A stretch of DNA of 64,000 nt from Chlamydiota bacterium. GTDB taxonomy: Bacteria > Auribacterota > Tritonobacteria > UBA1439. The notes beneath the pieces were generated by a model that made no database searches, was not told the origin of the DNA, and saw only the letters and a list, made by a program, of their open reading frames with translations. The DNA is taken from the NCBI GenBank assembly GCA_012729785.1, contig JAAYCL010000027.1:39194-103193 (forward strand), written 5' to 3'. Positions 1-64,000 of the stretch are shown here, in pieces; positions within the stretch are counted from its first letter, which is position 1; each line of letters opens with the position of its first letter. The translations under genes were made by a program, and so were the position numbers.

Positions 1-1130
1 AGGAGATGGGGGCGCACAGCGCGCGCGTCGCGGAGGCCGCCGAGTCGCTCGACCCCGCGGCCCTCACCATCGGATTCGCCCGGCGCTTCGCGACCTACAA
101 GCGCGCCAGCCTCCTCATGCGCGATCCGGACCGGCTGGCCCGCATCGTCTCCATCCCCGGCAAGCCGGTCCAGTTCGTCTTCGCCGGCAAGGCGCACCCC
201 GCCGACGAGGGGGGGAAGCGGCTCATCAAGGAGATCGTCCACCTCTCCGAGCAGGAGCCGTTCAGGAACAAGATCATCTTCCTCGAGAACTACGACATGG
301 ACCTCGCCCGCCGCCTCGTGCAGGGGGTGGACGTGTGGCTCAACACGCCGCGCCGCCCCCTCGAGGCGAGCGGCACGAGCGGGATGAAGGTGGTCGCCAA
401 CGGGGGCCTGACGGTGAGCACGCTCGACGGCTGGTGGCCGGAGGGCTACAACGGCGAGAACGGGTGGGCCATCGGGAGCGGCGAGGAGTACGAGGACGGC
501 GACTACCAGGACGAGGTCGAGAGCCTCGCCCTCTACGAGCTGCTGGAGAAGGAGGTCGTCCCCCTCTTCTACGACCGGGGGAAGGACGGTTTGCCGCGCG
601 ACTGGATCGCGATGATGAAGAACTCGATCCGCACCCTCTCCCCGATCTTCAACACGAACCGGATGGCCGGGGAGTACACCGCGGCGATGTACCTGCCCGC
701 GCTCGACCGCTGGAAGGCCGCCTCCGCCGACGGGATGGCCGCGGCCAAGGAGTTCACCCGCTGGTGCGCCGCGATGCGCGAGCAGTGGAACGGCGTGCAA
801 ATCCGGGACGTGAAGATCTCGGGCGTCTCGGAGCTCGGGGTGGGCTCCGAGCTCCCCGTGGAGGTCCAGGTGGAGCTCGGGAAGGTGAACCCGAAGGACG
901 TCGCCGTGGAGCTGTTCCACGGCCCCCTGAACGCCGACGGGGAGATCGTGCACGGGAAGGCGGTCCCGCTCGCGCGCAAGAAGGCCTCCAAAAACAGGCA
1001 CGAGGTCTACACCGGGGCGATCCGTTCCGCGGCGAGCGGGCAGTTCGGCTTCTCCGTCCGCGTGCTTCCGTCCCACCCGGCGCTCACGCACCGGTTCGAG
1101 ACAGGCCTCCTGCACTGGTGGCACACATAG
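1..1130 (+). CDS. glgP: Alpha-glucan (glycogen/maltodextrin) phosphorylase, C-terminal part
   Basis: The reading frame is open to the left window edge, so only the last ~376 residues are seen. The motif EASGTSGMK, followed by a glycine-rich stretch and a Trp-Trp pair, is the pyridoxal-phosphate lysine region of GT35 phosphorylases. The sequence resembles the shorter 'archaeal/Thermotoga' class of alpha-glucan phosphorylases rather than the E. coli MalP/GlgP type. After the catalytic domain comes a ~110-aa beta-rich tail that starts near IRDVKISG and ends with LLHWWHT, a C-terminal extension often seen in that class. The expected reaction is phosphorolysis of alpha-1,4-glucan to glucose-1-phosphate in the cytosol. 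The family call is strong. The start lies outside the window, and glgP is used as a class name. Confidence 0.9.
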   Translation, partial: EMGAHSARVAEAAESLDPAALTIGFARRFATYKRASLLMRDPDRLARIVSIPGKPVQFVFAGKAHPADEGGKRLIKEIVHLSEQEPFRNKIIFLENYDMDLARRLVQGVDVWLNTPRRPLEASGTSGMKVVANGGLTVSTLDGWWPEGYNGENGWAIGSGEEYEDGDYQDEVESLALYELLEKEVVPLFYDRGKDGLPRDWIAMMKNSIRTLSPIFNTNRMAGEYTAAMYLPALDRWKAASADGMAAAKEFTRWCAAMREQWNGVQIRDVKISGVSELGVGSELPVEVQVELGKVNPKDVAVELFHGPLNADGEIVHGKAVPLARKKASKNRHEVYTGAIRSAASGQFGFSVRVLPSHPALTHRFETGLLHWWHT

Positions 1131-1493
1131 TGTCGGGGTCGGACCACGATATCCTGTTGCACGGGAATTCGTTAAGACTAATTTAGCCCCTAAAAACAGC
1201 CTTAGCGGCGATTTTGGGGCCCGAAAAACGCCTCTAAGACATCATCCGTATCGCCGATGGGCACCGGTCCGCGCCGTGGATGGCGCCGGGCACGCCCGGC
1301 AAACTTCGCCACGCACGTCGATGAGGGGCCCCGGGGCGCGAAGCGCCGCAGGAACGGGCTGTCGAACGGGCTTGCGGATCCTCCCCCGAAGGGGCATTAT
1401 CGCCGCAGGCCGGTCACGGCGGGGATCCCGGGAAAGGCGCCGGGCGGAATGCGCCGCCGCGGCGCGTCCCTGCACACGGCGCGGGGGCTTCAG
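1131..1493. other. Intergenic region with one imperfect hairpin
   Basis: No gene is supported here. GCCCC-T-AAAA (1186-1195) pairs with TTTTGGGGC (1212-1220) around a 16-base loop, with one bulge. It is followed by a short A-run and no T-run, so terminator function is uncertain. The frame of the next gene is open upstream from about 1257, but that stretch is Arg/Gly-rich and unlike coding sequence. Confidence 0.4.
1133..1145 (-). repeat. REP-like short sequence, matches one next to the RAYT remnant
   Basis: Read on the minus strand this is GGTCCGACCCCGA. It matches GGTCTAACCCCGA at 40726-40738, just after the RAYT transposase remnant, at 11 of 13 positions. It begins two bases after the phosphorylase stop codon. 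Two copies are weak evidence alone, but the location downstream of a gene fits a REP element mobilised by a RAYT enzyme. Confidence 0.35.
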
Positions 1494-2471
1494 ATGCTGG
1501 GCGCGATCGCGGGCGATATCATCGGCTCCGTCCACGAGTTCACCTGCACCAGGACGAAAGAATTCGAGCTGTTCGCCTCGAACTGCTTCTTCACGGACGA
1601 CACGGTGCTGACGGTCGCGCTCGCCGACTCCATCCTCACCAATACTCCGTACGAGACCAACCTCAGACGCTTCTTCCGCCTCTACCCCGACCGCGGCTAC
1701 GGCGGCAGCTTCCACCATTGGGCGATGGGCAGGAAGAAGAAGCCGTACGGGAGCTGGGGGAACGGCGCGGCGATGCGCATCAGCCCCGCCGGCTTCGCCT
1801 ACGACGACCTCGATACGGTGCTCCGGAAGGCGGAGGAGTTCACCGCCGTCACGCACAGCCACCCTGAGGGGATCAAGGGCGGCCAGGCGACCGCCGCCGC
1901 GGTCTTCCTCGCCCGGACGGGCGCCTCGCGGGAGCGGATCAAAAGCTTCATCGAGGATCGGTTCCAGTACGACCTCGGCGCGCATGTCGACGAGATCCGT
2001 CCCTCCTACGGATTCGACGCCTCCTGCGAGGGCACGGTGCCGCAGGCGATCCGGGCGTTCATCGACTCGACCGGCTTCGAGGACGCCGTCAGGACCGCGG
2101 TGTCGCTGGGCGGCGACGCCGACACGCTGGCGTGCATCACCGGCGGCATCGCGCAGGCGTTCTACGGAGGCGTGCCCGAACCGATCGCGGACAGGGTGTA
2201 CGGGATCCTCGACGAGCGGCTCGGCGGGATCACGCGGGAGTTCACGGCGAGATACTGCGCCCCGTTTGGCGGCAGGGCGGAGGCGATGCGCGACGCGGAA
2301 ACGCCCCCTTCCGAGGGCGCAGAAACGCGGGAAGACGAACCGTCGAAGCGGCGGGACGACGGGCGCTGTTGCTGCCCGCGCTGCGGCCTGACCGGCACGC
2401 GGGAGGATTTCGGGGGGGACCCGGGGAGAGGCGCCCGGTGCCCGGGATGCGGGAGAAAGATCCCGTTCTGA
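1494..2471 (+). CDS. ADP-ribosylglycohydrolase family protein with C-terminal zinc ribbon
   Basis: The 325-aa protein starts MLGAIAGDIIGS, the typical N-terminus of the ADP-ribosylglycohydrolase (DraG/ARH) family. The metal-binding signatures TDDT (about residues 38-41) and GGDADTLA are both present, so a binuclear Mg/Mn hydrolase removing ADP-ribose from a protein, nucleic acid or small molecule is expected. The ATG at 1494 was chosen because upstream sequence in frame is low-complexity and the family motif begins at the first residue. The unusual part is the tail: about 30 residues after the fold there are CPRCG and CPGCGRK, a four-cysteine zinc ribbon. The substrate cannot be told from sequence. 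It stands alone, converging on the minus-strand rmd gene 10 bases away. Confidence 0.88.
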   Translation: MLGAIAGDIIGSVHEFTCTRTKEFELFASNCFFTDDTVLTVALADSILTNTPYETNLRRFFRLYPDRGYGGSFHHWAMGRKKKPYGSWGNGAAMRISPAGFAYDDLDTVLRKAEEFTAVTHSHPEGIKGGQATAAAVFLARTGASRERIKSFIEDRFQYDLGAHVDEIRPSYGFDASCEGTVPQAIRAFIDSTGFEDAVRTAVSLGGDADTLACITGGIAQAFYGGVPEPIADRVYGILDERLGGITREFTARYCAPFGGRAEAMRDAETPPSEGAETREDEPSKRRDDGRCCCPRCGLTGTREDFGGDPGRGARCPGCGRKIPF

Positions 2472-2481
2472 CGCCGGGCCG

Positions 2482-3444
2482 TCACGCCCGCGCGGCAACG
2501 CGCGCGCGCCACCAGTCGAGGATGAGGCGGAGCGTCTCCTCGATCGGGTGCTCCGGTCTCCACCCCGTCGCCGCGGCGAATTTCGCGGAGTCCCCGTAGA
2601 GGACCGGGGTGTCGGATTTCCTGAGGCGCGCCGGGTCCCGCCGCACCTCGATCCGCGCGGAGGAGAGGGCGATGAGCATCTCGAGCATCCGCCCCACGCG
2701 GAGGGGGCGCCCGGCGCCGATGTTGTAGATCCCCCCCGGCGCGCATCTCTCCGCGGCGAGGGCGTACGCGCGGACCATGTCGCGCACGTCCGTGAAGTCC
2801 CGCTCCGCGTCGAGGTTCCCCACCGAGACGACCGGCTCCTTCATCCCCGCCTCGATCTCGGCGACCTGCCGCGCGAACGACGAGGCGACGAACGAGGGGG
2901 CCTGTCTGGGGCCGATATGGTTGAACGGCCGCAACACCACCGCGGACAGGCCGTGCGCCCTCGCGTAGAAGCGGACAGCCTCCTCGGCGCAGAGCTTCGT
3001 GAACGCGTAGACGTTCGCGGGGGCGGGGCGGCGGTCCTCGCGGACCGGCATCCCCTCGGGGGGGACCTTCCCGTAGACCTCGGAGGAACTCGCCAGGATG
3101 AAGCGCGCCGCGGGGGCGTGCCGGCGGCAGGCCTCGAGCAGGACGAGCGTCCCCCCGGCGTTCACGTCCAGCGCCTCACGCGGGGAATCCTCGACGGAGG
3201 GGAGGAAGGTGACCGCGGCGAGGTGGAAGACCGCGTCCGGCGCAACGTCCGCCACCGCCCGCCCCACCGCGGCCGCGTCGAGGATATCCGCCTTTTCAAC
3301 GCGCACGGGGCCGATCCCGTCGAGGTTGGCGCACGGGGCGCCGGGGCGCTCGATGCCGGAGACTCCCCATCCGCGCGAAAGGAGATGCGCGGCGAGGTGG
3401 CTCCCGGCGAAGCCGGCGATGCCGGTGATGAGAGCGCGTTTCAT
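2482..3444 (-). CDS. rmd: NAD(P)-dependent sugar epimerase/reductase, probable GDP-4-dehydro-6-deoxy-D-mannose reductase
   Basis: A 320-aa extended short-chain dehydrogenase. The Rossmann motif GIAGFAG is at residues 8-14 and the catalytic pair Y146-xxx-K150 follows a SSSEVYG strand. In this superfamily the exact substrate is set by context. Its position immediately downstream of gmd (3556-4545), on the same strand, makes GDP-4-keto-6-deoxymannose reductase (Rmd), giving GDP-D-rhamnose, the best guess. A GDP-fucose synthase or UDP-sugar epimerase is possible. Start ATG at 3444 begins the canonical MKRALITG strand. The product would feed the polysaccharide glycosyltransferases at 49-55 kb, though those are not adjacent. 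Confidence 0.78.
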   Translation of the reverse strand: MKRALITGIAGFAGSHLAAHLLSRGWGVSGIERPGAPCANLDGIGPVRVEKADILDAAAVGRAVADVAPDAVFHLAAVTFLPSVEDSPREALDVNAGGTLVLLEACRRHAPAARFILASSSEVYGKVPPEGMPVREDRRPAPANVYAFTKLCAEEAVRFYARAHGLSAVVLRPFNHIGPRQAPSFVASSFARQVAEIEAGMKEPVVSVGNLDAERDFTDVRDMVRAYALAAERCAPGGIYNIGAGRPLRVGRMLEMLIALSSARIEVRRDPARLRKSDTPVLYGDSAKFAAATGWRPEHPIEETLRLILDWWRARVAARA

Positions 3445-3555
3445 CGGATCACGCCGTTGTCACGGGGCGGGTGGAACAGGTGAGGGCGGAAGCGCCCCGT
3501 GCCGCCTTCCGCCGTGCGTCGTTCGTGGGAGACCATGCTCCGCGGCGCGGCGCCG

Positions 3556-5278
<1,723 letters not shown>

Positions 5279-5406
5279 GGCGCCTCCGCCTCCCGGACGG
5301 ACATGGTACCCCGTCCGCGGACGAATGTCCAAAAGGGTTTCGGCGACGCGGCGGGCGCGTAAATAATGCGTCTGCTTTCGCCTCCCGCGTGCTATCATTT
5401 TTGGTC

Positions 5407-6564
5407 ATGGAGAAGGGCACTGTCGGCCTCGTCGAGACGAAACAATTCACCTTCGCCCATCCCCCCGGCGGCCTCGCGCTCGAGGGGGGCGACACCCTGG
5501 GTCCGGTGACGCTCGCCTACGAGACCTACGGCGCGCTCGCCGCCGACCGCTCCAACGCGATCCTGATCCTCCACGCCCTTTCCGGCGACGCCCACGCGGC
5601 GGGGTACCACGACGGCGACACGCGTCCCGGCTGGTGGGAGATGATGATCGGGCCGGGGAAGGCGTTCGACACGAACCGGTACTTCGTCGTCTGCGCGAAC
5701 TGCCTCGGCGGCTGCACCGGCTCCACCGGCCCCTCCTCCGTAAACCCCGAGACCGGCGCCCCCTACGCGATGGAATTCCCGGTCATCACCATCGGGGACA
5801 TGGTCAAGGCGCAGAAGGCGCTCGTGGACCACCTCGGGATCGAAAAGCTCCTCGCCGTGGCGGGCGGTTCGATGGGGGGGATGCAGGCCCTCGAGTGGGT
5901 GACCGCGTACCCCGACGCCGTCCACGCGGCCATCCCGATCGCCACGACCGCCCAGCTTTCCGCGCAGGGGATCGCCTTCAACGAGGTCGGGCGCCAGGCG
6001 ATCATGGCCGACCCGCACTGGAACGGCGGCAACTACTACGACGGGGAACACCCGGAGCGGGGTCTCGCCATCGCCCGGATGATCGCGCACATCACCTACC
6101 TGAGCGACGAGTCGATGCGCCAGAAGTTCGGCAGGCGCCTCCAGGGGAAGCAGGAGCTCTCCTTCGACTTCCTCGCCGACTTCCAGGTCGAATCGTACCT
6201 CCACCACCAGGGGCAGGTCTTCACCAAGCGATTCGACGCGAACTCGTACCTGTACATCACCAAGGCGATCGACTACTTCGACCTGACCGACATGGGCGCC
6301 CGGCCGCTCGAGGACGCCCTCGGCGGCGTCAAGGCCGCCTTCCTGATCATCGCCTTCTCCTCGGACTGGCTCTACCCCGCCCGGCAGAACAAGGAGATCG
6401 CCGACGCCCTCCGCGCGCACAATCTGGAGGTGAGCTACTGCGTCCTCGACTCCCCGTTCGGGCACGACGCCTTCCTCATCGACCCCAAGCACCAGACCCA
6501 CCTGATCACGCACTTCCTGCGCCATATCCACGAGGAGCACGCGCACGGGAGGCACGGACGATGA
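5407..6564 (+). CDS. metX: Homoserine O-acetyltransferase
   Basis: A 385-aa alpha/beta hydrolase-fold acyltransferase. The nucleophile elbow GGSMGG places Ser155, with Asp320 (FSSDWLYP) and His353 (FGHDAF) completing the triad. The LSGDAHAAG oxyanion region is also typical. It acylates L-homoserine from acetyl-CoA (or succinyl-CoA; MetX paralogues differ) as the first committed step of methionine synthesis. The ATG at 5407 is preferred to an in-frame GTG at 5389, but neither has a good ribosome site and TATCAT just upstream is -10-like, so a leaderless mRNA is possible. It overlaps metW by 4 bases (ATGA), a common pairing. Confidence 0.95.
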
Positions 6565-7208
6565 GCCCGGAATTCAACGCCCTGCGCCTGCGGCCGGATC
6601 TGCTGAAGATCTACGAGATCATCCGGCCCGGCAGCCGCGTCCTCGACCTCGGCGCCGGGAGCGGCGACCTGCTCAAGGCCCTCGAGCAGCACAAGGGCGC
6701 CACGGTCTTCGGCATCGACAAGTCCGAGGTGGGGATCATGCGGTGCATCGCCAAGGGGATCCCCATCTTCCAGAGCAACCTCGACGAGGGGCTCCGCGAC
6801 TACGCGAACGGGTCGTTCGACTACGTCATCCTCAGCCAGACGCTCCAGCAGGTCTACCGGCCCAAGCAGATCCTCCTGGACGCCGTCCGCGTGGGGAGAA
6901 GCGCACTCGTCAGCATCCCCAACTTCGCCCACTGGCGCATCCGTTTCCATCTCCTCTTCCGCGGCACGATGCCGACGACCCCGGCCATCCCCTACGCCTG
7001 GTACGAGACGCCGAACATCCACCTCTTGAGCATCCGCGACTTCCGCGCCCTCTGCGCGGAGATCGGGATCGTCATAGTCCGGGAGTGGCCGGTCGGGTTC
7101 AGAAAAGGCCCACTCGCCAGATGCCGCCCTCTCTGGCCCAATCTGCTCGCCGCGCAGGGGGTATTCGAGGTACGCAGCCGGGAAGAGCCGGAGCACGCGC
7201 ACGGATAA
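6561..7208 (+). CDS. metW: Methionine biosynthesis protein MetW (SAM-dependent methyltransferase fold)
   Basis: A 215-aa protein with the class I SAM-binding motif [12 protein letters not shown] at residues 28-39. The core is typical of MetW, including the [14 protein letters not shown] segment and the [11 protein letters not shown] motif. MetW partners MetX in many bacteria and is needed for efficient homoserine acylation; its own methyl acceptor is not established. The start codon overlaps the metX stop as ATGA at 6561-6564, indicating translational coupling. Length is normal for the family. Confidence 0.94.
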
Positions 7209-7229
7209 CCGTTGAGAGGAGGGTCCGCG

Positions 7230-8261
7230 ATGGAACAGCGCGACTACTTCGAGAGCCAGATCGGGCAGATCCTCTGTCCGGTCACCGACTTCAAGAAGGG
7301 GGTCCTCGACACGACCTACCTGATGCGCCACGACGGGAGCTTCGTCTACGTCGAGGGGTACTACCAGCCCCCCGGCAAGGTGATCGGCAAGATCATCTAC
7401 CACCCGAAGGAGGGCGGGAAGATCGACATCCACGGCCGCCCCTACGCGAGCATGGTGAAGGGGGAGAAGGACGGGCAGTCGACCTACATCCCGCACGACG
7501 AACAGATCCGGAATCATTACCTTCTCGACCCGACGCTCGAGCGGGAGGATCTGATCGTGACGAAGTTCCACGTCGGGTTCCCGCTCTCCGGTTTCCGCGG
7601 CTACTTCAACGACCGCCTCTCCCTCTTCTACGCGATGGGCAAGTTCCCCCTTGTCGGAAAGGCGGTGGAGAACGCGAGCCGTTTCCTCGAGATCCCCATC
7701 AGCCGGCTCGGGATCACCGGCTCAACCGCGCTCGGGCGCCGCGGCGAACACTCCGACGTGGACCTCGTCATCTTCGGCACCGTCGCGCAGAACCGCGAGA
7801 CGGCGGCGCGGATCGCCGACTACGTCCACCGGACCCCCGAGGCGCGCGTGGTCGAGTTCGGGAAGCTCTGGCCGCTCCGCTTCATCCACCAGGGGATCGA
7901 GATCTGCCCCGCGTACGTCTACATCGACCTCGACGAGGTCCCGCTGCGGAACTGCACGGTGGAGCTCGTGAAGGACGACGTGCAGGCGTACGGAACGGTG
8001 CGCGACGACACGCACGCGATCTTCATGCCGCCGGTGGTGACCCTCTCCGACGTCTGGCTCGACGGGAAGCGTGCCGACGACATCTGTCTCATCGTCTACG
8101 ACGGCTCGCTGCGGGGGGAGTTCTACCTGAAGGAGCGCCTCGGTGTGCGCGGGCGCCTGATCCGCGTGAAGAAGGACGGGGAGGAGTTCATGGCCCTCGC
8201 CGCCTCCGACGCGGGCGACATCACCCGCCAGAGGTTCGTGAAGGGCGTGCCGACGATCTAG
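7230..8261 (+). CDS. Nucleotidyltransferase-domain protein of unknown substrate
   Basis: A 343-aa protein. The middle carries a polymerase-beta-type nucleotidyltransferase motif: G164-S165, then D176 and D178 as the metal-binding DxD (STALGR ... SDVDLVIFG). The N-terminal ~110 residues are a separate beta-rich region not recognised, and residues 190-343 may form a substrate domain. Start ATG 7230 has a clear GAGAGGAGGG ribosome site 6-15 bases upstream. It follows metW by 21 bases and is probably cotranscribed, but no link to methionine synthesis is known. Candidates include an antibiotic-like or tRNA/RNA nucleotidyltransferase; no function is assigned. Confidence 0.75.
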   Translation: MEQRDYFESQIGQILCPVTDFKKGVLDTTYLMRHDGSFVYVEGYYQPPGKVIGKIIYHPKEGGKIDIHGRPYASMVKGEKDGQSTYIPHDEQIRNHYLLDPTLEREDLIVTKFHVGFPLSGFRGYFNDRLSLFYAMGKFPLVGKAVENASRFLEIPISRLGITGSTALGRRGEHSDVDLVIFGTVAQNRETAARIADYVHRTPEARVVEFGKLWPLRFIHQGIEICPAYVYIDLDEVPLRNCTVELVKDDVQAYGTVRDDTHAIFMPPVVTLSDVWLDGKRADDICLIVYDGSLRGEFYLKERLGVRGRLIRVKKDGEEFMALAASDAGDITRQRFVKGVPTI

Positions 8262-8315
8262 CGCCGGAACCCGCGCCTCGCGCGGCCCGGCCCCCACGGC
8301 GGACGCCGGCCGCGC

Positions 8316-9788
8316 CTACCGGTGCGCCCCGGTGCCTGTGCGCCGTGGCGCGGTGCGCAGATAGTCCGCGAAAAGCTCCGAGAGGCGCTGGATGTCGGCG
8401 AGGATCTCCGAGGCGTCCACCCGCGTGAACCGGTAGTCGTCCAGCAGCAGCTCCCCTCCCGCCGCGACCCACCGCGCCTCGCTGCCGTTGGAGGCCCAGA
8501 TCAGGTTCTCCGCGACGTTGTCGATGCGCGTCGGCGTGAGGTGGGCCCCGCGGAGATCGATCAGCACGAAGTCCGCGGCGCGGCCCGCCTCGAGCGACCC
8601 CGCGTTCAGCCCCAGCATCTGCGCCGGCTCGACGGTGATCAGCTCGAGCATCCGCTGCGCGGGCAGGAGCGTCGCGTCCTGGTGGAGCGCCTTCTGGTAC
8701 TGCGCGGCGAGGCGGGCGGCGTTGAGGATGTTCTGGTTGTCGGCGCTCCCGGAGCCGTCGGTCGAGACGGCGACCGGGATCCCCATCGACATCATCCGGA
8801 TGAGCGGCGGCATCCCCGAGCCGAGGATGGTGTTGGCGAGCGGGTTGTGGACGATCTTTACGCCCGTGTCGCGGAGGATCTCGAGGTCCCGGTCGGTGCA
8901 GTTGACCTGGTGGGCGAGGATGGTGTCGCCGTCGAGGAAGCCGATCCCCTTGGCGTACTCCACCTCCGTCATCCCGTACGTCTCGACGAACCAGCGCGTC
9001 GTCCCGGGCTCCTCGGAGGAGTGCGTGTGGATGAGCGTGCCGTGGTCGCGCGCCCATTGTTTAAGCCCCTTCAGCATCTCGGGGCCGTTCGAGAAGAACT
9101 GGTCGGGCCCCGGGATGACGCGCACGCGCGGCACGGCGGCGAACTCGCGCGCGTACCCGTCGACGCGTTCGACCGCCTGGGACGGCGTATCGAGGATCCG
9201 GGCGTCGTAGTGCCGGTCCTGGCTCCCGACCGCGATGGTGAGGCGGGTGCCGGCCTCCGTGTTCGCCTTGACGAGCTCGCGGACGTGGTACTTGCTGAAG
9301 TTGCAGTGGTGGGTGAGGGCCGAGGTGATACCGTACGAGACGTCGTCGAGGCGCGCCTTCCGGTACGCGACCTCGTTGGAGGAGCGCCCGAACCCCTTCT
9401 CGAGCCGCTTCGCGTTCTCCGTCAGGAAGCCGGTGAACGGGTTGACGGCGTTGTCGAGCCAGGCGGTGAGCGGCTGGTCCTTGGCGACGCCGATGATGGC
9501 GGATTCGTGGTCGTGTCCGTGCGCCTTCACGAACCCCGGGAGGAGGGCGCCGTTCAGGCGCGGGACCGCCTCGTCGCCGGGACCGGTCCCCGCGCCGACG
9601 ACGAGGAGGTCCTCCCCGCAGGCGGCGAGGATCCGCGCGCCGATCTCGGGCGTGTACCGCCCCGCCTCGGCGATACGCGGCCCCTCCGTGAACAGGTACC
9701 CGTCCTCGATCCGCGCCGCCCGTCCGCCTTTCCCGCCCATCGGCAGGAGGAACCGCGCGCGGATGAGAAGATGATTCGGCTTTTTCAT
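8316..9788 (-). CDS. Amidohydrolase-superfamily protein (cytosine/SAH-deaminase-like)
   Basis: A 490-aa metal-dependent hydrolase of the chlorohydrolase/deaminase branch. LPGFVKAHGHDH supplies the first metal histidines (H90, H92). HTHSSEEPG, LAHQVNC and the STDGSGSADN aspartate follow in the usual order on a TIM barrel flanked by a beta-sandwich. HTHSSEE is typical of the S-adenosylhomocysteine/5-methylthioadenosine deaminase relatives, but the substrate is open. Start ATG 9788 is preceded by GGAGTGACC. It is divergent from the sugar-isomerase-like gene at 9968, so the two may share regulation. Confidence 0.85.
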   Translation of the reverse strand: MKKPNHLLIRARFLLPMGGKGGRAARIEDGYLFTEGPRIAEAGRYTPEIGARILAACGEDLLVVGAGTGPGDEAVPRLNGALLPGFVKAHGHDHESAIIGVAKDQPLTAWLDNAVNPFTGFLTENAKRLEKGFGRSSNEVAYRKARLDDVSYGITSALTHHCNFSKYHVRELVKANTEAGTRLTIAVGSQDRHYDARILDTPSQAVERVDGYAREFAAVPRVRVIPGPDQFFSNGPEMLKGLKQWARDHGTLIHTHSSEEPGTTRWFVETYGMTEVEYAKGIGFLDGDTILAHQVNCTDRDLEILRDTGVKIVHNPLANTILGSGMPPLIRMMSMGIPVAVSTDGSGSADNQNILNAARLAAQYQKALHQDATLLPAQRMLELITVEPAQMLGLNAGSLEAGRAADFVLIDLRGAHLTPTRIDNVAENLIWASNGSEARWVAAGGELLLDDYRFTRVDASEILADIQRLSELFADYLRTAPRRTGTGAHR

Positions 9789-9804
9789 GGTCACTCCATG
9801 GTGT

Positions 9805-9864
9805 GCCCTGTCCCATCCCCCGTCGCGGGGGGCCTGCCGGCAGGCAGAGGCCGGGGGAGAGGGC
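9805..9864. repeat. Nested inverted repeat between divergent genes
   Basis: An outer arm beginning GCCCT and ending CCCCCG (9805-9822) pairs imperfectly with CGGGGGAGAGGGC (9852-9864). Inside lies the perfect palindrome CCTGCCGGCAGG (9833-9844). It sits between the divergent starts at 9788 and 9968. It could be an operator, a hairpin in the leader RNA, or a dispersed palindromic repeat. Confidence 0.5.
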
Positions 9865-9967
9865 AATGTCCCCTCGCCCTGGGGATGCATCAGTCTATAA
9901 CAATCCCCTTGCCGGGAAAAGCCCCATGCCCTATGATGGCGCGCTCTCCCCGGAGGAATGCGCCCGT

Positions 9968-10813
9968 ATGCTACTGCTGTCTATCGGCTCGCTGCGCTTC
10001 TTCGGCCTCGACCGCGTCTTCATGCTCGCCAAGGATCTGGGCTTCGACGGCGTCGAGGTCATCGTGGACGACCGGTGGGACACCGCGGATCCCGGCTACC
10101 TCCGCACCCTCTCGGCCCGGTACTCCCTCCCGATCCCGAGCCTCCACTCCCCGTTCAGCTTCATCCCGACGCCGGCGTGGGGCACCGACCCGGTGGAGCG
10201 GATGCGGCGCTCCGTGGCCCTCGCCGAGGAGATCGGGAGCGAGGTCCTCGTCATCCACCTCGCCTTTTTCGCCGACGCCCGCTACGCGGCCTGGGTGCGA
10301 GACGAGCTACCGCGGTGGCAGGAGAAGACGGCCGTGAAGCTGGCCGTGGAGAACATGCCGCACGCGTTCAAGATGCTCGGCAGGGCGGGGATACGCCTGG
10401 GGACGGGGACCTTCTACGCGGTGGACCGCGGGAGGTGGCGCAACCGGCTGTTGCGCCCCTTCAGCTGCGACTGCCACATCGACAACATGTTCGAGAACCT
10501 GCTCCGCTACCCGTACCGCGTGCTCGACACCACGCACCTGGCCACCGCGGGCCTCGATCCGGTGGCGGCGTACGAGCGCCTGAAGGAGGGGCTCGTCCTC
10601 GTCCACGTCTCCAACTACGACGGGCGCGAGCACCAGCCGCTCTCGACCGGGCTGCTCGACATCGGCGGCTTCCTCTCCCACCTCGCCCGGGACGGCTACG
10701 CGGGGCACGTCACGCTGGAGCTGATGCCGGACAACTTCCCCGACCGTTCAGAGGCCACCGCGCGCCGCATCCTCGCCGGCGACCTCGCCCTGCTGCGCGA
10801 ATACCTCGGGTGA
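9968..10813 (+). CDS. Sugar phosphate isomerase/epimerase-like TIM-barrel protein
   Basis: A 281-aa xylose-isomerase-like (AP-endonuclease 2 fold) barrel. Ordered strand-end motifs are LHSPFSF, VIHLAFF, VENMP, DTTHL, VHVSNYD and LELMPDN, which provide the His/Glu/Asp metal site of this superfamily. Members include hydroxypyruvate isomerase, inosose dehydratase and many sugar epimerases; the substrate is not predictable here. The ATG at 9968 is chosen over 9926 because GGAGGA lies 10 bases upstream and the barrel begins there. A TATAAC at 9895-9900 could be part of its promoter. Confidence 0.82.
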   Translation: MLLLSIGSLRFFGLDRVFMLAKDLGFDGVEVIVDDRWDTADPGYLRTLSARYSLPIPSLHSPFSFIPTPAWGTDPVERMRRSVALAEEIGSEVLVIHLAFFADARYAAWVRDELPRWQEKTAVKLAVENMPHAFKMLGRAGIRLGTGTFYAVDRGRWRNRLLRPFSCDCHIDNMFENLLRYPYRVLDTTHLATAGLDPVAAYERLKEGLVLVHVSNYDGREHQPLSTGLLDIGGFLSHLARDGYAGHVTLELMPDNFPDRSEATARRILAGDLALLREYLG

Positions 10814-10836
10814 GCCGGCCCGTCCCGCCGCACCCG

Positions 10837-12486
10837 TCACCGGACGCGGAGTATCTCGGTGTCCTCGGCCCCCGCGATCCAGTTGAGCCGGCCGTTCACG
10901 ATCGGCGCCCTCGCGTCGACCGCGCCGCCCTGGAGCAGGTAATCGCCCGTGGGGATCCGATCGAAGGAGGCGCTGAACAGACGGATGCCGTGCGCGGCGG
11001 CCGGAACGGTCATCGCCACCGGCGCCCAGTGTTTCCCCCTCCTCTGCATCACGTAGGCGCTGAGATCGGGCGTGAGCCGGTTGCCCTCCACCAGGTAGAG
11101 GCGACGCCCCGCAGGCGTGACGATGTAGAACGCGGGGTAGAACGGCTCGTGTATCGCCCTCGTCACGTCCACGTCGATATCGATCGCCCCGGTCGTGGCG
11201 AACCGGGTGCGGTTCGGCCGAAGGTGCACCGTGTGCGCCGCGGGTGCGTCGCTCATCGGCTGGATGGCGATATGGACCTCGGCCGCATCCCCCTCGACGC
11301 CGGTGCTGAACTCCCCCACGTCGTCGAAGGAGAACCCGTAACAGAACCCCTCGTACGCGGCCTCGTGCAGCACCTTCGAGTACAGGTTCGTCGGCTCGTG
11401 CGCGTAGAACCGTCGGGCGTCGCGCCACCAGTCGTCGGGATTCTGGATGCCGTGCGCGCCGTCGTAGAGAACCCCGCGGTTCAGCGCGGCGCCCATCGTC
11501 TTGATGATCCCCTGCTTCGCGATGCTGTCGCTCCCCGTGGTGAACAGGTAGCCGGGCCCGTCGCACCCGAAGATATGCGCGCCCTGGCCGGCGAGGTTTT
11601 TGATCTCGACCTTCTCCTTTGTGCCCGCGGTAAACCTAAAGGCCCCTTTCTCCACTTGCCCGGTCGCCTTCCACGCGGGCGCGTTCGGGGGGCTCTTGAG
11701 GTACAGTGTCTTCGTGCCATAGTAGCTCCAGCATCGGGAGACGTAATCGTCGAAATACGAATCGAACGGCTTTGTGTCCGCCAGCTTGTTCGGCGCGACG
11801 AACCTGACGGGCGTACCGCCGTTCCAGACCATGCCGTGGTTCCACGGCGCGGGGAGGTTTTTGAGTTCGGAGATGATCGCGTGCCTGCTCTTCGTGAAAC
11901 CGCGCGACAGGGTGGTCCCGTTGCGGAGCTTCAGCCCGAGCATGAAGGAGATGCTGAAGTAGTCGACGGTGGTGGTGTTGAGGAACGGCCGCTTGCCGTG
12001 CTCCCAGTCCAGTTCGATCTTGTCGAAGATCAGGTGGTAGTTCGGATTGTTCTGATCGACGGCGGAGGGCGTTTCCAGTTCGGTAGCCGAGAACACGTGG
12101 AAATACGCCGGCTGCTTGAAGGAGATGTACACCCGCCCGCTGATGATATGCGGCATCCGGAAGGAGTAGGCGTGGATCGTCTCGTGCGTGAGCTCGGAGA
12201 GTCTGCGCGCGTAGCCGGTGTACCGGTCGTGCGGCCACGGCCCTCCCGGGGGACGGACGGTGTTGTCGCTTTCGGCGATCGGATGCCAGGTCGAGGTCGC
12301 GAGATCCACGTGCCCGTTTTTACCGGAACCGGAGGGATCGAGCCCCGTCATCTGGACGTACACCTGGTCGTCCGCGTAGGTGTGGGAATCGTTCAGGACG
12401 ATCACCTTCAACAGGTCCGCGCCGCACCGGCACGGGACCGCCGCCGCCATCACCGCCGCCGCCAGAATTCCCACCGCCCTATTCAT
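10837..12486 (-). CDS. Secreted GH64-like (beta-1,3-glucanase) protein with shared C-terminal domain
   Basis: A 549-aa exported protein: a hydrophobic signal peptide spans residues ~4-20 with a likely cleavage near ADL. Residues ~25-400 resemble the GH64/thaumatin-like beta-1,3-glucanase fold: YADDQVYVQMTG, then ISGRVYISF, then E158 (FDKIE) and D175 (TTVDYFSISF). That Glu-Asp spacing is close to the catalytic pair described for laminaripentaose-producing GH64 enzymes. From ~415 to 549 there is a beta-rich module ending in TGDYLLQGGAVD, also present in the secreted proteins at 40907-42589 and 45614-47212. Likely role: extracellular or periplasmic beta-glucan hydrolysis or binding. It stands alone. 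Confidence 0.72.
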   Translation of the reverse strand: MNRAVGILAAAVMAAAVPCRCGADLLKVIVLNDSHTYADDQVYVQMTGLDPSGSGKNGHVDLATSTWHPIAESDNTVRPPGGPWPHDRYTGYARRLSELTHETIHAYSFRMPHIISGRVYISFKQPAYFHVFSATELETPSAVDQNNPNYHLIFDKIELDWEHGKRPFLNTTTVDYFSISFMLGLKLRNGTTLSRGFTKSRHAIISELKNLPAPWNHGMVWNGGTPVRFVAPNKLADTKPFDSYFDDYVSRCWSYYGTKTLYLKSPPNAPAWKATGQVEKGAFRFTAGTKEKVEIKNLAGQGAHIFGCDGPGYLFTTGSDSIAKQGIIKTMGAALNRGVLYDGAHGIQNPDDWWRDARRFYAHEPTNLYSKVLHEAAYEGFCYGFSFDDVGEFSTGVEGDAAEVHIAIQPMSDAPAAHTVHLRPNRTRFATTGAIDIDVDVTRAIHEPFYPAFYIVTPAGRRLYLVEGNRLTPDLSAYVMQRRGKHWAPVAMTVPAAAHGIRLFSASFDRIPTGDYLLQGGAVDARAPIVNGRLNWIAGAEDTEILRVR

Positions 12487-12825
12487 ACCCCCCCCTTTCG
12501 TGCTAATTTTTGAATGTACACACCCCGCGCGCGCGACGCAAGCGTTTCCTTATCTGCGTTTCCCTATCCGCTGTCGCATTCCCCGCGCGTGTCCCGATTC
12601 CCCCACGGTTCAAGGAAACCGGTCTCATCTACCCCGGGCTGATCGCGTTGAAGATCTCGCATATGCCGGATTACGGCGCGGCTGATACAACGGCCTGCCA
12701 GTGAAGAGCCGGACACGGCATGCACCCGGACCGGTTGGAGGTCGCGATGACCTGGATCGCGATTCAGTTGCTGCATTTCGTGCAACAACCGACGCCGACG
12801 GTGCTCCCATGGACAAGAGAACACC
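12487..12825. other. Intergenic region without a supported gene
   Basis: It holds the promoter side of the GH64-like gene and a small inverted repeat at 12767-12789 (GTTGCTGCA-TTTCG-TGCAACAAC, one mismatch position per arm). Short open frames here lack a ribosome site and homology. Confidence 0.35.
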
Positions 12826-13050
12826 ATGACGATCGCGGATTTGACGCGGGAAGATCTGAAGGGGTGGGCCGGAGACCGGATCGTGAGACGCGGCCGATCA
12901 TATACACGCGACGCGAAGGATCTGCGCGTCGCCGCGGTTGGGGCGCGTGTCGCGTGGGCGCACGGAGGCGATCGTTACGCCGCGACGGTGCGCATGCTCG
13001 GGGTGCTGAATGCGCTCGAGGGACGCCGCGCTCCGATCGTCGGCGGTTGA
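12826..13050 (+). pseudogene. N-terminal remnant of a SWIM-zinc-finger protein
   Basis: The 74-aa frame begins MTIADLTREDLKGWAG, continues with IVRRGRSYTRDAKDLRV, and then WAHGGDRYAATV. This pattern (a helix, an RGRxY motif, then a strand) is the usual N-terminus of SWIM zinc-finger proteins, which run for several hundred residues and carry CxCx(n)CxH soon after. Here the frame ends with no cysteine motif, so it is most likely a truncated gene. Family resemblance is by eye only. A small intact protein cannot be excluded. Confidence 0.4.
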
Positions 13051-13129
13051 GGAACGCGCGGTTCCGACGGATTTCGCGCATCTTCCGCACAATCCCCGCG
13101 TGTCTCTTGGCGCGCCCTCGAAGCCGTCC

Positions 13130-13951
13130 TCAGCGTGTATGACGGTACAGGTCGCTCTTGGAGATGCCGCTGAGCTGCGCGGCGAGCTTGAGGGCCGCCT
13201 TGCGGTCGATGGAGAGCCGCTCCTCGAGGTGCTTCACGTAGGCGGGCAGATCGACTGCGCCCCAGTCGGTCTCCTCTTTCGCGCCGGCGAGGACGATGAC
13301 GACCTCGCCCTTCACCTCGCCCTCCCCCACCCTGCCGATGATCCCGGAGAGCGTGCCGCGGGCGAACTCCTCGTGGATCTTCGTGAGCTCGCGCGCCACG
13401 GCCGCCTCCCTGTCGCCCATGGCGAGGAGCATCTCGCGGAGCGTCTCGGCCAGCCGGCGGGGGGATTCGTGGAAGACGAGCGTCCGCGTGTCGTGCGTGA
13501 GCGCGGCGAGGCGGGCGCGGCGCTCCTGCGCTCCTCTCGGCAGGAAGCCCTCGAAGCAGAAGCGCGACGTGTCCAGGCCGGAGGCGGCGAGCGCCGCGGC
13601 GAGGGCGACAGGGCCGGGGACGGGGACCACGTCGAAGCCCTCCGCGATCGCCATCCGCGCGACCAGCGCGCCCGGGTCGGAGATCCCCGGCATCCCCGCG
13701 TCCGAGACGAGCGCGACGCTCTTCCCCTCTCGCAGGAAGCCGATCAGCGCGCGCGCCTTCTCCTTCTCGCGCGCGCCGAAGTAGCTGACCAGACGCTTCC
13801 GCACCCGGTGGCGCTCGAGCAGGTGCTGCGTGCGGCGCGTGTCCTCGCAGGCGACGAGATCGACCTCGCCGAGGATCCGCAGGGCGCGCAGGGTGATATC
13901 CTCGAGGTTCCCGATGGGCGTGGCGACGAGGTAGAGCGTTCCCCTTTTCAC
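13130..13951 (-). CDS. rsmI: 16S rRNA (cytidine1402-2'-O)-methyltransferase
   Basis: A 273-aa tetrapyrrole-methylase-fold protein. GTLYLVATPIGNLEDIT is the signature N-terminus, followed by ACEDTRRT, LVSDAGMPGISDPG and VPVPGPVALAAALAASG. It 2'-O-methylates C1402 of 16S rRNA with SAM. The GTG at 13951 is chosen because GGAGGGGAG lies just upstream and the conserved N-terminus begins directly after it. It follows parB by 101 bases on the same strand and may be the last gene of that transcript. Confidence 0.95.
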   Translation of the reverse strand: MKRGTLYLVATPIGNLEDITLRALRILGEVDLVACEDTRRTQHLLERHRVRKRLVSYFGAREKEKARALIGFLREGKSVALVSDAGMPGISDPGALVARMAIAEGFDVVPVPGPVALAAALAASGLDTSRFCFEGFLPRGAQERRARLAALTHDTRTLVFHESPRRLAETLREMLLAMGDREAAVARELTKIHEEFARGTLSGIIGRVGEGEVKGEVVIVLAGAKEETDWGAVDLPAYVKHLEERLSIDRKAALKLAAQLSGISKSDLYRHTR

Positions 13952-14052
13952 TCCCCTCCCCTCCCCTCCCCCGTCGCGGCGCACGCAGTCGGCGCGTCCG
14001 ACGGATCCATGCCGAATCCGACCGCCTTCGGCCGGGCTGCCCCAGGCGTGCC

Positions 14053-14907
14053 CTACTCCGCGAAGCCGGGCAGCATCATCTCGAGTATCCGCTCGAGGTC
14101 CTCCTGCGAGTAGTACTCCACCTCTATCCGCCCCTTGCGCCTTCCGGGGACGATGCGCACCTGCGTTCCGTAGGCGCCGCGCAAATTCTCCTCGATCTTG
14201 AGCAGCTCCGCCGATTTCCGGGGCGCCGCCCCCGCGCGGTGCCGGGGTTTTCGCTGCATCCGCGCGATCCAGCGCTCGGCCTCGCGCACCGACAGCCCGC
14301 GCGCCACGATCAGGTCCCGCAACGCCTTCTGCTGCCGAGGATCCTCCGCGGCCAAAAGGACCTTCGCGTGTCCCGCCGTGAGCCGCCCGGCGGCGATGTC
14401 GTCCTGGACCTCCTCGGGCAGTTTGAGGAGCCGGATCGCGTTCGCCACGGCCGCGCGGCTCTTGCCGACCTTCCCGGCGATCTCCTCCTGCGTGAGCGTG
14501 AACGCTTCGCCGAGGGTCCGATACGCGCGCGCCTCCTCGATCGGGTTCAGATCCTCCCGCTGCACGTTCTCCACGATCGCCAGCTCGAGCGCCTGCCGGT
14601 CGTCCGCGTTCTTCACGATCGCCGGCAGCGTCCGCGCCCCGAGGGCCTTGGCGGCCCTCAGGCGCCGCTCGCCCGCGATGAGCTCGAACTCCCCGCCCGC
14701 GGGCCTCACGATGATCGGCTGGATGACGCCCTTCTCCTTGATGGACTCCACGAGTTCCCGGAGGCGCTCCGCGTCGAACTCGAGGCGCGGCTGGAATCTG
14801 CCCGCCTTGACGCGGGCGACGTCGATCTCCACCACCTCGCGCTCGCGGGCGGTGACCGTCTCCGGGATGAGCGCGCTCAGGCCCCTTCCGAGTGCAAGCT
14901 TAGCCAT
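14053..14907 (-). CDS. parB: Chromosome-partitioning protein ParB (CTPase/DNA clamp)
   Basis: A 284-aa ParB/Spo0J. The N-terminal LGRGLSALIP motif is typical of chromosomal ParB. The CTP-binding region contains GERRLRAAKALG, and the helix-turn-helix follows (LTQEEIAGKVGKSRAAVANAIRLL). The C-terminal dimer domain is near residues 235-284. It loads on parS and spreads as a CTP-dependent sliding clamp. Its ATG lies inside the parA end: the two genes overlap by 8 bases (ATGGCTAA), so they are translationally coupled. Two perfect parS sites lie 1.2-1.3 kb upstream (16145, 16192). Confidence 0.96.
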   Translation of the reverse strand: MAKLALGRGLSALIPETVTAREREVVEIDVARVKAGRFQPRLEFDAERLRELVESIKEKGVIQPIIVRPAGGEFELIAGERRLRAAKALGARTLPAIVKNADDRQALELAIVENVQREDLNPIEEARAYRTLGEAFTLTQEEIAGKVGKSRAAVANAIRLLKLPEEVQDDIAAGRLTAGHAKVLLAAEDPRQQKALRDLIVARGLSVREAERWIARMQRKPRHRAGAAPRKSAELLKIEENLRGAYGTQVRIVPGRRKGRIEVEYYSQEDLERILEMMLPGFAE

Positions 14908-15769
14908 TGGGCATTCCTTCCTTTCGTTCGACCGTCTCCGGCGACGTCGATTCTCGGGCGGGCGCCTCCCCGCCATTCCTCCCCGCCCCCTCCTCCGGGA
15001 CGGGCATCCCGTGGCGCTCGAGGAATTCCCGCGCGAGCCGCATGTACGCGTGCGCCCCCGCCGATGCGGGGTCGTACTCCATGATCGGCTTCCCGAAACC
15101 CGGCGCCTCGCCGAGCCGGACGTTTCTCCCGATGACGGTCTTGAAGACCAGTTCGCCGAAGTGCGTCCGCACCTCGTGCTCGACCTGCTCGGAAAGATTC
15201 GTGCGGAGGTCCGCCATCGTGAGCAGGATGCCCTCCAGCGCCAGGAGCGGATTGAGCCGCTGACGCACAAGGTTATAGGTCTCAAGGAGCTGCCCGAGCC
15301 CCTCCAGCGCGTAGTACTCGCTCTGGATGGGCAGCAGCACCGAATCCGCGGCGGTGAGCGCGTTCACCGTGAGGAGGCCGAGGGATGGCGGGCAGTCGAT
15401 GAAGACGAAATCGAATCTATCCTTACTGCCTGCAAGGCAATTAGTTAGGAAGTATTCCCTGCGCTCCATACCTATCAGTTCTATCTCGGCCCCCGCGAGA
15501 TTCCTTTTTGCCGGGAGCAGATACAGGTTTTTCCACGGCAGGGCCCTCACGGCCTCTTCCGTGTTCTCCTGCCCGAGCATGCATTCGTAGATCCCGTGCC
15601 CGACCTCGTTCTTGTCGATGCCCAGGCCGCTCGTCGCGTTGCTCTGCGGATCGACATCGACGAGAAGGATCTTCTTGCCGAGCGCGCCGAGAGAGGATGA
15701 GAGACTGATTGCGGTGGTCGTCTTTCCAACCCCGCCCTTCTGATTCGCGATGGCTATGATCTTTCCCAT
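14900..15769 (-). CDS. parA: Chromosome-partitioning ATPase ParA/Soj
   Basis: A 289-aa deviant-Walker ATPase: KGGVGKTTTAISLSSSL near residue 11, DVDPQSNATSGLG, and FVFIDCPPSLGLLT as Walker B. It drives segregation of ParB-parS complexes and in many bacteria also regulates DnaA. Start ATG 15769 is preceded by GGAGACACCC. A low-GC promoter-like segment (15793-15821) lies upstream, and the gene is followed by parB with an 8-base overlap. The Soj-type length without an N-terminal HTH indicates a chromosomal, not plasmid type Ia, protein. Confidence 0.96.
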   Translation of the reverse strand: MGKIIAIANQKGGVGKTTTAISLSSSLGALGKKILLVDVDPQSNATSGLGIDKNEVGHGIYECMLGQENTEEAVRALPWKNLYLLPAKRNLAGAEIELIGMERREYFLTNCLAGSKDRFDFVFIDCPPSLGLLTVNALTAADSVLLPIQSEYYALEGLGQLLETYNLVRQRLNPLLALEGILLTMADLRTNLSEQVEHEVRTHFGELVFKTVIGRNVRLGEAPGFGKPIMEYDPASAGAHAYMRLAREFLERHGMPVPEEGAGRNGGEAPARESTSPETVERKEGMPNG

Positions 15770-15792
15770 TGGGTGTCTCCGATGCTGTGCAC

Positions 15793-15821
15793 AATATTGC
15801 ATAACGACATTTATATGTCAA
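15793..15821 (-). promoter_or_regulatory. Predicted sigma70-type promoter of parAB, with small inverted repeat
   Basis: On the minus strand TTGACA (15816-15821) is followed by a 17-base spacer and AATATT (15793-15798). The spacer contains GACAT-TTAT-ATGTC (15806-15819), a perfect 5-bp inverted repeat that could be an operator. The stretch is conspicuously AT-rich for this genome. Confidence 0.6.
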
Positions 15822-16144
15822 TACATGTTTTAGTCCCTCCCCTCTTATACCGCAACCTCCCATTGCCGTTGAACAGTTTCAGAAGCAGTGGAGAAGAGCG
15901 CAGCTCTTTCCGCCCGATTCGCCGGATGTCGTCACCGGCCCTTTGCGCCGGCCTGTCCGGCTCTATCGTTTCGACGAAAGAGGCCGCGTGCTTCCGGCGT
16001 GAAACCGCGGATTGAGGTTCGGATCCAGGCGAAGCGGGAACCTCGTGTTGTGCAGACCCGGGCGTCAGATCGAACGGGAATGGAGCATCGCGGTCCGTCT
16101 GTTCCGGATGGGACAGGGGCCTATAAGCCGGTGGAGAACGCGGT

Positions 16145-16160
16145 TGTTCCACGTGGAACA
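16145..16160. promoter_or_regulatory. parS centromere site 1
   Basis: TGTTCCACGTGGAACA, a perfect 16-bp palindrome and a known form of the bacterial parS consensus. It lies between parA and mnmG, close to oriC as parS sites usually do. Confidence 0.95.
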
Positions 16161-16191
16161 ATTTCGTGGAGGGCGGGGCAGGGGACTGATT

Positions 16192-16207
16192 TGTTCCACG
16201 TGGAACA
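16192..16207. promoter_or_regulatory. parS centromere site 2
   Basis: An identical perfect copy of the 16-bp palindrome, 47 bases from site 1 (start to start), between parA and the mnmG stop codon. The two sites are on nearly the same helical face region and would be bound by the ParB encoded at 14053-14907. Confidence 0.95.
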
Positions 16208-16233
16208 TTCGGGCACAGATGCGCGAAAGACGA

Positions 16234-18081
16234 TCAGACGGAGGAGCGCGCACCGCCGGCCCGGCGCCTGTTTCGGGAGAGGAAGACCATGAGGACCGAG
16301 AGGTCCGAGGGACTGACGCCGGAGATGCGGGATGCCTGGCCGAGCGAGGAGGGCATCACCTTGCCGAGCTTCTCGCGCGCCTCCTTCTTCAGGCCTGTCA
16401 TCCCCGCGTAGTCGATGCCCGGCGGTATCCGCACCGATTCCATCGACTTGAACTTCTCGATCTCCTCGAGCTGCCTCTTCAGGTAGCCGGCGTACTTCAC
16501 CTCGCTTTCGATCTGCTCGATCACGTCCGCACCCAGATCGGGGAGACCCGCGACGCCCAGCGCGGCAAGATCGGCCCACCTGATTTCCGGACGTTTGAGA
16601 AGCTGTTCCGCGGTGGAGTTGCCCGACCTGAGTTCAGAGAGGATCCTGATGCCCTCCGCGATGCGCCGCCTCTTCTCGCAGAGCCGCGTGAACTGAGCCT
16701 CCGAAATCAGACCGAGCGCGCGGCCATGCGGCATCAGACGAAGGTCCGCATTGTTTTGCCTCAGCGACAGCCGGTATTCCGCCCTTGAGGTGAACATCCT
16801 GTACGGCTCTTCCGTTCCTTTCGTCACGAGGTCGTCCAGGAGAACGCCAATGTACGCCTCCGACCTGTCGAGCGTGAACGCGCTTTTCCCGAGGACCTTC
16901 AGCGCCGCATTAACCCCGGCGATCAGGCCCTGTGCGGCCGCCTCCTCGTAGCCGGAGGTGCCGTTGATCTGGCCGGCCAGGTAGAGACCGGGCACCTTCT
17001 TCGTCTCCAGTGTCGGGTGAAGCTGCGTCGGCCGGACATAGTCGTACTCTATCGCGTAGCCGGGCCGCATTATCTCCGCGGCCTGGAGACCTTCTATCGA
17101 ACGGACCATCTCGACCTGCACATCGTAGGGGAGACTGGTGGCCAGGCCGTTCAGGTAGATCTCGCCGGTATTCCGCCCCTCGGGCTCCAGGAAGATTTGG
17201 TGCGAAGGGGTGTCCGGAAATCTGACGATCTTCTCCTCGATGTAGGAACAGTAGCGCACGCCGGTCCCCTTGATCGCACCAGAAAAATGCGGAGATCGGT
17301 GGAGATTCGACTTTACGATGCGCGCCGTCTTTTCGCCGGTGTGCGTGAGATAGCACGGAAGTTGCGTCAGATCGAGTGAAGCGGTGGCGAAGGAGAAGGG
17401 CAGGGGGACCTCGTCGCCGTCCTGCCGCACCATGACGCCCGTGTCGACCGACCTCGCGCTTACCCTCGGGGGAGTTCCGGTCTTCAGTCTTCCCATCTCG
17501 AACCCGAGCCCCTTGAGGCACTCCGCAAGGTCCGTCGATGCGGATTCTCCCGCTCTTCCCGCCTGAAGAGACGTATCGCCGATATGGATCAGTCCGTTCA
17601 AGAAGGTTCCGGTCGCAACTACCACTGTAGACGCATGATATGAATTCCCGCCGATGCATTCCACGAGAAATAGCCGGTCTTTCTCGGGCACTATGCGGGC
17701 GGCCATCTCCTGCTTCAGGTCGAGGTTTTCGCAGCTTTCGACTATCCGCTTCATTCTCGCGTGGTAGGCGAGCTTGTCGCACTGCGCCCTGGACGACCTG
17801 ACAGCCGGCCCTTTCTTCCGGTTCAACACCTTGAACTGGATTCCCGCGGCGTCCGTGTTCCTGCCCATCTCGCCGCCGAGGGCATCTATCTCGCGGACGA
17901 GGTGCCCTTTGGCGAGCCCACCGATTGCGGGGTTGCAGGACATCCGCCCAATCGCGTCGAGGTTCCCCGTGAGCATGAGCACACGGACGCCCATCCGGGC
18001 CGCCGCAAGTGCCGCCTCGCAGCCGGCATGGCCCGCTCCCACCACTATGCACCCGTAGTTGACCGGGTTCCTGTAGGCCAT
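16234..18081 (-). CDS. mnmG: tRNA uridine 5-carboxymethylaminomethyl modification enzyme, FAD subunit
   Basis: A 615-aa GidA/MnmG. The FAD dinucleotide motif [17 protein letters not shown] is near residue 16. The conserved [27 protein letters not shown] and [11 protein letters not shown] segments follow, and the C-terminal helical domain ends with [31 protein letters not shown]-type sequence. With MnmE it installs cmnm5/nm5 at U34 of tRNAs. It lies 5 bases downstream of mnmE. Length is normal. The usual next gene rsmG (gidB) is not present; parS and parA follow instead. Confidence 0.97.
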
Positions 18082-18086
18082 TTGCC

Positions 18087-19475
18087 TTATTTCCCGATGC
18101 AGAATCTCGAAAAGATCCTGTCCAGGAGTTCTTCGCTCGCCGTCTCTCCGACTATATCCCCCAGCGCGGCAAGGGCTCTGTTCAGCTCAACGGCGACGAG
18201 CTCCTCCTGGTTGCCCGACCTGGCAAGGTCGAGCGCCGAATCGATCGCTTCAGCGCATTTTTTGAGCGATTGTGCCTGTTGAACAGAGAATAAAATAGCG
18301 GATTCGCTTCCATTGCTATATGATTCTAACTTATTCATATTATTAATTATACTTCTTAAGCTTTCTATGCCTTCTTCCGTTTTGGCGGAGACGCTCAGGG
18401 ATTTCCATCCCTTGACCTCCGAGGGAAGACGGCCAACATCCAGACGCTTCGCGAGATCGTTCTTGTTCAACACGAGCACTACTTTTCTTTCCGCGAGAAG
18501 CGCGGCGATTTCCCGATCCTCCTCCGACCAGGGCACGGAGGAGTCCGCGACGAAGAGCGCCAGGTCGGCCCGCTCGAGCGCCGCCTTGCTCCTCGCGACG
18601 CCCGCCCTGCCCGCCTCGTCGAGATGGTCGCCGCAGATCCCCGCCGTGTCCACGAAGGTGACGGGGATCCCGTCGAGCTCGACCGTTTCCTCCACTGTGT
18701 CGCGTGTCGTCCCCCTCTGCGGGGTGACAAGCGCGCGATCCGCGTGCAGGAGCGCGTTGAACAGGCAGGACTTCCCCGCGTTCGGCTTCCCGACGATGAC
18801 CACGCGCGCCCCTTCCCGCGCGCGCATCCCCGCGGTCCCGGCCGCGTCGAGAAGACGGCACCTTTCCTGCGCCCGGGCGAGGCCGGAACGGATATCGCCG
18901 CCCTGGTCCGTCGAAACATCTTCGGGAAACTCGATCCGCGCCTCCAGATCCGCGAGGAGATCCAGCAACTCCTCCCTGAACTTCCCGATCCTTTGGCTCA
19001 AGGCGCCGTCTGCCTGCCTGAGGGCCAGCTCGAGCGCCTTCCCGCTCTCCGCGTCGATGATCCCCGCGACCGCCTCCGCCTGCGAGAGGTCCATCCTCCC
19101 GTTGAGAAACGCCCGCCGGGTGAATTCTCCCGGGAGGGCGATCCTGGCGCCTTCCCGGAGGCACGCCTCGAGCACCCTCGCCAGCACCAGCGGGTTCCCG
19201 TGACAGTGGAACTCGACGACGTCCTCGCCGGTGTAGCTCCCGGGCCCCCGCATCACCGCCACCAGCGCCTCGTCGAGCAGGATCCCGCCGTCAGAGAGCC
19301 GCCTTTGTCTGAGCGTGTGTGTGGCGGACTCCTCGATCGGAGGGCCGGGCGCGGCGCGGGTGAGACAGCCGGCTATCTCGAGGGCGCGCCGGCCGCTCAG
19401 GCGCACGATGCCGATGGCGCCCCTTCCGTGCGGGGTGGAGACGGCCACGATGGTGTCGTGCGGATGCGCTTTCAC
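18087..19475 (-). CDS. mnmE: tRNA modification GTPase MnmE (TrmE)
   Basis: A 462-aa protein with the N-terminal folate-binding domain ([19 protein letters not shown]), central helices and an inserted G domain: P-loop [17 protein letters not shown] switch, DTAG and NKND. It ends in FCIGK, the conserved CxGK tail that places the catalytic cysteine. It partners MnmG in wobble-uridine modification. Around 18290-18370 the DNA is strikingly AT-rich while the frame stays intact, encoding a variable, Asn/Ser-rich piece ([13 protein letters not shown]) after the G domain. It sits between khpB and mnmG in the usual oriC-side order. Confidence 0.97.
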
Positions 19476-19622
19476 GGGCCAGATTATACGTCGCCTGACG
19501 CGGGGCGGGGACAGATTAATGCGGGACGGCGGGGGGACCCGGCCCCGTTGCGCGGGCGCACGCCGGTTGGACCGGGGTGAGCGCCGCCAGGCGGGATCCG
19601 CCCGAGGCCGCTGACGGCGGGG

Positions 19623-20150
19623 CTATTCGCCGGCGGGGGAGGGGAGGTCGTGCGGCATTCCGCCGGGAGGGGCCTGCTGCCAGGAGCGTATGCGGACGCG
19701 GCGGCCCTCGCGGCTGTCCTCGCTCCGGGTCTCGATCCCCGCCTTGTCGCGGAGCGCGACGTGCACGATCTTCCGCTCCCAGGAGGTCATCGGCTGGAGC
19801 AGTTCCGAGCCTCCGGTCACGCCGATTCGGCCGGAGACCTCCTCCGCCAGGCGCCCGAGCTCAATCTCGCGCCTCTTCCTGCAGCCGTTGAGGTCCAGCA
19901 CGACGGGCGGCAGCCCGCCGTCGCCGAGCTTCCTGCCCGCTATGCGCTGCGCCAGGTACTGCAGCGCCTCCAGCACGCCGCTCTCGTTCCTGCCGAAAGC
20001 CGCGGGATCCTCCGTGACCGCCTCAATGCGCACGGCGGTCCCGTCCCAAACGGCATCGACCGAAGCGCGCACGGAAAGATGCGCCAGCATCTTCTCCAGA
20101 ATCTCTTTGATCAGGGCTGCCGTCTCTTCAGTCATACATTTGTGATCCAT
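19623..20150 (-). CDS. khpB: Jag/KhpB RNA-binding protein (KH and R3H domains)
   Basis: A 175-aa protein. A KH-like region (about residues 25-105) is followed by the R3H signature MTSWERKIVHVALRD and a basic RRVRIRSW strand. It lacks the N-terminal Jag_N domain seen in Firmicutes SpoIIIJ-associated proteins. Its place directly after yidC is the classic position. The start at 20150 is uncertain: a second ATG at 20135 is in frame and neither has a clear ribosome site. The expected role is RNA binding linked to envelope growth or division. Confidence 0.88.
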   Translation of the reverse strand: MDHKCMTEETAALIKEILEKMLAHLSVRASVDAVWDGTAVRIEAVTEDPAAFGRNESGVLEALQYLAQRIAGRKLGDGGLPPVVLDLNGCRKRREIELGRLAEEVSGRIGVTGGSELLQPMTSWERKIVHVALRDKAGIETRSEDSREGRRVRIRSWQQAPPGGMPHDLPSPAGE

Positions 20151-20163
20151 CGTTAGTACGATA

Positions 20164-21813
20164 TTACTTTATCATATACTTTTGCTGTATAATTCCGAGC
20201 AAAGTGCTCGCCGCGAAGTACAGGTTCAATCCGGCCGGCATATTGTAGAAGATGACGCCGAACATCAGCGGCATCAGGACTCCCATCATCTTCTGCTGCT
20301 GCTGTTGCTCGGGCGACGCGGACATCCCCGAGGGGGTCATCTTCTGCTGTATGTAGAAGACGAGCAGCATCAGGATCGGCAGCACGTTGAGGAAGATGTA
20401 CCCGTGCCCGTCGACCATGCGCCCGATGAACGGCACCACGCTCTTCCCGGTCGAGAACCGCATCAAGGCGTCTGGCTCGGACAGATCGGTCATCCAGAGG
20501 AAGAACGGGGCCCCCCAGAGCTCGATGGCGTTCTGAAGCACCCTGAAGAAGGCGATGAGTATCGGCATCTGTATGAGCAACGGCAGGCATCCGCCCATCG
20601 GGTTGACCTTGTGCTCCTTGTAGAGCTTCATCATCTCCGCCTGGCTCTTCTTCGGGTCGCCTTTGTACTTCTGCTGGAGGGCGGTGATCTCAGGCTGGAG
20701 CGCCTGCATATTCTTCATCGACCTGAAGCTCTTCTGGTTCAACGGGAAGAGGATGATGCGGATCACGATGGTCAGGAGGATGATGGCGACGCCGTAGTTT
20801 CCGCACAAACGGTACAACGCGTTCAAGCCCAGGAGGATCCACTTCCCGATGAAGCCGAACCAGCCGAAATCCAGGATCTCGGGGGCGCCGAACGCCGCGA
20901 GCGCCGTGTACTCTTTCGGGCCCATGTAGATATCGAAGGCGAACTCCTTCGTCGCCCCGGGCGCGAGGGAGAGAGGCCCCAGCATCAGGCCGCCCTCGAT
21001 CCCGCTCAACCCCCCCTCCAGGCGCACCGCCCTCGCGTACGAACCCATTGCGGGCGCACCGGGCTTGACGATGACCGTGAAGAACTGGTTTCTCAGGGCG
21101 AACCAGCGCGTCGGGCGCAGCTCGGACCACCCCTTGACGGTTTTTCCGGCCCCGATTCTGGCCACTTTGCCGGTCTCGTCGAGGCGTTCGATGCCCACGT
21201 AGGTGTCCTTCTCCGGAACGGTGAGCGCAACTACCGCCCCCGCAGCCAATTCGACACTCTCCCTGATCTCGACATTCTCTGCGCCGGTGTTTTTGATCAT
21301 TATTCTTGCATTGATCACATATCCTTTGTTCTGAACACGATATGTCTTTTGTATCGTCAATCCGTCGAACGCCTTGAGGAAAGAGATTTCCTTCTCTTGG
21401 GCGTTCTCCGACTCCAGCAGATACTCGGCCGCATCGTCCAACCCCTGGATTTTGAGCGTAACCGATTGCGGCGATACGTCTAACGGCTGAACTACGTGTA
21501 TCGGCCCCTTCTTGATGACGGGTGATTTGAAGAGGGTGGCGTGGGTGATCGCCCCCCCTTCGGTCGAAAAAGCGATCTCCATCGCCTCAGTGCGGACTGT
21601 GGATAACTTTCCTTTTGGCTCGATTATTGCCGCCTCCCGCGGTCCGTCCGCCTCCGCCTTCTCACGCCCCGATTGGGGGGGCGTGGGCGTCACCGCGGCC
21701 TGCTGCGGCGAGGGCTGCGGCATCCTCCTGGGGGGCGGCGGGGCGATGAACCTGGTGTAGACCAGGATGACCACGAACGAAAGCGCGAGGGCGATCAGGG
21801 TCCTACGATCCAT
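20164..21813 (-). CDS. yidC: Membrane protein insertase YidC (Gram-negative type)
   Basis: A 549-aa protein. Residues 6-24 are the N-terminal membrane anchor. Residues ~60-330 form the large periplasmic beta-sandwich found only in Gram-negative YidC. The five-helix core starts near GVAIILLTIVIRIILFPL, where the arginine matches the conserved groove residue of E. coli YidC. MKNMQALQPEI and GGCLPLLIQMPILIAFF are also diagnostic. It inserts and folds inner-membrane proteins, alone or with SecYEG. It starts 3 bases after the yidD stop. The periplasmic domain indicates a diderm cell. Confidence 0.96.
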   Translation of the reverse strand: MDRRTLIALALSFVVILVYTRFIAPPPPRRMPQPSPQQAAVTPTPPQSGREKAEADGPREAAIIEPKGKLSTVRTEAMEIAFSTEGGAITHATLFKSPVIKKGPIHVVQPLDVSPQSVTLKIQGLDDAAEYLLESENAQEKEISFLKAFDGLTIQKTYRVQNKGYVINARIMIKNTGAENVEIRESVELAAGAVVALTVPEKDTYVGIERLDETGKVARIGAGKTVKGWSELRPTRWFALRNQFFTVIVKPGAPAMGSYARAVRLEGGLSGIEGGLMLGPLSLAPGATKEFAFDIYMGPKEYTALAAFGAPEILDFGWFGFIGKWILLGLNALYRLCGNYGVAIILLTIVIRIILFPLNQKSFRSMKNMQALQPEITALQQKYKGDPKKSQAEMMKLYKEHKVNPMGGCLPLLIQMPILIAFFRVLQNAIELWGAPFFLWMTDLSEPDALMRFSTGKSVVPFIGRMVDGHGYIFLNVLPILMLLVFYIQQKMTPSGMSASPEQQQQQKMMGVLMPLMFGVIFYNMPAGLNLYFAASTLLGIIQQKYMIK

Positions 21814-21816
21814 TCT

Positions 21817-22104
21817 TCATTCCTTTTCATTGTGCGTGCCCGATTCGTGCGCCCGGCGCAGGCGCGCCTCGCCGGGGCGGGAACAGTCGTCCACCGGGTC
21901 GTATCCGCCCGCGAAGAGCGGGTTGCAGCGCGCCAGCCTCAGGGCGCCGAGCGCGACGCCCGCCAGGACGCCGCGCGCGCGAACGGCGTCGATGAGATAC
22001 TGCGAGCATGACGGATGGTACCTGCAGTGCGCGCCGAGCAACGGCGAGATGAAGCGCTGGTACGCCTTGATCGGAACCGTGATGCAGCGTGCAACGACAG
22101 TCAT
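21817..22104 (-). CDS. yidD: Membrane protein insertion efficiency factor YidD
   Basis: A 95-aa protein with the family hallmarks CRYHPSCSQYLIDAV and RCNPLFAGGYDPVDD. YidD is a small membrane-associated protein that aids YidC-dependent insertion. Start ATG at 22104 gives the standard N-terminus ending in AYQRFISPLLG. It lies between rnpA (98-base gap) and yidC (3-base gap), the conserved order. Confidence 0.95.
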   Translation of the reverse strand: MTVVARCITVPIKAYQRFISPLLGAHCRYHPSCSQYLIDAVRARGVLAGVALGALRLARCNPLFAGGYDPVDDCSRPGEARLRRAHESGTHNEKE

Positions 22105-22202
22105 GGCAGCTGACCTCAAACAGGACAACGCCCCCGATGGCCGTCCGCGAGGGCGGGGAGTGTGCACTCGCCGTCGAGCGTCGCCCGGCGGCGGTGCGCC
22201 TC

Positions 22203-22571
22203 TCAAGCGGTGTCGGGGGGATCGCCGAGCGCCTTGACCTCTCCGAGAAGCCTGATGTACTCTAACTCCTTCTCCCTGAATGTGTTGGAGAATATGCCCT
22301 GGCGCGCTATCGCGACGATCCTCCATCCGTCCCGTACCCGGAACGCGTTCAGGCGGATGATCTCGCGCATCAGCCGTTTGGCCCTGTTCCGATCGACCGC
22401 GCCGCCCACGCGCCGGCTCGCGCTGACGCCGAATCTGAATCCCGTGTCCGCCCGCATCGCGCAGAGCACCATGCATCGCCCCGCGCGCCTGCGCCCCTTC
22501 TCGAGCACCTCCCGCAATTCGCCTCTCGAGAGAGCGAACCTCTTCCTCGGCAGGCGGTGCGCTGCTGCCAT
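22203..22571 (-). CDS. rnpA: Ribonuclease P protein component
   Basis: A 122-aa basic protein. The RNR signature RNRAKRLMREIIRL and the FGVSASRRVGGAVDRN strand are diagnostic. It is the protein subunit of RNase P, helping the RNA subunit mature tRNA 5' ends. It follows rpmH by 33 bases, the near-universal order. Confidence 0.95.
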   Translation of the reverse strand: MAAAHRLPRKRFALSRGELREVLEKGRRRAGRCMVLCAMRADTGFRFGVSASRRVGGAVDRNRAKRLMREIIRLNAFRVRDGWRIVAIARQGIFSNTFREKELEYIRLLGEVKALGDPPDTA

Positions 22572-22604
22572 TCCGCTCCCCCTTCCGCTGCGGGCGCGGC
22601 TCGT

Positions 22605-22739
22605 TCAGGCGGTGAGCTTCTTGCGGCCCTTTTTGCGCCTGCGCCGGATCACGTCCCTCCCGGTCTTCGTGCTCGTGCGCTTGAGAAAACCGTGCGTCTT
22701 GCTCCTCCACCTCTTGGACGGCTGGTAGGTCCTCTTCAT
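22605..22739 (-). CDS. rpmH: 50S ribosomal protein L34
   Basis: A 44-aa protein beginning [21 protein letters not shown], the canonical L34 sequence; very basic C-terminus. First gene of the rpmH-rnpA-yidD-yidC-khpB-mnmE-mnmG run and preceded by a consensus promoter about 45 bases upstream. Confidence 0.98.
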
Positions 22740-22782
22740 CGTCGAAATTCTCCAGATGCGGCCCTGTTGTCCGAAGGTGCAG

Positions 22783-22810
22783 ATTATATACGTGTCTGGA
22801 CGCTTGTCAA
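22783..22810 (-). promoter_or_regulatory. Consensus sigma70-type promoter of the rpmH operon
   Basis: Read on the minus strand, a perfect TTGACA (22805-22810), a 16-base spacer and a perfect TATAAT (22783-22788). The expected transcript start is near 22775, leaving a leader of about 36 bases before the rpmH ATG. Confidence 0.85.
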
Positions 22811-22938
22811 GGCGCGATGCCGCGGAAGCTCCCTTTCTCCGCGCCCCACGGCCGCCGGCGCCTCCGCCGATATGCCGCGCGCACTGTATCTGCGGCAGCG
22901 GCGCCCTGTTGCGCTCTTTTGCCCCCTGTGAATAAGTT

Positions 22939-22947
22939 GTGGAAAAC
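22939..22947 (-). promoter_or_regulatory. DnaA-box-like site upstream of dnaA
   Basis: TGTGGAAAA, the reverse complement of TTTTCCACA, one mismatch from TTATCCACA. A second identical nonamer is at 23176-23184, just inside dnaA. They may serve dnaA autoregulation or an upstream origin half. Confidence 0.5.
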
Positions 22948-23067
22948 ACGGGGCCCGCCGCCGCCATGTGCGGCCTGCGCGTGCACGGACGAGCGTATCC
23001 GGCGCCGCTTTCGGCGCCTCGGGCCGCACCCGGCGAGAATTCCGATTCCGCATTTCGATCATGATTG

Positions 23068-23092
23068 TAACTATCACGAGAGAGCATAGTTA
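23068..23092. promoter_or_regulatory. Inverted repeat upstream of the dnaA promoter
   Basis: TAACTAT (23068-23074) and ATAGTTA (23086-23092), perfect 7-bp arms 11 bases apart, ending 17 bases before the -35 hexamer. The position suits a regulator binding site; no factor is recognised. Confidence 0.4.
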
Positions 23093-23108
23093 TGTCGTTA
23101 TTTTTTGC

Positions 23109-23137
23109 TTCACAACACACCCCCTATCCTCTATACT
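23109..23137 (+). promoter_or_regulatory. Predicted sigma70-type dnaA promoter
   Basis: TTCACA (23109-23114), a 17-base spacer and TATACT (23132-23137), each one base from consensus. The transcript would begin near 23144, giving a very short leader before the GTG start at 23154. GGAGG sits 6-10 bases before that start. Confidence 0.75.
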
Positions 23138-23153
23138 CCGTACGGAGGTTGAT

Positions 23154-24494
23154 GTGGACTACTCTTCTTCTTCCCTGTGGAAAACCATCGTGGCCCGGAT
23201 AGGCCACGGGGCGCACAAGGACACCGTCGACACCTGGCTGCAGCCGGTGCGCGCCACGTCAATCGAGGGCGACGTGCTCGTGCTCGAGGTCCCGAACCAG
23301 CTCTTCAGCGACTGGATCGCCGGGCACTACCGCCGCGAGATCGAGGAGACCGCGAGCGGCCTGCTCGGACGCCCCATCTCGGTGCGGTGCGTCCGATCCG
23401 GCGTGGAGGCGGAGCCGACGGCGCGCCCGAGGCCCGGCGTGACGGTCACGCGGCGGCGGCTCTTCAACGCCGATCTCAAGCTCAACCGGAAATACACCTT
23501 CGACACCTTCGTGGTCGGCCCGAGCAACCGTTTCGCGCACGCCGCCTCCATCGCGGTGGCGCAGTCCCCCGCCAAGGCGTACAACCCGCTGTTCATCTAC
23601 GGCGGCGTGGGCCTCGGGAAGACGCACCTAATGCAGGCGATAGGCCACTACATCCAGGACAAGTTCGCCGAGGCGAGCGTCAGCTACATCTCCAGCGAGA
23701 AGTTCACCAACCAGCTCATCGACGCGATCCAGAACAAGGCGACCGTCAAGTTCAGGAACCGGTACCGGAACGTAGACGTTCTCCTCATCGACGACGTGCA
23801 CTTCCTCGGCGGCAAGGAACAGACGCAGGAGGAGTTCTTTCACACGTTCAACACGCTCTACGACGCACACAAGCAGATCGTCCTCTCCAGCGACCGGCCC
23901 CCGAAGGAGATCCCGAATCTCGAGGACCGGCTGGTGTCGCGCTTCGAGTGGGGCCTGGTCACGGACCTCCAGATCCCGGACATCGAGACGCGCGTGGCGA
24001 TCCTCAGGAAGAAGGCGGAGCAGGAGCGGGTGTCGCTCCCCGACGAGGTCATCTTCTACATCGCCTCCAAGATCAAATCCAACGTCCGGAAGCTCGAGGG
24101 CGCCATGAGCCGCCTGACGGCCTACAGCTCCCTGATGAAGGCGCCGATGAACGTGCAGGTCGCCGAGGCGATCCTGGGCGACATGATCGGCACGGAGGAG
24201 ATGAAGACCGTCACGACCGAGGCGGTCCAGAAGAGGGTCGCGGAGTATTTCGATATCCGGGTCTCGGACATGATGAGCAAGAAACGGCCGCAGGCGATCG
24301 CCTTCCCCCGGCAGATAGCGATGTACCTCGCCAGGACGCTCGTGGGCAGCTCCCTGCCCGAGATCGGGGACGCGTTCGGGGGCCGGGACCACACGACGGT
24401 CCTGTACGCCGTCAAGGCGATCGAAACGCGGATGAAAACCGACGAGGGGGTGAAAAAGATCGTCGCCTACCTCGAGCGCCAGTTGAAGGAGTAA
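23154..24494 (+). CDS. dnaA: Chromosomal replication initiator DnaA
   Basis: A 446-aa AAA+ initiator. Domain I spans ~1-85 (LWKTIVARIG ... DTWLQPV) and a short linker precedes the ATPase domain. Walker A GGVGLGKTH has Lys156, Walker B is LLIDDVHFL, and the sensor region SSDRPPKEIPNLEDRLVSRFEWGL is intact. The C-terminal DNA-binding domain has the GGRDHTTVLYA signature near residue 410. The GTG at 23154 is chosen because GGAGG precedes it and domain I begins there; an ATG two bases upstream is out of frame. It binds DnaA boxes in the adjacent oriC at 24495-24795 and opens the duplex. Confidence 0.97.
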   Translation: MDYSSSSLWKTIVARIGHGAHKDTVDTWLQPVRATSIEGDVLVLEVPNQLFSDWIAGHYRREIEETASGLLGRPISVRCVRSGVEAEPTARPRPGVTVTRRRLFNADLKLNRKYTFDTFVVGPSNRFAHAASIAVAQSPAKAYNPLFIYGGVGLGKTHLMQAIGHYIQDKFAEASVSYISSEKFTNQLIDAIQNKATVKFRNRYRNVDVLLIDDVHFLGGKEQTQEEFFHTFNTLYDAHKQIVLSSDRPPKEIPNLEDRLVSRFEWGLVTDLQIPDIETRVAILRKKAEQERVSLPDEVIFYIASKIKSNVRKLEGAMSRLTAYSSLMKAPMNVQVAEAILGDMIGTEEMKTVTTEAVQKRVAEYFDIRVSDMMSKKRPQAIAFPRQIAMYLARTLVGSSLPEIGDAFGGRDHTTVLYAVKAIETRMKTDEGVKKIVAYLERQLKE

Positions 24495-24795
24495 CGTGTG
24501 GAGGAGCCTGTGGATAATCCGTGGACAAGACGGGGCCGCGGAACAGGCGCGGGAGGGGATACGCAAACCCCCGGACGCCGCACAGCTTCCTCGCAGCTTC
24601 TCCACAGGGAGGTCCGCGCCGGTTCCGCCGGCCGGAGGCAGCGCAACCAATTGCGGTGGAATACGCTGCGGCATCCATGCGCGGGGCGGCTCGCCGGCAA
24701 CCGGGGTTGTGCACACCTTTACTACTACTACAGTTTTATAAAGAAGGAAGGTATTGAATACCAAAGGGGTGGATAACATCCCGAAGGGAGGGGAG
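24495..24795. other. Probable oriC: DnaA boxes, DnaA-trio-like tract and AT-rich element
   Basis: Between dnaA and dnaN there is a perfect DnaA box (TGTGGATAA, 24509-24517, minus orientation). Near-boxes are at 24520-24528, 24598-24606 (TTCTCCACA), 24707-24715 (TTGTGCACA) and 24768-24776 (rc TTATCCACC). Right after the 24707 box comes TTTACTACTACTACAG (24718-24733), then TTTTATAAAG. This box, trinucleotide-repeat and AT-rich order matches the described basal unwinding element of bacterial origins (DnaA-trios). The switch of gene direction nearby and the two parS sites 8 kb away support origin function. Confidence 0.82.
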
Positions 24796-25932
24796 ATGAA
24801 GATCAAGTGCTTGAAACAGGATATCCTGGACGGCCTTCAGGCGGTGCAGAGCATCGTCGGGGGAAAGACGCCGCTCGCCATCCTCTCCAACGTCCTCCTC
24901 GAGGCGGAGGGGAAGGAACTGGTGCTGACCACCACGGACCTCGAGGTGGGGATGCGCCGGAGGGTCCCGGCGAAGGTCGAGAGGAAGGGGACGGTCACCC
25001 TGCCCGCCAAGCGGCTCCTCGCGATCCTCCGCGAGCTCCCGGTGACGGAGGTGACGCTCGAGGCTACCGACGGCAAGGAGGTCGAGATACGCTACGGCGC
25101 CTCGTATTTCAAGGTGCTCGGCCTCCCGAAGGACGACTTCCCCGCGCTGCCGCAGTTCGACAAGGCGATGTCCCTGGCGATCGGCCGGGCGGCGTTCGCC
25201 GAGCTGATACGGAAGACGCACTACGCGGTGTCGCACGACGAGAGCCGGTATGTCCTCAACGGCCTCCATCTCGTCCTCTCCGGGAAGAAGGTGATCGGCG
25301 TCGCCACGGACGGCAGGCGGCTCGCCCTGTGCGAGGCGCCCGCCCGGATCCCCGAGGGGGCGGACCGGGGCATCATCATCCCGACGAAGGCGGTGATCGA
25401 GCTGGGGCGGGCGCTGGAGCGGAAGAAGGCCGACGAGGGGGAGAAGAAGGCGGAGAAGAAGGACGAGGAGATGGTGGAGGTGTTCCTCGGGGATACGCAG
25501 GCCGCCTTCGCGACCGGCGACTGCACGCTGGTGACGCGCCTCGTCGAGGGGCATTTCCCCAACTACCAGCAGGTGATCCCGCAGCGCTCGGCGCATAAGC
25601 TCCTGATCGGCAGGGCGGAGCTCCTCGACGCCGCCCGGCGCGTCTCGCTCCTCACGAGCGAGCAGGCGAATTCGGTCAAGATCGCCCTGAAGAAGAACCG
25701 CCTGATCCTCTCGACGAACACCCCCGAGGTGGGCGAGGCGCAGGAGGAGCTGACGATCACCTACATCGGCGACGAGTTCGCCATCGCCTTCAACCCGCAG
25801 TACCTGATCGACGTGCTGAAGAACCTCGACGAACCCGAGATCGTCTTCGAGCTCACCGACGCCCTCAACCCGGGCGTCGTCAGGTCCGGGAAATCGTTCC
25901 TGTACGTGATCATGCCGATACGCCTGACCTGA
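24796..25932 (+). CDS. dnaN: DNA polymerase III beta sliding clamp
   Basis: A 378-aa clamp with three repeated domains. MKIKCLKQDILDGLQAV, ATDGRRLALCE and the C-terminal IMPIRL (protein-binding cleft tail) are typical. GGGAGGGGAG precedes the ATG at 24796; in-frame upstream codons overlap oriC and are not homologous. Residues ~207-226 form a Lys/Glu-rich charged insertion (KKADEGEKKAEKKDEE) in a loop of domain 2, unlike E. coli. It is the first gene after oriC. Confidence 0.97.
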   Translation: MKIKCLKQDILDGLQAVQSIVGGKTPLAILSNVLLEAEGKELVLTTTDLEVGMRRRVPAKVERKGTVTLPAKRLLAILRELPVTEVTLEATDGKEVEIRYGASYFKVLGLPKDDFPALPQFDKAMSLAIGRAAFAELIRKTHYAVSHDESRYVLNGLHLVLSGKKVIGVATDGRRLALCEAPARIPEGADRGIIIPTKAVIELGRALERKKADEGEKKAEKKDEEMVEVFLGDTQAAFATGDCTLVTRLVEGHFPNYQQVIPQRSAHKLLIGRAELLDAARRVSLLTSEQANSVKIALKKNRLILSTNTPEVGEAQEELTITYIGDEFAIAFNPQYLIDVLKNLDEPEIVFELTDALNPGVVRSGKSFLYVIMPIRLT

Positions 25933-25962
25933 CGCGGGCGTCGGGAGGCGCCGGGAGGAGGC

Positions 25963-28681
<2,719 letters not shown>

Positions 28682-28736
28682 GGACGGACGCCCGCCGGAT
28701 TCGGCGGGAGGCCCCCCGGCGCGGGGCGGAGATGAG

Positions 28737-31280
28737 GTGGCGGAGATGACGATCGAGGGCGGGAAGGTGGTCCTTCGCGACATCGAAGAGGAGATGAAGG
28801 AGTCGTACACCTCCTACGCGATGAGCGTGATCATCTCCCGCGCGCTCCCGGACGCGCGCGACGGATTGAAGCCGTCGCAGCGGCGCATCCTCGTGGCGAT
28901 GAACGACCTCAACCTCTCGCCCGGGGCCAAGCACCGCAAGTGCGCCAAGATCGCCGGCGACACCTCCGGCAACTACCACCCCCACGGCGAGCAGGTCATC
29001 TATCCGACCCTCGTGCGGATGGCGCAGGATTTCAGCACCCGGTACCCGCTCGTGCAGGGGCAGGGGAACTTCGGCTCGATCGACGGCGACCGGGCGGCCG
29101 CGATGCGCTACACGGAGGCGCGCCTCAGCCGCGCCTCGGCCGCGATGCTCGAGGACCTCGGGAAGCGGACCGTGGACTTCGTCTCGAACTACGACGAGAC
29201 CCTCCAGGAGCCGGTCATCCTTCCGGGCCAGTTCCCCAACCTCCTCTGCAACGGCTCGCAGGGGATCGCGGTCGGGATGGCGACGAACATCCCGCCGCAC
29301 AACCTTCGGGAGGTCGCGGCGGCGGTCACCCTCCTCATCGACAACCCGAACGCCCCGACGGGCGAGATCATGCGGGCGCTGCCCGGTCCCGATTTCCCGA
29401 CCGGCGGCATCATCTACGGACGGGAGGGGATCGCGCGGGCGTACGCGACGGGGCGGGGGCATATCCAGCTCCGCGGCAGGGTGCGCTCGGAGACGCGCAA
29501 GGGGGGGAAGGAGTCGCTCGTCATCAGCGAGATCCCGTACATGGTCAGCAAGAAGGGCCTGATCGAGACGATCGTGCAGCTCGTCAAGGGGAAGTCGATC
29601 GAGGGGATCAGCGACATCCGCGACGAGTCCGACAAGGAGGGGATGCGGATCGTCATCGACCTCAAGCGCGGCGAAGAGGCCCAGATCGTCCTCAACCAGC
29701 TCTACAAGCACACCACCCTCCAGACCACCTACGGGATCATCCTGCTCGCCCTCGACAAGGGGCGGCCGCGGGTGATGGGGGTGCGGCAGCTCATCTCCTG
29801 CTTCATAGAGCATCGCAAGGAGGTGATCGTCCGCAGGACGCGCTTCGATCTCGCGCAGGCGGAGGCGCGGGCGCACATCCTCGAGGGGTTCAAGATCGCC
29901 CTGGCGCACATCGACGAGGTCATCAAGATCATCAAGGCGTCGAAGGACCGCGCCGGGGCGAAGGCGGGCCTGCTGAAGCGGTTCCCCCTGAGCGAGGTGC
30001 AGGTGAACGCCATCCTCGACCTGCGGCTCTACCAGCTCACCGGCCTCGAGATCGACAAGATCGAGAAGGAGTACGTCGAGCTCGTCAAGCGGATCGCCTA
30101 CCTCCGCGGCATCCTCGAGAGCGAGCGGAAGGTGCTGGACCTGATCGTCGCGGAGCTCGGCGAGCTCGCCGACGCCATCGGCGACGGGCGGCGGACCGAG
30201 ATCGTGGACGCGGGGGTGGAGCTGAAGATCGAGGATCTGATCGCCGACGAGGCCTCCCTCATCACCATCACGCGCGGCGGCTACATCAAGCGCGTGGCGA
30301 CCGCCGCCTACCGGGCGCAGCGCCGCGGCGGGAAGGGGGTCACGGGGATCGAGACCAAGGAGGAGGATTTCGTCGAGCACCTGTTCAGCGTCTCCACGCA
30401 CGACTACCTGCTCTTCTTCACCGAGCGGGGGAACCTGCACTGGCTCAAGGCGTACGAGATCCCCGAGGGGACCCGTCAGGCGAAGGGGAAGTCGATCGCG
30501 AACCTCTTGCGCATCCCCGCCGACGATCACGTGGCGGCCCTCCTGCGCGTGCGCGAGTTCACGGAGGGGCGCGCCATCGTGATGGCCACTGAGCGGGGGG
30601 TGGTCAAGAAGACGGCGCTCACGGCGTTCTCGCACCCGCGGAAAGGCGGCATCATCGCCATCGGCGTCGACGAGGGGGACCGTCTCACGCATGTCAAGCT
30701 CACCGAGGGGCACCACGAGGTCATCCTCGTCACCAGCGAGGGGAAGTCGATACGCTTCGCGGAGGAGGACGTGCGCGAGATGGGCAGGGGCGCGCGCGGG
30801 GTCCGGGGAATCACGCTCGGGAAGGGGGACCGCGTGGTGGATATGGAGATCGTGGACGAGAGCTCCGCGATCCTCGTCATATCCGAAAGAGGGTACGGGA
30901 AGCGCACCGGGTTCTCCGAGTTCAGGAAGCAGTCCCGGGGCGGAAAGGGCGTGATCTGCATGCGGACCGGGGAGCGCAACGGCCGGGTCGTGGGGGCGAT
31001 CAGCGTGCGCGAGGACGACGAGATCATGCTCACCACCGCGTTCGGCAAGATGGTGCGCACCCCGGTGAAGGGGATCTCCGTCATCGGGCGCGCCACCCAG
31101 GGGGTTCGTGTCCACGCCCTCGACGAAGGGGACCGCGTCGTCTCCGTCGCCAAGGTCATTCCCGAGACGAACGGGGTGGAGGATCAGAACGGCGGGCGCC
31201 GGGAGGCGGAGGGCCCCGCCGCCCCGGCGGAGACGCCCGCCGACGGCCCGGGCGGCGGGGGCGATTCGCCCGAGACCTGA
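28737..31280 (+). CDS. gyrA: DNA gyrase subunit A
   Basis: An 847-aa subunit with catalytic Tyr125 (AAMRYTEARL). The GyrA box QRRGGKG at residues 528-534 identifies gyrase rather than topoisomerase IV. The C-terminal beta-pinwheel follows with repeated GxxxRxG blades and ends in a Pro/Ala/Gly-rich tail. The start is either GTG 28737 or ATG 28746, nine bases apart, both with GGAG upstream. It follows gyrB by 55 bases. Confidence 0.96.
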   Translation: MAEMTIEGGKVVLRDIEEEMKESYTSYAMSVIISRALPDARDGLKPSQRRILVAMNDLNLSPGAKHRKCAKIAGDTSGNYHPHGEQVIYPTLVRMAQDFSTRYPLVQGQGNFGSIDGDRAAAMRYTEARLSRASAAMLEDLGKRTVDFVSNYDETLQEPVILPGQFPNLLCNGSQGIAVGMATNIPPHNLREVAAAVTLLIDNPNAPTGEIMRALPGPDFPTGGIIYGREGIARAYATGRGHIQLRGRVRSETRKGGKESLVISEIPYMVSKKGLIETIVQLVKGKSIEGISDIRDESDKEGMRIVIDLKRGEEAQIVLNQLYKHTTLQTTYGIILLALDKGRPRVMGVRQLISCFIEHRKEVIVRRTRFDLAQAEARAHILEGFKIALAHIDEVIKIIKASKDRAGAKAGLLKRFPLSEVQVNAILDLRLYQLTGLEIDKIEKEYVELVKRIAYLRGILESERKVLDLIVAELGELADAIGDGRRTEIVDAGVELKIEDLIADEASLITITRGGYIKRVATAAYRAQRRGGKGVTGIETKEEDFVEHLFSVSTHDYLLFFTERGNLHWLKAYEIPEGTRQAKGKSIANLLRIPADDHVAALLRVREFTEGRAIVMATERGVVKKTALTAFSHPRKGGIIAIGVDEGDRLTHVKLTEGHHEVILVTSEGKSIRFAEEDVREMGRGARGVRGITLGKGDRVVDMEIVDESSAILVISERGYGKRTGFSEFRKQSRGGKGVICMRTGERNGRVVGAISVREDDEIMLTTAFGKMVRTPVKGISVIGRATQGVRVHALDEGDRVVSVAKVIPETNGVEDQNGGRREAEGPAAPAETPADGPGGGGDSPET

Positions 31281-31350
31281 GACACGCGGGCGCATACTCG
31301 GGGCGATGCCGGTCCCGGCCTCTCCGCGCGCCTAAGGACGCGACCAGACC

Positions 31351-32625
31351 ATGCTCGACATCAAACTGATCCGCAAGGACCCCGCGGCCGTGAAGGCCGC
31401 CCTCGCGCGACGCGGCGGCGCCGCCGCGATAGACGACCTCCTGCGCCTCGACGCCGAGCGCAGGCAGTGCGTGGCGGCGGTGGAGGCGCTCAAGAGCCGC
31501 AAGAACCTCGTCTCCAAGGAGGTAGGAAAAGCGAAGGCGGTGGGGAAGGAGGCCTCCGAGGCCATCGCTGAGATGAAGCAGGTTTCCGACAAAATCCGGG
31601 ACTATGACCTCAAGGTGGGGGATATAGACTCCAGGATGGAAGACCTGATGCTCCGGATCCCAAATATCCCCGATATCTCCACGCCCGATGGAGCGAGTAG
31701 CAACGATAATGTGATTGTCAAGCAAATAGGGGAGTTGCCCCGATTCGATTTTGAGCCGTTGCCGCACTGGGAGATAGGGGAACGCCTGGGGATACTCGAT
31801 TTCGCCTCCGGGTCGCTGCTGAGCGGATCGAACTTTCCCGTCTACAAGGGGCTTGGCGCCCGTCTCGAGCGCGCGCTCTGGTCGTGGATGCTGGATCTGC
31901 ACGTGCGGGAGCACGGCTACACGGAGGTGAGCCCGCCGTACCTCGTGAAACGCGAATGCATGACGGGGACCGGCCAGCTCCCCAAGCTCGAGGGCGACAT
32001 GTACCTGTGCGGCGAGGACGACCTGTTCCTCGTGCCCACCGCGGAGGTGCCGCTCGTGAATCTCCACCGGGGTCGGATCCTCGACGAGCGCGCCCTCCCG
32101 CTGAGCTACGTCGCCTACTCCCCGTGCTTCAGGCGCGAGGCCGGCTCCTACGGGAAGGAGACGCGCGGGCTGATGCGCGTGCACCAGTTCGACAAGGTGG
32201 AGATGGTTAAAATCACGCGCCCCGAGGAGTCGCTCGCGGCGCTCGATGCGATGCTTCGCCACGCGGAGGAGGTGCTCGAGGCCCTCGGCCTTCCGTACCG
32301 GGTTCTCGCGCTCTGCGCCGGGGAGATAAGCTTCGCCTCCGCCAAGACGTACGACATCGAGGTCTGGGCGGCGGGGGTGCGGAGGTGGCTCGAGGTCGCC
32401 TCGATCAGCACCTGCGGGGACTTCCAGGCGCGGCGCGCGGGGATCCGCGTCCGGCTCAAGGAGGGGAAAGGGACCTTCCACCCCCACACGCTCAACGGCT
32501 CCGGCGTGGCGCTGGCGCGGACCTTCCTCGCGCTGCTGGAAAATTTCCAGACCGCCGACGGCCTGGTCGCCGTCCCGGAGGCGCTCGCCCCGTACATGGG
32601 CGGCGCGAAGGTCATAGGCGCGTAG
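31351..32625 (+). CDS. serS: Seryl-tRNA synthetase
   Basis: A 424-aa class II synthetase. The N-terminal coiled-coil arm (residues ~30-105) binds tRNA-Ser. The catalytic core has TAEVPLVNLHRG, motif 2 (FRREAGSYGKETRGLMRVHQF) and motif 3 (NGSGVALARTFLALLEN). The segment around 31600-31760 is poorer in GC than its surroundings, though the frame is intact. It is downstream of gyrA by 70 bases. Confidence 0.97.
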   Translation: MLDIKLIRKDPAAVKAALARRGGAAAIDDLLRLDAERRQCVAAVEALKSRKNLVSKEVGKAKAVGKEASEAIAEMKQVSDKIRDYDLKVGDIDSRMEDLMLRIPNIPDISTPDGASSNDNVIVKQIGELPRFDFEPLPHWEIGERLGILDFASGSLLSGSNFPVYKGLGARLERALWSWMLDLHVREHGYTEVSPPYLVKRECMTGTGQLPKLEGDMYLCGEDDLFLVPTAEVPLVNLHRGRILDERALPLSYVAYSPCFRREAGSYGKETRGLMRVHQFDKVEMVKITRPEESLAALDAMLRHAEEVLEALGLPYRVLALCAGEISFASAKTYDIEVWAAGVRRWLEVASISTCGDFQARRAGIRVRLKEGKGTFHPHTLNGSGVALARTFLALLENFQTADGLVAVPEALAPYMGGAKVIGA

Positions 32626-32649
32626 GGGAACGGGGGCGCGGCGCGGGGA

Positions 32650-33510
32650 ATGCGGATCATCAGGCGGGCCGACATCGCGCTGCACGGCGCGTGCGCGGCG
32701 GGGGTGGCGCTGCTCGCCGCCCTGTTCGCGGCGCCGTTCGGGCGCCCGGTCGGGGGCCTCCTCGCCTTCTCGGCGTTCCTCGCCTATGCCGCGGCCGCGC
32801 TGCGCCGCCCGTTCAGGCGGGCCCGGCTGGCGCAGGCGGAATTCCCCGCGGCGTGGCGGGAGATCCTCAGGCGGGAGGTGCGGTACTACCGGGGGCTGGA
32901 CGCGCCGGGGCGCGCCCGCTTCGAGCGCGACCTGCGCTGGTTTCTCGACGAGCGGACGATCGAGGGCGTGGACGGCGTGCGCGTCACCGACGAGCTGCGG
33001 CTGCTCGTCGCGGCGGGGGCGGCGGTCCTCCTCCACGGGCGGCCCGACTGGGAGCTGCCGCCCGGACATGCGATCCTGCTCTACCCGCGCGCGTTCGACG
33101 AAGAGTTCAGGTGCGCGCCGCGCGGGCCGCTGGACGGTCAGGCGCATGGACAGGGGCCGGTCATCCTCGCGCGCGGCGCGGTGCGGGAGGGATGGCGGGA
33201 TCCGGCGGGCGCGGGCAACGTGGTCCTCCACGAGTTCGCGCACCTGCTGGACATGAAGGGCGGCGTTTCAGACGGCGTGCCCCGGGAAATGCCGCGGGCG
33301 GAGGTGTGCGGCTGGCTCGCCCTCGCCGAGGCGGAGATGGATAAGGCGGCGCGGGGGCGGTCGCTGTTGCGGCCGTACGCCGCGGAGAACCCGGCCGAGT
33401 TCTTCGCCGTGGCGGTGGAGTGCTTCTTCGGGAAACCGCGCCTCCTCCGGGCGCGCCACCCCGCGCTCTACGCCGCGCTCGCCCGGTTCTTCAACCAGGA
33501 GCCGCGGTAG
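32650..33510 (+). CDS. mtfA: MtfA-like zinc peptidase with N-terminal membrane anchor
   Basis: A 286-aa protein. Residues ~12-50 are two hydrophobic segments, absent in cytosolic E. coli MtfA. The peptidase part carries the zinc motif H194-EFAH-198 and a downstream ENPAEFFAVAVECFF helix with the third ligand, the family pattern. E. coli MtfA binds the repressor Mlc and is an aminopeptidase; the target here is unknown. It starts 24 bases after serS and is followed by the secreted protein gene at 33566. Confidence 0.85.
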   Translation: MRIIRRADIALHGACAAGVALLAALFAAPFGRPVGGLLAFSAFLAYAAAALRRPFRRARLAQAEFPAAWREILRREVRYYRGLDAPGRARFERDLRWFLDERTIEGVDGVRVTDELRLLVAAGAAVLLHGRPDWELPPGHAILLYPRAFDEEFRCAPRGPLDGQAHGQGPVILARGAVREGWRDPAGAGNVVLHEFAHLLDMKGGVSDGVPREMPRAEVCGWLALAEAEMDKAARGRSLLRPYAAENPAEFFAVAVECFFGKPRLLRARHPALYAALARFFNQEPR

Positions 33511-33565
33511 GGGCGGAGCCGCGCCGTTGCGCCGCGATCCGCCCCTCGCAGAGGAGAACCATCGG

Positions 33566-34945
33566 ATGACGCGACGTCTGTGGGCCGTGCTGCTGTGCGC
33601 GTGCTGCATCCCGGCGGCGACGCTCCCCGCCGCCGCGGCGGAAGGCGAGGCGCGCATCGCCGACGTCCTGAACCGGGTGGCGGAGTGGGCGCGGGTGCGG
33701 GAGGAGCTCTCCCTCGCGGGCGACCGGGCCCGGCGGGCCGAGCTCCGCGAGACAATCGAGAGGCTGGAGGAGGCCCTCGTCCGCGACAACGTCGACTACG
33801 AGAGTTTCATGGGCGTGCGGGGGCGCTGCGAGGACATCCATGGCGACTGGTTCTTCGACGGCGCCTGGATATCCAACAGCGTCTACTGGAGGGTGCTGCG
33901 CCTCTTCAACGCGCCCCGGAACATCCGGCGCATGGTCGGCTTCCCGAAGCGCGCCTCCAACGCCCGCGAGGGCGGGGGGGTGCCCGACTCCGCCTTCTTC
34001 TTCAACCGCCGCATCGCCTCGATCACGCCCCAATCCCTCGCCGAGGAGGATGCGCGCATACGGCCGCGGGGCGCCGTCAAGATCACCCGCAAGAAGGAGG
34101 AGGGGAAGTCGAAGGGCTTCTACGGGATGGACGACCGCGGGTTCGAGTATATCTTCATCGTCGACCCTCCGGGGATGGAGGAGCAGGTGACCGCCGCGGA
34201 GGTCATCGGCTCGACGCTGGTCCGGATGGCGGGCTACAATATCGCCTCGAGCGCCATCGTCACCATCTCCGGCACCGGGAATCCGGAGTTCGACGGCCGC
34301 CGGGCGGTCGCGACGCGGCTCGTCGAGGGCTACAAGGGGCACTGGACCTACCGCGCATTCAAGGATCGCCGCGAGATGCGCGCGTCGATGCTCTTCGCCG
34401 CCTGGCTCCACAACACCGACTGGGTGGACCACAACACCGGCGTCAGCGTGAACAAGGTCGGGGGCGTCCCGCTGACGCGCTACTTCGTCTTCGACTTCGG
34501 CGGCTCGCTCGGCTCCTGGAACATCCGCATCAAGGAGCCGAGGGACGGCTGGGAGCACTACGCGAGCTTCCACGAGTTCTTCCTCTGGCCGGTCGCCCGG
34601 CCGCTCGAGCTGGCCGGGCTCCTGCGCAGGCCGTACCCGGGGAAGGCGGCGCCGTACAGCGAGGCGGTCGGCTACTTCGACAGCAACTTCCGCCCAAACT
34701 GGTACCGGCCCAACTATCCGAACCTGGCCTGGGCCGAGATGACGCGCGAGGACGCGCTCTGGGCCGCGGACCTCATCGCCCGGTACAGCGACGCGCAGGT
34801 GCGGGCGGCGGTGGATCTTGCCTGCTACTCGCGCGCCGAGGACGCCGACTACGTCTACCGGACGCTGCTGGAGCGCCGGAAGAGGATCCTCGACTTTTAC
34901 GGGGTGAAGCCGCAACGCGCCGACGCAACCACCGCGCCTGAATGA
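33566..34945 (+). CDS. Secreted protein of unknown function with kinase-like catalytic-loop and DFG motifs
   Basis: A 459-aa protein with a signal peptide (MTRRLWAVLLCACCIPAATLPAAA, cleavage near residue 25) and a short coiled-coil-like stretch. The core suggests a protein-kinase-like fold. There is a strand ending in FIVDPPG, then a helix with a Glu (TAAEVIGSTLVRMAGYN). Further on come T284-D285-WVDHN-290, like a catalytic loop, and D310-F-G-312, like the metal-binding DFG. The strand position where active relatives would carry lysine appears to be Ile. So it could be an exported kinase of the HipA/Fam20 kind or a pseudoenzyme. ATG 33566 has GAGGAGAA upstream. Its stop overlaps the next gene by 4 bases, so the two are coupled. 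Confidence 0.6.
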   Translation: MTRRLWAVLLCACCIPAATLPAAAAEGEARIADVLNRVAEWARVREELSLAGDRARRAELRETIERLEEALVRDNVDYESFMGVRGRCEDIHGDWFFDGAWISNSVYWRVLRLFNAPRNIRRMVGFPKRASNAREGGGVPDSAFFFNRRIASITPQSLAEEDARIRPRGAVKITRKKEEGKSKGFYGMDDRGFEYIFIVDPPGMEEQVTAAEVIGSTLVRMAGYNIASSAIVTISGTGNPEFDGRRAVATRLVEGYKGHWTYRAFKDRREMRASMLFAAWLHNTDWVDHNTGVSVNKVGGVPLTRYFVFDFGGSLGSWNIRIKEPRDGWEHYASFHEFFLWPVARPLELAGLLRRPYPGKAAPYSEAVGYFDSNFRPNWYRPNYPNLAWAEMTREDALWAADLIARYSDAQVRAAVDLACYSRAEDADYVYRTLLERRKRILDFYGVKPQRADATTAPE

Positions 34946-37900
34946 GCCGATCGCTGGAGAGGATCCTGAAGGTCCGCCGGCAGGAGCAGCCGCTGCTCCT
35001 GCTGATGGTCGGGACCATCGCCCTCTTCCAGTTCTGCCAGATCATCAACGAGAACTTCTCCGAGACGGTGTTCCTCAAGCGCCTCGGCGTCGCGCACCTG
35101 CCCACGACCTACTTCCTCAACTCCCTCGTCTTCCTCGCCCTCGTCTTCGCCATCAACCCGGTCGTGGACCGGACCGCGCGGACCCGCCTCGTCTCCGATC
35201 TCCTCCTCGTCTTCGCGGGGGTGCTCGTCGCGCTCCGGCTCCTCGTGTTGTCGGGCCTCCCCCTCGCGTACCCGGTCGTCTACATCGTCGTCAAGCAGAT
35301 GAAGTACCTCTTCTTCATCGTCTTCTGGACGCTCGCGAGCGACATCTACTCCACGCGCAAGGCGCGGCGCCTCTTCCCCCTCATCGGCGGCGGGGCCGTC
35401 ATCGGGACGATCGCGGGGAGTCTGTCGAGCGGGTGGGTCAGGGCGGTCGCCGGGATCGACAACGTGGTCCTCTTCACCGGCGCCGGGATGCTCGTCTCGT
35501 GGCTCCTCATCGGCCTCGGGAAACGTCAGGTGAGCCGGCTCTCCCCCGTCGCATTCTCCCCCTCCGGAACGGCGACGATCGCCTCGCTGGGCAGGTTCGT
35601 CCGGCGCGAGATCTTCGGGCGGCGCGGCGGTTCGCTGCTCAACTACCTGATCCTCCTCGCCCTCCTCCCCGGCATCGTCGGGCCGATCTACGACTACGTC
35701 TTCAACTACCTCGCCGACAGGACGTACCAGTCCGAGGCGGCGCTCTTCGGCTTCTTCGGCCTCTTCAAAGGGTCGTTCAACATCCTCATCCTCGCCTGCC
35801 AGGTGACGGCCGCGGGCGCCGTCTTCCGCCGGCATGGCATCGTCAACGTCCTCCTCTCCTTCCCCGCCGGCTACCTGTTCGCCTTCGGGGGGCTCCTCGC
35901 GAGCTTCCGGATCTCCGCCGCCGCGGCGGGCCGCGCCGGGCTCGAGGCGATCGACGCCGCCTTCTACAAGCCCGGCTGCCAGATGCTCTACAACATCATC
36001 CCCGCGCAGCTCCGCGGCCGGGTGGCGGCCCTCGTGCAGGGGGCGGTGCGGCGGGTCGGCGAGCTCGCCGGCAGCGGGCTCCTCTGGGTCCTCAAGTCGC
36101 ACCTCTCCCCGCTCCAGCTGAATGTCGTGGGGCCGGTCTTTGCCCTCGCCTGGCTCTGGTGCACCTGGCGCCTTCGCCGCTCCTACTCCGACATCCTCTA
36201 CCGCTCCCTGAGCGAGAAGCACGTGAACTTCGCGGAGCTGGAGGGCCGGGACCTGCGCTCCCTGATGTCGGCGCAGGCGCGCGCGGCGCTGGAGAAGAAC
36301 CTAGACGCGGCGCGGCCCGCGACCGCCCTGATGGCGGCCCGCCTGTTGAGCCGGTCCGGTGTCGCGGGGTGGAGAACGCTCGTCGGCGCGCGCCTCGCGG
36401 GGAGGCGGCCCGAGACGCAGGCGGAGATGCTGCGCATCGTCTCGACCGGCCCGCCCGACGAGGCGGCGAAGGCGCTCCTCGGAGCGGCGGCCGCCGTGCA
36501 CCCGTCCGTCCTCCCGGAGCTCGCCGCCCTGCTGAGGAGGACGGCCCCCGTCGACGGCGCGGGCCTCTTCAGGAAGTGGCGCTCGAGCCCGGACGCCCGC
36601 CTCGCCGCGGAGGCGCTCCTCGGCCTCGGGGCGCCGGACGCGGAATGGGGCATGCAGCGGCTCGATTCGAAGGAGCCGGGCGTCGCGGCCGCCGCCGTCT
36701 ATTTCCTCGGGGAGGCGGGGTGCCGCGGCTGCCTCGAGCGCATCGCCGCCCTCGCCGGATCGGAGGCGCCGGAGCTGCGCGCCGCCTGCGCGGCCGCGCT
36801 AGGAAAACTCGGCCTCCCGCGTTCCTCGGAGCGGTGGCGCCTCCTTCAGGCCGATGCGGACCCGCGGGTGCGGCTGAAGGCGCTCGAGGGGCTCGCGGCG
36901 CTCAAGGATCCCGCGACGGTGCGGAACGCCGTCGAGGCGCTCGGCGACGAGGACGGGGCGGTGCGCGAGGGGGCGCGGGCGCTCATCGCGGGCCACGGCG
37001 AGGCGGCGATACCGCTCCTCACGGAGGCGCTGCCTCGGGCGGGGGTATTCACCCGGACGGCGCTGATGGCGATGCTCGACGATCTGGGGGTCAAGGAGCA
37101 GACGCTCCTCTCCTTCATCGACGCGAAGGTCGAGGAGGGGTACCGCGCGGTCGCGATGTTGCGCTGCGCGGAGGAGATCCCGCCCGGGCGCTCGCGCGAG
37201 GTGCTGTCGCTCCTCTGCCGCAACCGGCTGAGCGACGCGACGTACGAGGTGTTCAGGGCGCTGGGGATGCTCCTGAAGGGCGGGCAGGTGCAGTTCATAC
37301 AGGAGAGCTACGACGACCGCGACGAGTCGGTGCGGGAGCAGGCGCTCGAGGCGCTCGAGAACGCCCTCACCCCGGAGATCGCGCGGAAGCTGTTGCCGCT
37401 TCTGGAGGATCTGCCGATCGATCTCAAGCTCGCGGCCGGGGAGCGGCACTACCGGCTGGGGGCGGCGACCATCGGGGGGATCCTCGGGGAGATGCTCGGT
37501 TCGCCGCACGGGGCCGACGCGCTCTGCGGGCTGATGTGCGTCGGGGAGGCGTGCCGGAGGGGGAGGCCGCCCGCGGCGACCGCCCTCCGCGAGACGGCGG
37601 AACGGCGCATCGCGGCGCTGAAGATCCAGGGAGGAAAGGCCGTGGAAGACCTGATGGAGAAGGTGCTGACGTTCAAGGGGGTGCCGATCTTCGCGCACCT
37701 CCAGTTCAAGGAGCTGCTCGCCATCGCCTCGATCGCGCGCGAGGAGACGTTCGATCCCGGCGACCGCATCATACGCCAGGGGGAGCGGGGCCACGCGATG
37801 TACCTGATCGTCTCCGGGAAGGTGCGCATCCTCTCGCACGCGGAGGGGGACGCGAAGGAGGTCCAGCTCGCCGCGCTCGGCGAGAACGACTACTTCGGCG

Positions 37901-38109
37901 AGATGGCGCTCTTCGACGACTCGCCGCGCTCGGCCACCGCGGTCGCCGACGGGCCGGTCACGGCCCTGAAGATCGAAAAGCGCGAATTCCGGGACATGCT
38001 CCGGGAGTACCCGGGCGTCTCGATCATGATCTGCGAGGAGTTCTGCCGCCGCCTGCGCCGCACCATCGGAAAGGTGGGCATCCGGGGTCAACTATCGTCT
38101 AATGACTGA
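34942..38109 (+). CDS. ATP/ADP-carrier-like (NTT/MFS-type) membrane protein fused to HEAT repeats and a cNMP-binding domain
   Basis: A 1055-aa three-part protein. Residues ~15-430 form 10-12 membrane segments resembling the nucleotide transporter (Npt/NTT) relatives of the MFS. Residues ~440-890 are tandem alpha-helical HEAT/PBS-like repeats, for example EPGVAAAAVYFLGEAG and DPRVRLKALEGLAALKDP. Residues ~907-1045 are a cyclic-nucleotide-binding domain with the phosphate-binding cassette GEMALFDDSPRSATA, where the key Glu and Arg are kept, so ligand binding is plausible. No HTH follows it. Start codon overlaps the secreted protein stop (ATGA). Likely an inner-membrane transporter or sensor gated by a cyclic nucleotide; the transported molecule is unknown. 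Confidence 0.82.
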   Translation: MSRSLERILKVRRQEQPLLLLMVGTIALFQFCQIINENFSETVFLKRLGVAHLPTTYFLNSLVFLALVFAINPVVDRTARTRLVSDLLLVFAGVLVALRLLVLSGLPLAYPVVYIVVKQMKYLFFIVFWTLASDIYSTRKARRLFPLIGGGAVIGTIAGSLSSGWVRAVAGIDNVVLFTGAGMLVSWLLIGLGKRQVSRLSPVAFSPSGTATIASLGRFVRREIFGRRGGSLLNYLILLALLPGIVGPIYDYVFNYLADRTYQSEAALFGFFGLFKGSFNILILACQVTAAGAVFRRHGIVNVLLSFPAGYLFAFGGLLASFRISAAAAGRAGLEAIDAAFYKPGCQMLYNIIPAQLRGRVAALVQGAVRRVGELAGSGLLWVLKSHLSPLQLNVVGPVFALAWLWCTWRLRRSYSDILYRSLSEKHVNFAELEGRDLRSLMSAQARAALEKNLDAARPATALMAARLLSRSGVAGWRTLVGARLAGRRPETQAEMLRIVSTGPPDEAAKALLGAAAAVHPSVLPELAALLRRTAPVDGAGLFRKWRSSPDARLAAEALLGLGAPDAEWGMQRLDSKEPGVAAAAVYFLGEAGCRGCLERIAALAGSEAPELRAACAAALGKLGLPRSSERWRLLQADADPRVRLKALEGLAALKDPATVRNAVEALGDEDGAVREGARALIAGHGEAAIPLLTEALPRAGVFTRTALMAMLDDLGVKEQTLLSFIDAKVEEGYRAVAMLRCAEEIPPGRSREVLSLLCRNRLSDATYEVFRALGMLLKGGQVQFIQESYDDRDESVREQALEALENALTPEIARKLLPLLEDLPIDLKLAAGERHYRLGAATIGGILGEMLGSPHGADALCGLMCVGEACRRGRPPAATALRETAERRIAALKIQGGKAVEDLMEKVLTFKGVPIFAHLQFKELLAIASIAREETFDPGDRIIRQGERGHAMYLIVSGKVRILSHAEGDAKEVQLAALGENDYFGEMALFDDSPRSATAVADGPVTALKIEKREFRDMLREYPGVSIMICEEFCRRLRRTIGKVGIRGQLSSND

Positions 38110-38223
38110 GATGGGGCGGGTGGTCTGCTCGGGTCATGGCATGGGCACCGCGGATCGAAGATGCGGAAATCCGGCGCCACGCGACGAGCCGCGGGAACGA
38201 GCGGAGGGAGGTACTTCAGGGCG

Positions 38224-38610
38224 ATGAGCGGTCAGTTCACGGTTCTGGAGAAGCGGGCGGGGTACACCAATGCGAACAGCCTGCGGTTGTATGCACAGTT
38301 CCGCGAGGGCACGCTGTATCCGGTCGATGCGGACAAGTACGGCCGCTGGGCCCGCCGGGCAGGGCAAGACGGCTATCCGATCTATCTGCCCCGGGGCTTG
38401 GACAGCATCGTGATGAAGAAGACCGCCCGCACGAGCGGCCTTCTCGCGCAACTGAAAGACGGCGATAAGATACCCGTCACCGGGAAGCTCCGGGAATCCC
38501 GTTACGCAAAAGACACGAGGGAACTCAGGGGCTTCGTCCACGTCGCCGAGGGGATAGAGCGCGGATGGGGACAGGATGATCAGGGGATACAACCCGACGG
38601 CGCCGATTGA
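38224..38610 (+). CDS. Small hypothetical protein
   Basis: A 128-aa frame with normal GC-rich codon use. It starts MSGQFTVLEKRAG and contains mixed charged strands (PVDADKYGRWARRAG; GLLAQLKDGDKIPVTGKL). No signal peptide, membrane segment or family recognised. ATG 38224 has GGAGGGAGG about 20 bases upstream, too far to be decisive; the frame stays open back to 38161. It is 114 bases after the transporter gene, same strand. Confidence 0.45.
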   Translation: MSGQFTVLEKRAGYTNANSLRLYAQFREGTLYPVDADKYGRWARRAGQDGYPIYLPRGLDSIVMKKTARTSGLLAQLKDGDKIPVTGKLRESRYAKDTRELRGFVHVAEGIERGWGQDDQGIQPDGAD

Positions 38611-38783
38611 GCGCGAATAACCGGATATCGATACGCTTCAGGGTAGGGGGGCTGTGGGTAGTTTACCCTGACACTTGCGCAAGTCGAGGTTTGATCCCGC
38701 TTTTTTTCTCGAGCATTTTCATTGAACAATAGTACAACGTTTGCGTCATCACCGGCGTTCGATCGACTCCGCCGATCGATTTT
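38611..38783. other. Intergenic stretch with a 12-bp palindrome
   Basis: No gene seen. ACTTGCGCAAGT (38673-38684) is a perfect palindrome preceded by GGGTAGTTTACCC, and a T-run follows at about 38701. It lies between convergent genes. Confidence 0.35.
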
Positions 38784-39398
38784 CTAGTCCGTCATCCATC
38801 CGTATTCGAGCACACCCGCCAAGCCATAATATTTCGCGCTCCCCTGAGCGCTGTCGAAATAGAACCATCGCGGCCAGGGCGGATAAAAGATCCCCTCTAT
38901 CCACGTTTTTGTTCCGGCACTCTCGGGCCCGAAAGATACGTAGATGTCTGTCAAAAGATTGGCTGCGCACGCCAGAACGGTCAAGGAGGGATCGTAGTAT
39001 GTCGAGCCGTCTGCCCCCACGTACAGCTTGATATCGCCGCCATGTATCTCCGGCAGATAGATGTTCCGCCAATCGCCGGAATCAATTTTAATCGTCAGGT
39101 AATCGCCGGCCTGGACGGCTATATCCTCGGAATCGCGCCCCACCCACAGACCCACCGGAGCGGGCGCGTAGCTGTTCAAGTCGGTGAAGTCGTTGGGGTT
39201 GTCATTTACAGAGCCGAGGCGAGACCCGGAGATGTCGCTTGCCAGCCCCAGGATGAAGAACCATCCGCCGTCTATGCTCGAGCGCGTGATGGAGATCTGC
39301 ATGTAGGAGACGTCCCCCGCCACGAGGGGGTCGCTCTGGGCCGATGAAAAAGAGGCAACTGCATGCAGCACGCAAAGCACAGCGATCAGCTTTTTCAT
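38784..39398 (-). CDS. Secreted hypothetical protein, possible relative of the shared C-terminal domain
   Basis: A 204-aa exported protein. The signal peptide MKKLIAVLCVLHAVASFSSA is followed by a beta-rich body with no known motif. Near the end TDIYVSFGPES and a following PPWPRWFYFD resemble the [12 protein letters not shown] piece in the propeller protein at 40907-42589, so this may be a stand-alone member of that module. ATG 39398 has GGAGGGGAGG upstream. It is isolated, next to mobile-element remnants. Confidence 0.65.
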   Translation of the reverse strand: MKKLIAVLCVLHAVASFSSAQSDPLVAGDVSYMQISITRSSIDGGWFFILGLASDISGSRLGSVNDNPNDFTDLNSYAPAPVGLWVGRDSEDIAVQAGDYLTIKIDSGDWRNIYLPEIHGGDIKLYVGADGSTYYDPSLTVLACAANLLTDIYVSFGPESAGTKTWIEGIFYPPWPRWFYFDSAQGSAKYYGLAGVLEYGWMTD

Positions 39399-39495
39399 GC
39401 CTCCCCTCCTCTGTGCTGATCCAGCCGCTCCCGTCAACGACCCTGCCGCCTTCGGCGCGGCGGCCGCACATGGGCCTCCGCGACATGCACCGGGC

Positions 39496-39514
39496 ATAGA
39501 CGGCTTGCGTCTAT
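39496..39514. repeat. Short perfect hairpin next to RAYT remnants
   Basis: ATAGACG-GCTTG-CGTCTAT, 7-bp perfect arms, about 80 bases before the first RAYT fragment. Size and place fit a REP-type stem-loop. Confidence 0.35.
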
Positions 39515-39588
39515 TGCATGCAGCTCAAAATCGTCAAAGAGCCGATATACCCTCCTGGATCAATGGTAACTACTTACCGGGGGATGTC

Positions 39589-39776
39589 AATCACCCCACG
39601 GGGGACATTTTTAGGGGGTGGTTTGACGAGGTTGAAGATCGGGTTTCGACCAGCACGGGGCACTTATACGGGGGGCGGTTCAGGGCGGCGGCGGACGAGC
39701 GGCGGCAGGAGTCGATCCGGTGTCCGCGCCTGAACCCGGTGCGGCTGCAGAGGCGCACGGAGTTGTGGATCGACTG
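39589..39776 (+). pseudogene. RAYT (REP-associated Y1 transposase) fragment, first copy
   Basis: This stretch is a diverged copy of 39910-40095. Both read GGTTTGACGAGG at the same relative place, then GGGGCACTTATACGGGGGGCGGTTCA, and end in the codons for LNPVR. It encodes only the middle of a Y1/IS200-like transposase (GHLYGGRFRA ... LNPVRLQ) and breaks off after ~60 residues. It is non-functional. Confidence 0.7.
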
Positions 39777-39894
39777 AAAAACAACGGTTTGGCGCGTAGG
39801 TCGGAGACGATGCGGGAGCAGCTCAGTAAATTGCACAGGGCTGAATTCGATTCGCACAGCTCCAATCCGCTGAAAAACGATAGATCCATCCGGA

Positions 39895-40721
39895 TCTATG
39901 CCAACCCGCTGCCGGCGGATGGCACTCACCCCAAGGGGGGCATTGCGAGGGGATGGTTTGACGAGGCCGAAGACCAGGCCTCGACTATTACGGGGCACTT
40001 ATACGGGGGGCGGTTCAAGGCGGTGGTGGTGGAGGCGGACGAGTATCTAAAGGAGTTGTCACGGTATTTGCATTTGAACCCGGTGCGACTGAAGAAGTAC
40101 AAAGAATTGCCGATCGAGGAGAAGGCGAAGCTACTCAAGGAGTATCGCTGGAGCAGCCTGCGCGGCTATATGGGTTTGGGGAAACGGGATTCATTTGTGC
40201 TGTATGATACGGTATTGGGCTACATGGGCGGAGAGACGAAGGAAGGGGCGAGGCGGTATGGCGACTTCGTGCTATCCGGGTTGGGTACGGTGATGAAGAA
40301 CCCTCTTGCGGATTCGCGGGCGGGAGCGGTGTTGGGGACGGAGAGTTTCATTGAATGGATCAGGAAGACCTTTGTCGACGGACGGAAATGGACTCGAAAG
40401 GAACAACCGCAGGTGAAACCGCTTAGGGGCGTGATTCCCGTGGAGGAGATCGCGCAGGCGGTGGGAGAGGAGTATGGAGTCAAACCCGCAGAAAATTTCA
40501 AAGTGCGTTCGCCGCATCGGGAGGCGCGGCGAGTACTGCTTGAGATGAGTTATCGGTTGAACACGAACTATCTACCTCTTCAGAAATTGGGGGATGAATT
40601 GGGGGGGATTGGAGGAGCTGCGATAACAAACAACCACATGCGTCTTCAGCAACAGATGTCGGATGATGCAAGATTAACCAGACGCGTGGAAAAGATCCAC
40701 CGCAAGCTTTTTAGTGTATAG
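39895..40721 (+). pseudogene. RAYT (REP-associated Y1 transposase), second copy lacking its N-terminus
   Basis: The open frame here gives GHLYGGRFKAVVVEADEYLKELSRYLHLNPVRLKKY, then YRWSSLRGYMG, the C-terminal half of RAYT/Y1_Tnp enzymes with the region carrying the tyrosine helix. A long tail to 40721 has IPVEEIAQAVGEEYGV and a helical end. The N-terminal half with the HUH metal motif is missing; sequence upstream in frame (from 39720) is unrelated. It is probably inactive. It is less GC-rich than its neighbours, consistent with import. A REP-like sequence follows the stop. Confidence 0.75.
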
Positions 40722-40725
40722 TAAA

Positions 40726-40758
40726 GGTCTAACCCCGAAGGCACGCCCCGAAGGTACG
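40726..40758 (+). repeat. REP-like sequence plus tandem 13-bp repeat after the RAYT remnant
   Basis: GGTCTAACCCCGA (40726-40738) resembles the sequence at 1133-1145. CCCCGAAGGCACG (40733-40745) is directly followed by CCCCGAAGGTACG (40746-40758), one base different. Likely element end. Confidence 0.4.
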
Positions 40759-40906
40759 CGCGCCGATCACGGGACGGGGCGACGCGTTCATGGAGGCGGC
40801 GAAGACGTTCACGATCCGGTGACGGTCCGCTGGTCATGCATGCGGGCGGCGTGGACGCGAGGCCCGTGATACCGACAGGGTGGTCTCCGGCTGCCTCGCC
40901 CGCGCG

Positions 40907-42589
40907 TCACTTCGCGAACACGAACCCCGTCCGCGCCACGTTGCTCAAACGGCTGTCCTCGTCCAACGGGTCGGCCCCGCTCGCGCACAGCCCCCCGAGC
41001 CACTCGTACCGCCCCGCCGCCCACGTCTTGTCCGGCCTCATCCAGACCGCCGTGCCCCAGACGCTCCCGGGGGAGACCCGCATCCCCCTCACCATCGGCA
41101 CCACCCTGTCCGAGAACGCGTTGTTCCCCACGTACCATCGCAGCCCGCGCGGCCCCGCGAGCGCGATATAGACGTCCGCCAGCATCCCCTGCGCCGCGTT
41201 CGTCGTGAGCGAGTAGTACAGTACCATCGGCTCGCCCGCGCGGAACGTCCGAGCGTTCATCCACAGCCCCGCGGTCGCGAAGGCGGGGACGGCGGTCGGC
41301 GTGAACGTCGGCGTGTGCGTCGGCGTCTGCGTCGGTGTATGCGTCGGAGTGAACGTCGGGGTGAACGTCGGGGTCTCCGTCGGCGTCTCCGTAGGCGTAT
41401 GGGTCGGCGTGGGCGTCTCCGTCGGCGTATGCGTCGGCGTCGCCGTCGGGGTATGCGTCGGCGTTTCTGTCGGAGCCGCCTGCTTTATGCAGTAAAGGTT
41501 GCAGTCATGGGACCCGACATACACCCTCCCGTCGCTCCCTAGCGCGGGGGAGGAGGACACAAAGGCCTCTATGCCATAGCTCCACCCGAGCGTGCCGTCG
41601 GAATTCACGGCGTAGAGGTTGCTATCGTAGGACCCGAAATACACCCTCCCGTCGCTCCCCAGCGCGGGGGAGGAGGACACATCGTCCTCCGTGCCATAGC
41701 TCCACGCGAGCGTGCCGTCGGAATTCACGGCGTAGAGGTTGTTATCGTCGGACCCGAAATACACCCTCCCGTCGCTCCCCAGCGCGGGGGAGGAGTACAC
41801 AACGTCCTCTATGCCATAGCTCCACGCGAGCGTGCCGTCGGAATTCAGGGCGTAGAGGTTGTTATCGTAGGACCCGACATACACCCTCCCGTCACTCCCC
41901 AGCGCGGGGGAGGAGGACACATCGTTCTCCGTGCCATAGCTCCACGCGAGCGTGCCGTCGGAATTCAGGGCGTAGAGGTTGTAATCGTCGGACCCGACAT
42001 ACACCCTCCCGTCGCTCCCCAGTGCGGGGGAGGAGGAATATGTCCCGTCCGCGGTGAGATAGCTCCACGCGAGCGTGCCGATGGAATTCAGGGCGTAGAG
42101 GCTGTTGTCGTAGGACCCGACATATACCTTCCCGTCGCTCCCCAGCGCAGGGGAGGATACCACACTGTCCCCCGTGCCAAAGCTCCACGCGAGCGTGCCG
42201 TCGGAATTCAGGGCGTAGAGGTTGTCATCCCAAGACCCCACATACAGCCTCCCGTCGCTCCCCAGTGCGGGGGAGGAGAAAATTCTCGATTCCGCAGCAT
42301 AGCTCCACGCGAGCGTGCCGTCGGGATTCACGGCGTGGATGTTGTTATCGTAGGACCCGACATACACCCTCCCGTCGCTCCCCAGCGCGGGGGAGGATAT
42401 CACATAGCCCCCCGTGCCATAGCTCCACGCGAGCGCGGGAATAGACGGCCCTTCATACACGCTCTGCCCCGTGTGCCCCGCGTCGCGGCGAAACATCGGC
42501 CACGGCGTGTCGGCGAGCTGGGCGTCCGTGGAAGACGCGAGCAATGACACACCGATGGCGAGCATCAGCGAGGCGGCAAACTTGGGCAT
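40907..42589 (-). CDS. Secreted PQQ-like beta-propeller protein with Thr-Pro linker and C-terminal domain
   Basis: A 560-aa exported protein. After a signal peptide (to about residue 23) come eight near-identical 40-residue repeats of the form [20 protein letters not shown] / [13 protein letters not shown], expected to close into an eight-bladed beta-propeller (residues ~56-375). A linker of about 60 residues made of TPT units ([11 protein letters not shown]) follows, then a beta-rich C-terminal module (~438-560) shared with other secreted proteins here. The function is probably surface display or binding; no catalytic residues seen. The start has AGGAGGGA upstream. The repeats are nearly identical in DNA too, indicating recent expansion. 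Confidence 0.85.
41480..42424 (-). repeat. Eight tandem ~120-bp coding repeats
   Basis: Within the propeller gene the unit of about 120 bp, recognisable by a repeated GACCCGACATACACCCTCCC-like segment, occurs eight times with few differences. One unit is 123 bp (an extra codon, DGTYSSS). It is in-frame coding sequence, not a CRISPR. Confidence 0.9.
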
Positions 42590-42708
42590 AACTCCCTCCT
42601 ATGGCATATGGCGAGCCGGTGATGCGTAGATTAACACCCTTTCGGGTGGCACACAACAGGTTTGGAGGGTATTGTAAGGTTTTGAGGGTTTGGAGGGCGA
42701 TGTGTAAT

Positions 42709-42799
42709 GGGTCAGTTATGGGGTGCATTGTTACCCCCCACCCCAACCCTCCCCCGCAAGGGGGAGGGGGATAATGAGCGAGCACCCCATAGCTGACCC
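42709..42799. mobile_element. REPIN/MITE-like palindromic element
   Basis: An 18-base arm GGGTCAGTTATGGGGTGC (42709-42726) pairs with GCACCCCATAGCTGACCC (42782-42799) at 17 of 18 positions. Between them sits a perfect hairpin, CCCTCCCCC-GCAA-GGGGGAGGG (42747-42768). The 91-bp unit has no coding potential and matches the shape of non-autonomous elements (MITE, or a REPIN mobilised by a RAYT). Confidence 0.65.
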
Positions 42800-42861
42800 T
42801 GGATCTGTTCCTTCTTCATCCTGAAATCCGGAAAAGTGGGGCAAGTCCTGGGGGATACGCA

Positions 42862-42889
42862 TTGACATGGAGGGATGGTGTGGTATCCT
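42862..42889 (+). promoter_or_regulatory. Predicted promoter of the YVTN-propeller gene
   Basis: TTGACA (42862-42867), 16-base spacer, TATCCT (42884-42889), directly upstream of the gene at 42918, whose AAAGGAG ribosome site lies at about 42905-42911. Confidence 0.6.
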
Positions 42890-42917
42890 AACCAGTGCAT
42901 ACAGAAAGGAGAATGTA

Positions 42918-44483
42918 ATGAGCATTGGTATCCGTGCGTGCATCGTTCTCGCCGCCGTACTCGCGCTGACGCCCCATTATGCCGCCCACGCCACGCCATG
43001 GGCCGTCGTGGCGAACAGCGCGGAAGCCACCATCAGCACCATCGACCTTGGCACGACCCCGCCCACGCTGCACGGCCCGTTCCTGGCGGGCGAACTCGGC
43101 ACGGATGACGGCGGCCTCTTCGACGTCGCGGTCGTCCCCAACAGCCCGTACATCCTCGTGACCAACTTCGGCGATGAGCTCCTGTTCCGCGTCGACGTCT
43201 CCGACCCGACCGCCCCGGTCGCCGCCGGGTCGATCGAGATCGGCTTCTCTGCGGAGGATGTCGCCGTCGCGCCGAACGGGAAGTTCGCCCTTGTCACGGA
43301 CGGGGGCTATAAACACGAAGTGGCCGTCATCGACCTGGATACGTTCGCGCTTACGACCATTTCCACGCTGAAGGCGGGAGCCGCGCAGGCGGTGGCGATC
43401 GCACCCGACAACCAGACGGCCGTCTTCGTCGACTACTTTGCTCGCCTCATGGTCTTCGGGCTCGTCGACCCGGCGACCGGCATCGTGTCGGACTCGTCGC
43501 TCCCCACCGACGGCATGCCGCTCAACGTCGCGATCTCCCCCGACGGGCAGACCGCCATCGTGGCGAACTTCGGCAACACGGCGCCCCCGTCTCCGACGCT
43601 CGAGGCGCCGGCACCGATGAACGTCTACAGGATCACGGGTCCCGGAACGGTCGTGGAGGGGACGACCCCGATCGTGGAAGGCCTGCCGGGGTGTCAGCAG
43701 TCCGTCGCCTTCTCCCCGGACGGGAGCAGGGCGTACGTCGAAACCTGCACGTGGGCACCGTCGGGGACGCCCGTTCCCGAAGACGCCACCACGCAGCTCT
43801 CCTGGCTGAGCGTGACGGGGCCGGGGCAGGTGTCGCTCGGCGCGGCGGCAGCGGCGAACCTGTTGTCCAAGACGCACTACGCGTGGTTCGGCGTGGATAC
43901 GCTGGCGGTGAGCGGGGACGGGAAGACCGCGCTCGCCACGAACACCTCCGGCAGTGATGCGGTTTCCAGCGTCTCCGCCGTCGATCTCTCCACGTGGAGC
44001 GTCAGCGCGATCGGGCCGGTCAGCACCGCACCGGCGGGGATCGCCATGCTGGCGACGCCGACCCCGACACTGACCCCGACACTGACCCCGACCCCGACCC
44101 AGACCCCGACGCCCATCCTCATGGGCGTAGCCAGCAGCAAGTCGCCGTCCGTCGGGGGGTCGTTTACCTTCTCAGCTATTTGCCAGCCCCTTAGCACGCC
44201 GTTCGACGCCTACGGCATCGTCCTTTCCCCGACGTGTGGCACGCAGTCCTTCAACCTGTCGGACCCGACGGAGCTCCGCCCCGGAGTGCAGCCGCTCGTC
44301 GCCGGTGTGCCGGGCCTCCCCACGACGTGGGAGGGGCTGCTGTACGGCCAGGCGGCGCTGCTCCCGTACACCCAGGGGCATACCTATACCTTCATCCTCG
44401 GACTTGTCCCGGCGGGGACGCCGCCGTCCAAGGAGAACGTCATCCCGGGATGTTACTGGGAGGGCCAGGTGGTCGTGAAGTAG
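42918..44483 (+). CDS. Secreted YVTN/WD-like beta-propeller protein with Thr-Pro linker
   Basis: A 521-aa exported protein. A signal peptide (MSIGIRACIVLAAVLAL) is followed by a propeller of degenerate ~45-residue repeats, with motifs such as VAVAPNGKFALVTDGG, VAISPDGQTAIVANFG and VAFSPDGSRAYVETC. A TPTPTLTPT-type linker lies near residues 385-400. A C-terminal beta-rich module (~400-521) ends in GHTYTFILGLVPAG. It is the plus-strand counterpart of the propeller at 40907-42589 and may be a paralogue by domain design. ATG 42918 is preceded by AAAGGAGAA. Likely periplasmic or surface; no enzyme motif. Confidence 0.82.
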   Translation: MSIGIRACIVLAAVLALTPHYAAHATPWAVVANSAEATISTIDLGTTPPTLHGPFLAGELGTDDGGLFDVAVVPNSPYILVTNFGDELLFRVDVSDPTAPVAAGSIEIGFSAEDVAVAPNGKFALVTDGGYKHEVAVIDLDTFALTTISTLKAGAAQAVAIAPDNQTAVFVDYFARLMVFGLVDPATGIVSDSSLPTDGMPLNVAISPDGQTAIVANFGNTAPPSPTLEAPAPMNVYRITGPGTVVEGTTPIVEGLPGCQQSVAFSPDGSRAYVETCTWAPSGTPVPEDATTQLSWLSVTGPGQVSLGAAAAANLLSKTHYAWFGVDTLAVSGDGKTALATNTSGSDAVSSVSAVDLSTWSVSAIGPVSTAPAGIAMLATPTPTLTPTLTPTPTQTPTPILMGVASSKSPSVGGSFTFSAICQPLSTPFDAYGIVLSPTCGTQSFNLSDPTELRPGVQPLVAGVPGLPTTWEGLLYGQAALLPYTQGHTYTFILGLVPAGTPPSKENVIPGCYWEGQVVVK

Positions 44484-44511
44484 GCGTCCTTCGAGTAGTG
44501 AGGTATTCTGC

Positions 44512-44546
44512 GCGGCCGTGGATCGCGATCCCCGGCCGCTTTTTTC
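44512..44546 (+). terminator. Intrinsic terminator after the YVTN-propeller gene
   Basis: GCGGCCG (44512-44518) pairs with CGGCCGC (44533-44539) around the palindrome GGATCGCGATCC, and six T residues follow. It lies 29 bases after the stop codon. Confidence 0.85.
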
Positions 44547-45062
44547 TTCGCGTGGGGCTTCCGCGAAGCATCAGGGTCAGCCATCAAAGGCGCGGAGTCG
44601 ATAGACATAATTCCTCCCTCTCGCGCAATACCACGGGATAAGCTATCTGCTCCGATCATACTAATCAGCATCCGTGACTCGGCTGCCATCCCGTCTCGAA
44701 CCCGACTCCCTGCAATCATCAGGAATTAAGGCCCACGTCATATGGGACCGTTTCGTTCAGTCAGCCATCTGGTTCTCGTCATTCCGGCGGGAGGGCCGAG
44801 AAGGCCTCATCGCCGTGGGACATATCCCGCCCTTACGGGTCCAGCAAATCGTCGGTGCCGCGACGCGTTCAATAGGATTTCTCACATAATCGTGGTTCGC
44901 ATGTTGTCCGCCGAGCGCACAACTGCTCCCAGCCCTTTGCCGACTCGCGTCGTGGTCGAAACGGAACATCATCCCATCCTCGGATACTGTGGGAGGCGGC
45001 GGGTCCCATTCACTTATGTCGGTTATGCCAAACCCTGATCCGGTTCACCGCCGCCGCCCGTT
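44547..45062. other. Low-GC intergenic region without a supported gene
   Basis: No frame here has a ribosome site, homology or normal codon use. The base composition is more even than in the flanks, fitting decayed mobile DNA beside the IS110 remnant. Confidence 0.5.
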
Positions 45063-45404
45063 CTAGCCCACTAACTTCTTAGCGTCGAAAGTCACGCCGT
45101 CGCGTAGAATGAAGAAACAAACCTTGGCCAACGTAGTAGCCAGTGCCTTGATTGCCACCGCCCGGTTCGTCCGCTTCTCCTTGCGTTGATACCATGCACG
45201 TAGCTCCGGGCTAAACCGCACCGCATAAACCGCAGCCTCTACATATGCCCATGCAAGATATCGATTGCCGCTCTTGCGATTGCCTGCGCCCTTCTTGCGC
45301 TCATTGCTTGTGTGCTCGGCCTTCACTGCCCGACAATACGAGGCATAATTCCCAGGCTATGCAAACCGCTCGATCGGCCCAGTCTCCAGCAAGGCCATAG
45401 GGGG
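45063..45404 (-). pseudogene. IS110-family transposase remnant (C-terminal part) with in-frame stop
   Basis: On the minus strand the translation reads MALLETGPIERFA, a TAG stop at 45357-45359, then PGNYASYCRAV, NERKKGAGNRKSGN, YLAWAYVEAAVYAVRFSPE and AWYQRKEKRTNRAVAIKALA. These are the consecutive conserved segments of the C-terminal DUF (IS116/IS110/IS902) domain. The N-terminal DEDD catalytic half is absent. It is dead. Confidence 0.85.
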
Positions 45405-45613
45405 CTCCCCCGAGATTATCATGCGGCGTTGAGGAGTAAGGCCGCCGATAGGTGACTGAAGACTGGTGCGCTACAATCCAGTGCTTCGCGGATACTCAGC
45501 CAGGCTGGCAAGAGAAGAGCGTGGAAGTTATGTGCAGGGGGGGAGGCCTGACTGGCAAGGTGTCTTTACGCTTGCCTTCCGCCTACATAGGTGAGACCCC
45601 GACTTGCCTTTGT
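45405..45613. other. Short spacer, nothing coding seen
   Basis: Between the IS110 remnant and the GloVer-repeat gene. GGCAAG and CTTGCC arms around 45557-45579 could form a small hairpin past that gene's stop, but without a T-run. Confidence 0.3.
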
Positions 45614-47212
45614 TCAGTCTATGGTCAGGATTTCCTTGTCGACGTTCCCGATATAGACGGGATTGCGTATGTCCGTCGTCTTCACCGGGTCGATGGCGCC
45701 GCCCTCGAGGTAATACGTCCCCTTCGGCATCCCCCTGAACTGCGTGTCGAAGATGGGATAGTCGGAGATGGGCGATGCCACGATAGCGACGCCGGGGAAA
45801 CCGAGATACCCGATCGGGATCTCCGTGAACCCTTTCCCCTGCTCGCAGTAAAGCTCCTGACCGCTCGGCGTAATGAGCCGAACGAACGGTATGCACGGCA
45901 CGCGGATGGCGGCGACGTCGGCCCTGACCGCGATCCAATCGGTCGTGAAGAAGGCCCTCTTGTTCGGCGTCAGGTCGATCGGGGGGGGCGACGGCAGGGT
46001 GCAGGAGTAGACGACCCCCATTCCCTCCGATCCCCCTTCGGTGGCGGTGCCGTAGAGCGTCCCCTTCAGCAGCAGGGGCGTCCCTGAGGGAAGCGATCCG
46101 GTCCCCCCGATAAGGCCGTCGAAGCGGTACCGCACCGCATACCCGCCCCCGGCCGCGTCGAGACTGAAGATCGCGCCCGGATCGCCCCCCCCCGCCGCAC
46201 CGGACCTGGCGAAGACCATCCCGAGCGAGGTCACGGTGCCGTACAGCGTGGTCCCCTGCAGGACAAGGCCCGTGCAGAAGGAGGCATCGCTCGACAGTTT
46301 CTCAGTATATTCCCTATTCCCGCGTGAGAAAACGGATTCCTCCTCGAAGGCGTGGAGAATGGTGAAATCGGTTCCGTCCTTGGCGACGGAGAAAACCGCG
46401 GACGGGAGAGAGGAGAGGAAGAAGAACTCCTGCGCCGGGACGGTGAAACCGAAGAGGCGGTTCCCGTTTGAGATGAGCCCGCCGCGCGGGTTGGCCGTCT
46501 GCATGCCCGAGAAGTCGTACAGGACCCTGTAGTCGCTCCCGTCGTCGGCCATCGAGAAGAGTGAGCCCGCCTCGCGGAGGTATTTGCCTCCCATGGCGGT
46601 CGCCCCGTACAGGACACCCTTCTCGAGAAGCAGTTTCCCCACGGGTATCGCGCCGTCGGAAGGAGACCCGGCGAATTCGTGGAGCACGGTATAGGCCGTG
46701 CCGTCGGTCTTGATGGAGTAGGCAATCCCTTCGTTATGGGTCCCTCCGGTCTCGACCACGCCGTAGAGCGTGCCGCCGGCCGCCGTGACGGGGCCCGGGA
46801 AAGACAGGTCCGCGGCGAAATGGTGAATGATCCTGTATCCGCTGCCGTTGGCTTTGATGGAGTAGATAACGCCGCATCCGTTCTCGCCGCCGTCCTGGGT
46901 GGTTCCGTAGAGGACGCCGCCGGCCAGCGCGAGCTCGCTGTTCGGGTACGTTCCGTCGGATGCCGGGCCGAAGGAGTGAAGGATCGAATAGCCGCTTCCG
47001 TCGAGGTTCACCGCGTACACGGTGCCCTTGCCCTCCTCTCCGCCGTTGCCGGTGGTCCCGTAGATCCTTTTCCCATCGGATACGACCCCCTCCTCCGGCC
47101 ATGCGCCGTCCGCGGGGATTCCGGCGAAATTGTGGAGCACCGTGTATGTCTGTGCCGATAAGCCCGCCGCGCAGCAAAGGAAAAACGCCGCCGCTACGAT
47201 CACCACGCGCAT
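45614..47212 (-). CDS. Secreted GloVer-type tandem-repeat protein with shared C-terminal domain
   Basis: A 532-aa exported protein with signal peptide MRVVIVAAAFFLCCAAGLSA. It has about seven repeats of the GloVer family pattern: YTVLHNFAG, then DGA/DGT with P, then LYGTTQDGG with GxGVIYS; these are expected to form a propeller. Residues ~409-532 are the beta-rich module with LITPSGQELY and PKGTYYLEGGAID, very similar to the end of the GH64-like protein (TPAGRRLY, PTGDYLLQGGAVD). Start 47212 follows GGAGG. A promoter is predicted at 47277-47305. Function unknown, probably surface or periplasmic. Confidence 0.82.
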   Translation of the reverse strand: MRVVIVAAAFFLCCAAGLSAQTYTVLHNFAGIPADGAWPEEGVVSDGKRIYGTTGNGGEEGKGTVYAVNLDGSGYSILHSFGPASDGTYPNSELALAGGVLYGTTQDGGENGCGVIYSIKANGSGYRIIHHFAADLSFPGPVTAAGGTLYGVVETGGTHNEGIAYSIKTDGTAYTVLHEFAGSPSDGAIPVGKLLLEKGVLYGATAMGGKYLREAGSLFSMADDGSDYRVLYDFSGMQTANPRGGLISNGNRLFGFTVPAQEFFFLSSLPSAVFSVAKDGTDFTILHAFEEESVFSRGNREYTEKLSSDASFCTGLVLQGTTLYGTVTSLGMVFARSGAAGGGDPGAIFSLDAAGGGYAVRYRFDGLIGGTGSLPSGTPLLLKGTLYGTATEGGSEGMGVVYSCTLPSPPPIDLTPNKRAFFTTDWIAVRADVAAIRVPCIPFVRLITPSGQELYCEQGKGFTEIPIGYLGFPGVAIVASPISDYPIFDTQFRGMPKGTYYLEGGAIDPVKTTDIRNPVYIGNVDKEILTID

Positions 47213-47276
47213 GACGCAACCTCCTTTTGGTGCGGCGCGAAAGCAGGCGAAGATCTCTACCCGTTACGCCGCGGCA

Positions 47277-47305
47277 ATCGTATCACGAGGGTGCAGGCGT
47301 GTCAA
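47277..47305 (-). promoter_or_regulatory. Predicted promoter of the GloVer-repeat gene
   Basis: Minus strand: TTGACA (47300-47305), 17-base spacer, TACGAT (47277-47282), about 65 bases before the start codon. Confidence 0.55.
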
Positions 47306-47368
47306 AGCGTTCGCGGACGCACCCCCTCAGGCGCGGGGAACGGGCGCCAGCGGGCCCGGCGCACGGCG

Positions 47369-48358
47369 TCATCCCGCTGCGAGGCAGTCGCGGGCGCGGG
47401 CGGCGACGAATCCCGCCAGGCCGCGCAGCGCGCGGCGCGCGGGCGAGTCGGGGAGGGGAACGAGAAGGGACGCGGCGTCGCCGAGCGCCTTCTCCGCCTC
47501 CCGGACGCTCGTCTCCAGCGCCCCGGAGAGGATGATCTCCCTCCTCGACGAGGCGACATTCCCCTCCCGGAAGCAGAAGGCCAGACGCTCCCGGTGCTCG
47601 CCCCGGAGGGTTTCGAGGGCCCGTATGAGCGGGAGGGTCACGCGGCCGCCCGCGATATCCTTGAAGCGGTCCTTGGCGGTGTCGGTCCCCGCGATATCGG
47701 CGCAGTCGTCGGCGATCTGGAAGCCGATGCCGAACCCGATGCCGAATTGCCCGAGGCGCTCCGCGAGCGGGGCGGGCGCTCCCGCGGTCAGGGCCCCCAG
47801 CCGGCAGCACGCCGCGAAGAGCGAGGCGGTCTTCATCGTGACGGTCTCCCGATACTCCGCCGCACGCATCGAGATGTCGTACCGCCGCCGCAGCTGGCGG
47901 AGCTCCCCCTCGCACACCTCCCGCGTCACGCGCACCATCGCCGTCAACAGTTCCGCCCCGCACCTCTCGGAGAGCAGCTCGAAGGCGCGCGCGAGGAGGT
48001 AGTCGCCGTAGAGGACCGCCACGCTGTTCCCCCAGGCGGCGTTGAGCGTCGCCGCGCCGCGCCGCACGGCGGCGTCGTCGATGACGTCGTCGTGCGCGAG
48101 GGTGGCCAGGTGGATGAGTTCGGCGGAGGCGGCGAACGGGATGCGCGCACCGTCCCCGGCGGCCGGGGCTGCCTGCGCGGCCTCCCCCGAGAGGAGGGCC
48201 AGGGCGGGCCGGATCCGCTTCGCGGCGCCCCCGAGACAGCGGCGCGCGAGCTCCCCCAGCCGCTCCGCGGCCGAGTCGAGACGCGCGCGGATGGTCTCCT
48301 CGACGCACTCGAGGTCCGCTGAGACCGGGCGGAGGATCTCTCCGAGTGTCGGGTTCAT
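47369..48358 (-). CDS. Polyprenyl diphosphate synthase (trans-isoprenyl type)
   Basis: A 329-aa all-helical prenyl transferase. The first Asp-rich motif LAHDDVIDD (D90, D91, D94) and the second, QIADDCADI, are intact, as is KRIRP near residue 48. It elongates FPP or GGPP with isopentenyl diphosphate. Chain length cannot be told; octaprenyl/heptaprenyl (quinone side chain) is the usual role of this clade. Its ATG overlaps the lipoprotein gene stop by 4 bases (ATGA), making it the last gene of the polysaccharide-side transcript. Confidence 0.9.
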   Translation of the reverse strand: MNPTLGEILRPVSADLECVEETIRARLDSAAERLGELARRCLGGAAKRIRPALALLSGEAAQAAPAAGDGARIPFAASAELIHLATLAHDDVIDDAAVRRGAATLNAAWGNSVAVLYGDYLLARAFELLSERCGAELLTAMVRVTREVCEGELRQLRRRYDISMRAAEYRETVTMKTASLFAACCRLGALTAGAPAPLAERLGQFGIGFGIGFQIADDCADIAGTDTAKDRFKDIAGGRVTLPLIRALETLRGEHRERLAFCFREGNVASSRREIILSGALETSVREAEKALGDAASLLVPLPDSPARRALRGLAGFVAARARDCLAAG

Positions 48359-49338
48359 TCGACAAGCTTCAGGGTGGAGTCTGTCTTCATCTTCGTCACG
48401 GTGGAGAGGCGCGCCTCCCCCTCGGGGCCGTCGAGGCGCATCGTCATCGTGACGTCCTGTTCCGTCTCGACGCGGAGCTCGGCGGCACACCCTTTGCCGA
48501 GGTCGAAGAAGAGCGTCCCGTTCAGACGCTGCCGGAGGCGGTCGAAGACCGTCTTCATCCCGGCCCCCCCGGGCCCGGTCAACGGCAGGGAGACCGCCAC
48601 ATCCTTCGCGTCCATCTCCCCCTGCAGCGCGATCTCCGCGCAGCGCCGTCCCCCTCTGGTCGTCAGCCGCACGAGCGTGTAGCGGATGTCGAGGACGAGC
48701 GTGCCGGCGTCCTCCGCCTTCCCCCCCGCCGCCTCGCCGAGGGAGAGGGTGCGCTGCTCGACCCACGAGTTTCCCGCGGCGACGGGCCCGTCGGGCAGGA
48801 GGAACTGCCCGTGCTTGAGGAAGGCGTGCAGGTCCATCTGCGGGAGGATCGCCGCGACGCCCCCCGGCCGGGCGACGGAGAGGACCCTGCCGCGTTTGTC
48901 CATCGTGAAGGCGGTCGGTCTGGCGAAGAGGGCCTTCAGCCCGTCGAGCCCGGGGGCCTCCTTCGTCACCGTCTCCCCCTGGATGATCCGCGCCCCCTTC
49001 GCGTCCGCCTCGATGCGCACCTTGAGCGCGCCGCTTTCGTTCACCGAGCTGAACCGCTCGAAGGAGGTTTCGATCTCGGCCGCGCCCCGGGCGTCCACGT
49101 CCTTGACCGTTGTCCGGTAGAGAAGCTCCATCTCCATCCCGATCGGCATCTCCGCCGCATCCGGCCGGCCCGGGAGGCCTGACATCGAGGTCGTGCCGCT
49201 CCCCTTCGTGAGGAGGCGGTAGGTGAGCTCCTCCCCCTTCGCGTAGCGGTTCTCGATCACCACCGTCTTCTTCGCGCAGGCCGGCGCGAAGACCGCCAAC
49301 GCCGCGCATGCCACGCACCACCGCGCCGTCTTGTTCAC
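48355..49338 (-). CDS. Putative lipoprotein of unknown function
   Basis: A 327-aa protein starting MNKTARW (GTG). The hydrophobic stretch ends at FAPAC, making Cys21 the likely lipidated residue. The rest is strand-rich and acidic/Thr-rich (LTYRLLTKGSGTTSM; AAGNSWVEQRTLSLGEA), similar in style to DUF6263-like proteins that bind or shield hydrophobic ligands. That comparison is by eye. The GTG at 49338 has GGGAGGAG upstream. It is coupled to the downstream prenyl synthase. Confidence 0.75.
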   Translation of the reverse strand: MNKTARWCVACAALAVFAPACAKKTVVIENRYAKGEELTYRLLTKGSGTTSMSGLPGRPDAAEMPIGMEMELLYRTTVKDVDARGAAEIETSFERFSSVNESGALKVRIEADAKGARIIQGETVTKEAPGLDGLKALFARPTAFTMDKRGRVLSVARPGGVAAILPQMDLHAFLKHGQFLLPDGPVAAGNSWVEQRTLSLGEAAGGKAEDAGTLVLDIRYTLVRLTTRGGRRCAEIALQGEMDAKDVAVSLPLTGPGGAGMKTVFDRLRQRLNGTLFFDLGKGCAAELRVETEQDVTMTMRLDGPEGEARLSTVTKMKTDSTLKLVE

Positions 49339-49453
49339 GCGTCTCCTCCCCGCGGCCCCACGGGCTCCGGGCCGCACACCGGTATGGTACCACATCGCGA
49401 GAGGCGGGACGGCTGTCGCGAAACGGTCCCGCGTGCCCGCACACGGGGCGGCA

Positions 49454-51937
49454 TCAGCGCCGCTCGACGGTGACGCAATCCAGACAGATGCCCAGGTCCG
49501 CCGGCGCGGCGAACTCGGTCGGACGGCCCCTGCGGACGGGGGATACGAGCTCGAGCACGGCGCGGGTCCCGTGTGCGGGCAGCGCCGAGGCGGGGACCGA
49601 GACACGATACTCCCGGAACGAAGGGCCGACCTCGATCGTCGCGATCTCCCGCCCCCCGACGCGGACGCTGACCGGCACCGGGGGAACGCCCCTGCCCGCG
49701 GAGGCGCGAAGCGTCACGGCGACGCCGCCGGGTGCGTCCAGGGTCGGGACGGCGAGGGCGGCGTCGCCGTTTGTCCAGCGCGCCCAGCGCCGCACCGGGG
49801 CGCCCCCGTCCCGCTCCCATCGCATCAGGGGCCCGTGAAAACCGCGAAGGAGCGCGAAGGCGTCGACGGCGACGTCGATGACCCGGCGCCGGGCCGCCCC
49901 GGCGCGTTCCGCGGCGGGGACGACGCGGAAGACCCGCGCGACCGCCTCCACCGGGATCCGCCTCGCCGGGAACCCCCCCACGCGGTACTCGAGGTGGTCC
50001 GTCGAGAGGGGGAGGGCGAGGAGCGGCTCGAAGTCGAGGGCGGGGGAGAACGGCGTCCCGCCGCGCGAGATGTAGTAGACGCGGCGGCCCTCCTCGATCC
50101 AGCGCCCCATCACCCGCTCCACCCCGCGGCACTTCCGCGGTGTCTGCTCGGAGAGCTGGAGCACGTCGACGCCGTACGCGCAGTCGAGCGGCGCCGCCAT
50201 CCCGCTCCCCTCGCAGACGTGGATCCCCCCCCGGTCGAGCGCGGCGGCGAGGCGGGCGATGAACTCGGCGGTCCCCGCGTAGTCGACCGGAAGGACGCGG
50301 CGCGTGTAGCCGGATCCCATCCGGGCGAGGAGGAGGAGCGCCACGGCGGCCGCCGCGCAGCGCCACCGCCTACCGCGTTCGGCGAGGCGGGCGAGGAGAT
50401 ACGCCGCGAAGAAGACCAGCGCGGGGAAGGCGAGCGGTATGAAGCGCCGGGCGGCCCACAGATACGACGGGAAGACCATCTTCCTGGCGACAAAGAACGC
50501 GCAGACAGGGGCGGCGATCAAAAAGAACGCCCCCCGCGCGCCGTCGAGCCCGCCGCGGATGAAGAGGATTGCGCCCGAAAGCGCGAGGACGAGGCCGAGC
50601 GGCACGGTCACCCCGCCCGCGGAAACGGGGTAGAGCAGCCAGCCGAGCTCGCGGAGGTTGCGCGCGTCGGGCCCGCCGCCGAGGCGCGGCCGGATATGGT
50701 ACGCGTAGACCGAGAGGGCGACCAGCGCCGCCGCGAGCGCCCAGCGGACGCCGCTCGAAGCGGCGCGGCGCGCGGGGCGCCGCCGGGCGAAACGCAGCGC
50801 GGCGAGGAAGGCGAGGAACCCCCCGCCCGCGGCGACGAGCCGGAGCGGGGCGAGGCCGTGCGAGCGGAGGACCTCCGCCTGGCGCTCGAAATAGGGCCGG
50901 CAGACGGTCAGGTTCTGCACCGCGAGGTGCGCGGCCCCGAACGCCAGCGGGACCAGGAACGCGGCCGCCGCGCGGCGGCTCTTGAAGAGGAGCAGGCAGA
51001 GGAGGAAGGCGGGGAGGAGGAGGGCCGCGGCGAAGATGGCCAGCAACGCCTCCCCGAAACAGGCGCCCGCAAGGGCGGCCCACGCCGGCCGGTTCTCGTC
51101 CAGCGCCCGGGAGAGACAGAGGATCCCGGCCCAGAGGAGAAGCTGGGCCGAGATCTCCGCGGTGGGGAAGCGGACGCACCAGACCTGCGCGGCGCTGCCG
51201 GCGAGCAGGACCGCGGCGAGCGCGGCGGCCCTCTTTCCCGCGAGCTCGCGCGCCGCGAGGCCGAAGGCGGCGAGCGCGAGGAGCCCCATCCCGACATTCG
51301 TCCAGAGCGAGAGGCGGAGCCCCCCGAGGGCGTGGAGCGCGGCGATCCAGACGGTGTAGAGGTGGTAGAAGTGCGGGGAGACGATCGCGCGGTCGTGGTC
51401 GCCGATCGCCATCCCTCCCTCGTACCGCTGCGGGATGAGGTGGGTGAAGTAGAACAGCTCCCGGTCCGCGGGGGGGAGGGAGGCGAGGAGCGGGTCCCGG
51501 TACGCGATCCGGCCGGTGCGGGCGAGCCGGGCGCCGGTGTTGATGTAGGTGCCCGGGTCCCAGTTGCCGAGGACGTACTCGTACGGGGGGGAGTAGAGGG
51601 CGGCGGCGAAGAGGGCGATGAGGCCGGCCCAGGCGAGCGGCCGGAGGCGCGGAGGCGGGACGCCCCATCCGGCGCGCGGGGCGGCGAGGAACAGGGCGAG
51701 GGAGACGAGCGCCTGCGCGGCGAGGAGCGCCTCGAGCGAGAAGAGCGAGAGCTGGGCGAGGAGGAGGCCGATCCACGACGCGGAGAGGACGCTCCCGAGG
51801 GCGGCAAGGAAGAGCCACTCGCCGAAATCGCGCGGCAGCGGCCCGCGGCCGCGTTTGGAGGCGAGGCGCAGGAACAGGGCGCCCGGCAGGGCGAGGAGGA
51901 GCGGCGCCGCGGCGAGAAGGATCAGGGGGCGAGCCAT
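49454..51937 (-). CDS. Polytopic membrane protein, GT-C-type glycosyltransferase-like
   Basis: An 827-aa protein with about 12-14 membrane helices in residues 1-545 and a soluble beta-rich end (~550-827). The first external loop carries GNWDPGTYINTGARLARTG with D127, the kind of acidic loop-1 motif seen in GT-C enzymes that use polyprenyl-phosphate sugars. FPTAEI and TYGV-type loops follow. A sugar transfer to a glycan on the outer face of the inner membrane is likely, but neither donor nor acceptor is known. It overlaps the GT4 gene by 16 bases. Confidence 0.75.
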   Translation of the reverse strand: MARPLILLAAAPLLLALPGALFLRLASKRGRGPLPRDFGEWLFLAALGSVLSASWIGLLLAQLSLFSLEALLAAQALVSLALFLAAPRAGWGVPPPRLRPLAWAGLIALFAAALYSPPYEYVLGNWDPGTYINTGARLARTGRIAYRDPLLASLPPADRELFYFTHLIPQRYEGGMAIGDHDRAIVSPHFYHLYTVWIAALHALGGLRLSLWTNVGMGLLALAAFGLAARELAGKRAAALAAVLLAGSAAQVWCVRFPTAEISAQLLLWAGILCLSRALDENRPAWAALAGACFGEALLAIFAAALLLPAFLLCLLLFKSRRAAAAFLVPLAFGAAHLAVQNLTVCRPYFERQAEVLRSHGLAPLRLVAAGGGFLAFLAALRFARRRPARRAASSGVRWALAAALVALSVYAYHIRPRLGGGPDARNLRELGWLLYPVSAGGVTVPLGLVLALSGAILFIRGGLDGARGAFFLIAAPVCAFFVARKMVFPSYLWAARRFIPLAFPALVFFAAYLLARLAERGRRWRCAAAAVALLLLARMGSGYTRRVLPVDYAGTAEFIARLAAALDRGGIHVCEGSGMAAPLDCAYGVDVLQLSEQTPRKCRGVERVMGRWIEEGRRVYYISRGGTPFSPALDFEPLLALPLSTDHLEYRVGGFPARRIPVEAVARVFRVVPAAERAGAARRRVIDVAVDAFALLRGFHGPLMRWERDGGAPVRRWARWTNGDAALAVPTLDAPGGVAVTLRASAGRGVPPVPVSVRVGGREIATIEVGPSFREYRVSVPASALPAHGTRAVLELVSPVRRGRPTEFAAPADLGICLDCVTVERR

Positions 51938-53004
51938 CGGGTGAGGTGTCCTTTCAGCCGGCGCTCGAGCAGGCCCGGGTCGAACGCCGCCAGGCGGGCG
52001 CGCTGCCGGGCGACGACGCCGCGCCGGAGCGGCCCGTCGGCGAGGAGGAGCGCCATCATCTCGGCGATGCGCGGGTAATCCTTCTCGCGGTAGAGGACGC
52101 CGCTCCCCCCGAGCGTTTCGGGGACGGCGCCCGCGGCGTAGGCGAGGACCGGGACGTCCGCCGCCATCGCCTCCAGCAGCGGGATGCAGAACCCCTCGTG
52201 CTCGCTTGCGCAGAGGAACAGGTCGGCGACGCGGTAGAAGCCGGCGAGCTGGTCGGCGCGGACGTGGTTGGTGAAGAGGACGTTGTCGAGGCCGAGCTCG
52301 CGGGCGAGGTTCTTCAGGAGGGCGAGATAGCGCTCGAGCCCCATGTAGGAGCCGACGAGGAGCAGGCGCGCGTCCCGGCCGACGAAGCGGCGGTAGGCGG
52401 CGAACGCCTTGAGCAGGTCCTCGAAGCGCTTGTTGGGGACGACCCTGCCGACGAAGAGGATGTTCTTCAGTCCGTCCCGCCAGCGCCGCAGAAACTTCTC
52501 GTCGGGGCGTTCGCGTGAGAGCGGATCCCCGACGATGATCGGCATCACCTCGACGTGTCTGAACCCCGCCGCCACGAGCTCCTCGGCGTTGAAGGCGGAG
52601 TCGGCGAGGCAGAGGTCGGGGAGGGCGGCGAGCCCGGCGAGCTCCCCGCGGCCGCGGTCGAGGATGCGCTCCCGCTCGTCGTAGAGGGCGTGGAACCAGC
52701 GGCCCGGCGTGATGTTGTGGTAGACGAGGACGCGCGGGGCGGGGAGCGCGCGGAAGTAGTCCACCGTCTCGGAGCCGATGGAGAAGTGGAAGAGGGTGAG
52801 GTCGCCGGGGCGGGCCTCGGCGCGGTGGGCGGCGAGGTCGCGGGCCCGGCCGCGCATCCTCGGGGAGATGTGGCGCAGGGGGCAGAAGATCTCGGAGCCG
52901 TGCCCCCAGGCGCGGAAGATCTTCTGGAGGGCGAGGGCGTGGTTGCTGATCGCATCCCCCTCGACGAACCCGGCGACGATCTGGTGAACGGCCCGACGCG
53001 CCAT
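51922..53004 (-). CDS. GT4-family glycosyltransferase
   Basis: A 360-aa GT-B fold enzyme. FVGRVVPNKRFEDLLKAF is the nucleotide-sugar loop and SEHEGFCIPLLEAM the EX7E retaining-enzyme motif. It is clearly a paralogue of the adjacent gene at 53010-54086 (shared FxxGDAISNxALALQ start and LFHFSIGSET segment). The second ATG (53004) is used because GGAGAAAGGGTGAG precedes it. Substrate unknown. Confidence 0.9.
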   Translation of the reverse strand: MARRAVHQIVAGFVEGDAISNHALALQKIFRAWGHGSEIFCPLRHISPRMRGRARDLAAHRAEARPGDLTLFHFSIGSETVDYFRALPAPRVLVYHNITPGRWFHALYDERERILDRGRGELAGLAALPDLCLADSAFNAEELVAAGFRHVEVMPIIVGDPLSRERPDEKFLRRWRDGLKNILFVGRVVPNKRFEDLLKAFAAYRRFVGRDARLLLVGSYMGLERYLALLKNLARELGLDNVLFTNHVRADQLAGFYRVADLFLCASEHEGFCIPLLEAMAADVPVLAYAAGAVPETLGGSGVLYREKDYPRIAEMMALLLADGPLRRGVVARQRARLAAFDPGLLERRLKGHLTRWLAP

Positions 53005-53009
53005 GCGCC

Positions 53010-54086
53010 TCACCCTTTCTCCAGCCACGGTTCGAGCAGCGTCCGCAGGCGCGCCGCGACCGCCTCGCGCGAAAACGACGCGAGGCGCGGGAGCTGCCGC
53101 TCGACGATCGCCGTCTTGAGCGCCGGGTCCGCGAGGATCCTCCCGGCGAGCTCCGCGATCGCGGGGAACCTTTTCTCCTTCACGAGCACCCCCGCCTCCG
53201 CGAGCGTCTCGGGCACCGCCGCCGCGGCGTAGGCGATCACCGGGACGCGGAACTGCATCGCCTCCAGCAGCGGGATGCAGAACCCCTCGTGCTCGCTCAT
53301 CGACAGGAAGACCGAGGCGGTGCGGTAGAGGGCGAACAGCTCGGCGTCGGTGACGTGGTTGAGGAAGACGACGTCGGGGAGGTCGAGGACCGTGACGAGG
53401 GAGCGCAGCAGGGCGGTGTACCGGTCCATCCCGGTCATCGCCCCGGCGACGATGAGGCGCGACCGCGGGTCCACGGTGTTGCGGTAGTAGTAGTAGATCT
53501 TGATCAGATCCTCCACGCGCTTGTTGGGCACGACCCTCCCGACCGAGAGGAGGTTCGCCGCCCCGTCCCCGAACCGCCGCAGGAAGACCGGGTCGGGGGC
53601 GGACGAGAGCTTCGCCGGGTCGGCGACGAGCGGCAGCACGCCGGTGGGGGAGAAGCCGAACTGCTCGAGCTCGCGGCGGTTGAACTCCGAGACGCCGAGG
53701 GCGAGGTCGGGGACGCCGGCGAGCGCCCGCATCTCCTCCCGTCCCGCCCTGAGGACGCGCGCCTTCTCCTCGTGGACGCCGTCGAACCAGTCGGCGGGGG
53801 TGATGTTGTGGTAGACGAGCACCTTGCGCGTGCGGAGGCGCGCGAAGTAGTCCGAGAGGGGGGAGCCGACGGAGAAGTGGAACAGGGTGATGTTCGACGG
53901 GTCGCCGGGGGAGGGGAGGCGGCGGTAGTCCTCGCAGAAGCGCTCGACGGCCGGGTGGACGTGGCGCGGCTCGCAGTAGAGCGTCGAGTCGAGGCCCCAG
54001 CCGCGGGCGATCTCCTGGAGGGCGAGGGCGTAGTTGCTGATCGCGTCGCCGCTGCCGAAGCCCGGGAGAAGCTGGTCGAGTCGCAT
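53010..54086 (-). CDS. GT4-family glycosyltransferase
   Basis: A 358-aa GT-B enzyme. FGSGDAISNYALALQEI, the VLVYHNITPADWF segment, SVGRVVPNKRVEDLIKIYYYYR and SEHEGFCIPLLEAM are the main features. It is a tandem paralogue of the next gene, 5 bases downstream, so the pair arose by duplication. These enzymes probably add related sugars to the same exported polysaccharide. Confidence 0.9.
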   Translation of the reverse strand: MRLDQLLPGFGSGDAISNYALALQEIARGWGLDSTLYCEPRHVHPAVERFCEDYRRLPSPGDPSNITLFHFSVGSPLSDYFARLRTRKVLVYHNITPADWFDGVHEEKARVLRAGREEMRALAGVPDLALGVSEFNRRELEQFGFSPTGVLPLVADPAKLSSAPDPVFLRRFGDGAANLLSVGRVVPNKRVEDLIKIYYYYRNTVDPRSRLIVAGAMTGMDRYTALLRSLVTVLDLPDVVFLNHVTDAELFALYRTASVFLSMSEHEGFCIPLLEAMQFRVPVIAYAAAAVPETLAEAGVLVKEKRFPAIAELAGRILADPALKTAIVERQLPRLASFSREAVAARLRTLLEPWLEKG

Positions 54087-54269
54087 GGTAGCTATTGTGC
54101 CACAGAGATCACGGGGGACGCAGAATCTTGTTGCCGCAACGTCAGCGGGAGGCCGCGGACTGCGCCCCCCTGTTGGGGCTTGCCTGGATCCATATCGCTG
54201 TCGGGAACGGGATCGATCCTGTTTCGACGCCGGTCCCGACGGCGATCCCGACGGCTGCGACGCCTGCGA

Positions 54270-55460
54270 TTACAGCCCGAAGCGGCCGAACGCCTCCCGA
54301 TAGCGCCCCAGCGCCGCGTCCCATGAGTAGTCCCGCTCCGCGTAACGTCTCCCCCCCGCGGCGAGGGCCTCGCGCAACCCCGGGCGTTCGAGGAGCAGGT
54401 GCACGCACTCCTCGAACTCGTAGTAGTCGCGGAAGGCGAGGCCGCCGTTGGAGCGGGCGCAGTGGCCCTCCGTCACGGCGCAGCGGGCGTTCACGATCCC
54501 CGCCGTCCCGGCGAGCCACGCCTCCATCAGCACGATGGAGAGGCTCTCGTTCACCGAGGGCTGGCAGAGGGCGAGGCAGGCGGCGTAGCCGTCGTGCTTG
54601 AGCTCCTCGTCGACGTACCCGAGATCCAGGATGCCGCCGGCGCTCTCGGGCGGGATCCGCACCTCGCCGGTGCCGAGGAGGGCGAGGGAGAGCGGCTGCG
54701 CGGGGTTATTCTTTTTGAAGACGCGCACGTACTCCACGAGGAGCGGGGTGTTCTTCCCCTCCTCGCGCCGGCCCGCGTAGAGGAGGAACGGGGTCGTGAG
54801 GCCGAACCTCTTGCGGAACCGCTCCGGGCGGTAGCGCGGGCGCGCCTCGAACCCCATCCCCGCGACCGCGGCGCGCGCGTCCTCGGTCTCGAAGAGGCGC
54901 CGGGCGAGCTCGCGTTCGGGGGGGCTGTTGAAGAGGATTCCGCGCACGCGTGCGAACATCTCGCGGAATATCCCCAAACGCGCGTACGGCTCGTCGTGGA
55001 GGCACGGGATCAGGAGCGACTTCTCGGGCGCGACGGCGCTCCCCGCCCAGGTGGTGCCGAACAGGTAGGGGAGGAAGATGAAGCAGTCGAACCGGTCCCG
55101 GTTGCCGCCGATGAAGTCGTAGAGCGGGGCGCTGTGGACGCTCCCCCTGATCCAGCACTCCTCCTCGCCGGGCGACACCGCCGCCCCGCGCGAGATGCGT
55201 TCCTGGATCGAGGCGAACTCCGCGGCCCGGTCGCGCGCGTCCACGGGGAAGCGGCGGACGGTTACGCCTCCGACCGTCTCCGTCCCGGGGCGGTAGTGGT
55301 TGGCCCAGGTGAAATGGTCGCGCGCGCAGGTGGTGAGGACGGTGACCTCGTCCCCGGACGCCGCGAGCCGCTCGGCGACGCCCTGGGCGAGCATCTCGGC
55401 GCCGCCGGCCGAGTGCACGCCGTAGCGTGGAACCACGAACGCGATTGTGCGCGCGGGCAT
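54270..55460 (-). CDS. GT4-family glycosyltransferase
   Basis: A 396-aa GT-B enzyme, more distant from the pair above. It starts MPARTIAFVVPRYGVHSAGGAEMLAQ, a typical mannosyl/rhamnosyltransferase-like start. The sugar loop is LYAGRREEGKNTPLLVEYV and the active-site motif is PSVNESLSIVLMEAW. The start may alternatively be three codons earlier (55469). Palindromic hairpins lie just upstream (55477-55588). Confidence 0.9.
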   Translation of the reverse strand: MPARTIAFVVPRYGVHSAGGAEMLAQGVAERLAASGDEVTVLTTCARDHFTWANHYRPGTETVGGVTVRRFPVDARDRAAEFASIQERISRGAAVSPGEEECWIRGSVHSAPLYDFIGGNRDRFDCFIFLPYLFGTTWAGSAVAPEKSLLIPCLHDEPYARLGIFREMFARVRGILFNSPPERELARRLFETEDARAAVAGMGFEARPRYRPERFRKRFGLTTPFLLYAGRREEGKNTPLLVEYVRVFKKNNPAQPLSLALLGTGEVRIPPESAGGILDLGYVDEELKHDGYAACLALCQPSVNESLSIVLMEAWLAGTAGIVNARCAVTEGHCARSNGGLAFRDYYEFEECVHLLLERPGLREALAAGGRRYAERDYSWDAALGRYREAFGRFGL

Positions 55461-55476
55461 GAGGGCCATTCCACCC

Positions 55477-55588
55477 GGGGGCACACGTACGGGTGCCCCG
55501 GGTATCACCGTGGGGTGCGCCCCGCTCGGACGCCCCTGATAGCTTTGAAAACCATTTCCCCCAGGGCACACTTACGTGTGCCCTGGGG
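55477..55588. repeat. Two related hairpins with a shared core
   Basis: Hairpin A (about 55474-55502) has arms CCCGGGGGCAC and GTGCCCCGGG. Hairpin B is perfect: CCCCAGGGCACAC (55559-55571), loop TTAC, GTGTGCCCTGGGG (55576-55588). Both contain the same core, GGGCACAC-[GT]TACG-GTGCCC. They lie between a glycosyltransferase start and the stop of the gene at 55647, with no T-run. Repeats of one element or a regulatory pair are possible. Confidence 0.6.
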
Positions 55589-55646
55589 CTGTGGAGAACT
55601 CCATAACAGTTTCATGGGGAATATGTTATATAATTCCAGTTCGGGC

Positions 55647-56069
55647 TTATTCGCCTCCGCTCTTCAGTTTCGCGAGCTCGGCGTCCACTTTGCGGTTCAG
55701 ACTGACGATGGCGTTCACCACCTGGCAGTTGAACTCCTTCTGCTGGGAGAAGAGGCGGAAGGTGTAGAACTTCAGGAGCTTCCAGATCGCCTTCTTGAGC
55801 AGGACCGCCGGGGCGCCGAGGATCCCCCCCTTGGAGTAGATCGGGAAGTCGCCGATGTCCAAATCCCAGGTCTGCTGGATGACCTTCAACGAATACTCGA
55901 GGAAGTCCGCCTCGCTCTTCACCCCGCTCAGCTCCAGCGCCGCGACGCGCGAGAGGTCGTACCGGTCGTAGACCCCGGCCTCCTTCTTGCGGGCGACGCG
56001 GTCCTCGATCTCGCGCTGTATCGCCGCCACGTCCACCCCGTCGGCGCCGATCTGGAACATGCCTGTCAT
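55647..56069 (-). CDS. Conserved-looking small protein of unknown function
   Basis: A 140-aa protein starting MTGMFQIGADGVD. A mixed helical body (IQREIEDRVARKKEAG, YDLSRVAALELSG) ends in a heptad-like helix (NAIVSLNRKVDAELAKLKSG), suggesting oligomerisation. GGGAGGTGACAG precedes ATG 56069. It sits inside the glycan-export cluster, where similar short helical proteins occur next to glycosyltransferases, so a scaffolding role is possible. No family assigned. Confidence 0.6.
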   Translation of the reverse strand: MTGMFQIGADGVDVAAIQREIEDRVARKKEAGVYDRYDLSRVAALELSGVKSEADFLEYSLKVIQQTWDLDIGDFPIYSKGGILGAPAVLLKKAIWKLLKFYTFRLFSQQKEFNCQVVNAIVSLNRKVDAELAKLKSGGE

Positions 56070-56128
56070 GCTGTCACCTCCCGGGCACGAACAACCCTCC
56101 GTCGCGGAGGAACCCCATCCGTTGTGCG

Positions 56129-56611
56129 TCAAGGGGCGCTCTCGCCCTCGTCGTCCGGCACGCGGACGGTCGCCGTGCCCGTTACGTAACCGGTCCGCGT
56201 GCCGTCCGCCCTGAAGGTCGGCGCGGTCGTAAAGTCGATCTCCAACGTGCCGTCCCGGCGCGGCGTGAAGAGGAGCTCCTTGAACATATACATATCGATA
56301 TCGATTCCGCCGCGCCGTGCGCTCTCCGCGACATCCGAGAGGGTCAGCAGGTCGACCTCCTCGCAGTAGGTCATCAGCTCCTCGTAGTCCCTCGGCCACC
56401 TTTCGTTGTCCTCGTGGAACGAACGGCTCACCTCCGAGAGGAGGATGCGGGCCCCCGCGCGCCGCGCCTCGTCCTCGCCGAGCGGCCCGAAGGCGGCCGC
56501 ACATCCAGACGAGGCGCACAGGGCGCACGCCAGGAGGAGGGCGCCGGGATGCGCGAGGCGCCCCGCCCCGTGCCGGACGCGCCCGCAGGATGCGGAGGCC
56601 GGCGATCTCAT
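56129..56611 (-). CDS. Small lipoprotein-like protein in the ABC-export operon
   Basis: A 160-aa protein with a signal sequence (residues ~15-36, ALLLACALCASSGC) ending in a Cys that could be lipidated. The mature part has one acidic helix region (RSFHEDNERWPRDYEELMTYC) and a beta-strand end (TGYVTGTATVRV). ATG overlaps the wzt stop by 4 bases. It has the pilin-like 'WPRDYEEL' pattern of bacterial secreted proteins but no known family. Confidence 0.65.
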   Translation of the reverse strand: MRSPASASCGRVRHGAGRLAHPGALLLACALCASSGCAAAFGPLGEDEARRAGARILLSEVSRSFHEDNERWPRDYEELMTYCEEVDLLTLSDVAESARRGGIDIDMYMFKELLFTPRRDGTLEIDFTTAPTFRADGTRTGYVTGTATVRVPDDEGESAP

Positions 56612-57786
56612 ATCCGCTCCCACCGGCAGGGGATGTCCGCCACCCCCTCGGCCTTGCGGGGAGAGTCGACCCAGAGGCTGAACCGGTTGTCGAGCCGGTG
56701 GTAACTCGTCTTGTGGTCGCGGGTGTGGAGGGAGAAGGAGAAGTAGTATCTCCCCCGGAGGAGCGGCAGGGAGGGGAAGGAGAGGCGCAGCGTTCCCTCG
56801 CCCTCGATCGCGTCGATCGGGAACGGGTCGATAAGCGTGTTGCTCCCGATGCAGAGCGTCCCGTCGCCCTTGGTCACGGCGAAGCCGAAGACCGGGTCCT
56901 CGATCCGCTTCCCGGCGCGCCAGTCGAGCTCCACGACGAGCGGCTCCCCGCTCAGGATGCGCTCGACCGCCCCGCCCTTCCCGTCCGTGAACCGGACGGC
57001 GGAGATGACCGCCTCCTTCGTGCCCCACTCCCGCACGACCACCGCCCCCGCCTTCTGGAAGCCGAGGCTCTTGTACTGGTCCACCACCTGTCCCGGCTCG
57101 CCGACCCGGACGATCCTCCCCGCGTCGAGGAGGAGGACCGAGTCGCTCACCTCGGTGATGGTGTCGAGGTCGTGCGAGACGATGAGCATTGTCTTCCCCG
57201 CGCGCTTGAACTGCGCGATCTTCTCGATGCACTTCTTCCTGAACGTCTCATCCCCCACCGCCATCACCTCGTCGATGAGGAGGATGTCGGGATTCACCTC
57301 GACGGCGACGGCGAAGCCGAGGCGGACGTACATCCCGGAGGAGTAGTGCTTCACCGGGATGTCGATGAACTGCTCGAGCTCCGCGAAGCGCACGATCGCG
57401 TCGAACCGCTCGGCGATCTCCCTCCTCGTCAAGCCGAGGATCGAGCCGTTCAGGCGGATGTTCTCCGCGCCGGTGAGGTCGGGGTGGAACCCCGCGCCGA
57501 GCTCCAGCAGCGAGGAGACGCGCCCGCGCACCTCGACCGTCCCCTCGGTGGGGCGCATCGTGCGGGCGAGGATGCCGAGGAGGGTGCTCTTCCCGGCGCC
57601 GTTGGCGCCGATGATGCCGATCGTCGAGCCCGCCTCGGCGGCGAAACTGATCCCCTTCAGCGCCCAGAACTCCTCCCGCCCCTTCTGGCCGCGCAGGAGA
57701 GACATGGCGGACGCCTTGAGCGTGTTCCGCCCGGCGTGCTTGAGGGTGAACCGCTTCCCGACGCCGCTGACCTCGATGGATTTCAT
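56608..57786 (-). CDS. wzt: Polysaccharide ABC transporter ATP-binding protein with C-terminal substrate domain
   Basis: A 392-aa ATPase. Walker A GANGAGKST (60-68), the signature YSSGM (148-152), Walker B ILLIDEV (168-174) and His205 are in place. After the ATPase, residues ~250-392 form a beta-sandwich (EPLVVELDWRAG ... LRLSFPSLPLLRGRYYFSF) like the Wzt C-terminal domain that recognises the end-capped O-polysaccharide. Start 57786 has GAGG-type signal. It works with the permease at 57909-58694. Confidence 0.92.
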   Translation of the reverse strand: MKSIEVSGVGKRFTLKHAGRNTLKASAMSLLRGQKGREEFWALKGISFAAEAGSTIGIIGANGAGKSTLLGILARTMRPTEGTVEVRGRVSSLLELGAGFHPDLTGAENIRLNGSILGLTRREIAERFDAIVRFAELEQFIDIPVKHYSSGMYVRLGFAVAVEVNPDILLIDEVMAVGDETFRKKCIEKIAQFKRAGKTMLIVSHDLDTITEVSDSVLLLDAGRIVRVGEPGQVVDQYKSLGFQKAGAVVVREWGTKEAVISAVRFTDGKGGAVERILSGEPLVVELDWRAGKRIEDPVFGFAVTKGDGTLCIGSNTLIDPFPIDAIEGEGTLRLSFPSLPLLRGRYYFSFSLHTRDHKTSYHRLDNRFSLWVDSPRKAEGVADIPCRWERI

Positions 57787-57908
57787 GATCTGATCCTCGG
57801 TGCCGCGGATCTTCACGGATCAACGCCGGCCCTTCGGCTGATCGCCGGAGATCCGTGTCGATCCGCGGCGAAACGAACGGCACTCCGCGGCAAGGCGTAT
57901 AGTCCCGG

Positions 57909-58694
57909 TCAAAGCTCGTCGGCGAAGTCGGGCGCGTACCTCCCGAAGACCCGGACCCCCGCCGCGAGGACGAGCAGCGAAACGACGACCGCGGCGGCGG
58001 CCGCCGGCGCCCCCGGCCACGGCCCGCCGACGATGACCGCCCGGTACAGCGTGATGAGGCCCGCCATCGGGTTCAGCCCGTAGAGGGCGAGCAGCCAGCG
58101 CGGCACCAGGTCGTTTTCCGCGATGAACTCGTACGAGTAGATGACCGGCGACATGAAGAACCAGGCCATCAGGAGCACCCCGACGAGGTGCTCCGTGTCG
58201 CGGAAGTAGACGCTCGAGCAGGAGACGAGGAAGGCCAGGCCCAGGCAGAAGACGAGCTGGAGCGCGACGACGAGCGGAAGGAGGGCGAGCCGCGGCCCCC
58301 AGGCGAGCCGCCCCGCGAGCAGGGCGAAGACGAACAGGACGAAAAGGGAGAGGAGATAGTTCACGAGGTTCGCGAGGACCGTGGAGAGCGGCAGGATGGC
58401 CCGGGGGAAGTAGATCTTCTTCACCAGGTTCGGGTGCCCCGCCACCGCGCTGATCGAGTCGTTGCAGCACATCGTGAGAAACTGCCAGGCGAGGATGCCG
58501 GCGAGGAGGTCGGGGAGCGGCATCGGGAACTTCAGGAACCTGATGAAGATCCAGTAGACCAGCATCATGAAGAGGGGGTTGAGGAGCGTCCAGAGGAAGC
58601 CGAGGGTCGAGCCCTGGTAGCGGATCTTCAGGTTGCGGGCGACGAGCGTCGCCAGCATCTCCCGCTTGCCGATGATGTCGGTGAAAAGCCCCAT
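57909..58694 (-). CDS. wzm: Polysaccharide ABC transporter permease
   Basis: A 261-aa ABC-2 type permease with six membrane helices. RNLKIRYQGSTLGFLWTLLNPL at the N-terminus, the AWFFMSPVIYSYEFI segment and the YGLNPMAGLITLYR end are typical of Wzm/TagG. With Wzt it moves undecaprenyl-linked polysaccharide to the periplasm. Between it and wzt lies a 122-base gap with imperfect inverted repeats (CACGGATC ... GATCCGTG). Confidence 0.93.
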   Translation of the reverse strand: MGLFTDIIGKREMLATLVARNLKIRYQGSTLGFLWTLLNPLFMMLVYWIFIRFLKFPMPLPDLLAGILAWQFLTMCCNDSISAVAGHPNLVKKIYFPRAILPLSTVLANLVNYLLSLFVLFVFALLAGRLAWGPRLALLPLVVALQLVFCLGLAFLVSCSSVYFRDTEHLVGVLLMAWFFMSPVIYSYEFIAENDLVPRWLLALYGLNPMAGLITLYRAVIVGGPWPGAPAAAAAVVVSLLVLAAGVRVFGRYAPDFADEL

Positions 58695-58760
58695 GGCGGG
58701 CTCCCGGCCTCTCGATGCACGCGCGGCGACACCGCGCCGTTTGGCCCCGGGGGGGGCGTC

Positions 58761-59057
58761 CTACTCCCAGACGAACTTCTCCCGGGTGCCGGGCTTCGCC
58801 GCGGCGGCGCCCCGCGTTCCCCCGCGGAGGCTCCGCCGCGCGGACTCCTCGAGCCACGCGTCGATGACCGACTTCTTGAAGCGGATGGTCGTCCCGATGC
58901 GGCTCGCGGGGATGTTGCCGCGCTTGACGTGCCGGTAGACCACCTGCTTGTGCAGGTGCAGGTAGTCGGCGACCTGGTCGATCGTCATCACCTCGGGGAA
59001 GCGCGCGGTTTCCGCCGCGGCTTCCGCGGGTGCGGGGTTCTTCGCAATGCCGGCCAT
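58761..59057 (-). CDS. Excisionase/MerR-like helix-turn-helix DNA-binding protein
   Basis: A 98-aa protein. Residues ~21-70 are a winged HTH of the excisionase (HTH_17) type: MTIDQVADYLHLHKQVVYRHVKRGNIPASRIGTTIRF. A basic tail follows. Its ATG lies just inside the aldolase stop region (aldolase ends at 59060), so the two genes are tightly coupled. HTH proteins of this family occur in several BMC operons and may act as the local regulator. Mobile-element excisionase is the alternative. Confidence 0.75.
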   Translation of the reverse strand: MAGIAKNPAPAEAAAETARFPEVMTIDQVADYLHLHKQVVYRHVKRGNIPASRIGTTIRFKKSVIDAWLEESARRSLRGGTRGAAAAKPGTREKFVWE

Positions 59058-59059
59058 CG

Positions 59060-59827
59060 TCAGAGTTTCTCCCGTAGCGTCCGGTACAGTTCGGCGGAGA
59101 GGGCGCTTACCAGCCCGTGTGCGGTGTGCGCCGCCCCGCCGCTCGAGGCGCACAGGCCGCAGCTGTTGCACGGATAGACCTTGCTCTTGAGCCCGAGCTT
59201 CTCCCGGAGGGCGAGCAGCTTGTCGATCTCCTCCCGCGGCAGGGGCTTGACGGGGCCGAGCTGGCGCGCGGCGGCGCTCACCTGGGCGCTGTGCTCGACC
59301 TTCTCCAGCCGGTCGTAGGCGGTGAAGACGGTGTCGCCGACGGTGATCGTGCCGTGCCGCTCGATGATGAGGGCGTCGCAGTCGCCGATGAGCTCCGCGA
59401 TCGCGCGGGGCCCCTCATCGGTGCAGGGGGTCGCGTAGGATGCGGTGGGGATGGAGCCGAAGATCATCACGATCTCCGGGAGCACGCACTGCGGGAGCTT
59501 CTGCCCCGCGAGGGAGAAGGCGATGGTGACGGGGGGATGGGCGTGCACGACGGCGCCGATGTCGGGGCGCTGCCGGTACGCCTCGAGGTGCAGGTACAGC
59601 TCGCCGGTCGGCTTCTTGTCCCCCTGCAGCTTCTTCCCCCCCATATCCGTCACGATAAGGTCGCGCGGGGAGAGGAACCCCTTGTTGATGCCGCTGGGGG
59701 TGCTCAGGAGGCGGCCGGAGCCGAGGCGGACGCTCACGTTGCCGTCGCTCCCGGAGATGAAGCCCCGGGCGTACATGCGGCGGCAGACCTCGACGATATC
59801 CTGGCGGTATTCGCGTTCCGATTTCAT
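59060..59827 (-). CDS. fucA: Class II aldolase (fuculose-phosphate type), BMC-associated
   Basis: A 255-aa class II aldolase. The zinc ligands H95, H97 and H158 and the catalytic-type E76 keep the spacing of E. coli FucA (E73, H92, H94, H155). It would cleave fuculose- or rhamnulose-1-phosphate to lactaldehyde and DHAP. Residues 204-255 form an extension absent in FucA: a Cys motif (C220, C223, C226) and a final amphipathic-looking helix HGLVSALSAELYRTLREKL, a candidate encapsulation peptide. It sits between BMC shell and HTH genes. Confidence 0.85.
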   Translation of the reverse strand: MKSEREYRQDIVEVCRRMYARGFISGSDGNVSVRLGSGRLLSTPSGINKGFLSPRDLIVTDMGGKKLQGDKKPTGELYLHLEAYRQRPDIGAVVHAHPPVTIAFSLAGQKLPQCVLPEIVMIFGSIPTASYATPCTDEGPRAIAELIGDCDALIIERHGTITVGDTVFTAYDRLEKVEHSAQVSAAARQLGPVKPLPREEIDKLLALREKLGLKSKVYPCNSCGLCASSGGAAHTAHGLVSALSAELYRTLREKL

Positions 59828-59874
59828 CGGCGGTTCCGGATCCCGTCCCCCCGCCGCGCCCGGGGGCCGCGGCG

Positions 59875-60423
59875 TCAGAGGATGAAGGCGTTCAGGTCCA
59901 GGTGGGGGTTCGGGATCACCACGCGGCGGACGAGCGCCCCCATCTCCTTGATCCGGTCGATGCCGGCCTGGACGGCCGCCTCGACGTCCGCCCAGGCCCC
60001 CGTGAGCACGACGAACGATTTTCCCCCGAGCCCGTTGCCGACGCGTATGAGGACGAGCTCGATCGCCGTCTCCTTCGCGGCGGCGTCCGCGGCGACGATG
60101 CAGGCGGGGGCGTTGAACGTCTCGATGACGCCCAGCGCCCCGAGGGCGTGGACCGGCGTGGCCGCGATGAGCGCCGGGACGACCTGCGCGTGCACGTTCG
60201 GCAGCAGCAGCGTGCCGGTGACCGCGCCGCCGCCCGCCTCGAGGCCCGCGTCGAGGGACCGCTGCACCGCCTCGACGTCCCCCGTGACCAGCACGAGGTA
60301 CTTGCCGGGACAGATGCCGCGCGAGTCCACCACCGAGACCTCGGCCCTCTTCGCCATCGCGTCCGTGGCGAGGATCCCCGAGGCGATGCTGTTGAACTCG
60401 ATCAGTCCGATTGCCGGTTCCAT
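59875..60423 (-). CDS. pduT: BMC-T (tandem-domain) shell protein, PduT-like with Fe-S pore cysteine
   Basis: A 182-aa protein made of two BMC domains: MEPAIGLIEFNSIASGILATDAMAK and ALGVIETFNAPACIVAADAAAKETA. The pore loop has ICPGK with Cys38, the position and motif of the [4Fe-4S] ligand of PduT. It would form a trimer carrying an iron-sulfur cluster across the shell. Next to a PduS-like gene, so an electron path is likely. Confidence 0.9.
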   Translation of the reverse strand: MEPAIGLIEFNSIASGILATDAMAKRAEVSVVDSRGICPGKYLVLVTGDVEAVQRSLDAGLEAGGGAVTGTLLLPNVHAQVVPALIAATPVHALGALGVIETFNAPACIVAADAAAKETAIELVLIRVGNGLGGKSFVVLTGAWADVEAAVQAGIDRIKEMGALVRRVVIPNPHLDLNAFIL

Positions 60424-60475
60424 ACCACCCTTGCGGTCGGCCGCGGCGCGGATGCGCCCCGCGGCGGCCTTGTGC

Positions 60476-61804
60476 TCACGCCGCGGCGATGACCACGGCG
60501 TCCTTGATCTCTTTCACCACGCCGGCGATGCTCGCGTGGTGCCGCGCCCCCAGCGCCCCCTCGGGGATCTCCGCGACGACCTGCCCCTTCCGCACGCGCT
60601 GCCCCACCTTCACGCACGGCACCGCCGCCGCGCCGACGTTCTGTTTCAGGGGGATCGACACGCGCGAGGGGGCGAGGCGTTTCGGGCTGAACGGCACCCT
60701 CACGTTGTACCTGCCGAGGCCGAGGCGGGCGACGAGGCGGCCGGTGGCGATGCGGGTGGTCTCCCGCGCCGGCCGGGGCGTCGGGGCGGGGGCCTTCCCC
60801 CCCGCCGCCCACCCGAGCGCCTTCAGATTCCGCTTGATGTTGCCGTTGATGCGGGCGATCGGGAGGCCCATCGGGCAGATGTAGAGGCCGCAGAGCTCGC
60901 ACTCGCAGCACAGGTGCGCGGAGGTCGTGCCCGCGCCGGCCGGGAACGGGAGGCCGAAGAGGACCGAGCGCATGACCAGGTGCGGGTACAGCTCGTGCCC
61001 GAGCAGGTAGCGGGGGCAGATCATCGTGCAGAGGTCGCACTGGCAGCAAAACTGGCGCGTCACGTGCAGGCTCTTCGTGAACGGGACCGTCCGCCGGCGG
61101 ACCAGGAGGTGGTCGCGGGGAAGGACCACCACGGCGCCGGTCGTCTTGGTGAGCGGCTGCGAGGCGTCGTAGGAGAGCTTCCCCATCATCGGCCCCCCGA
61201 GCATCAGGGCGTACTCCTCGACCGTCGGCCCCCCCGCCGCGTCGATCAGCTCCCCCCAGGCGATCCCGATCGGCGCCTCGAAGGTGGCCGGCGCGCGGAC
61301 GGCCCCCGCGACCGTGACGTAGCGGGAGACGACCGGCCTCCCCTCCGCGGCGTCGGCGATGTTCTTGAACGTCTCGACGTTGCTGTTCGCCACGCCGACG
61401 TCGAGCGGGAGCCCGCCCGCGGGGATCACGCGGCCGGTCGTCTCGTAGACGATGACGAACTCGTCGCCGGCGGGGTAGGCGTTCTCGAGGAAGGCGAGGC
61501 GGATGCGGCTCTTCTTGCCGAGGGTTTTCCTGAAGGCGGCGACCGCGTCCCGGTACTTCTCCTTGAGCCCGACGATCCCCTCCCCGGCCCCGGTCGCCTC
61601 CATCACGAGCTCCATCCCCCGCACCACGCGCGCCGCCTCGCGCGCCATCAGGTACTGGTCGTTGTGGAGGAGCGGTTCGCACTCGGCGCCGTTGGCGATG
61701 ACGACGTCGACGCGGGCGTCGATCTTCTTCCAGGTGGGGAACCCGGCGCCCCCGGCGCCCACCACCCCGGCCTGCTTCACCTTGTCGATCAGCGTTGCGG
61801 TCAT
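60476..61804 (-). CDS. pduS: PduS-like flavo/Fe-S protein (RnfC family)
   Basis: A 442-aa RnfC-type oxidoreductase. Residues 17-24 are the GAGGAGFP nucleotide motif and NGAECEPLLHND follows. Two [4Fe-4S] sites are visible: C256-C259-C263 with C253/254, and C302-C305-C310 with C299/300. The C-terminal end is a lipoyl-like hammerhead (VKVGQRVRKGQVVAEIPEGALG). In Pdu systems PduS reduces cobalamin and transfers electrons via PduT. Here no B12 dehydratase is visible, so NADH oxidation is an alternative. ATG 61804 is preferred to GTG 61813. Confidence 0.9.
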   Translation of the reverse strand: MTATLIDKVKQAGVVGAGGAGFPTWKKIDARVDVVIANGAECEPLLHNDQYLMAREAARVVRGMELVMEATGAGEGIVGLKEKYRDAVAAFRKTLGKKSRIRLAFLENAYPAGDEFVIVYETTGRVIPAGGLPLDVGVANSNVETFKNIADAAEGRPVVSRYVTVAGAVRAPATFEAPIGIAWGELIDAAGGPTVEEYALMLGGPMMGKLSYDASQPLTKTTGAVVVLPRDHLLVRRRTVPFTKSLHVTRQFCCQCDLCTMICPRYLLGHELYPHLVMRSVLFGLPFPAGAGTTSAHLCCECELCGLYICPMGLPIARINGNIKRNLKALGWAAGGKAPAPTPRPARETTRIATGRLVARLGLGRYNVRVPFSPKRLAPSRVSIPLKQNVGAAAVPCVKVGQRVRKGQVVAEIPEGALGARHHASIAGVVKEIKDAVVIAAA

Positions 61805-61920
61805 CTCTCCCACTCAGGCCGCGCGATCCGGGTGCGCCGCCGACCGGCGCGGTTCCGCCCTGGCCGGGCCGGGGGTCCGCTATATGCGCGTGTCCGCGCC
61901 GATCCGCGGCCCCCCGCGTC

Positions 61921-63351
61921 TCAGACGATCCGGAAGTAGTCCACGAGCGTGCAGCGCCGCACCCGTGTGAAGTCCTTCGCGGAGGTGAGCCCCTCGCCGG
62001 TGGGGCTCGCGATCGTGAACGAGGTGTACCCCTCGCCGCCGAGGCCGAGGCCGCAGCCGTTGGAGCCGTTCTTGACGAAGATCGAGCAGTTGACGAGGCG
62101 CGCCATCTTCGACAGCTTCTCGATGTTGCGGGAGAACATCGACGCGGTGTGGCGGTAGCCGTGCTCCATCTCGAGGGCGAGGTCGATCGCCTCGTCCACG
62201 TGCCTGGCGCGCGTCATCGGGAAGACCGGCATCAGCTGCTCGGACCAGAGCAGCGGGTGGTCCCGCTCGACGTCCACCAGCACCAGGCGCGTCTCGGCGG
62301 GGGCGCTGATGCCGAGCTCCTTCAGGATGACCGCGGCGTCCTTGCCGACCCACTGCTTGTTCACCACGCTCTCGTGCGGCGGGGCGTTGCGCTTCGAGAT
62401 GACGAGGTTCGTCAGGCGCTCGATGTCGCGCCCGGTCACCTCGTGCGCCCCGTGCGCCTTCATCTCCGCCTTCAGCCGGTCCGCGATCGACTCGACGGCG
62501 ATGAGCTCCTTCTCGTCCACGCAGATGATGTTGTTGTCGAGGGAGGCGCCCGCGACGATATCCTTGCCGGCCTTGGCGATGTCGGCGGTCTCGTCCACGA
62601 CCACCGGGGGGTTCCCGGGGCCGGCGCAGATCGCCTTCTTGCCGCTGTTCATCGCGGCCTTGACCACCCCGCCGCCGCCCGTCACCACCACGAGCCGCAC
62701 CTTCGGGTGCTTCATCATCTCGCCCGCCGTCTCCTGCGTCGGCTCGCCGATGCAGCAGAGCAGGTTGCGCGGGCCTCCGGCCGCGGCGATCGCCTTGTTG
62801 AGGAGCCGCACGGTGAAGGCGGAGGTGCCCTTGGCGGTCGGGTGGGGATTGAAGACGACGGAGTTGCCGCCGGCGATCATCCCGATCCCGTTGCAGATGA
62901 TCGTCTCGGAGGGGTTCGTGCACGGGGTGATGGAGCCGATGACCCCGTACGGGGCGCGCTCGACGAGGGTGAGGCCGTGGTCGCCGGTCCAGGCGATCGG
63001 GCGGAGGTCCTCGGTCCCCGGGGTGAGCCGGGCCACGCAGAGGTTCTTCTTGATCTTGTCCTCGTAGCGGCCCAGTTTCGTCTCGTCCACCGCCATCCGG
63101 GCGAGCGTCTGGGCGTTCTCCTCGGCGGTGCGGCGGAGCACGGCGATGATCTCGCGGCGCATGTCGAGCGACTGGGCCTCGAGCTCGCGCTGGGACAGCT
63201 CGGCGGCCTTGAGGGCGGAGTCGACGTCGGGGAAGACGCCGTCGCCGGGGGAGACGCCCGCCGCCGCGGCCTTCTCGACCGCCCCTTCTTCGGCGAGGCG
63301 CCTGATGACGTTGTCGACGATCGCGGCGATCTGCGCTTCGGTGAGGTTCAT
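61921..63351 (-). CDS. pduP: CoA-acylating aldehyde dehydrogenase (PduP/EutE-like)
   Basis: A 476-aa ALDH with Cys277 (NNIICVDEKE) and the TPCTNPSETIICNGIGM, FNPHPTAK and GGPGNPP-type segments of the BMC family. It oxidises aldehyde to acyl-CoA with NAD+. The N-terminal 23 residues (MNLTEAQIAAIVDNVIRRLAEEG) form an amphipathic helix and are a good encapsulation peptide, followed by an Ala/Gly linker. It lies next to the EutN gene (38-base gap). Confidence 0.93.
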   Translation of the reverse strand: MNLTEAQIAAIVDNVIRRLAEEGAVEKAAAAGVSPGDGVFPDVDSALKAAELSQRELEAQSLDMRREIIAVLRRTAEENAQTLARMAVDETKLGRYEDKIKKNLCVARLTPGTEDLRPIAWTGDHGLTLVERAPYGVIGSITPCTNPSETIICNGIGMIAGGNSVVFNPHPTAKGTSAFTVRLLNKAIAAAGGPRNLLCCIGEPTQETAGEMMKHPKVRLVVVTGGGGVVKAAMNSGKKAICAGPGNPPVVVDETADIAKAGKDIVAGASLDNNIICVDEKELIAVESIADRLKAEMKAHGAHEVTGRDIERLTNLVISKRNAPPHESVVNKQWVGKDAAVILKELGISAPAETRLVLVDVERDHPLLWSEQLMPVFPMTRARHVDEAIDLALEMEHGYRHTASMFSRNIEKLSKMARLVNCSIFVKNGSNGCGLGLGGEGYTSFTIASPTGEGLTSAKDFTRVRRCTLVDYFRIV

Positions 63352-63389
63352 AGGTCGCTCCGTCTAGTGCGCCCGGACGCGGCGCGGGT

Positions 63390-63707
63390 TCATCGCTTCG
63401 TCGGCGCGCCGTCCGCCTCGGCCTTCCGGTACTGCAGCGTGCCGTCGAGGTCCCACGAGTCGACGATGCCGAGGATCGTCGCGTCCGCGGGCTTTCCCTC
63501 CGTGGCCGCCGTGTAGCGGGCGGAGGAGCCCGAGACGTAGAGCACCACCTCGCCCACGCCGGCGCCGACCGAGTCGGCGGCCACGACGAAGACGCCCGTC
63601 GGGGCGCCCCGGAGGTCGAGCCGCTCGACGAGGAAGAACTTGAGCCCGCCGAGCTTCTCGTCTTTCTGCGTGGAGACGAGCGTACCCACCACTTTGCCGA
63701 GGAGCAT
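63390..63707 (-). CDS. eutN: BMC-P pentameric vertex protein (EutN/CcmL family)
   Basis: A 105-aa protein starting MLLGKVVGTLVSTQKDEKLGGLKFFLVERLD, the standard BMC-P N-terminus, followed by DSVGAGVGEVVLYVSGSSAR and ATILGIVDSWDL. It caps the vertices of the icosahedral shell. It lies between BMC-H and the aldehyde dehydrogenase. Confidence 0.94.
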   Translation of the reverse strand: MLLGKVVGTLVSTQKDEKLGGLKFFLVERLDLRGAPTGVFVVAADSVGAGVGEVVLYVSGSSARYTAATEGKPADATILGIVDSWDLDGTLQYRKAEADGAPTKR

Positions 63708-63747
63708 TGTGGCCTCCCTGCGAGGGTTCAGGGCCCGGGAAACGGGG

Positions 63748-63778
63748 AGGGGCGCCGCGGAGGCCGCGGCCGGCCCCT
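63748..63778 (-). promoter_or_regulatory. GC-rich hairpin between BMC-H and BMC-P genes
   Basis: Arms AGGGGC (63748-63753) and GCCCCT (63773-63778) enclose CCGCGG-AGG-CCGCGG, giving a strong stem-loop in the mRNA. There is no T-run, so it is more likely an RNA stability or processing element that tunes shell protein ratio than a terminator. Confidence 0.45.
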
Positions 63779-63803
63779 CGTCCGGGGATCCCGGGCCCGC
63801 CGG

Positions 63804-64000
63804 TCAGTCCTTGGCCGCGGAACGGCCGAGCGGCAGGACCGCGTCCACGTTCACGTGCGGCCGCGGGATGATGTGCACGGAGACGAGCTCGCCCACCTTC
63901 TCGGCCCCCCGCGCCCCCGCCTCGGTCGCCGCGCGCACCGCCGCCACGTCGCCGCGCACGATCGCCGTCACGTAGCCGCCGCCGATCTTCTCGTAGCTCA
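63804..64000 (-). CDS. BMC-H hexameric shell protein, C-terminal part
   Basis: The frame runs from the right window edge to a TGA at 63804. The visible 64 residues include [23 protein letters not shown] and [20 protein letters not shown], a classical single-domain BMC-H (PduA/CcmK type). The start is outside the window. It indicates the BMC operon continues to the right. Confidence 0.93.

What the first reader, a model, noticed from the sequence alone, without database searches (positions are those of the whole stretch)
58761..64000. Aldolase-type bacterial microcompartment with a PduS-PduT electron route and a coupled HTH regulator
Seen: BMC-H, BMC-P, aldehyde dehydrogenase with encapsulation helix, PduS-like and PduT-like proteins (Cys38 pore), a fuculose-type aldolase and a HTH protein in one run. 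Known: fuculose aldolase marks BMCs for fucose or rhamnose; PduS/PduT mark B12-linked diol BMCs. Inference: this locus combines an aldolase front end with a Pdu-like electron pathway, so NAD+ may be recycled through the shell. No dehydratase is visible, but the operon is cut at 64000.
Basis: partly seen in the sequence, partly recalled or inferred. Interest (0 to 1): 0.7.

Follow-up and report, generated by a model that had tools for sequence, protein, structure and literature searches.

The report
Aldolase microcompartment with electron-conducting pore
This operon encodes a protein-shelled bacterial organelle that appears to split a phosphorylated sugar into an aldehyde and oxidise it, passing the freed electrons out through an iron-sulfur pore; the parts are known kinds, but here the electron-export parts occur without the B12 or radical enzymes they are usually tied to.

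Summary
The gene list is confirmed. The window ends at a contig end: the assembly broke inside a BMC-H gene that exists in two near-identical copies. In related genomes the complete operon is BMC-T, BMC-H, BMC-P, CoA-acylating aldehyde dehydrogenase, PduS, PduT-like trimer, class II aldolase and HTH, with no dehydratase or glycyl-radical enzyme. Three more BMC-P genes sit in a satellite locus. The same block occurs in at least eight more distant loci, so it is a widespread, little-described metabolosome layout with shell proteins closest to the Haliangium (HO) model.

Across 73 loci, every PduS-bearing locus has Cys at the PduT pore (20 of 20), against 2 of 53 without PduS. This supports a PduS-PduT electron route, although few of the changes are independent.

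The fucose/rhamnose reading is not supported: the genome has no FGGY kinase and no PduL. It does have MtnP and MtnA, no MtnB, and this aldolase is its only PF00596 protein. I therefore suggest, as inference, that the compartment cleaves 5-deoxyribulose-1-phosphate or methylthioribulose-1-phosphate (a compartmentalised DHAP shunt). With no B12 or radical enzyme in the operon, what PduS/PduT do becomes directly testable.

The parts
63804..64000 (-). BMC-H shell protein, C-terminal half; the gene is cut by the contig end
   Evidence: PF00936; N-half on contigs C28/C29; closest natural solved structure HO-5815, 1.3e-44
63390..63707 (-). BMC-P (EutN/CcmL) vertex protein
   Evidence: PF03319 7.5e-29
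61921..63351 (-). CoA-acylating aldehyde dehydrogenase (PduP/EutE type); catalytic Cys277, acylating His401
   Evidence: PRK15398 659.6 bits; Cys277 and His401 align with C269 and H387 of Cphy1178 and are invariant
60476..61813 (-). PduS/RnfC-like NADH-FMN-[4Fe-4S] oxidoreductase
   Evidence: Four-domain architecture; ferredoxin-type Cys invariant; RnfC structures are the best PDB matches
59875..60423 (-). PduT-like tandem BMC-T with pore Cys38 (CPGKY)
   Evidence: PF00936 twice; 3nwg, 3pac and PduT 3n79 best in PDB; Cys38 invariant and tied to PduS
59060..59827 (-). Class II aldolase (PF00596) with a Cys-rich linker and a C-terminal helix
   Evidence: PF00596 1.6e-47; Glu76, His95, His97, His158 invariant; model shows a detached helix 236-254
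58761..59057 (-). Small HTH_17 (excisionase/MerR-like) protein, probable operon regulator
   Evidence: HTH_17 9.9e-16; 2-bp gap to aldolase; follows the aldolase in several families of the phylum

Best explanation
The operon builds a catabolic microcompartment. A ketose-1-phosphate enters the shell. The class II aldolase cleaves it to DHAP and a short aldehyde. The CoA-acylating AldDH oxidises the trapped aldehyde to acyl-CoA and makes NADH. PduS oxidises that NADH and passes the electrons to a [4Fe-4S] cluster held by Cys38 in the PduT-like pore and so to the cytosol, in place of the alcohol dehydrogenase that recycles NAD+ in other metabolosomes. Acyl-CoA is handled outside by Pta and AckA. 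Shown here: gene content, conserved catalytic residues, operon conservation, the PduS/Cys38 association, and absence of FGGY kinase, PduL and GRE. Inferred: encapsulation, direction of flux, electron export and the substrate. Most likely substrate: 5-deoxyribulose-1-phosphate and/or 5-methylthioribulose-1-phosphate made by MtnP and MtnA (a compartmentalised DHAP shunt). I put this substrate at about one in three, and the general mechanism at about two in three.
For: Conserved operon in the family, class and more distant families and in 8 loci outside the close relatives. Aldolase metal/catalytic residues and AldDH Cys/His conserved. No alcohol dehydrogenase in the operon. PduS/Cys38: 20/20 loci with PduS are Cys, 2/53 without (rows); 25/25 against 2/53 when satellite pairs are counted. 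RpiR-SIS (phosphosugar) regulators sit upstream of BMC-T in three relatives. For the substrate: MtnP and MtnA present; a single PF00596 protein, hence no MtnB; no FGGY kinase; MtnA in 11/11 BMC-bearing against 16/32 BMC-lacking genomes of the phylum; MtnP 3-6 kb from BMC-T in the 4 assessable genomes of the family; the MtnP variant of the shunt needs no kinase (PMC10986504), and cleavage to acetaldehyde plus DHAP is established for DrdA (PMC6079011).
Against: Aldolase sequence and fold do not choose between FucA, DrdA and YgbL. MtnP/MtnA are not in the operon; MtnP proximity may be inherited synteny; the MtnA association is confounded by phylogeny. Only 3 independent pairs lie on well-supported branches for PduS/Cys38, too few for significance. 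Two Bacteroidetes loci have Cys38 without PduS nearby. The PduT-like protein scores 112 bits against a 250 cut-off for the PduT equivalog.
Confidence: 0.62

Rival explanations
1. Fucose/rhamnose compartment (PVM-like): the aldolase cleaves fuculose- or rhamnulose-1-phosphate to DHAP and lactaldehyde, which the AldDH converts to lactyl-CoA.
For: PF00596 aldolase with FucA-type catalytic residues; the PVM aldolase acts in L-fucose/L-rhamnose breakdown (PMC4207490).
Against: No FGGY kinase (fuculokinase or rhamnulokinase) in the genome, with a working control; no PduL; aldolase far below FucA cut-offs.
Confidence: 0.07
2. The aldolase acts on another ketose-1-phosphate (ribulose-1-P or xylulose-1-P giving glycolaldehyde, or an unknown sugar phosphate) made by a PfkB-type or other non-FGGY kinase; the rest of the mechanism is as in the best explanation.
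For: The family is promiscuous; similarity is equal to several specificities; the AldDH type accepts several short aldehydes (PMC4762007).
Against: No dedicated kinase or isomerase is in the operon in any relative; MtnP/MtnA already supply a substrate without a kinase.
Confidence: 0.3
3. PduS and PduT are relics of a Pdu ancestor or reduce cobalamin, with no electron export from this compartment.
For: PduS is a corrin reductase in Pdu compartments (PMC2982820); the 2014 taxonomy raises the relic idea (PMC4207490).
Against: No diol dehydratase hit (but no control genome rang); no GRE; pore Cys kept in every PduS-bearing locus and replaced by Q/H/S/E/T/N/G in almost all PduS-less loci; a second PduT-PduS pair is kept elsewhere in the genome.
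Confidence: 0.12
4. The pathway runs in the synthetic direction: electrons enter through PduT/PduS, AldDH reduces acyl-CoA to aldehyde, and the aldolase condenses it with DHAP.
For: Aldol condensation is strongly favoured (cleavage constants near 1e-4, PMC6079011).
Against: The PduT cluster potential of +99 mV in Pdu (PMC6325248) makes it an acceptor from NADH, not a donor; known aldolase metabolosomes are catabolic.
Confidence: 0.05

Closest known systems
HO metabolosome (Haliangium ochraceum type; model shell)
   Same: BMC-H closest to HO-5815 and a BMC-P closest to an HO pentamer in PDB; BMC-T close to HO-5816 and CcmP; same gene order in related loci; [quoted passage not shown]
   Different: HO-like loci without PduS carry a non-Cys residue in the T1-type pore, e.g. 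Thr in Hyalangium; here the pore has Cys and PduS is present, and the BMC-P triplet is in a satellite locus.
SPU-like loci (Latescibacteria; Axen 2014)
   Same: Class II aldolase, AldDH and PduS with no dehydratase (PMC4207490).
   Different: SPU-like loci also carry PduL, an RpiB-like protein and acetate kinase; none is in this operon and PduL is absent from the genome.
PVM metabolosome (fucose/rhamnose)
   Same: PF00596 aldolase, AldDH, several BMC-P.
   Different: PVM loci carry an AlcDH-like dehydrogenase, acetate kinase and a DeoR regulator (PMC4207490), none of which is in this operon; here PduS/PduT are present and the sugar kinases are missing.
GRM5 (Clostridium phytofermentans type)
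   Same: Class II aldolase with PduS and PduT in one locus (all 57 GRM5 loci have PduS/PduT, PMC6325248).
   Different: GRM5 needs a glycyl radical enzyme; none here.
PDU metabolosome
   Same: PduS, PduT-type Cys pore, PduP-type AldDH.
   Different: No B12 diol dehydratase, PduO or PduL in the operon.
DHAP shunt (MtnP/MtnA/Ald2 or DrdK/DrdI/DrdA)
   Same: MtnP and MtnA present; class II aldolase of the same superfamily.
   Different: Known versions have no shell; aldolase specificity here is untested.

Membership tests
PDU metabolosome | B12-dependent diol dehydratase | tested here: inconclusive
   No PF02286 match in the genome, but no control genome rang; none in the operon of any relative
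GRM metabolosome | Glycyl radical enzyme (PF02901) | tested here: not met
   No match in the genome; control rang in 3 genomes
PVM metabolosome | PF00596 class II aldolase | tested here: met
PVM metabolosome | Fucose/rhamnose feed-in through an FGGY kinase | tested here: not met
   No PF00370 in the genome
PVM metabolosome | AlcDH-like dehydrogenase, acetate kinase and DeoR regulator in the locus | tested here: not met
   Operon of relatives lacks them
SPU / SPU-like | RpiB-like isomerase and PduL in the locus | tested here: not met
   Neither in the operon; PduL absent from the genome
ACI type | Aldolase locus with hydroxyacid dehydrogenase; AldDH only in a satellite locus | tested here: not met
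   AldDH is in the main operon, no hydroxyacid dehydrogenase there
HO type | HO-like BMC-H, double-stacking BMC-T and BMC-P proteins | tested here: met
   PDB matches HO-5815, HO-5816 and HO BMC-P
HO type | Assignment by the published shell-protein HMM clades (Sutter 2021) | not testable with these tools
   Supplementary HMMs and data were not available
FRAG types | BMC-P triplet and shell genes dispersed over several loci | tested here: met
   BMC-H plus three BMC-P on C26, separate PduT-PduS pair on C37
FRAG types | Shell genes mostly remote from known enzymes | tested here: not met
   Main operon carries AldDH, PduS and aldolase
PduT | TIGR02526 equivalog cut-off 250.3 bits | tested here: not met
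   112.2 bits
PduT | Tandem BMC domains with pore Cys (C-P/S/A-G-K/R/S-Y/F) | tested here: met
   CPGKY, invariant Cys38
PduS | Complex1_51K, SLBB, Fer4_17 and RnfC_N domains with two tetracysteine motifs | tested here: met
L-fuculose-1-phosphate aldolase (FucA) | TIGR01086 cut-off 400 bits | tested here: not met
   79.3 bits
DHAP shunt | MTA phosphorylase (MtnP) and MTR-1-P isomerase (MtnA) | tested here: met
   TIGR01694 324 of 275 bits; TIGR00512 439 of 279 bits
DHAP shunt | Aldolase specific for 5-deoxyribulose-1-P / MTRu-1-P | not testable with these tools
   Needs enzyme assay; sequence and fold equidistant from DrdA, FucA and YgbL

The most novel reading that the evidence does not exclude
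A microcompartment form of the DHAP shunt: MtnP and MtnA turn 5'-deoxyadenosine and methylthioadenosine (by-products of SAM enzymes) into ketose-1-phosphates, which a shell-enclosed aldolase and AldDH convert to DHAP and acyl-CoA, with NADH re-oxidised through a PduS/[4Fe-4S] pore instead of an alcohol dehydrogenase.
Probability: 0.3. Interest if true: 0.82.

Novelty: new variant of a known kind. Interest (0 to 1): 0.52.

Why it matters
The role of PduS and PduT outside B12 compartments is stated to be an open question (PMC6325248), because in other systems it is mixed with cobalamin recycling or radical-enzyme activation. Here neither partner enzyme is seen and no alcohol dehydrogenase is in the operon, so NADH re-oxidation with electron export is the simplest role left. 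The near-perfect link between PduS and the pore Cys gives a one-residue prediction that can be tested in purified shell proteins. If the substrate idea is right, a group of orphan aldolase compartments would gain a function: salvage of SAM by-products.

Tried and rejected
Considered the operon as an ordinary Pdu or GRM locus cut at the contig end: rejected by the complete operons of relatives. Considered fucose/rhamnose: rejected on missing FGGY kinases. Tried to tell aldolase specificity from family models, PDB sequences and a predicted fold: not discriminating. Tested encapsulation helices by hydrophobic moment against shuffles: not significant in the window's proteins. Searched for a paper linking microcompartments with 5-deoxyribose or the DHAP shunt: none in the held library. 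MtnA presence across the phylum was associated with the BMC (Fisher p = 0.003), but the families are not independent, so it is only supportive.

Full report
WHAT IS THERE. The window is G000:C27:39194-103193, in a 2.59-Mb, 45-contig genome (96.6% complete, 1.1% contamination), and its last base is the contig end. Reading the minus strand from 64000 downwards: BMC-H (C-terminal half), BMC-P, AldDH, PduS, PduT-like BMC-T, class II aldolase, HTH_17. Gaps are 96, 38, 107, 52, 47 and 2 bp; a Wzm-like ABC-2 permease follows after 66 bp on the same strand.

WHY IT STOPS AT 64000. Two contigs (C28 start, C29 end) carry identical N-terminal halves of a BMC-H gene and two (C26 end, C27 end) carry nearly identical C-terminal halves. 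C28 brings a 211-aa BMC-T upstream; C29 brings a response regulator; C26 continues with three BMC-P genes next to prolyl-tRNA synthetase. In the same family G003 has a contiguous main operon BMC-T, BMC-H, BMC-P, AldDH, PduS, PduT, aldolase, HTH; G001 and G004 show the same genes split over contigs; G003 and G004 have a separate satellite BMC-H followed by BMC-P genes. So C28 most likely joins C27, and C29 joins C26. That is inference from synteny, not an assembled join.

CONSERVATION. Of 43 other genomes sampled from the phylum, 11 carry BMC genes. Main loci that could be read have the same order: G003 (family f1), G006 (f2; my gene caller missed its PduT, but BMC domains lie at that place), G021, G031, G033 and the split G028. 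G019 has the genes on two contigs. In a scan of named genomes, 10 of the 80 best AldDH loci carry both PduS and a class II aldolase; 8 of these (Nitrospinaceae, Nitrospinota, candidate division B38, Effluviviaceae, Deltaproteobacteria and unnamed MAGs) have BMC-T or BMC-H, BMC-H, BMC-P, AldDH, PduS, PduT, BMC-P, BMC-P, aldolase in that order. PduL (PF06130) precedes the block in two loci (L078, L080) and RpiR-SIS regulators precede it in three (L083, L088, L101).

ENZYMES. AldDH Cys277 and His401 align with Cys269 and His387 of Cphy1178, where mutation abolishes activity and the His marks the CoA-acylating class. Aldolase Glu76, His95, His97 and His158 are invariant. The aldolase has a C-terminal extension, modelled as a linker and a detached helix (236-254, low confidence), comparable to the C-terminal encapsulation peptide described for ACI aldolases (PMC8217296). 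By sequence and by fold it is equally close to YgbL, FucA and DrdA.

ELECTRON ROUTE. PduS has the four published domains and its ferredoxin-type cysteines are invariant. In Pdu, PduS binds FMN and two Fe-S clusters, oxidises NADH and interacts with PduT, whose cluster sits at +99 mV; what these proteins do in B12-free compartments is called an open question (PMC6325248). I asked whether the pore Cys follows PduS. Among 73 loci with both scored, PduS-bearing loci have Cys in 20 of 20; PduS-less loci have Q, H, S, E, T, N or G in 51 of 53 (Fisher p = 5e-16 if rows were independent). Both traits change 8 times on the AldDH tree and 5 times on a PduT tree built without the pore segment; but only 3 independent contrasts lie on well-supported branches, none going the other way, which is too few for significance. 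The exceptions are two related Bacteroidetes loci (L081, L097) with Cys and no PduS nearby. The genome also carries a second PduT-PduS pair on C37, with Cys, conserved in the family.

SUBSTRATE. The genome has no FGGY kinase, no PduL and no GRE; the diol-dehydratase search gave nothing but had no positive control. It has Pta, AckA, MtnP and MtnA, and the compartment aldolase is its only PF00596 protein, so there is no MtnB. MtnP plus MtnA would make 5-deoxyribulose-1-P and methylthioribulose-1-P without any kinase, and cleavage of these by class II aldolases to DHAP plus acetaldehyde or methylthioacetaldehyde is the known DHAP shunt (PMC6079011, PMC10986504). MtnA is present in all 11 BMC-bearing and 16 of 32 BMC-lacking genomes of the phylum, and over cut-off in 12 of 13 genomes reached through named loci with an aldolase BMC. 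MtnP lies 3-6 kb from BMC-T in the four family genomes where this can be seen. Cleavage is thermodynamically poor (about 1e-4, PMC6079011), so confinement with an AldDH that removes the aldehyde makes sense. This remains inference. Other ketose-1-phosphates are not excluded.

FILING. It works like an aldolase metabolosome. The shell is HO-like. It fails tested defining features of GRM, PVM (kinase, locus enzymes), SPU/SPU-like (RpiB, PduL in locus) and ACI. The closest printed description is the SPU-like class II aldolase/PduS locus of 2014 (PMC4207490). It may coincide with one of the uncharacterised types in the 2021 catalogue, whose supplementary data I could not read. Hence 'new variant of a known kind'.

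Noticed in passing
window 63804-64000; L014 end, L012 start, L013 end: The two BMC-H copies (main and satellite loci) are nearly identical in DNA in this genome (1 mismatch in about 218 bp of the C-half region) and 98.8% identical in G003, yet about 79-88% between genomes and 79-87% between copies in G001 and G004. This suggests gene conversion in some lineages.
   Followed up: partly
L015:7376-9272 (G000:C37): A second PduT-PduS pair, 45-46% identical to the operon pair, next to a phosphomannomutase-like gene; conserved in the family (L045, L046, L047, L050). Its role is unexplained.
   Followed up: partly
L081:6356, L097:6450: Two Bacteroidetes loci have the pore Cys but no PduS within the fetched flanks: the only clear exceptions to the PduS/Cys38 rule.
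   Followed up: no
window 54270-58694; L048, L053, L057, L061: The BMC operon is followed by O-antigen-type polysaccharide export genes (Wzm/Wzt) and glycosyltransferases in the family; glycosyltransferase-like genes lie nearby in another family too.
   Followed up: no
L049:7067-8398, L051:10012-11385: A sodium:alanine symporter gene stands directly upstream of the satellite BMC-H/BMC-P cluster in two genomes (PF01235 for L049; similar protein in L051).
   Followed up: no
window 59060-59200 (aldolase C-terminus): The aldolase linker carries a conserved CxxCGxC motif (CNSCGLC) in many relatives, also outside the sampled phylum, reduced in one family and lost in L078. Possible metal or Fe-S site.
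   Followed up: no
L013:3623-4549: A response regulator with a C-terminal HTH_28 domain sits directly upstream of one BMC-H copy, probably that of the satellite locus.
   Followed up: no
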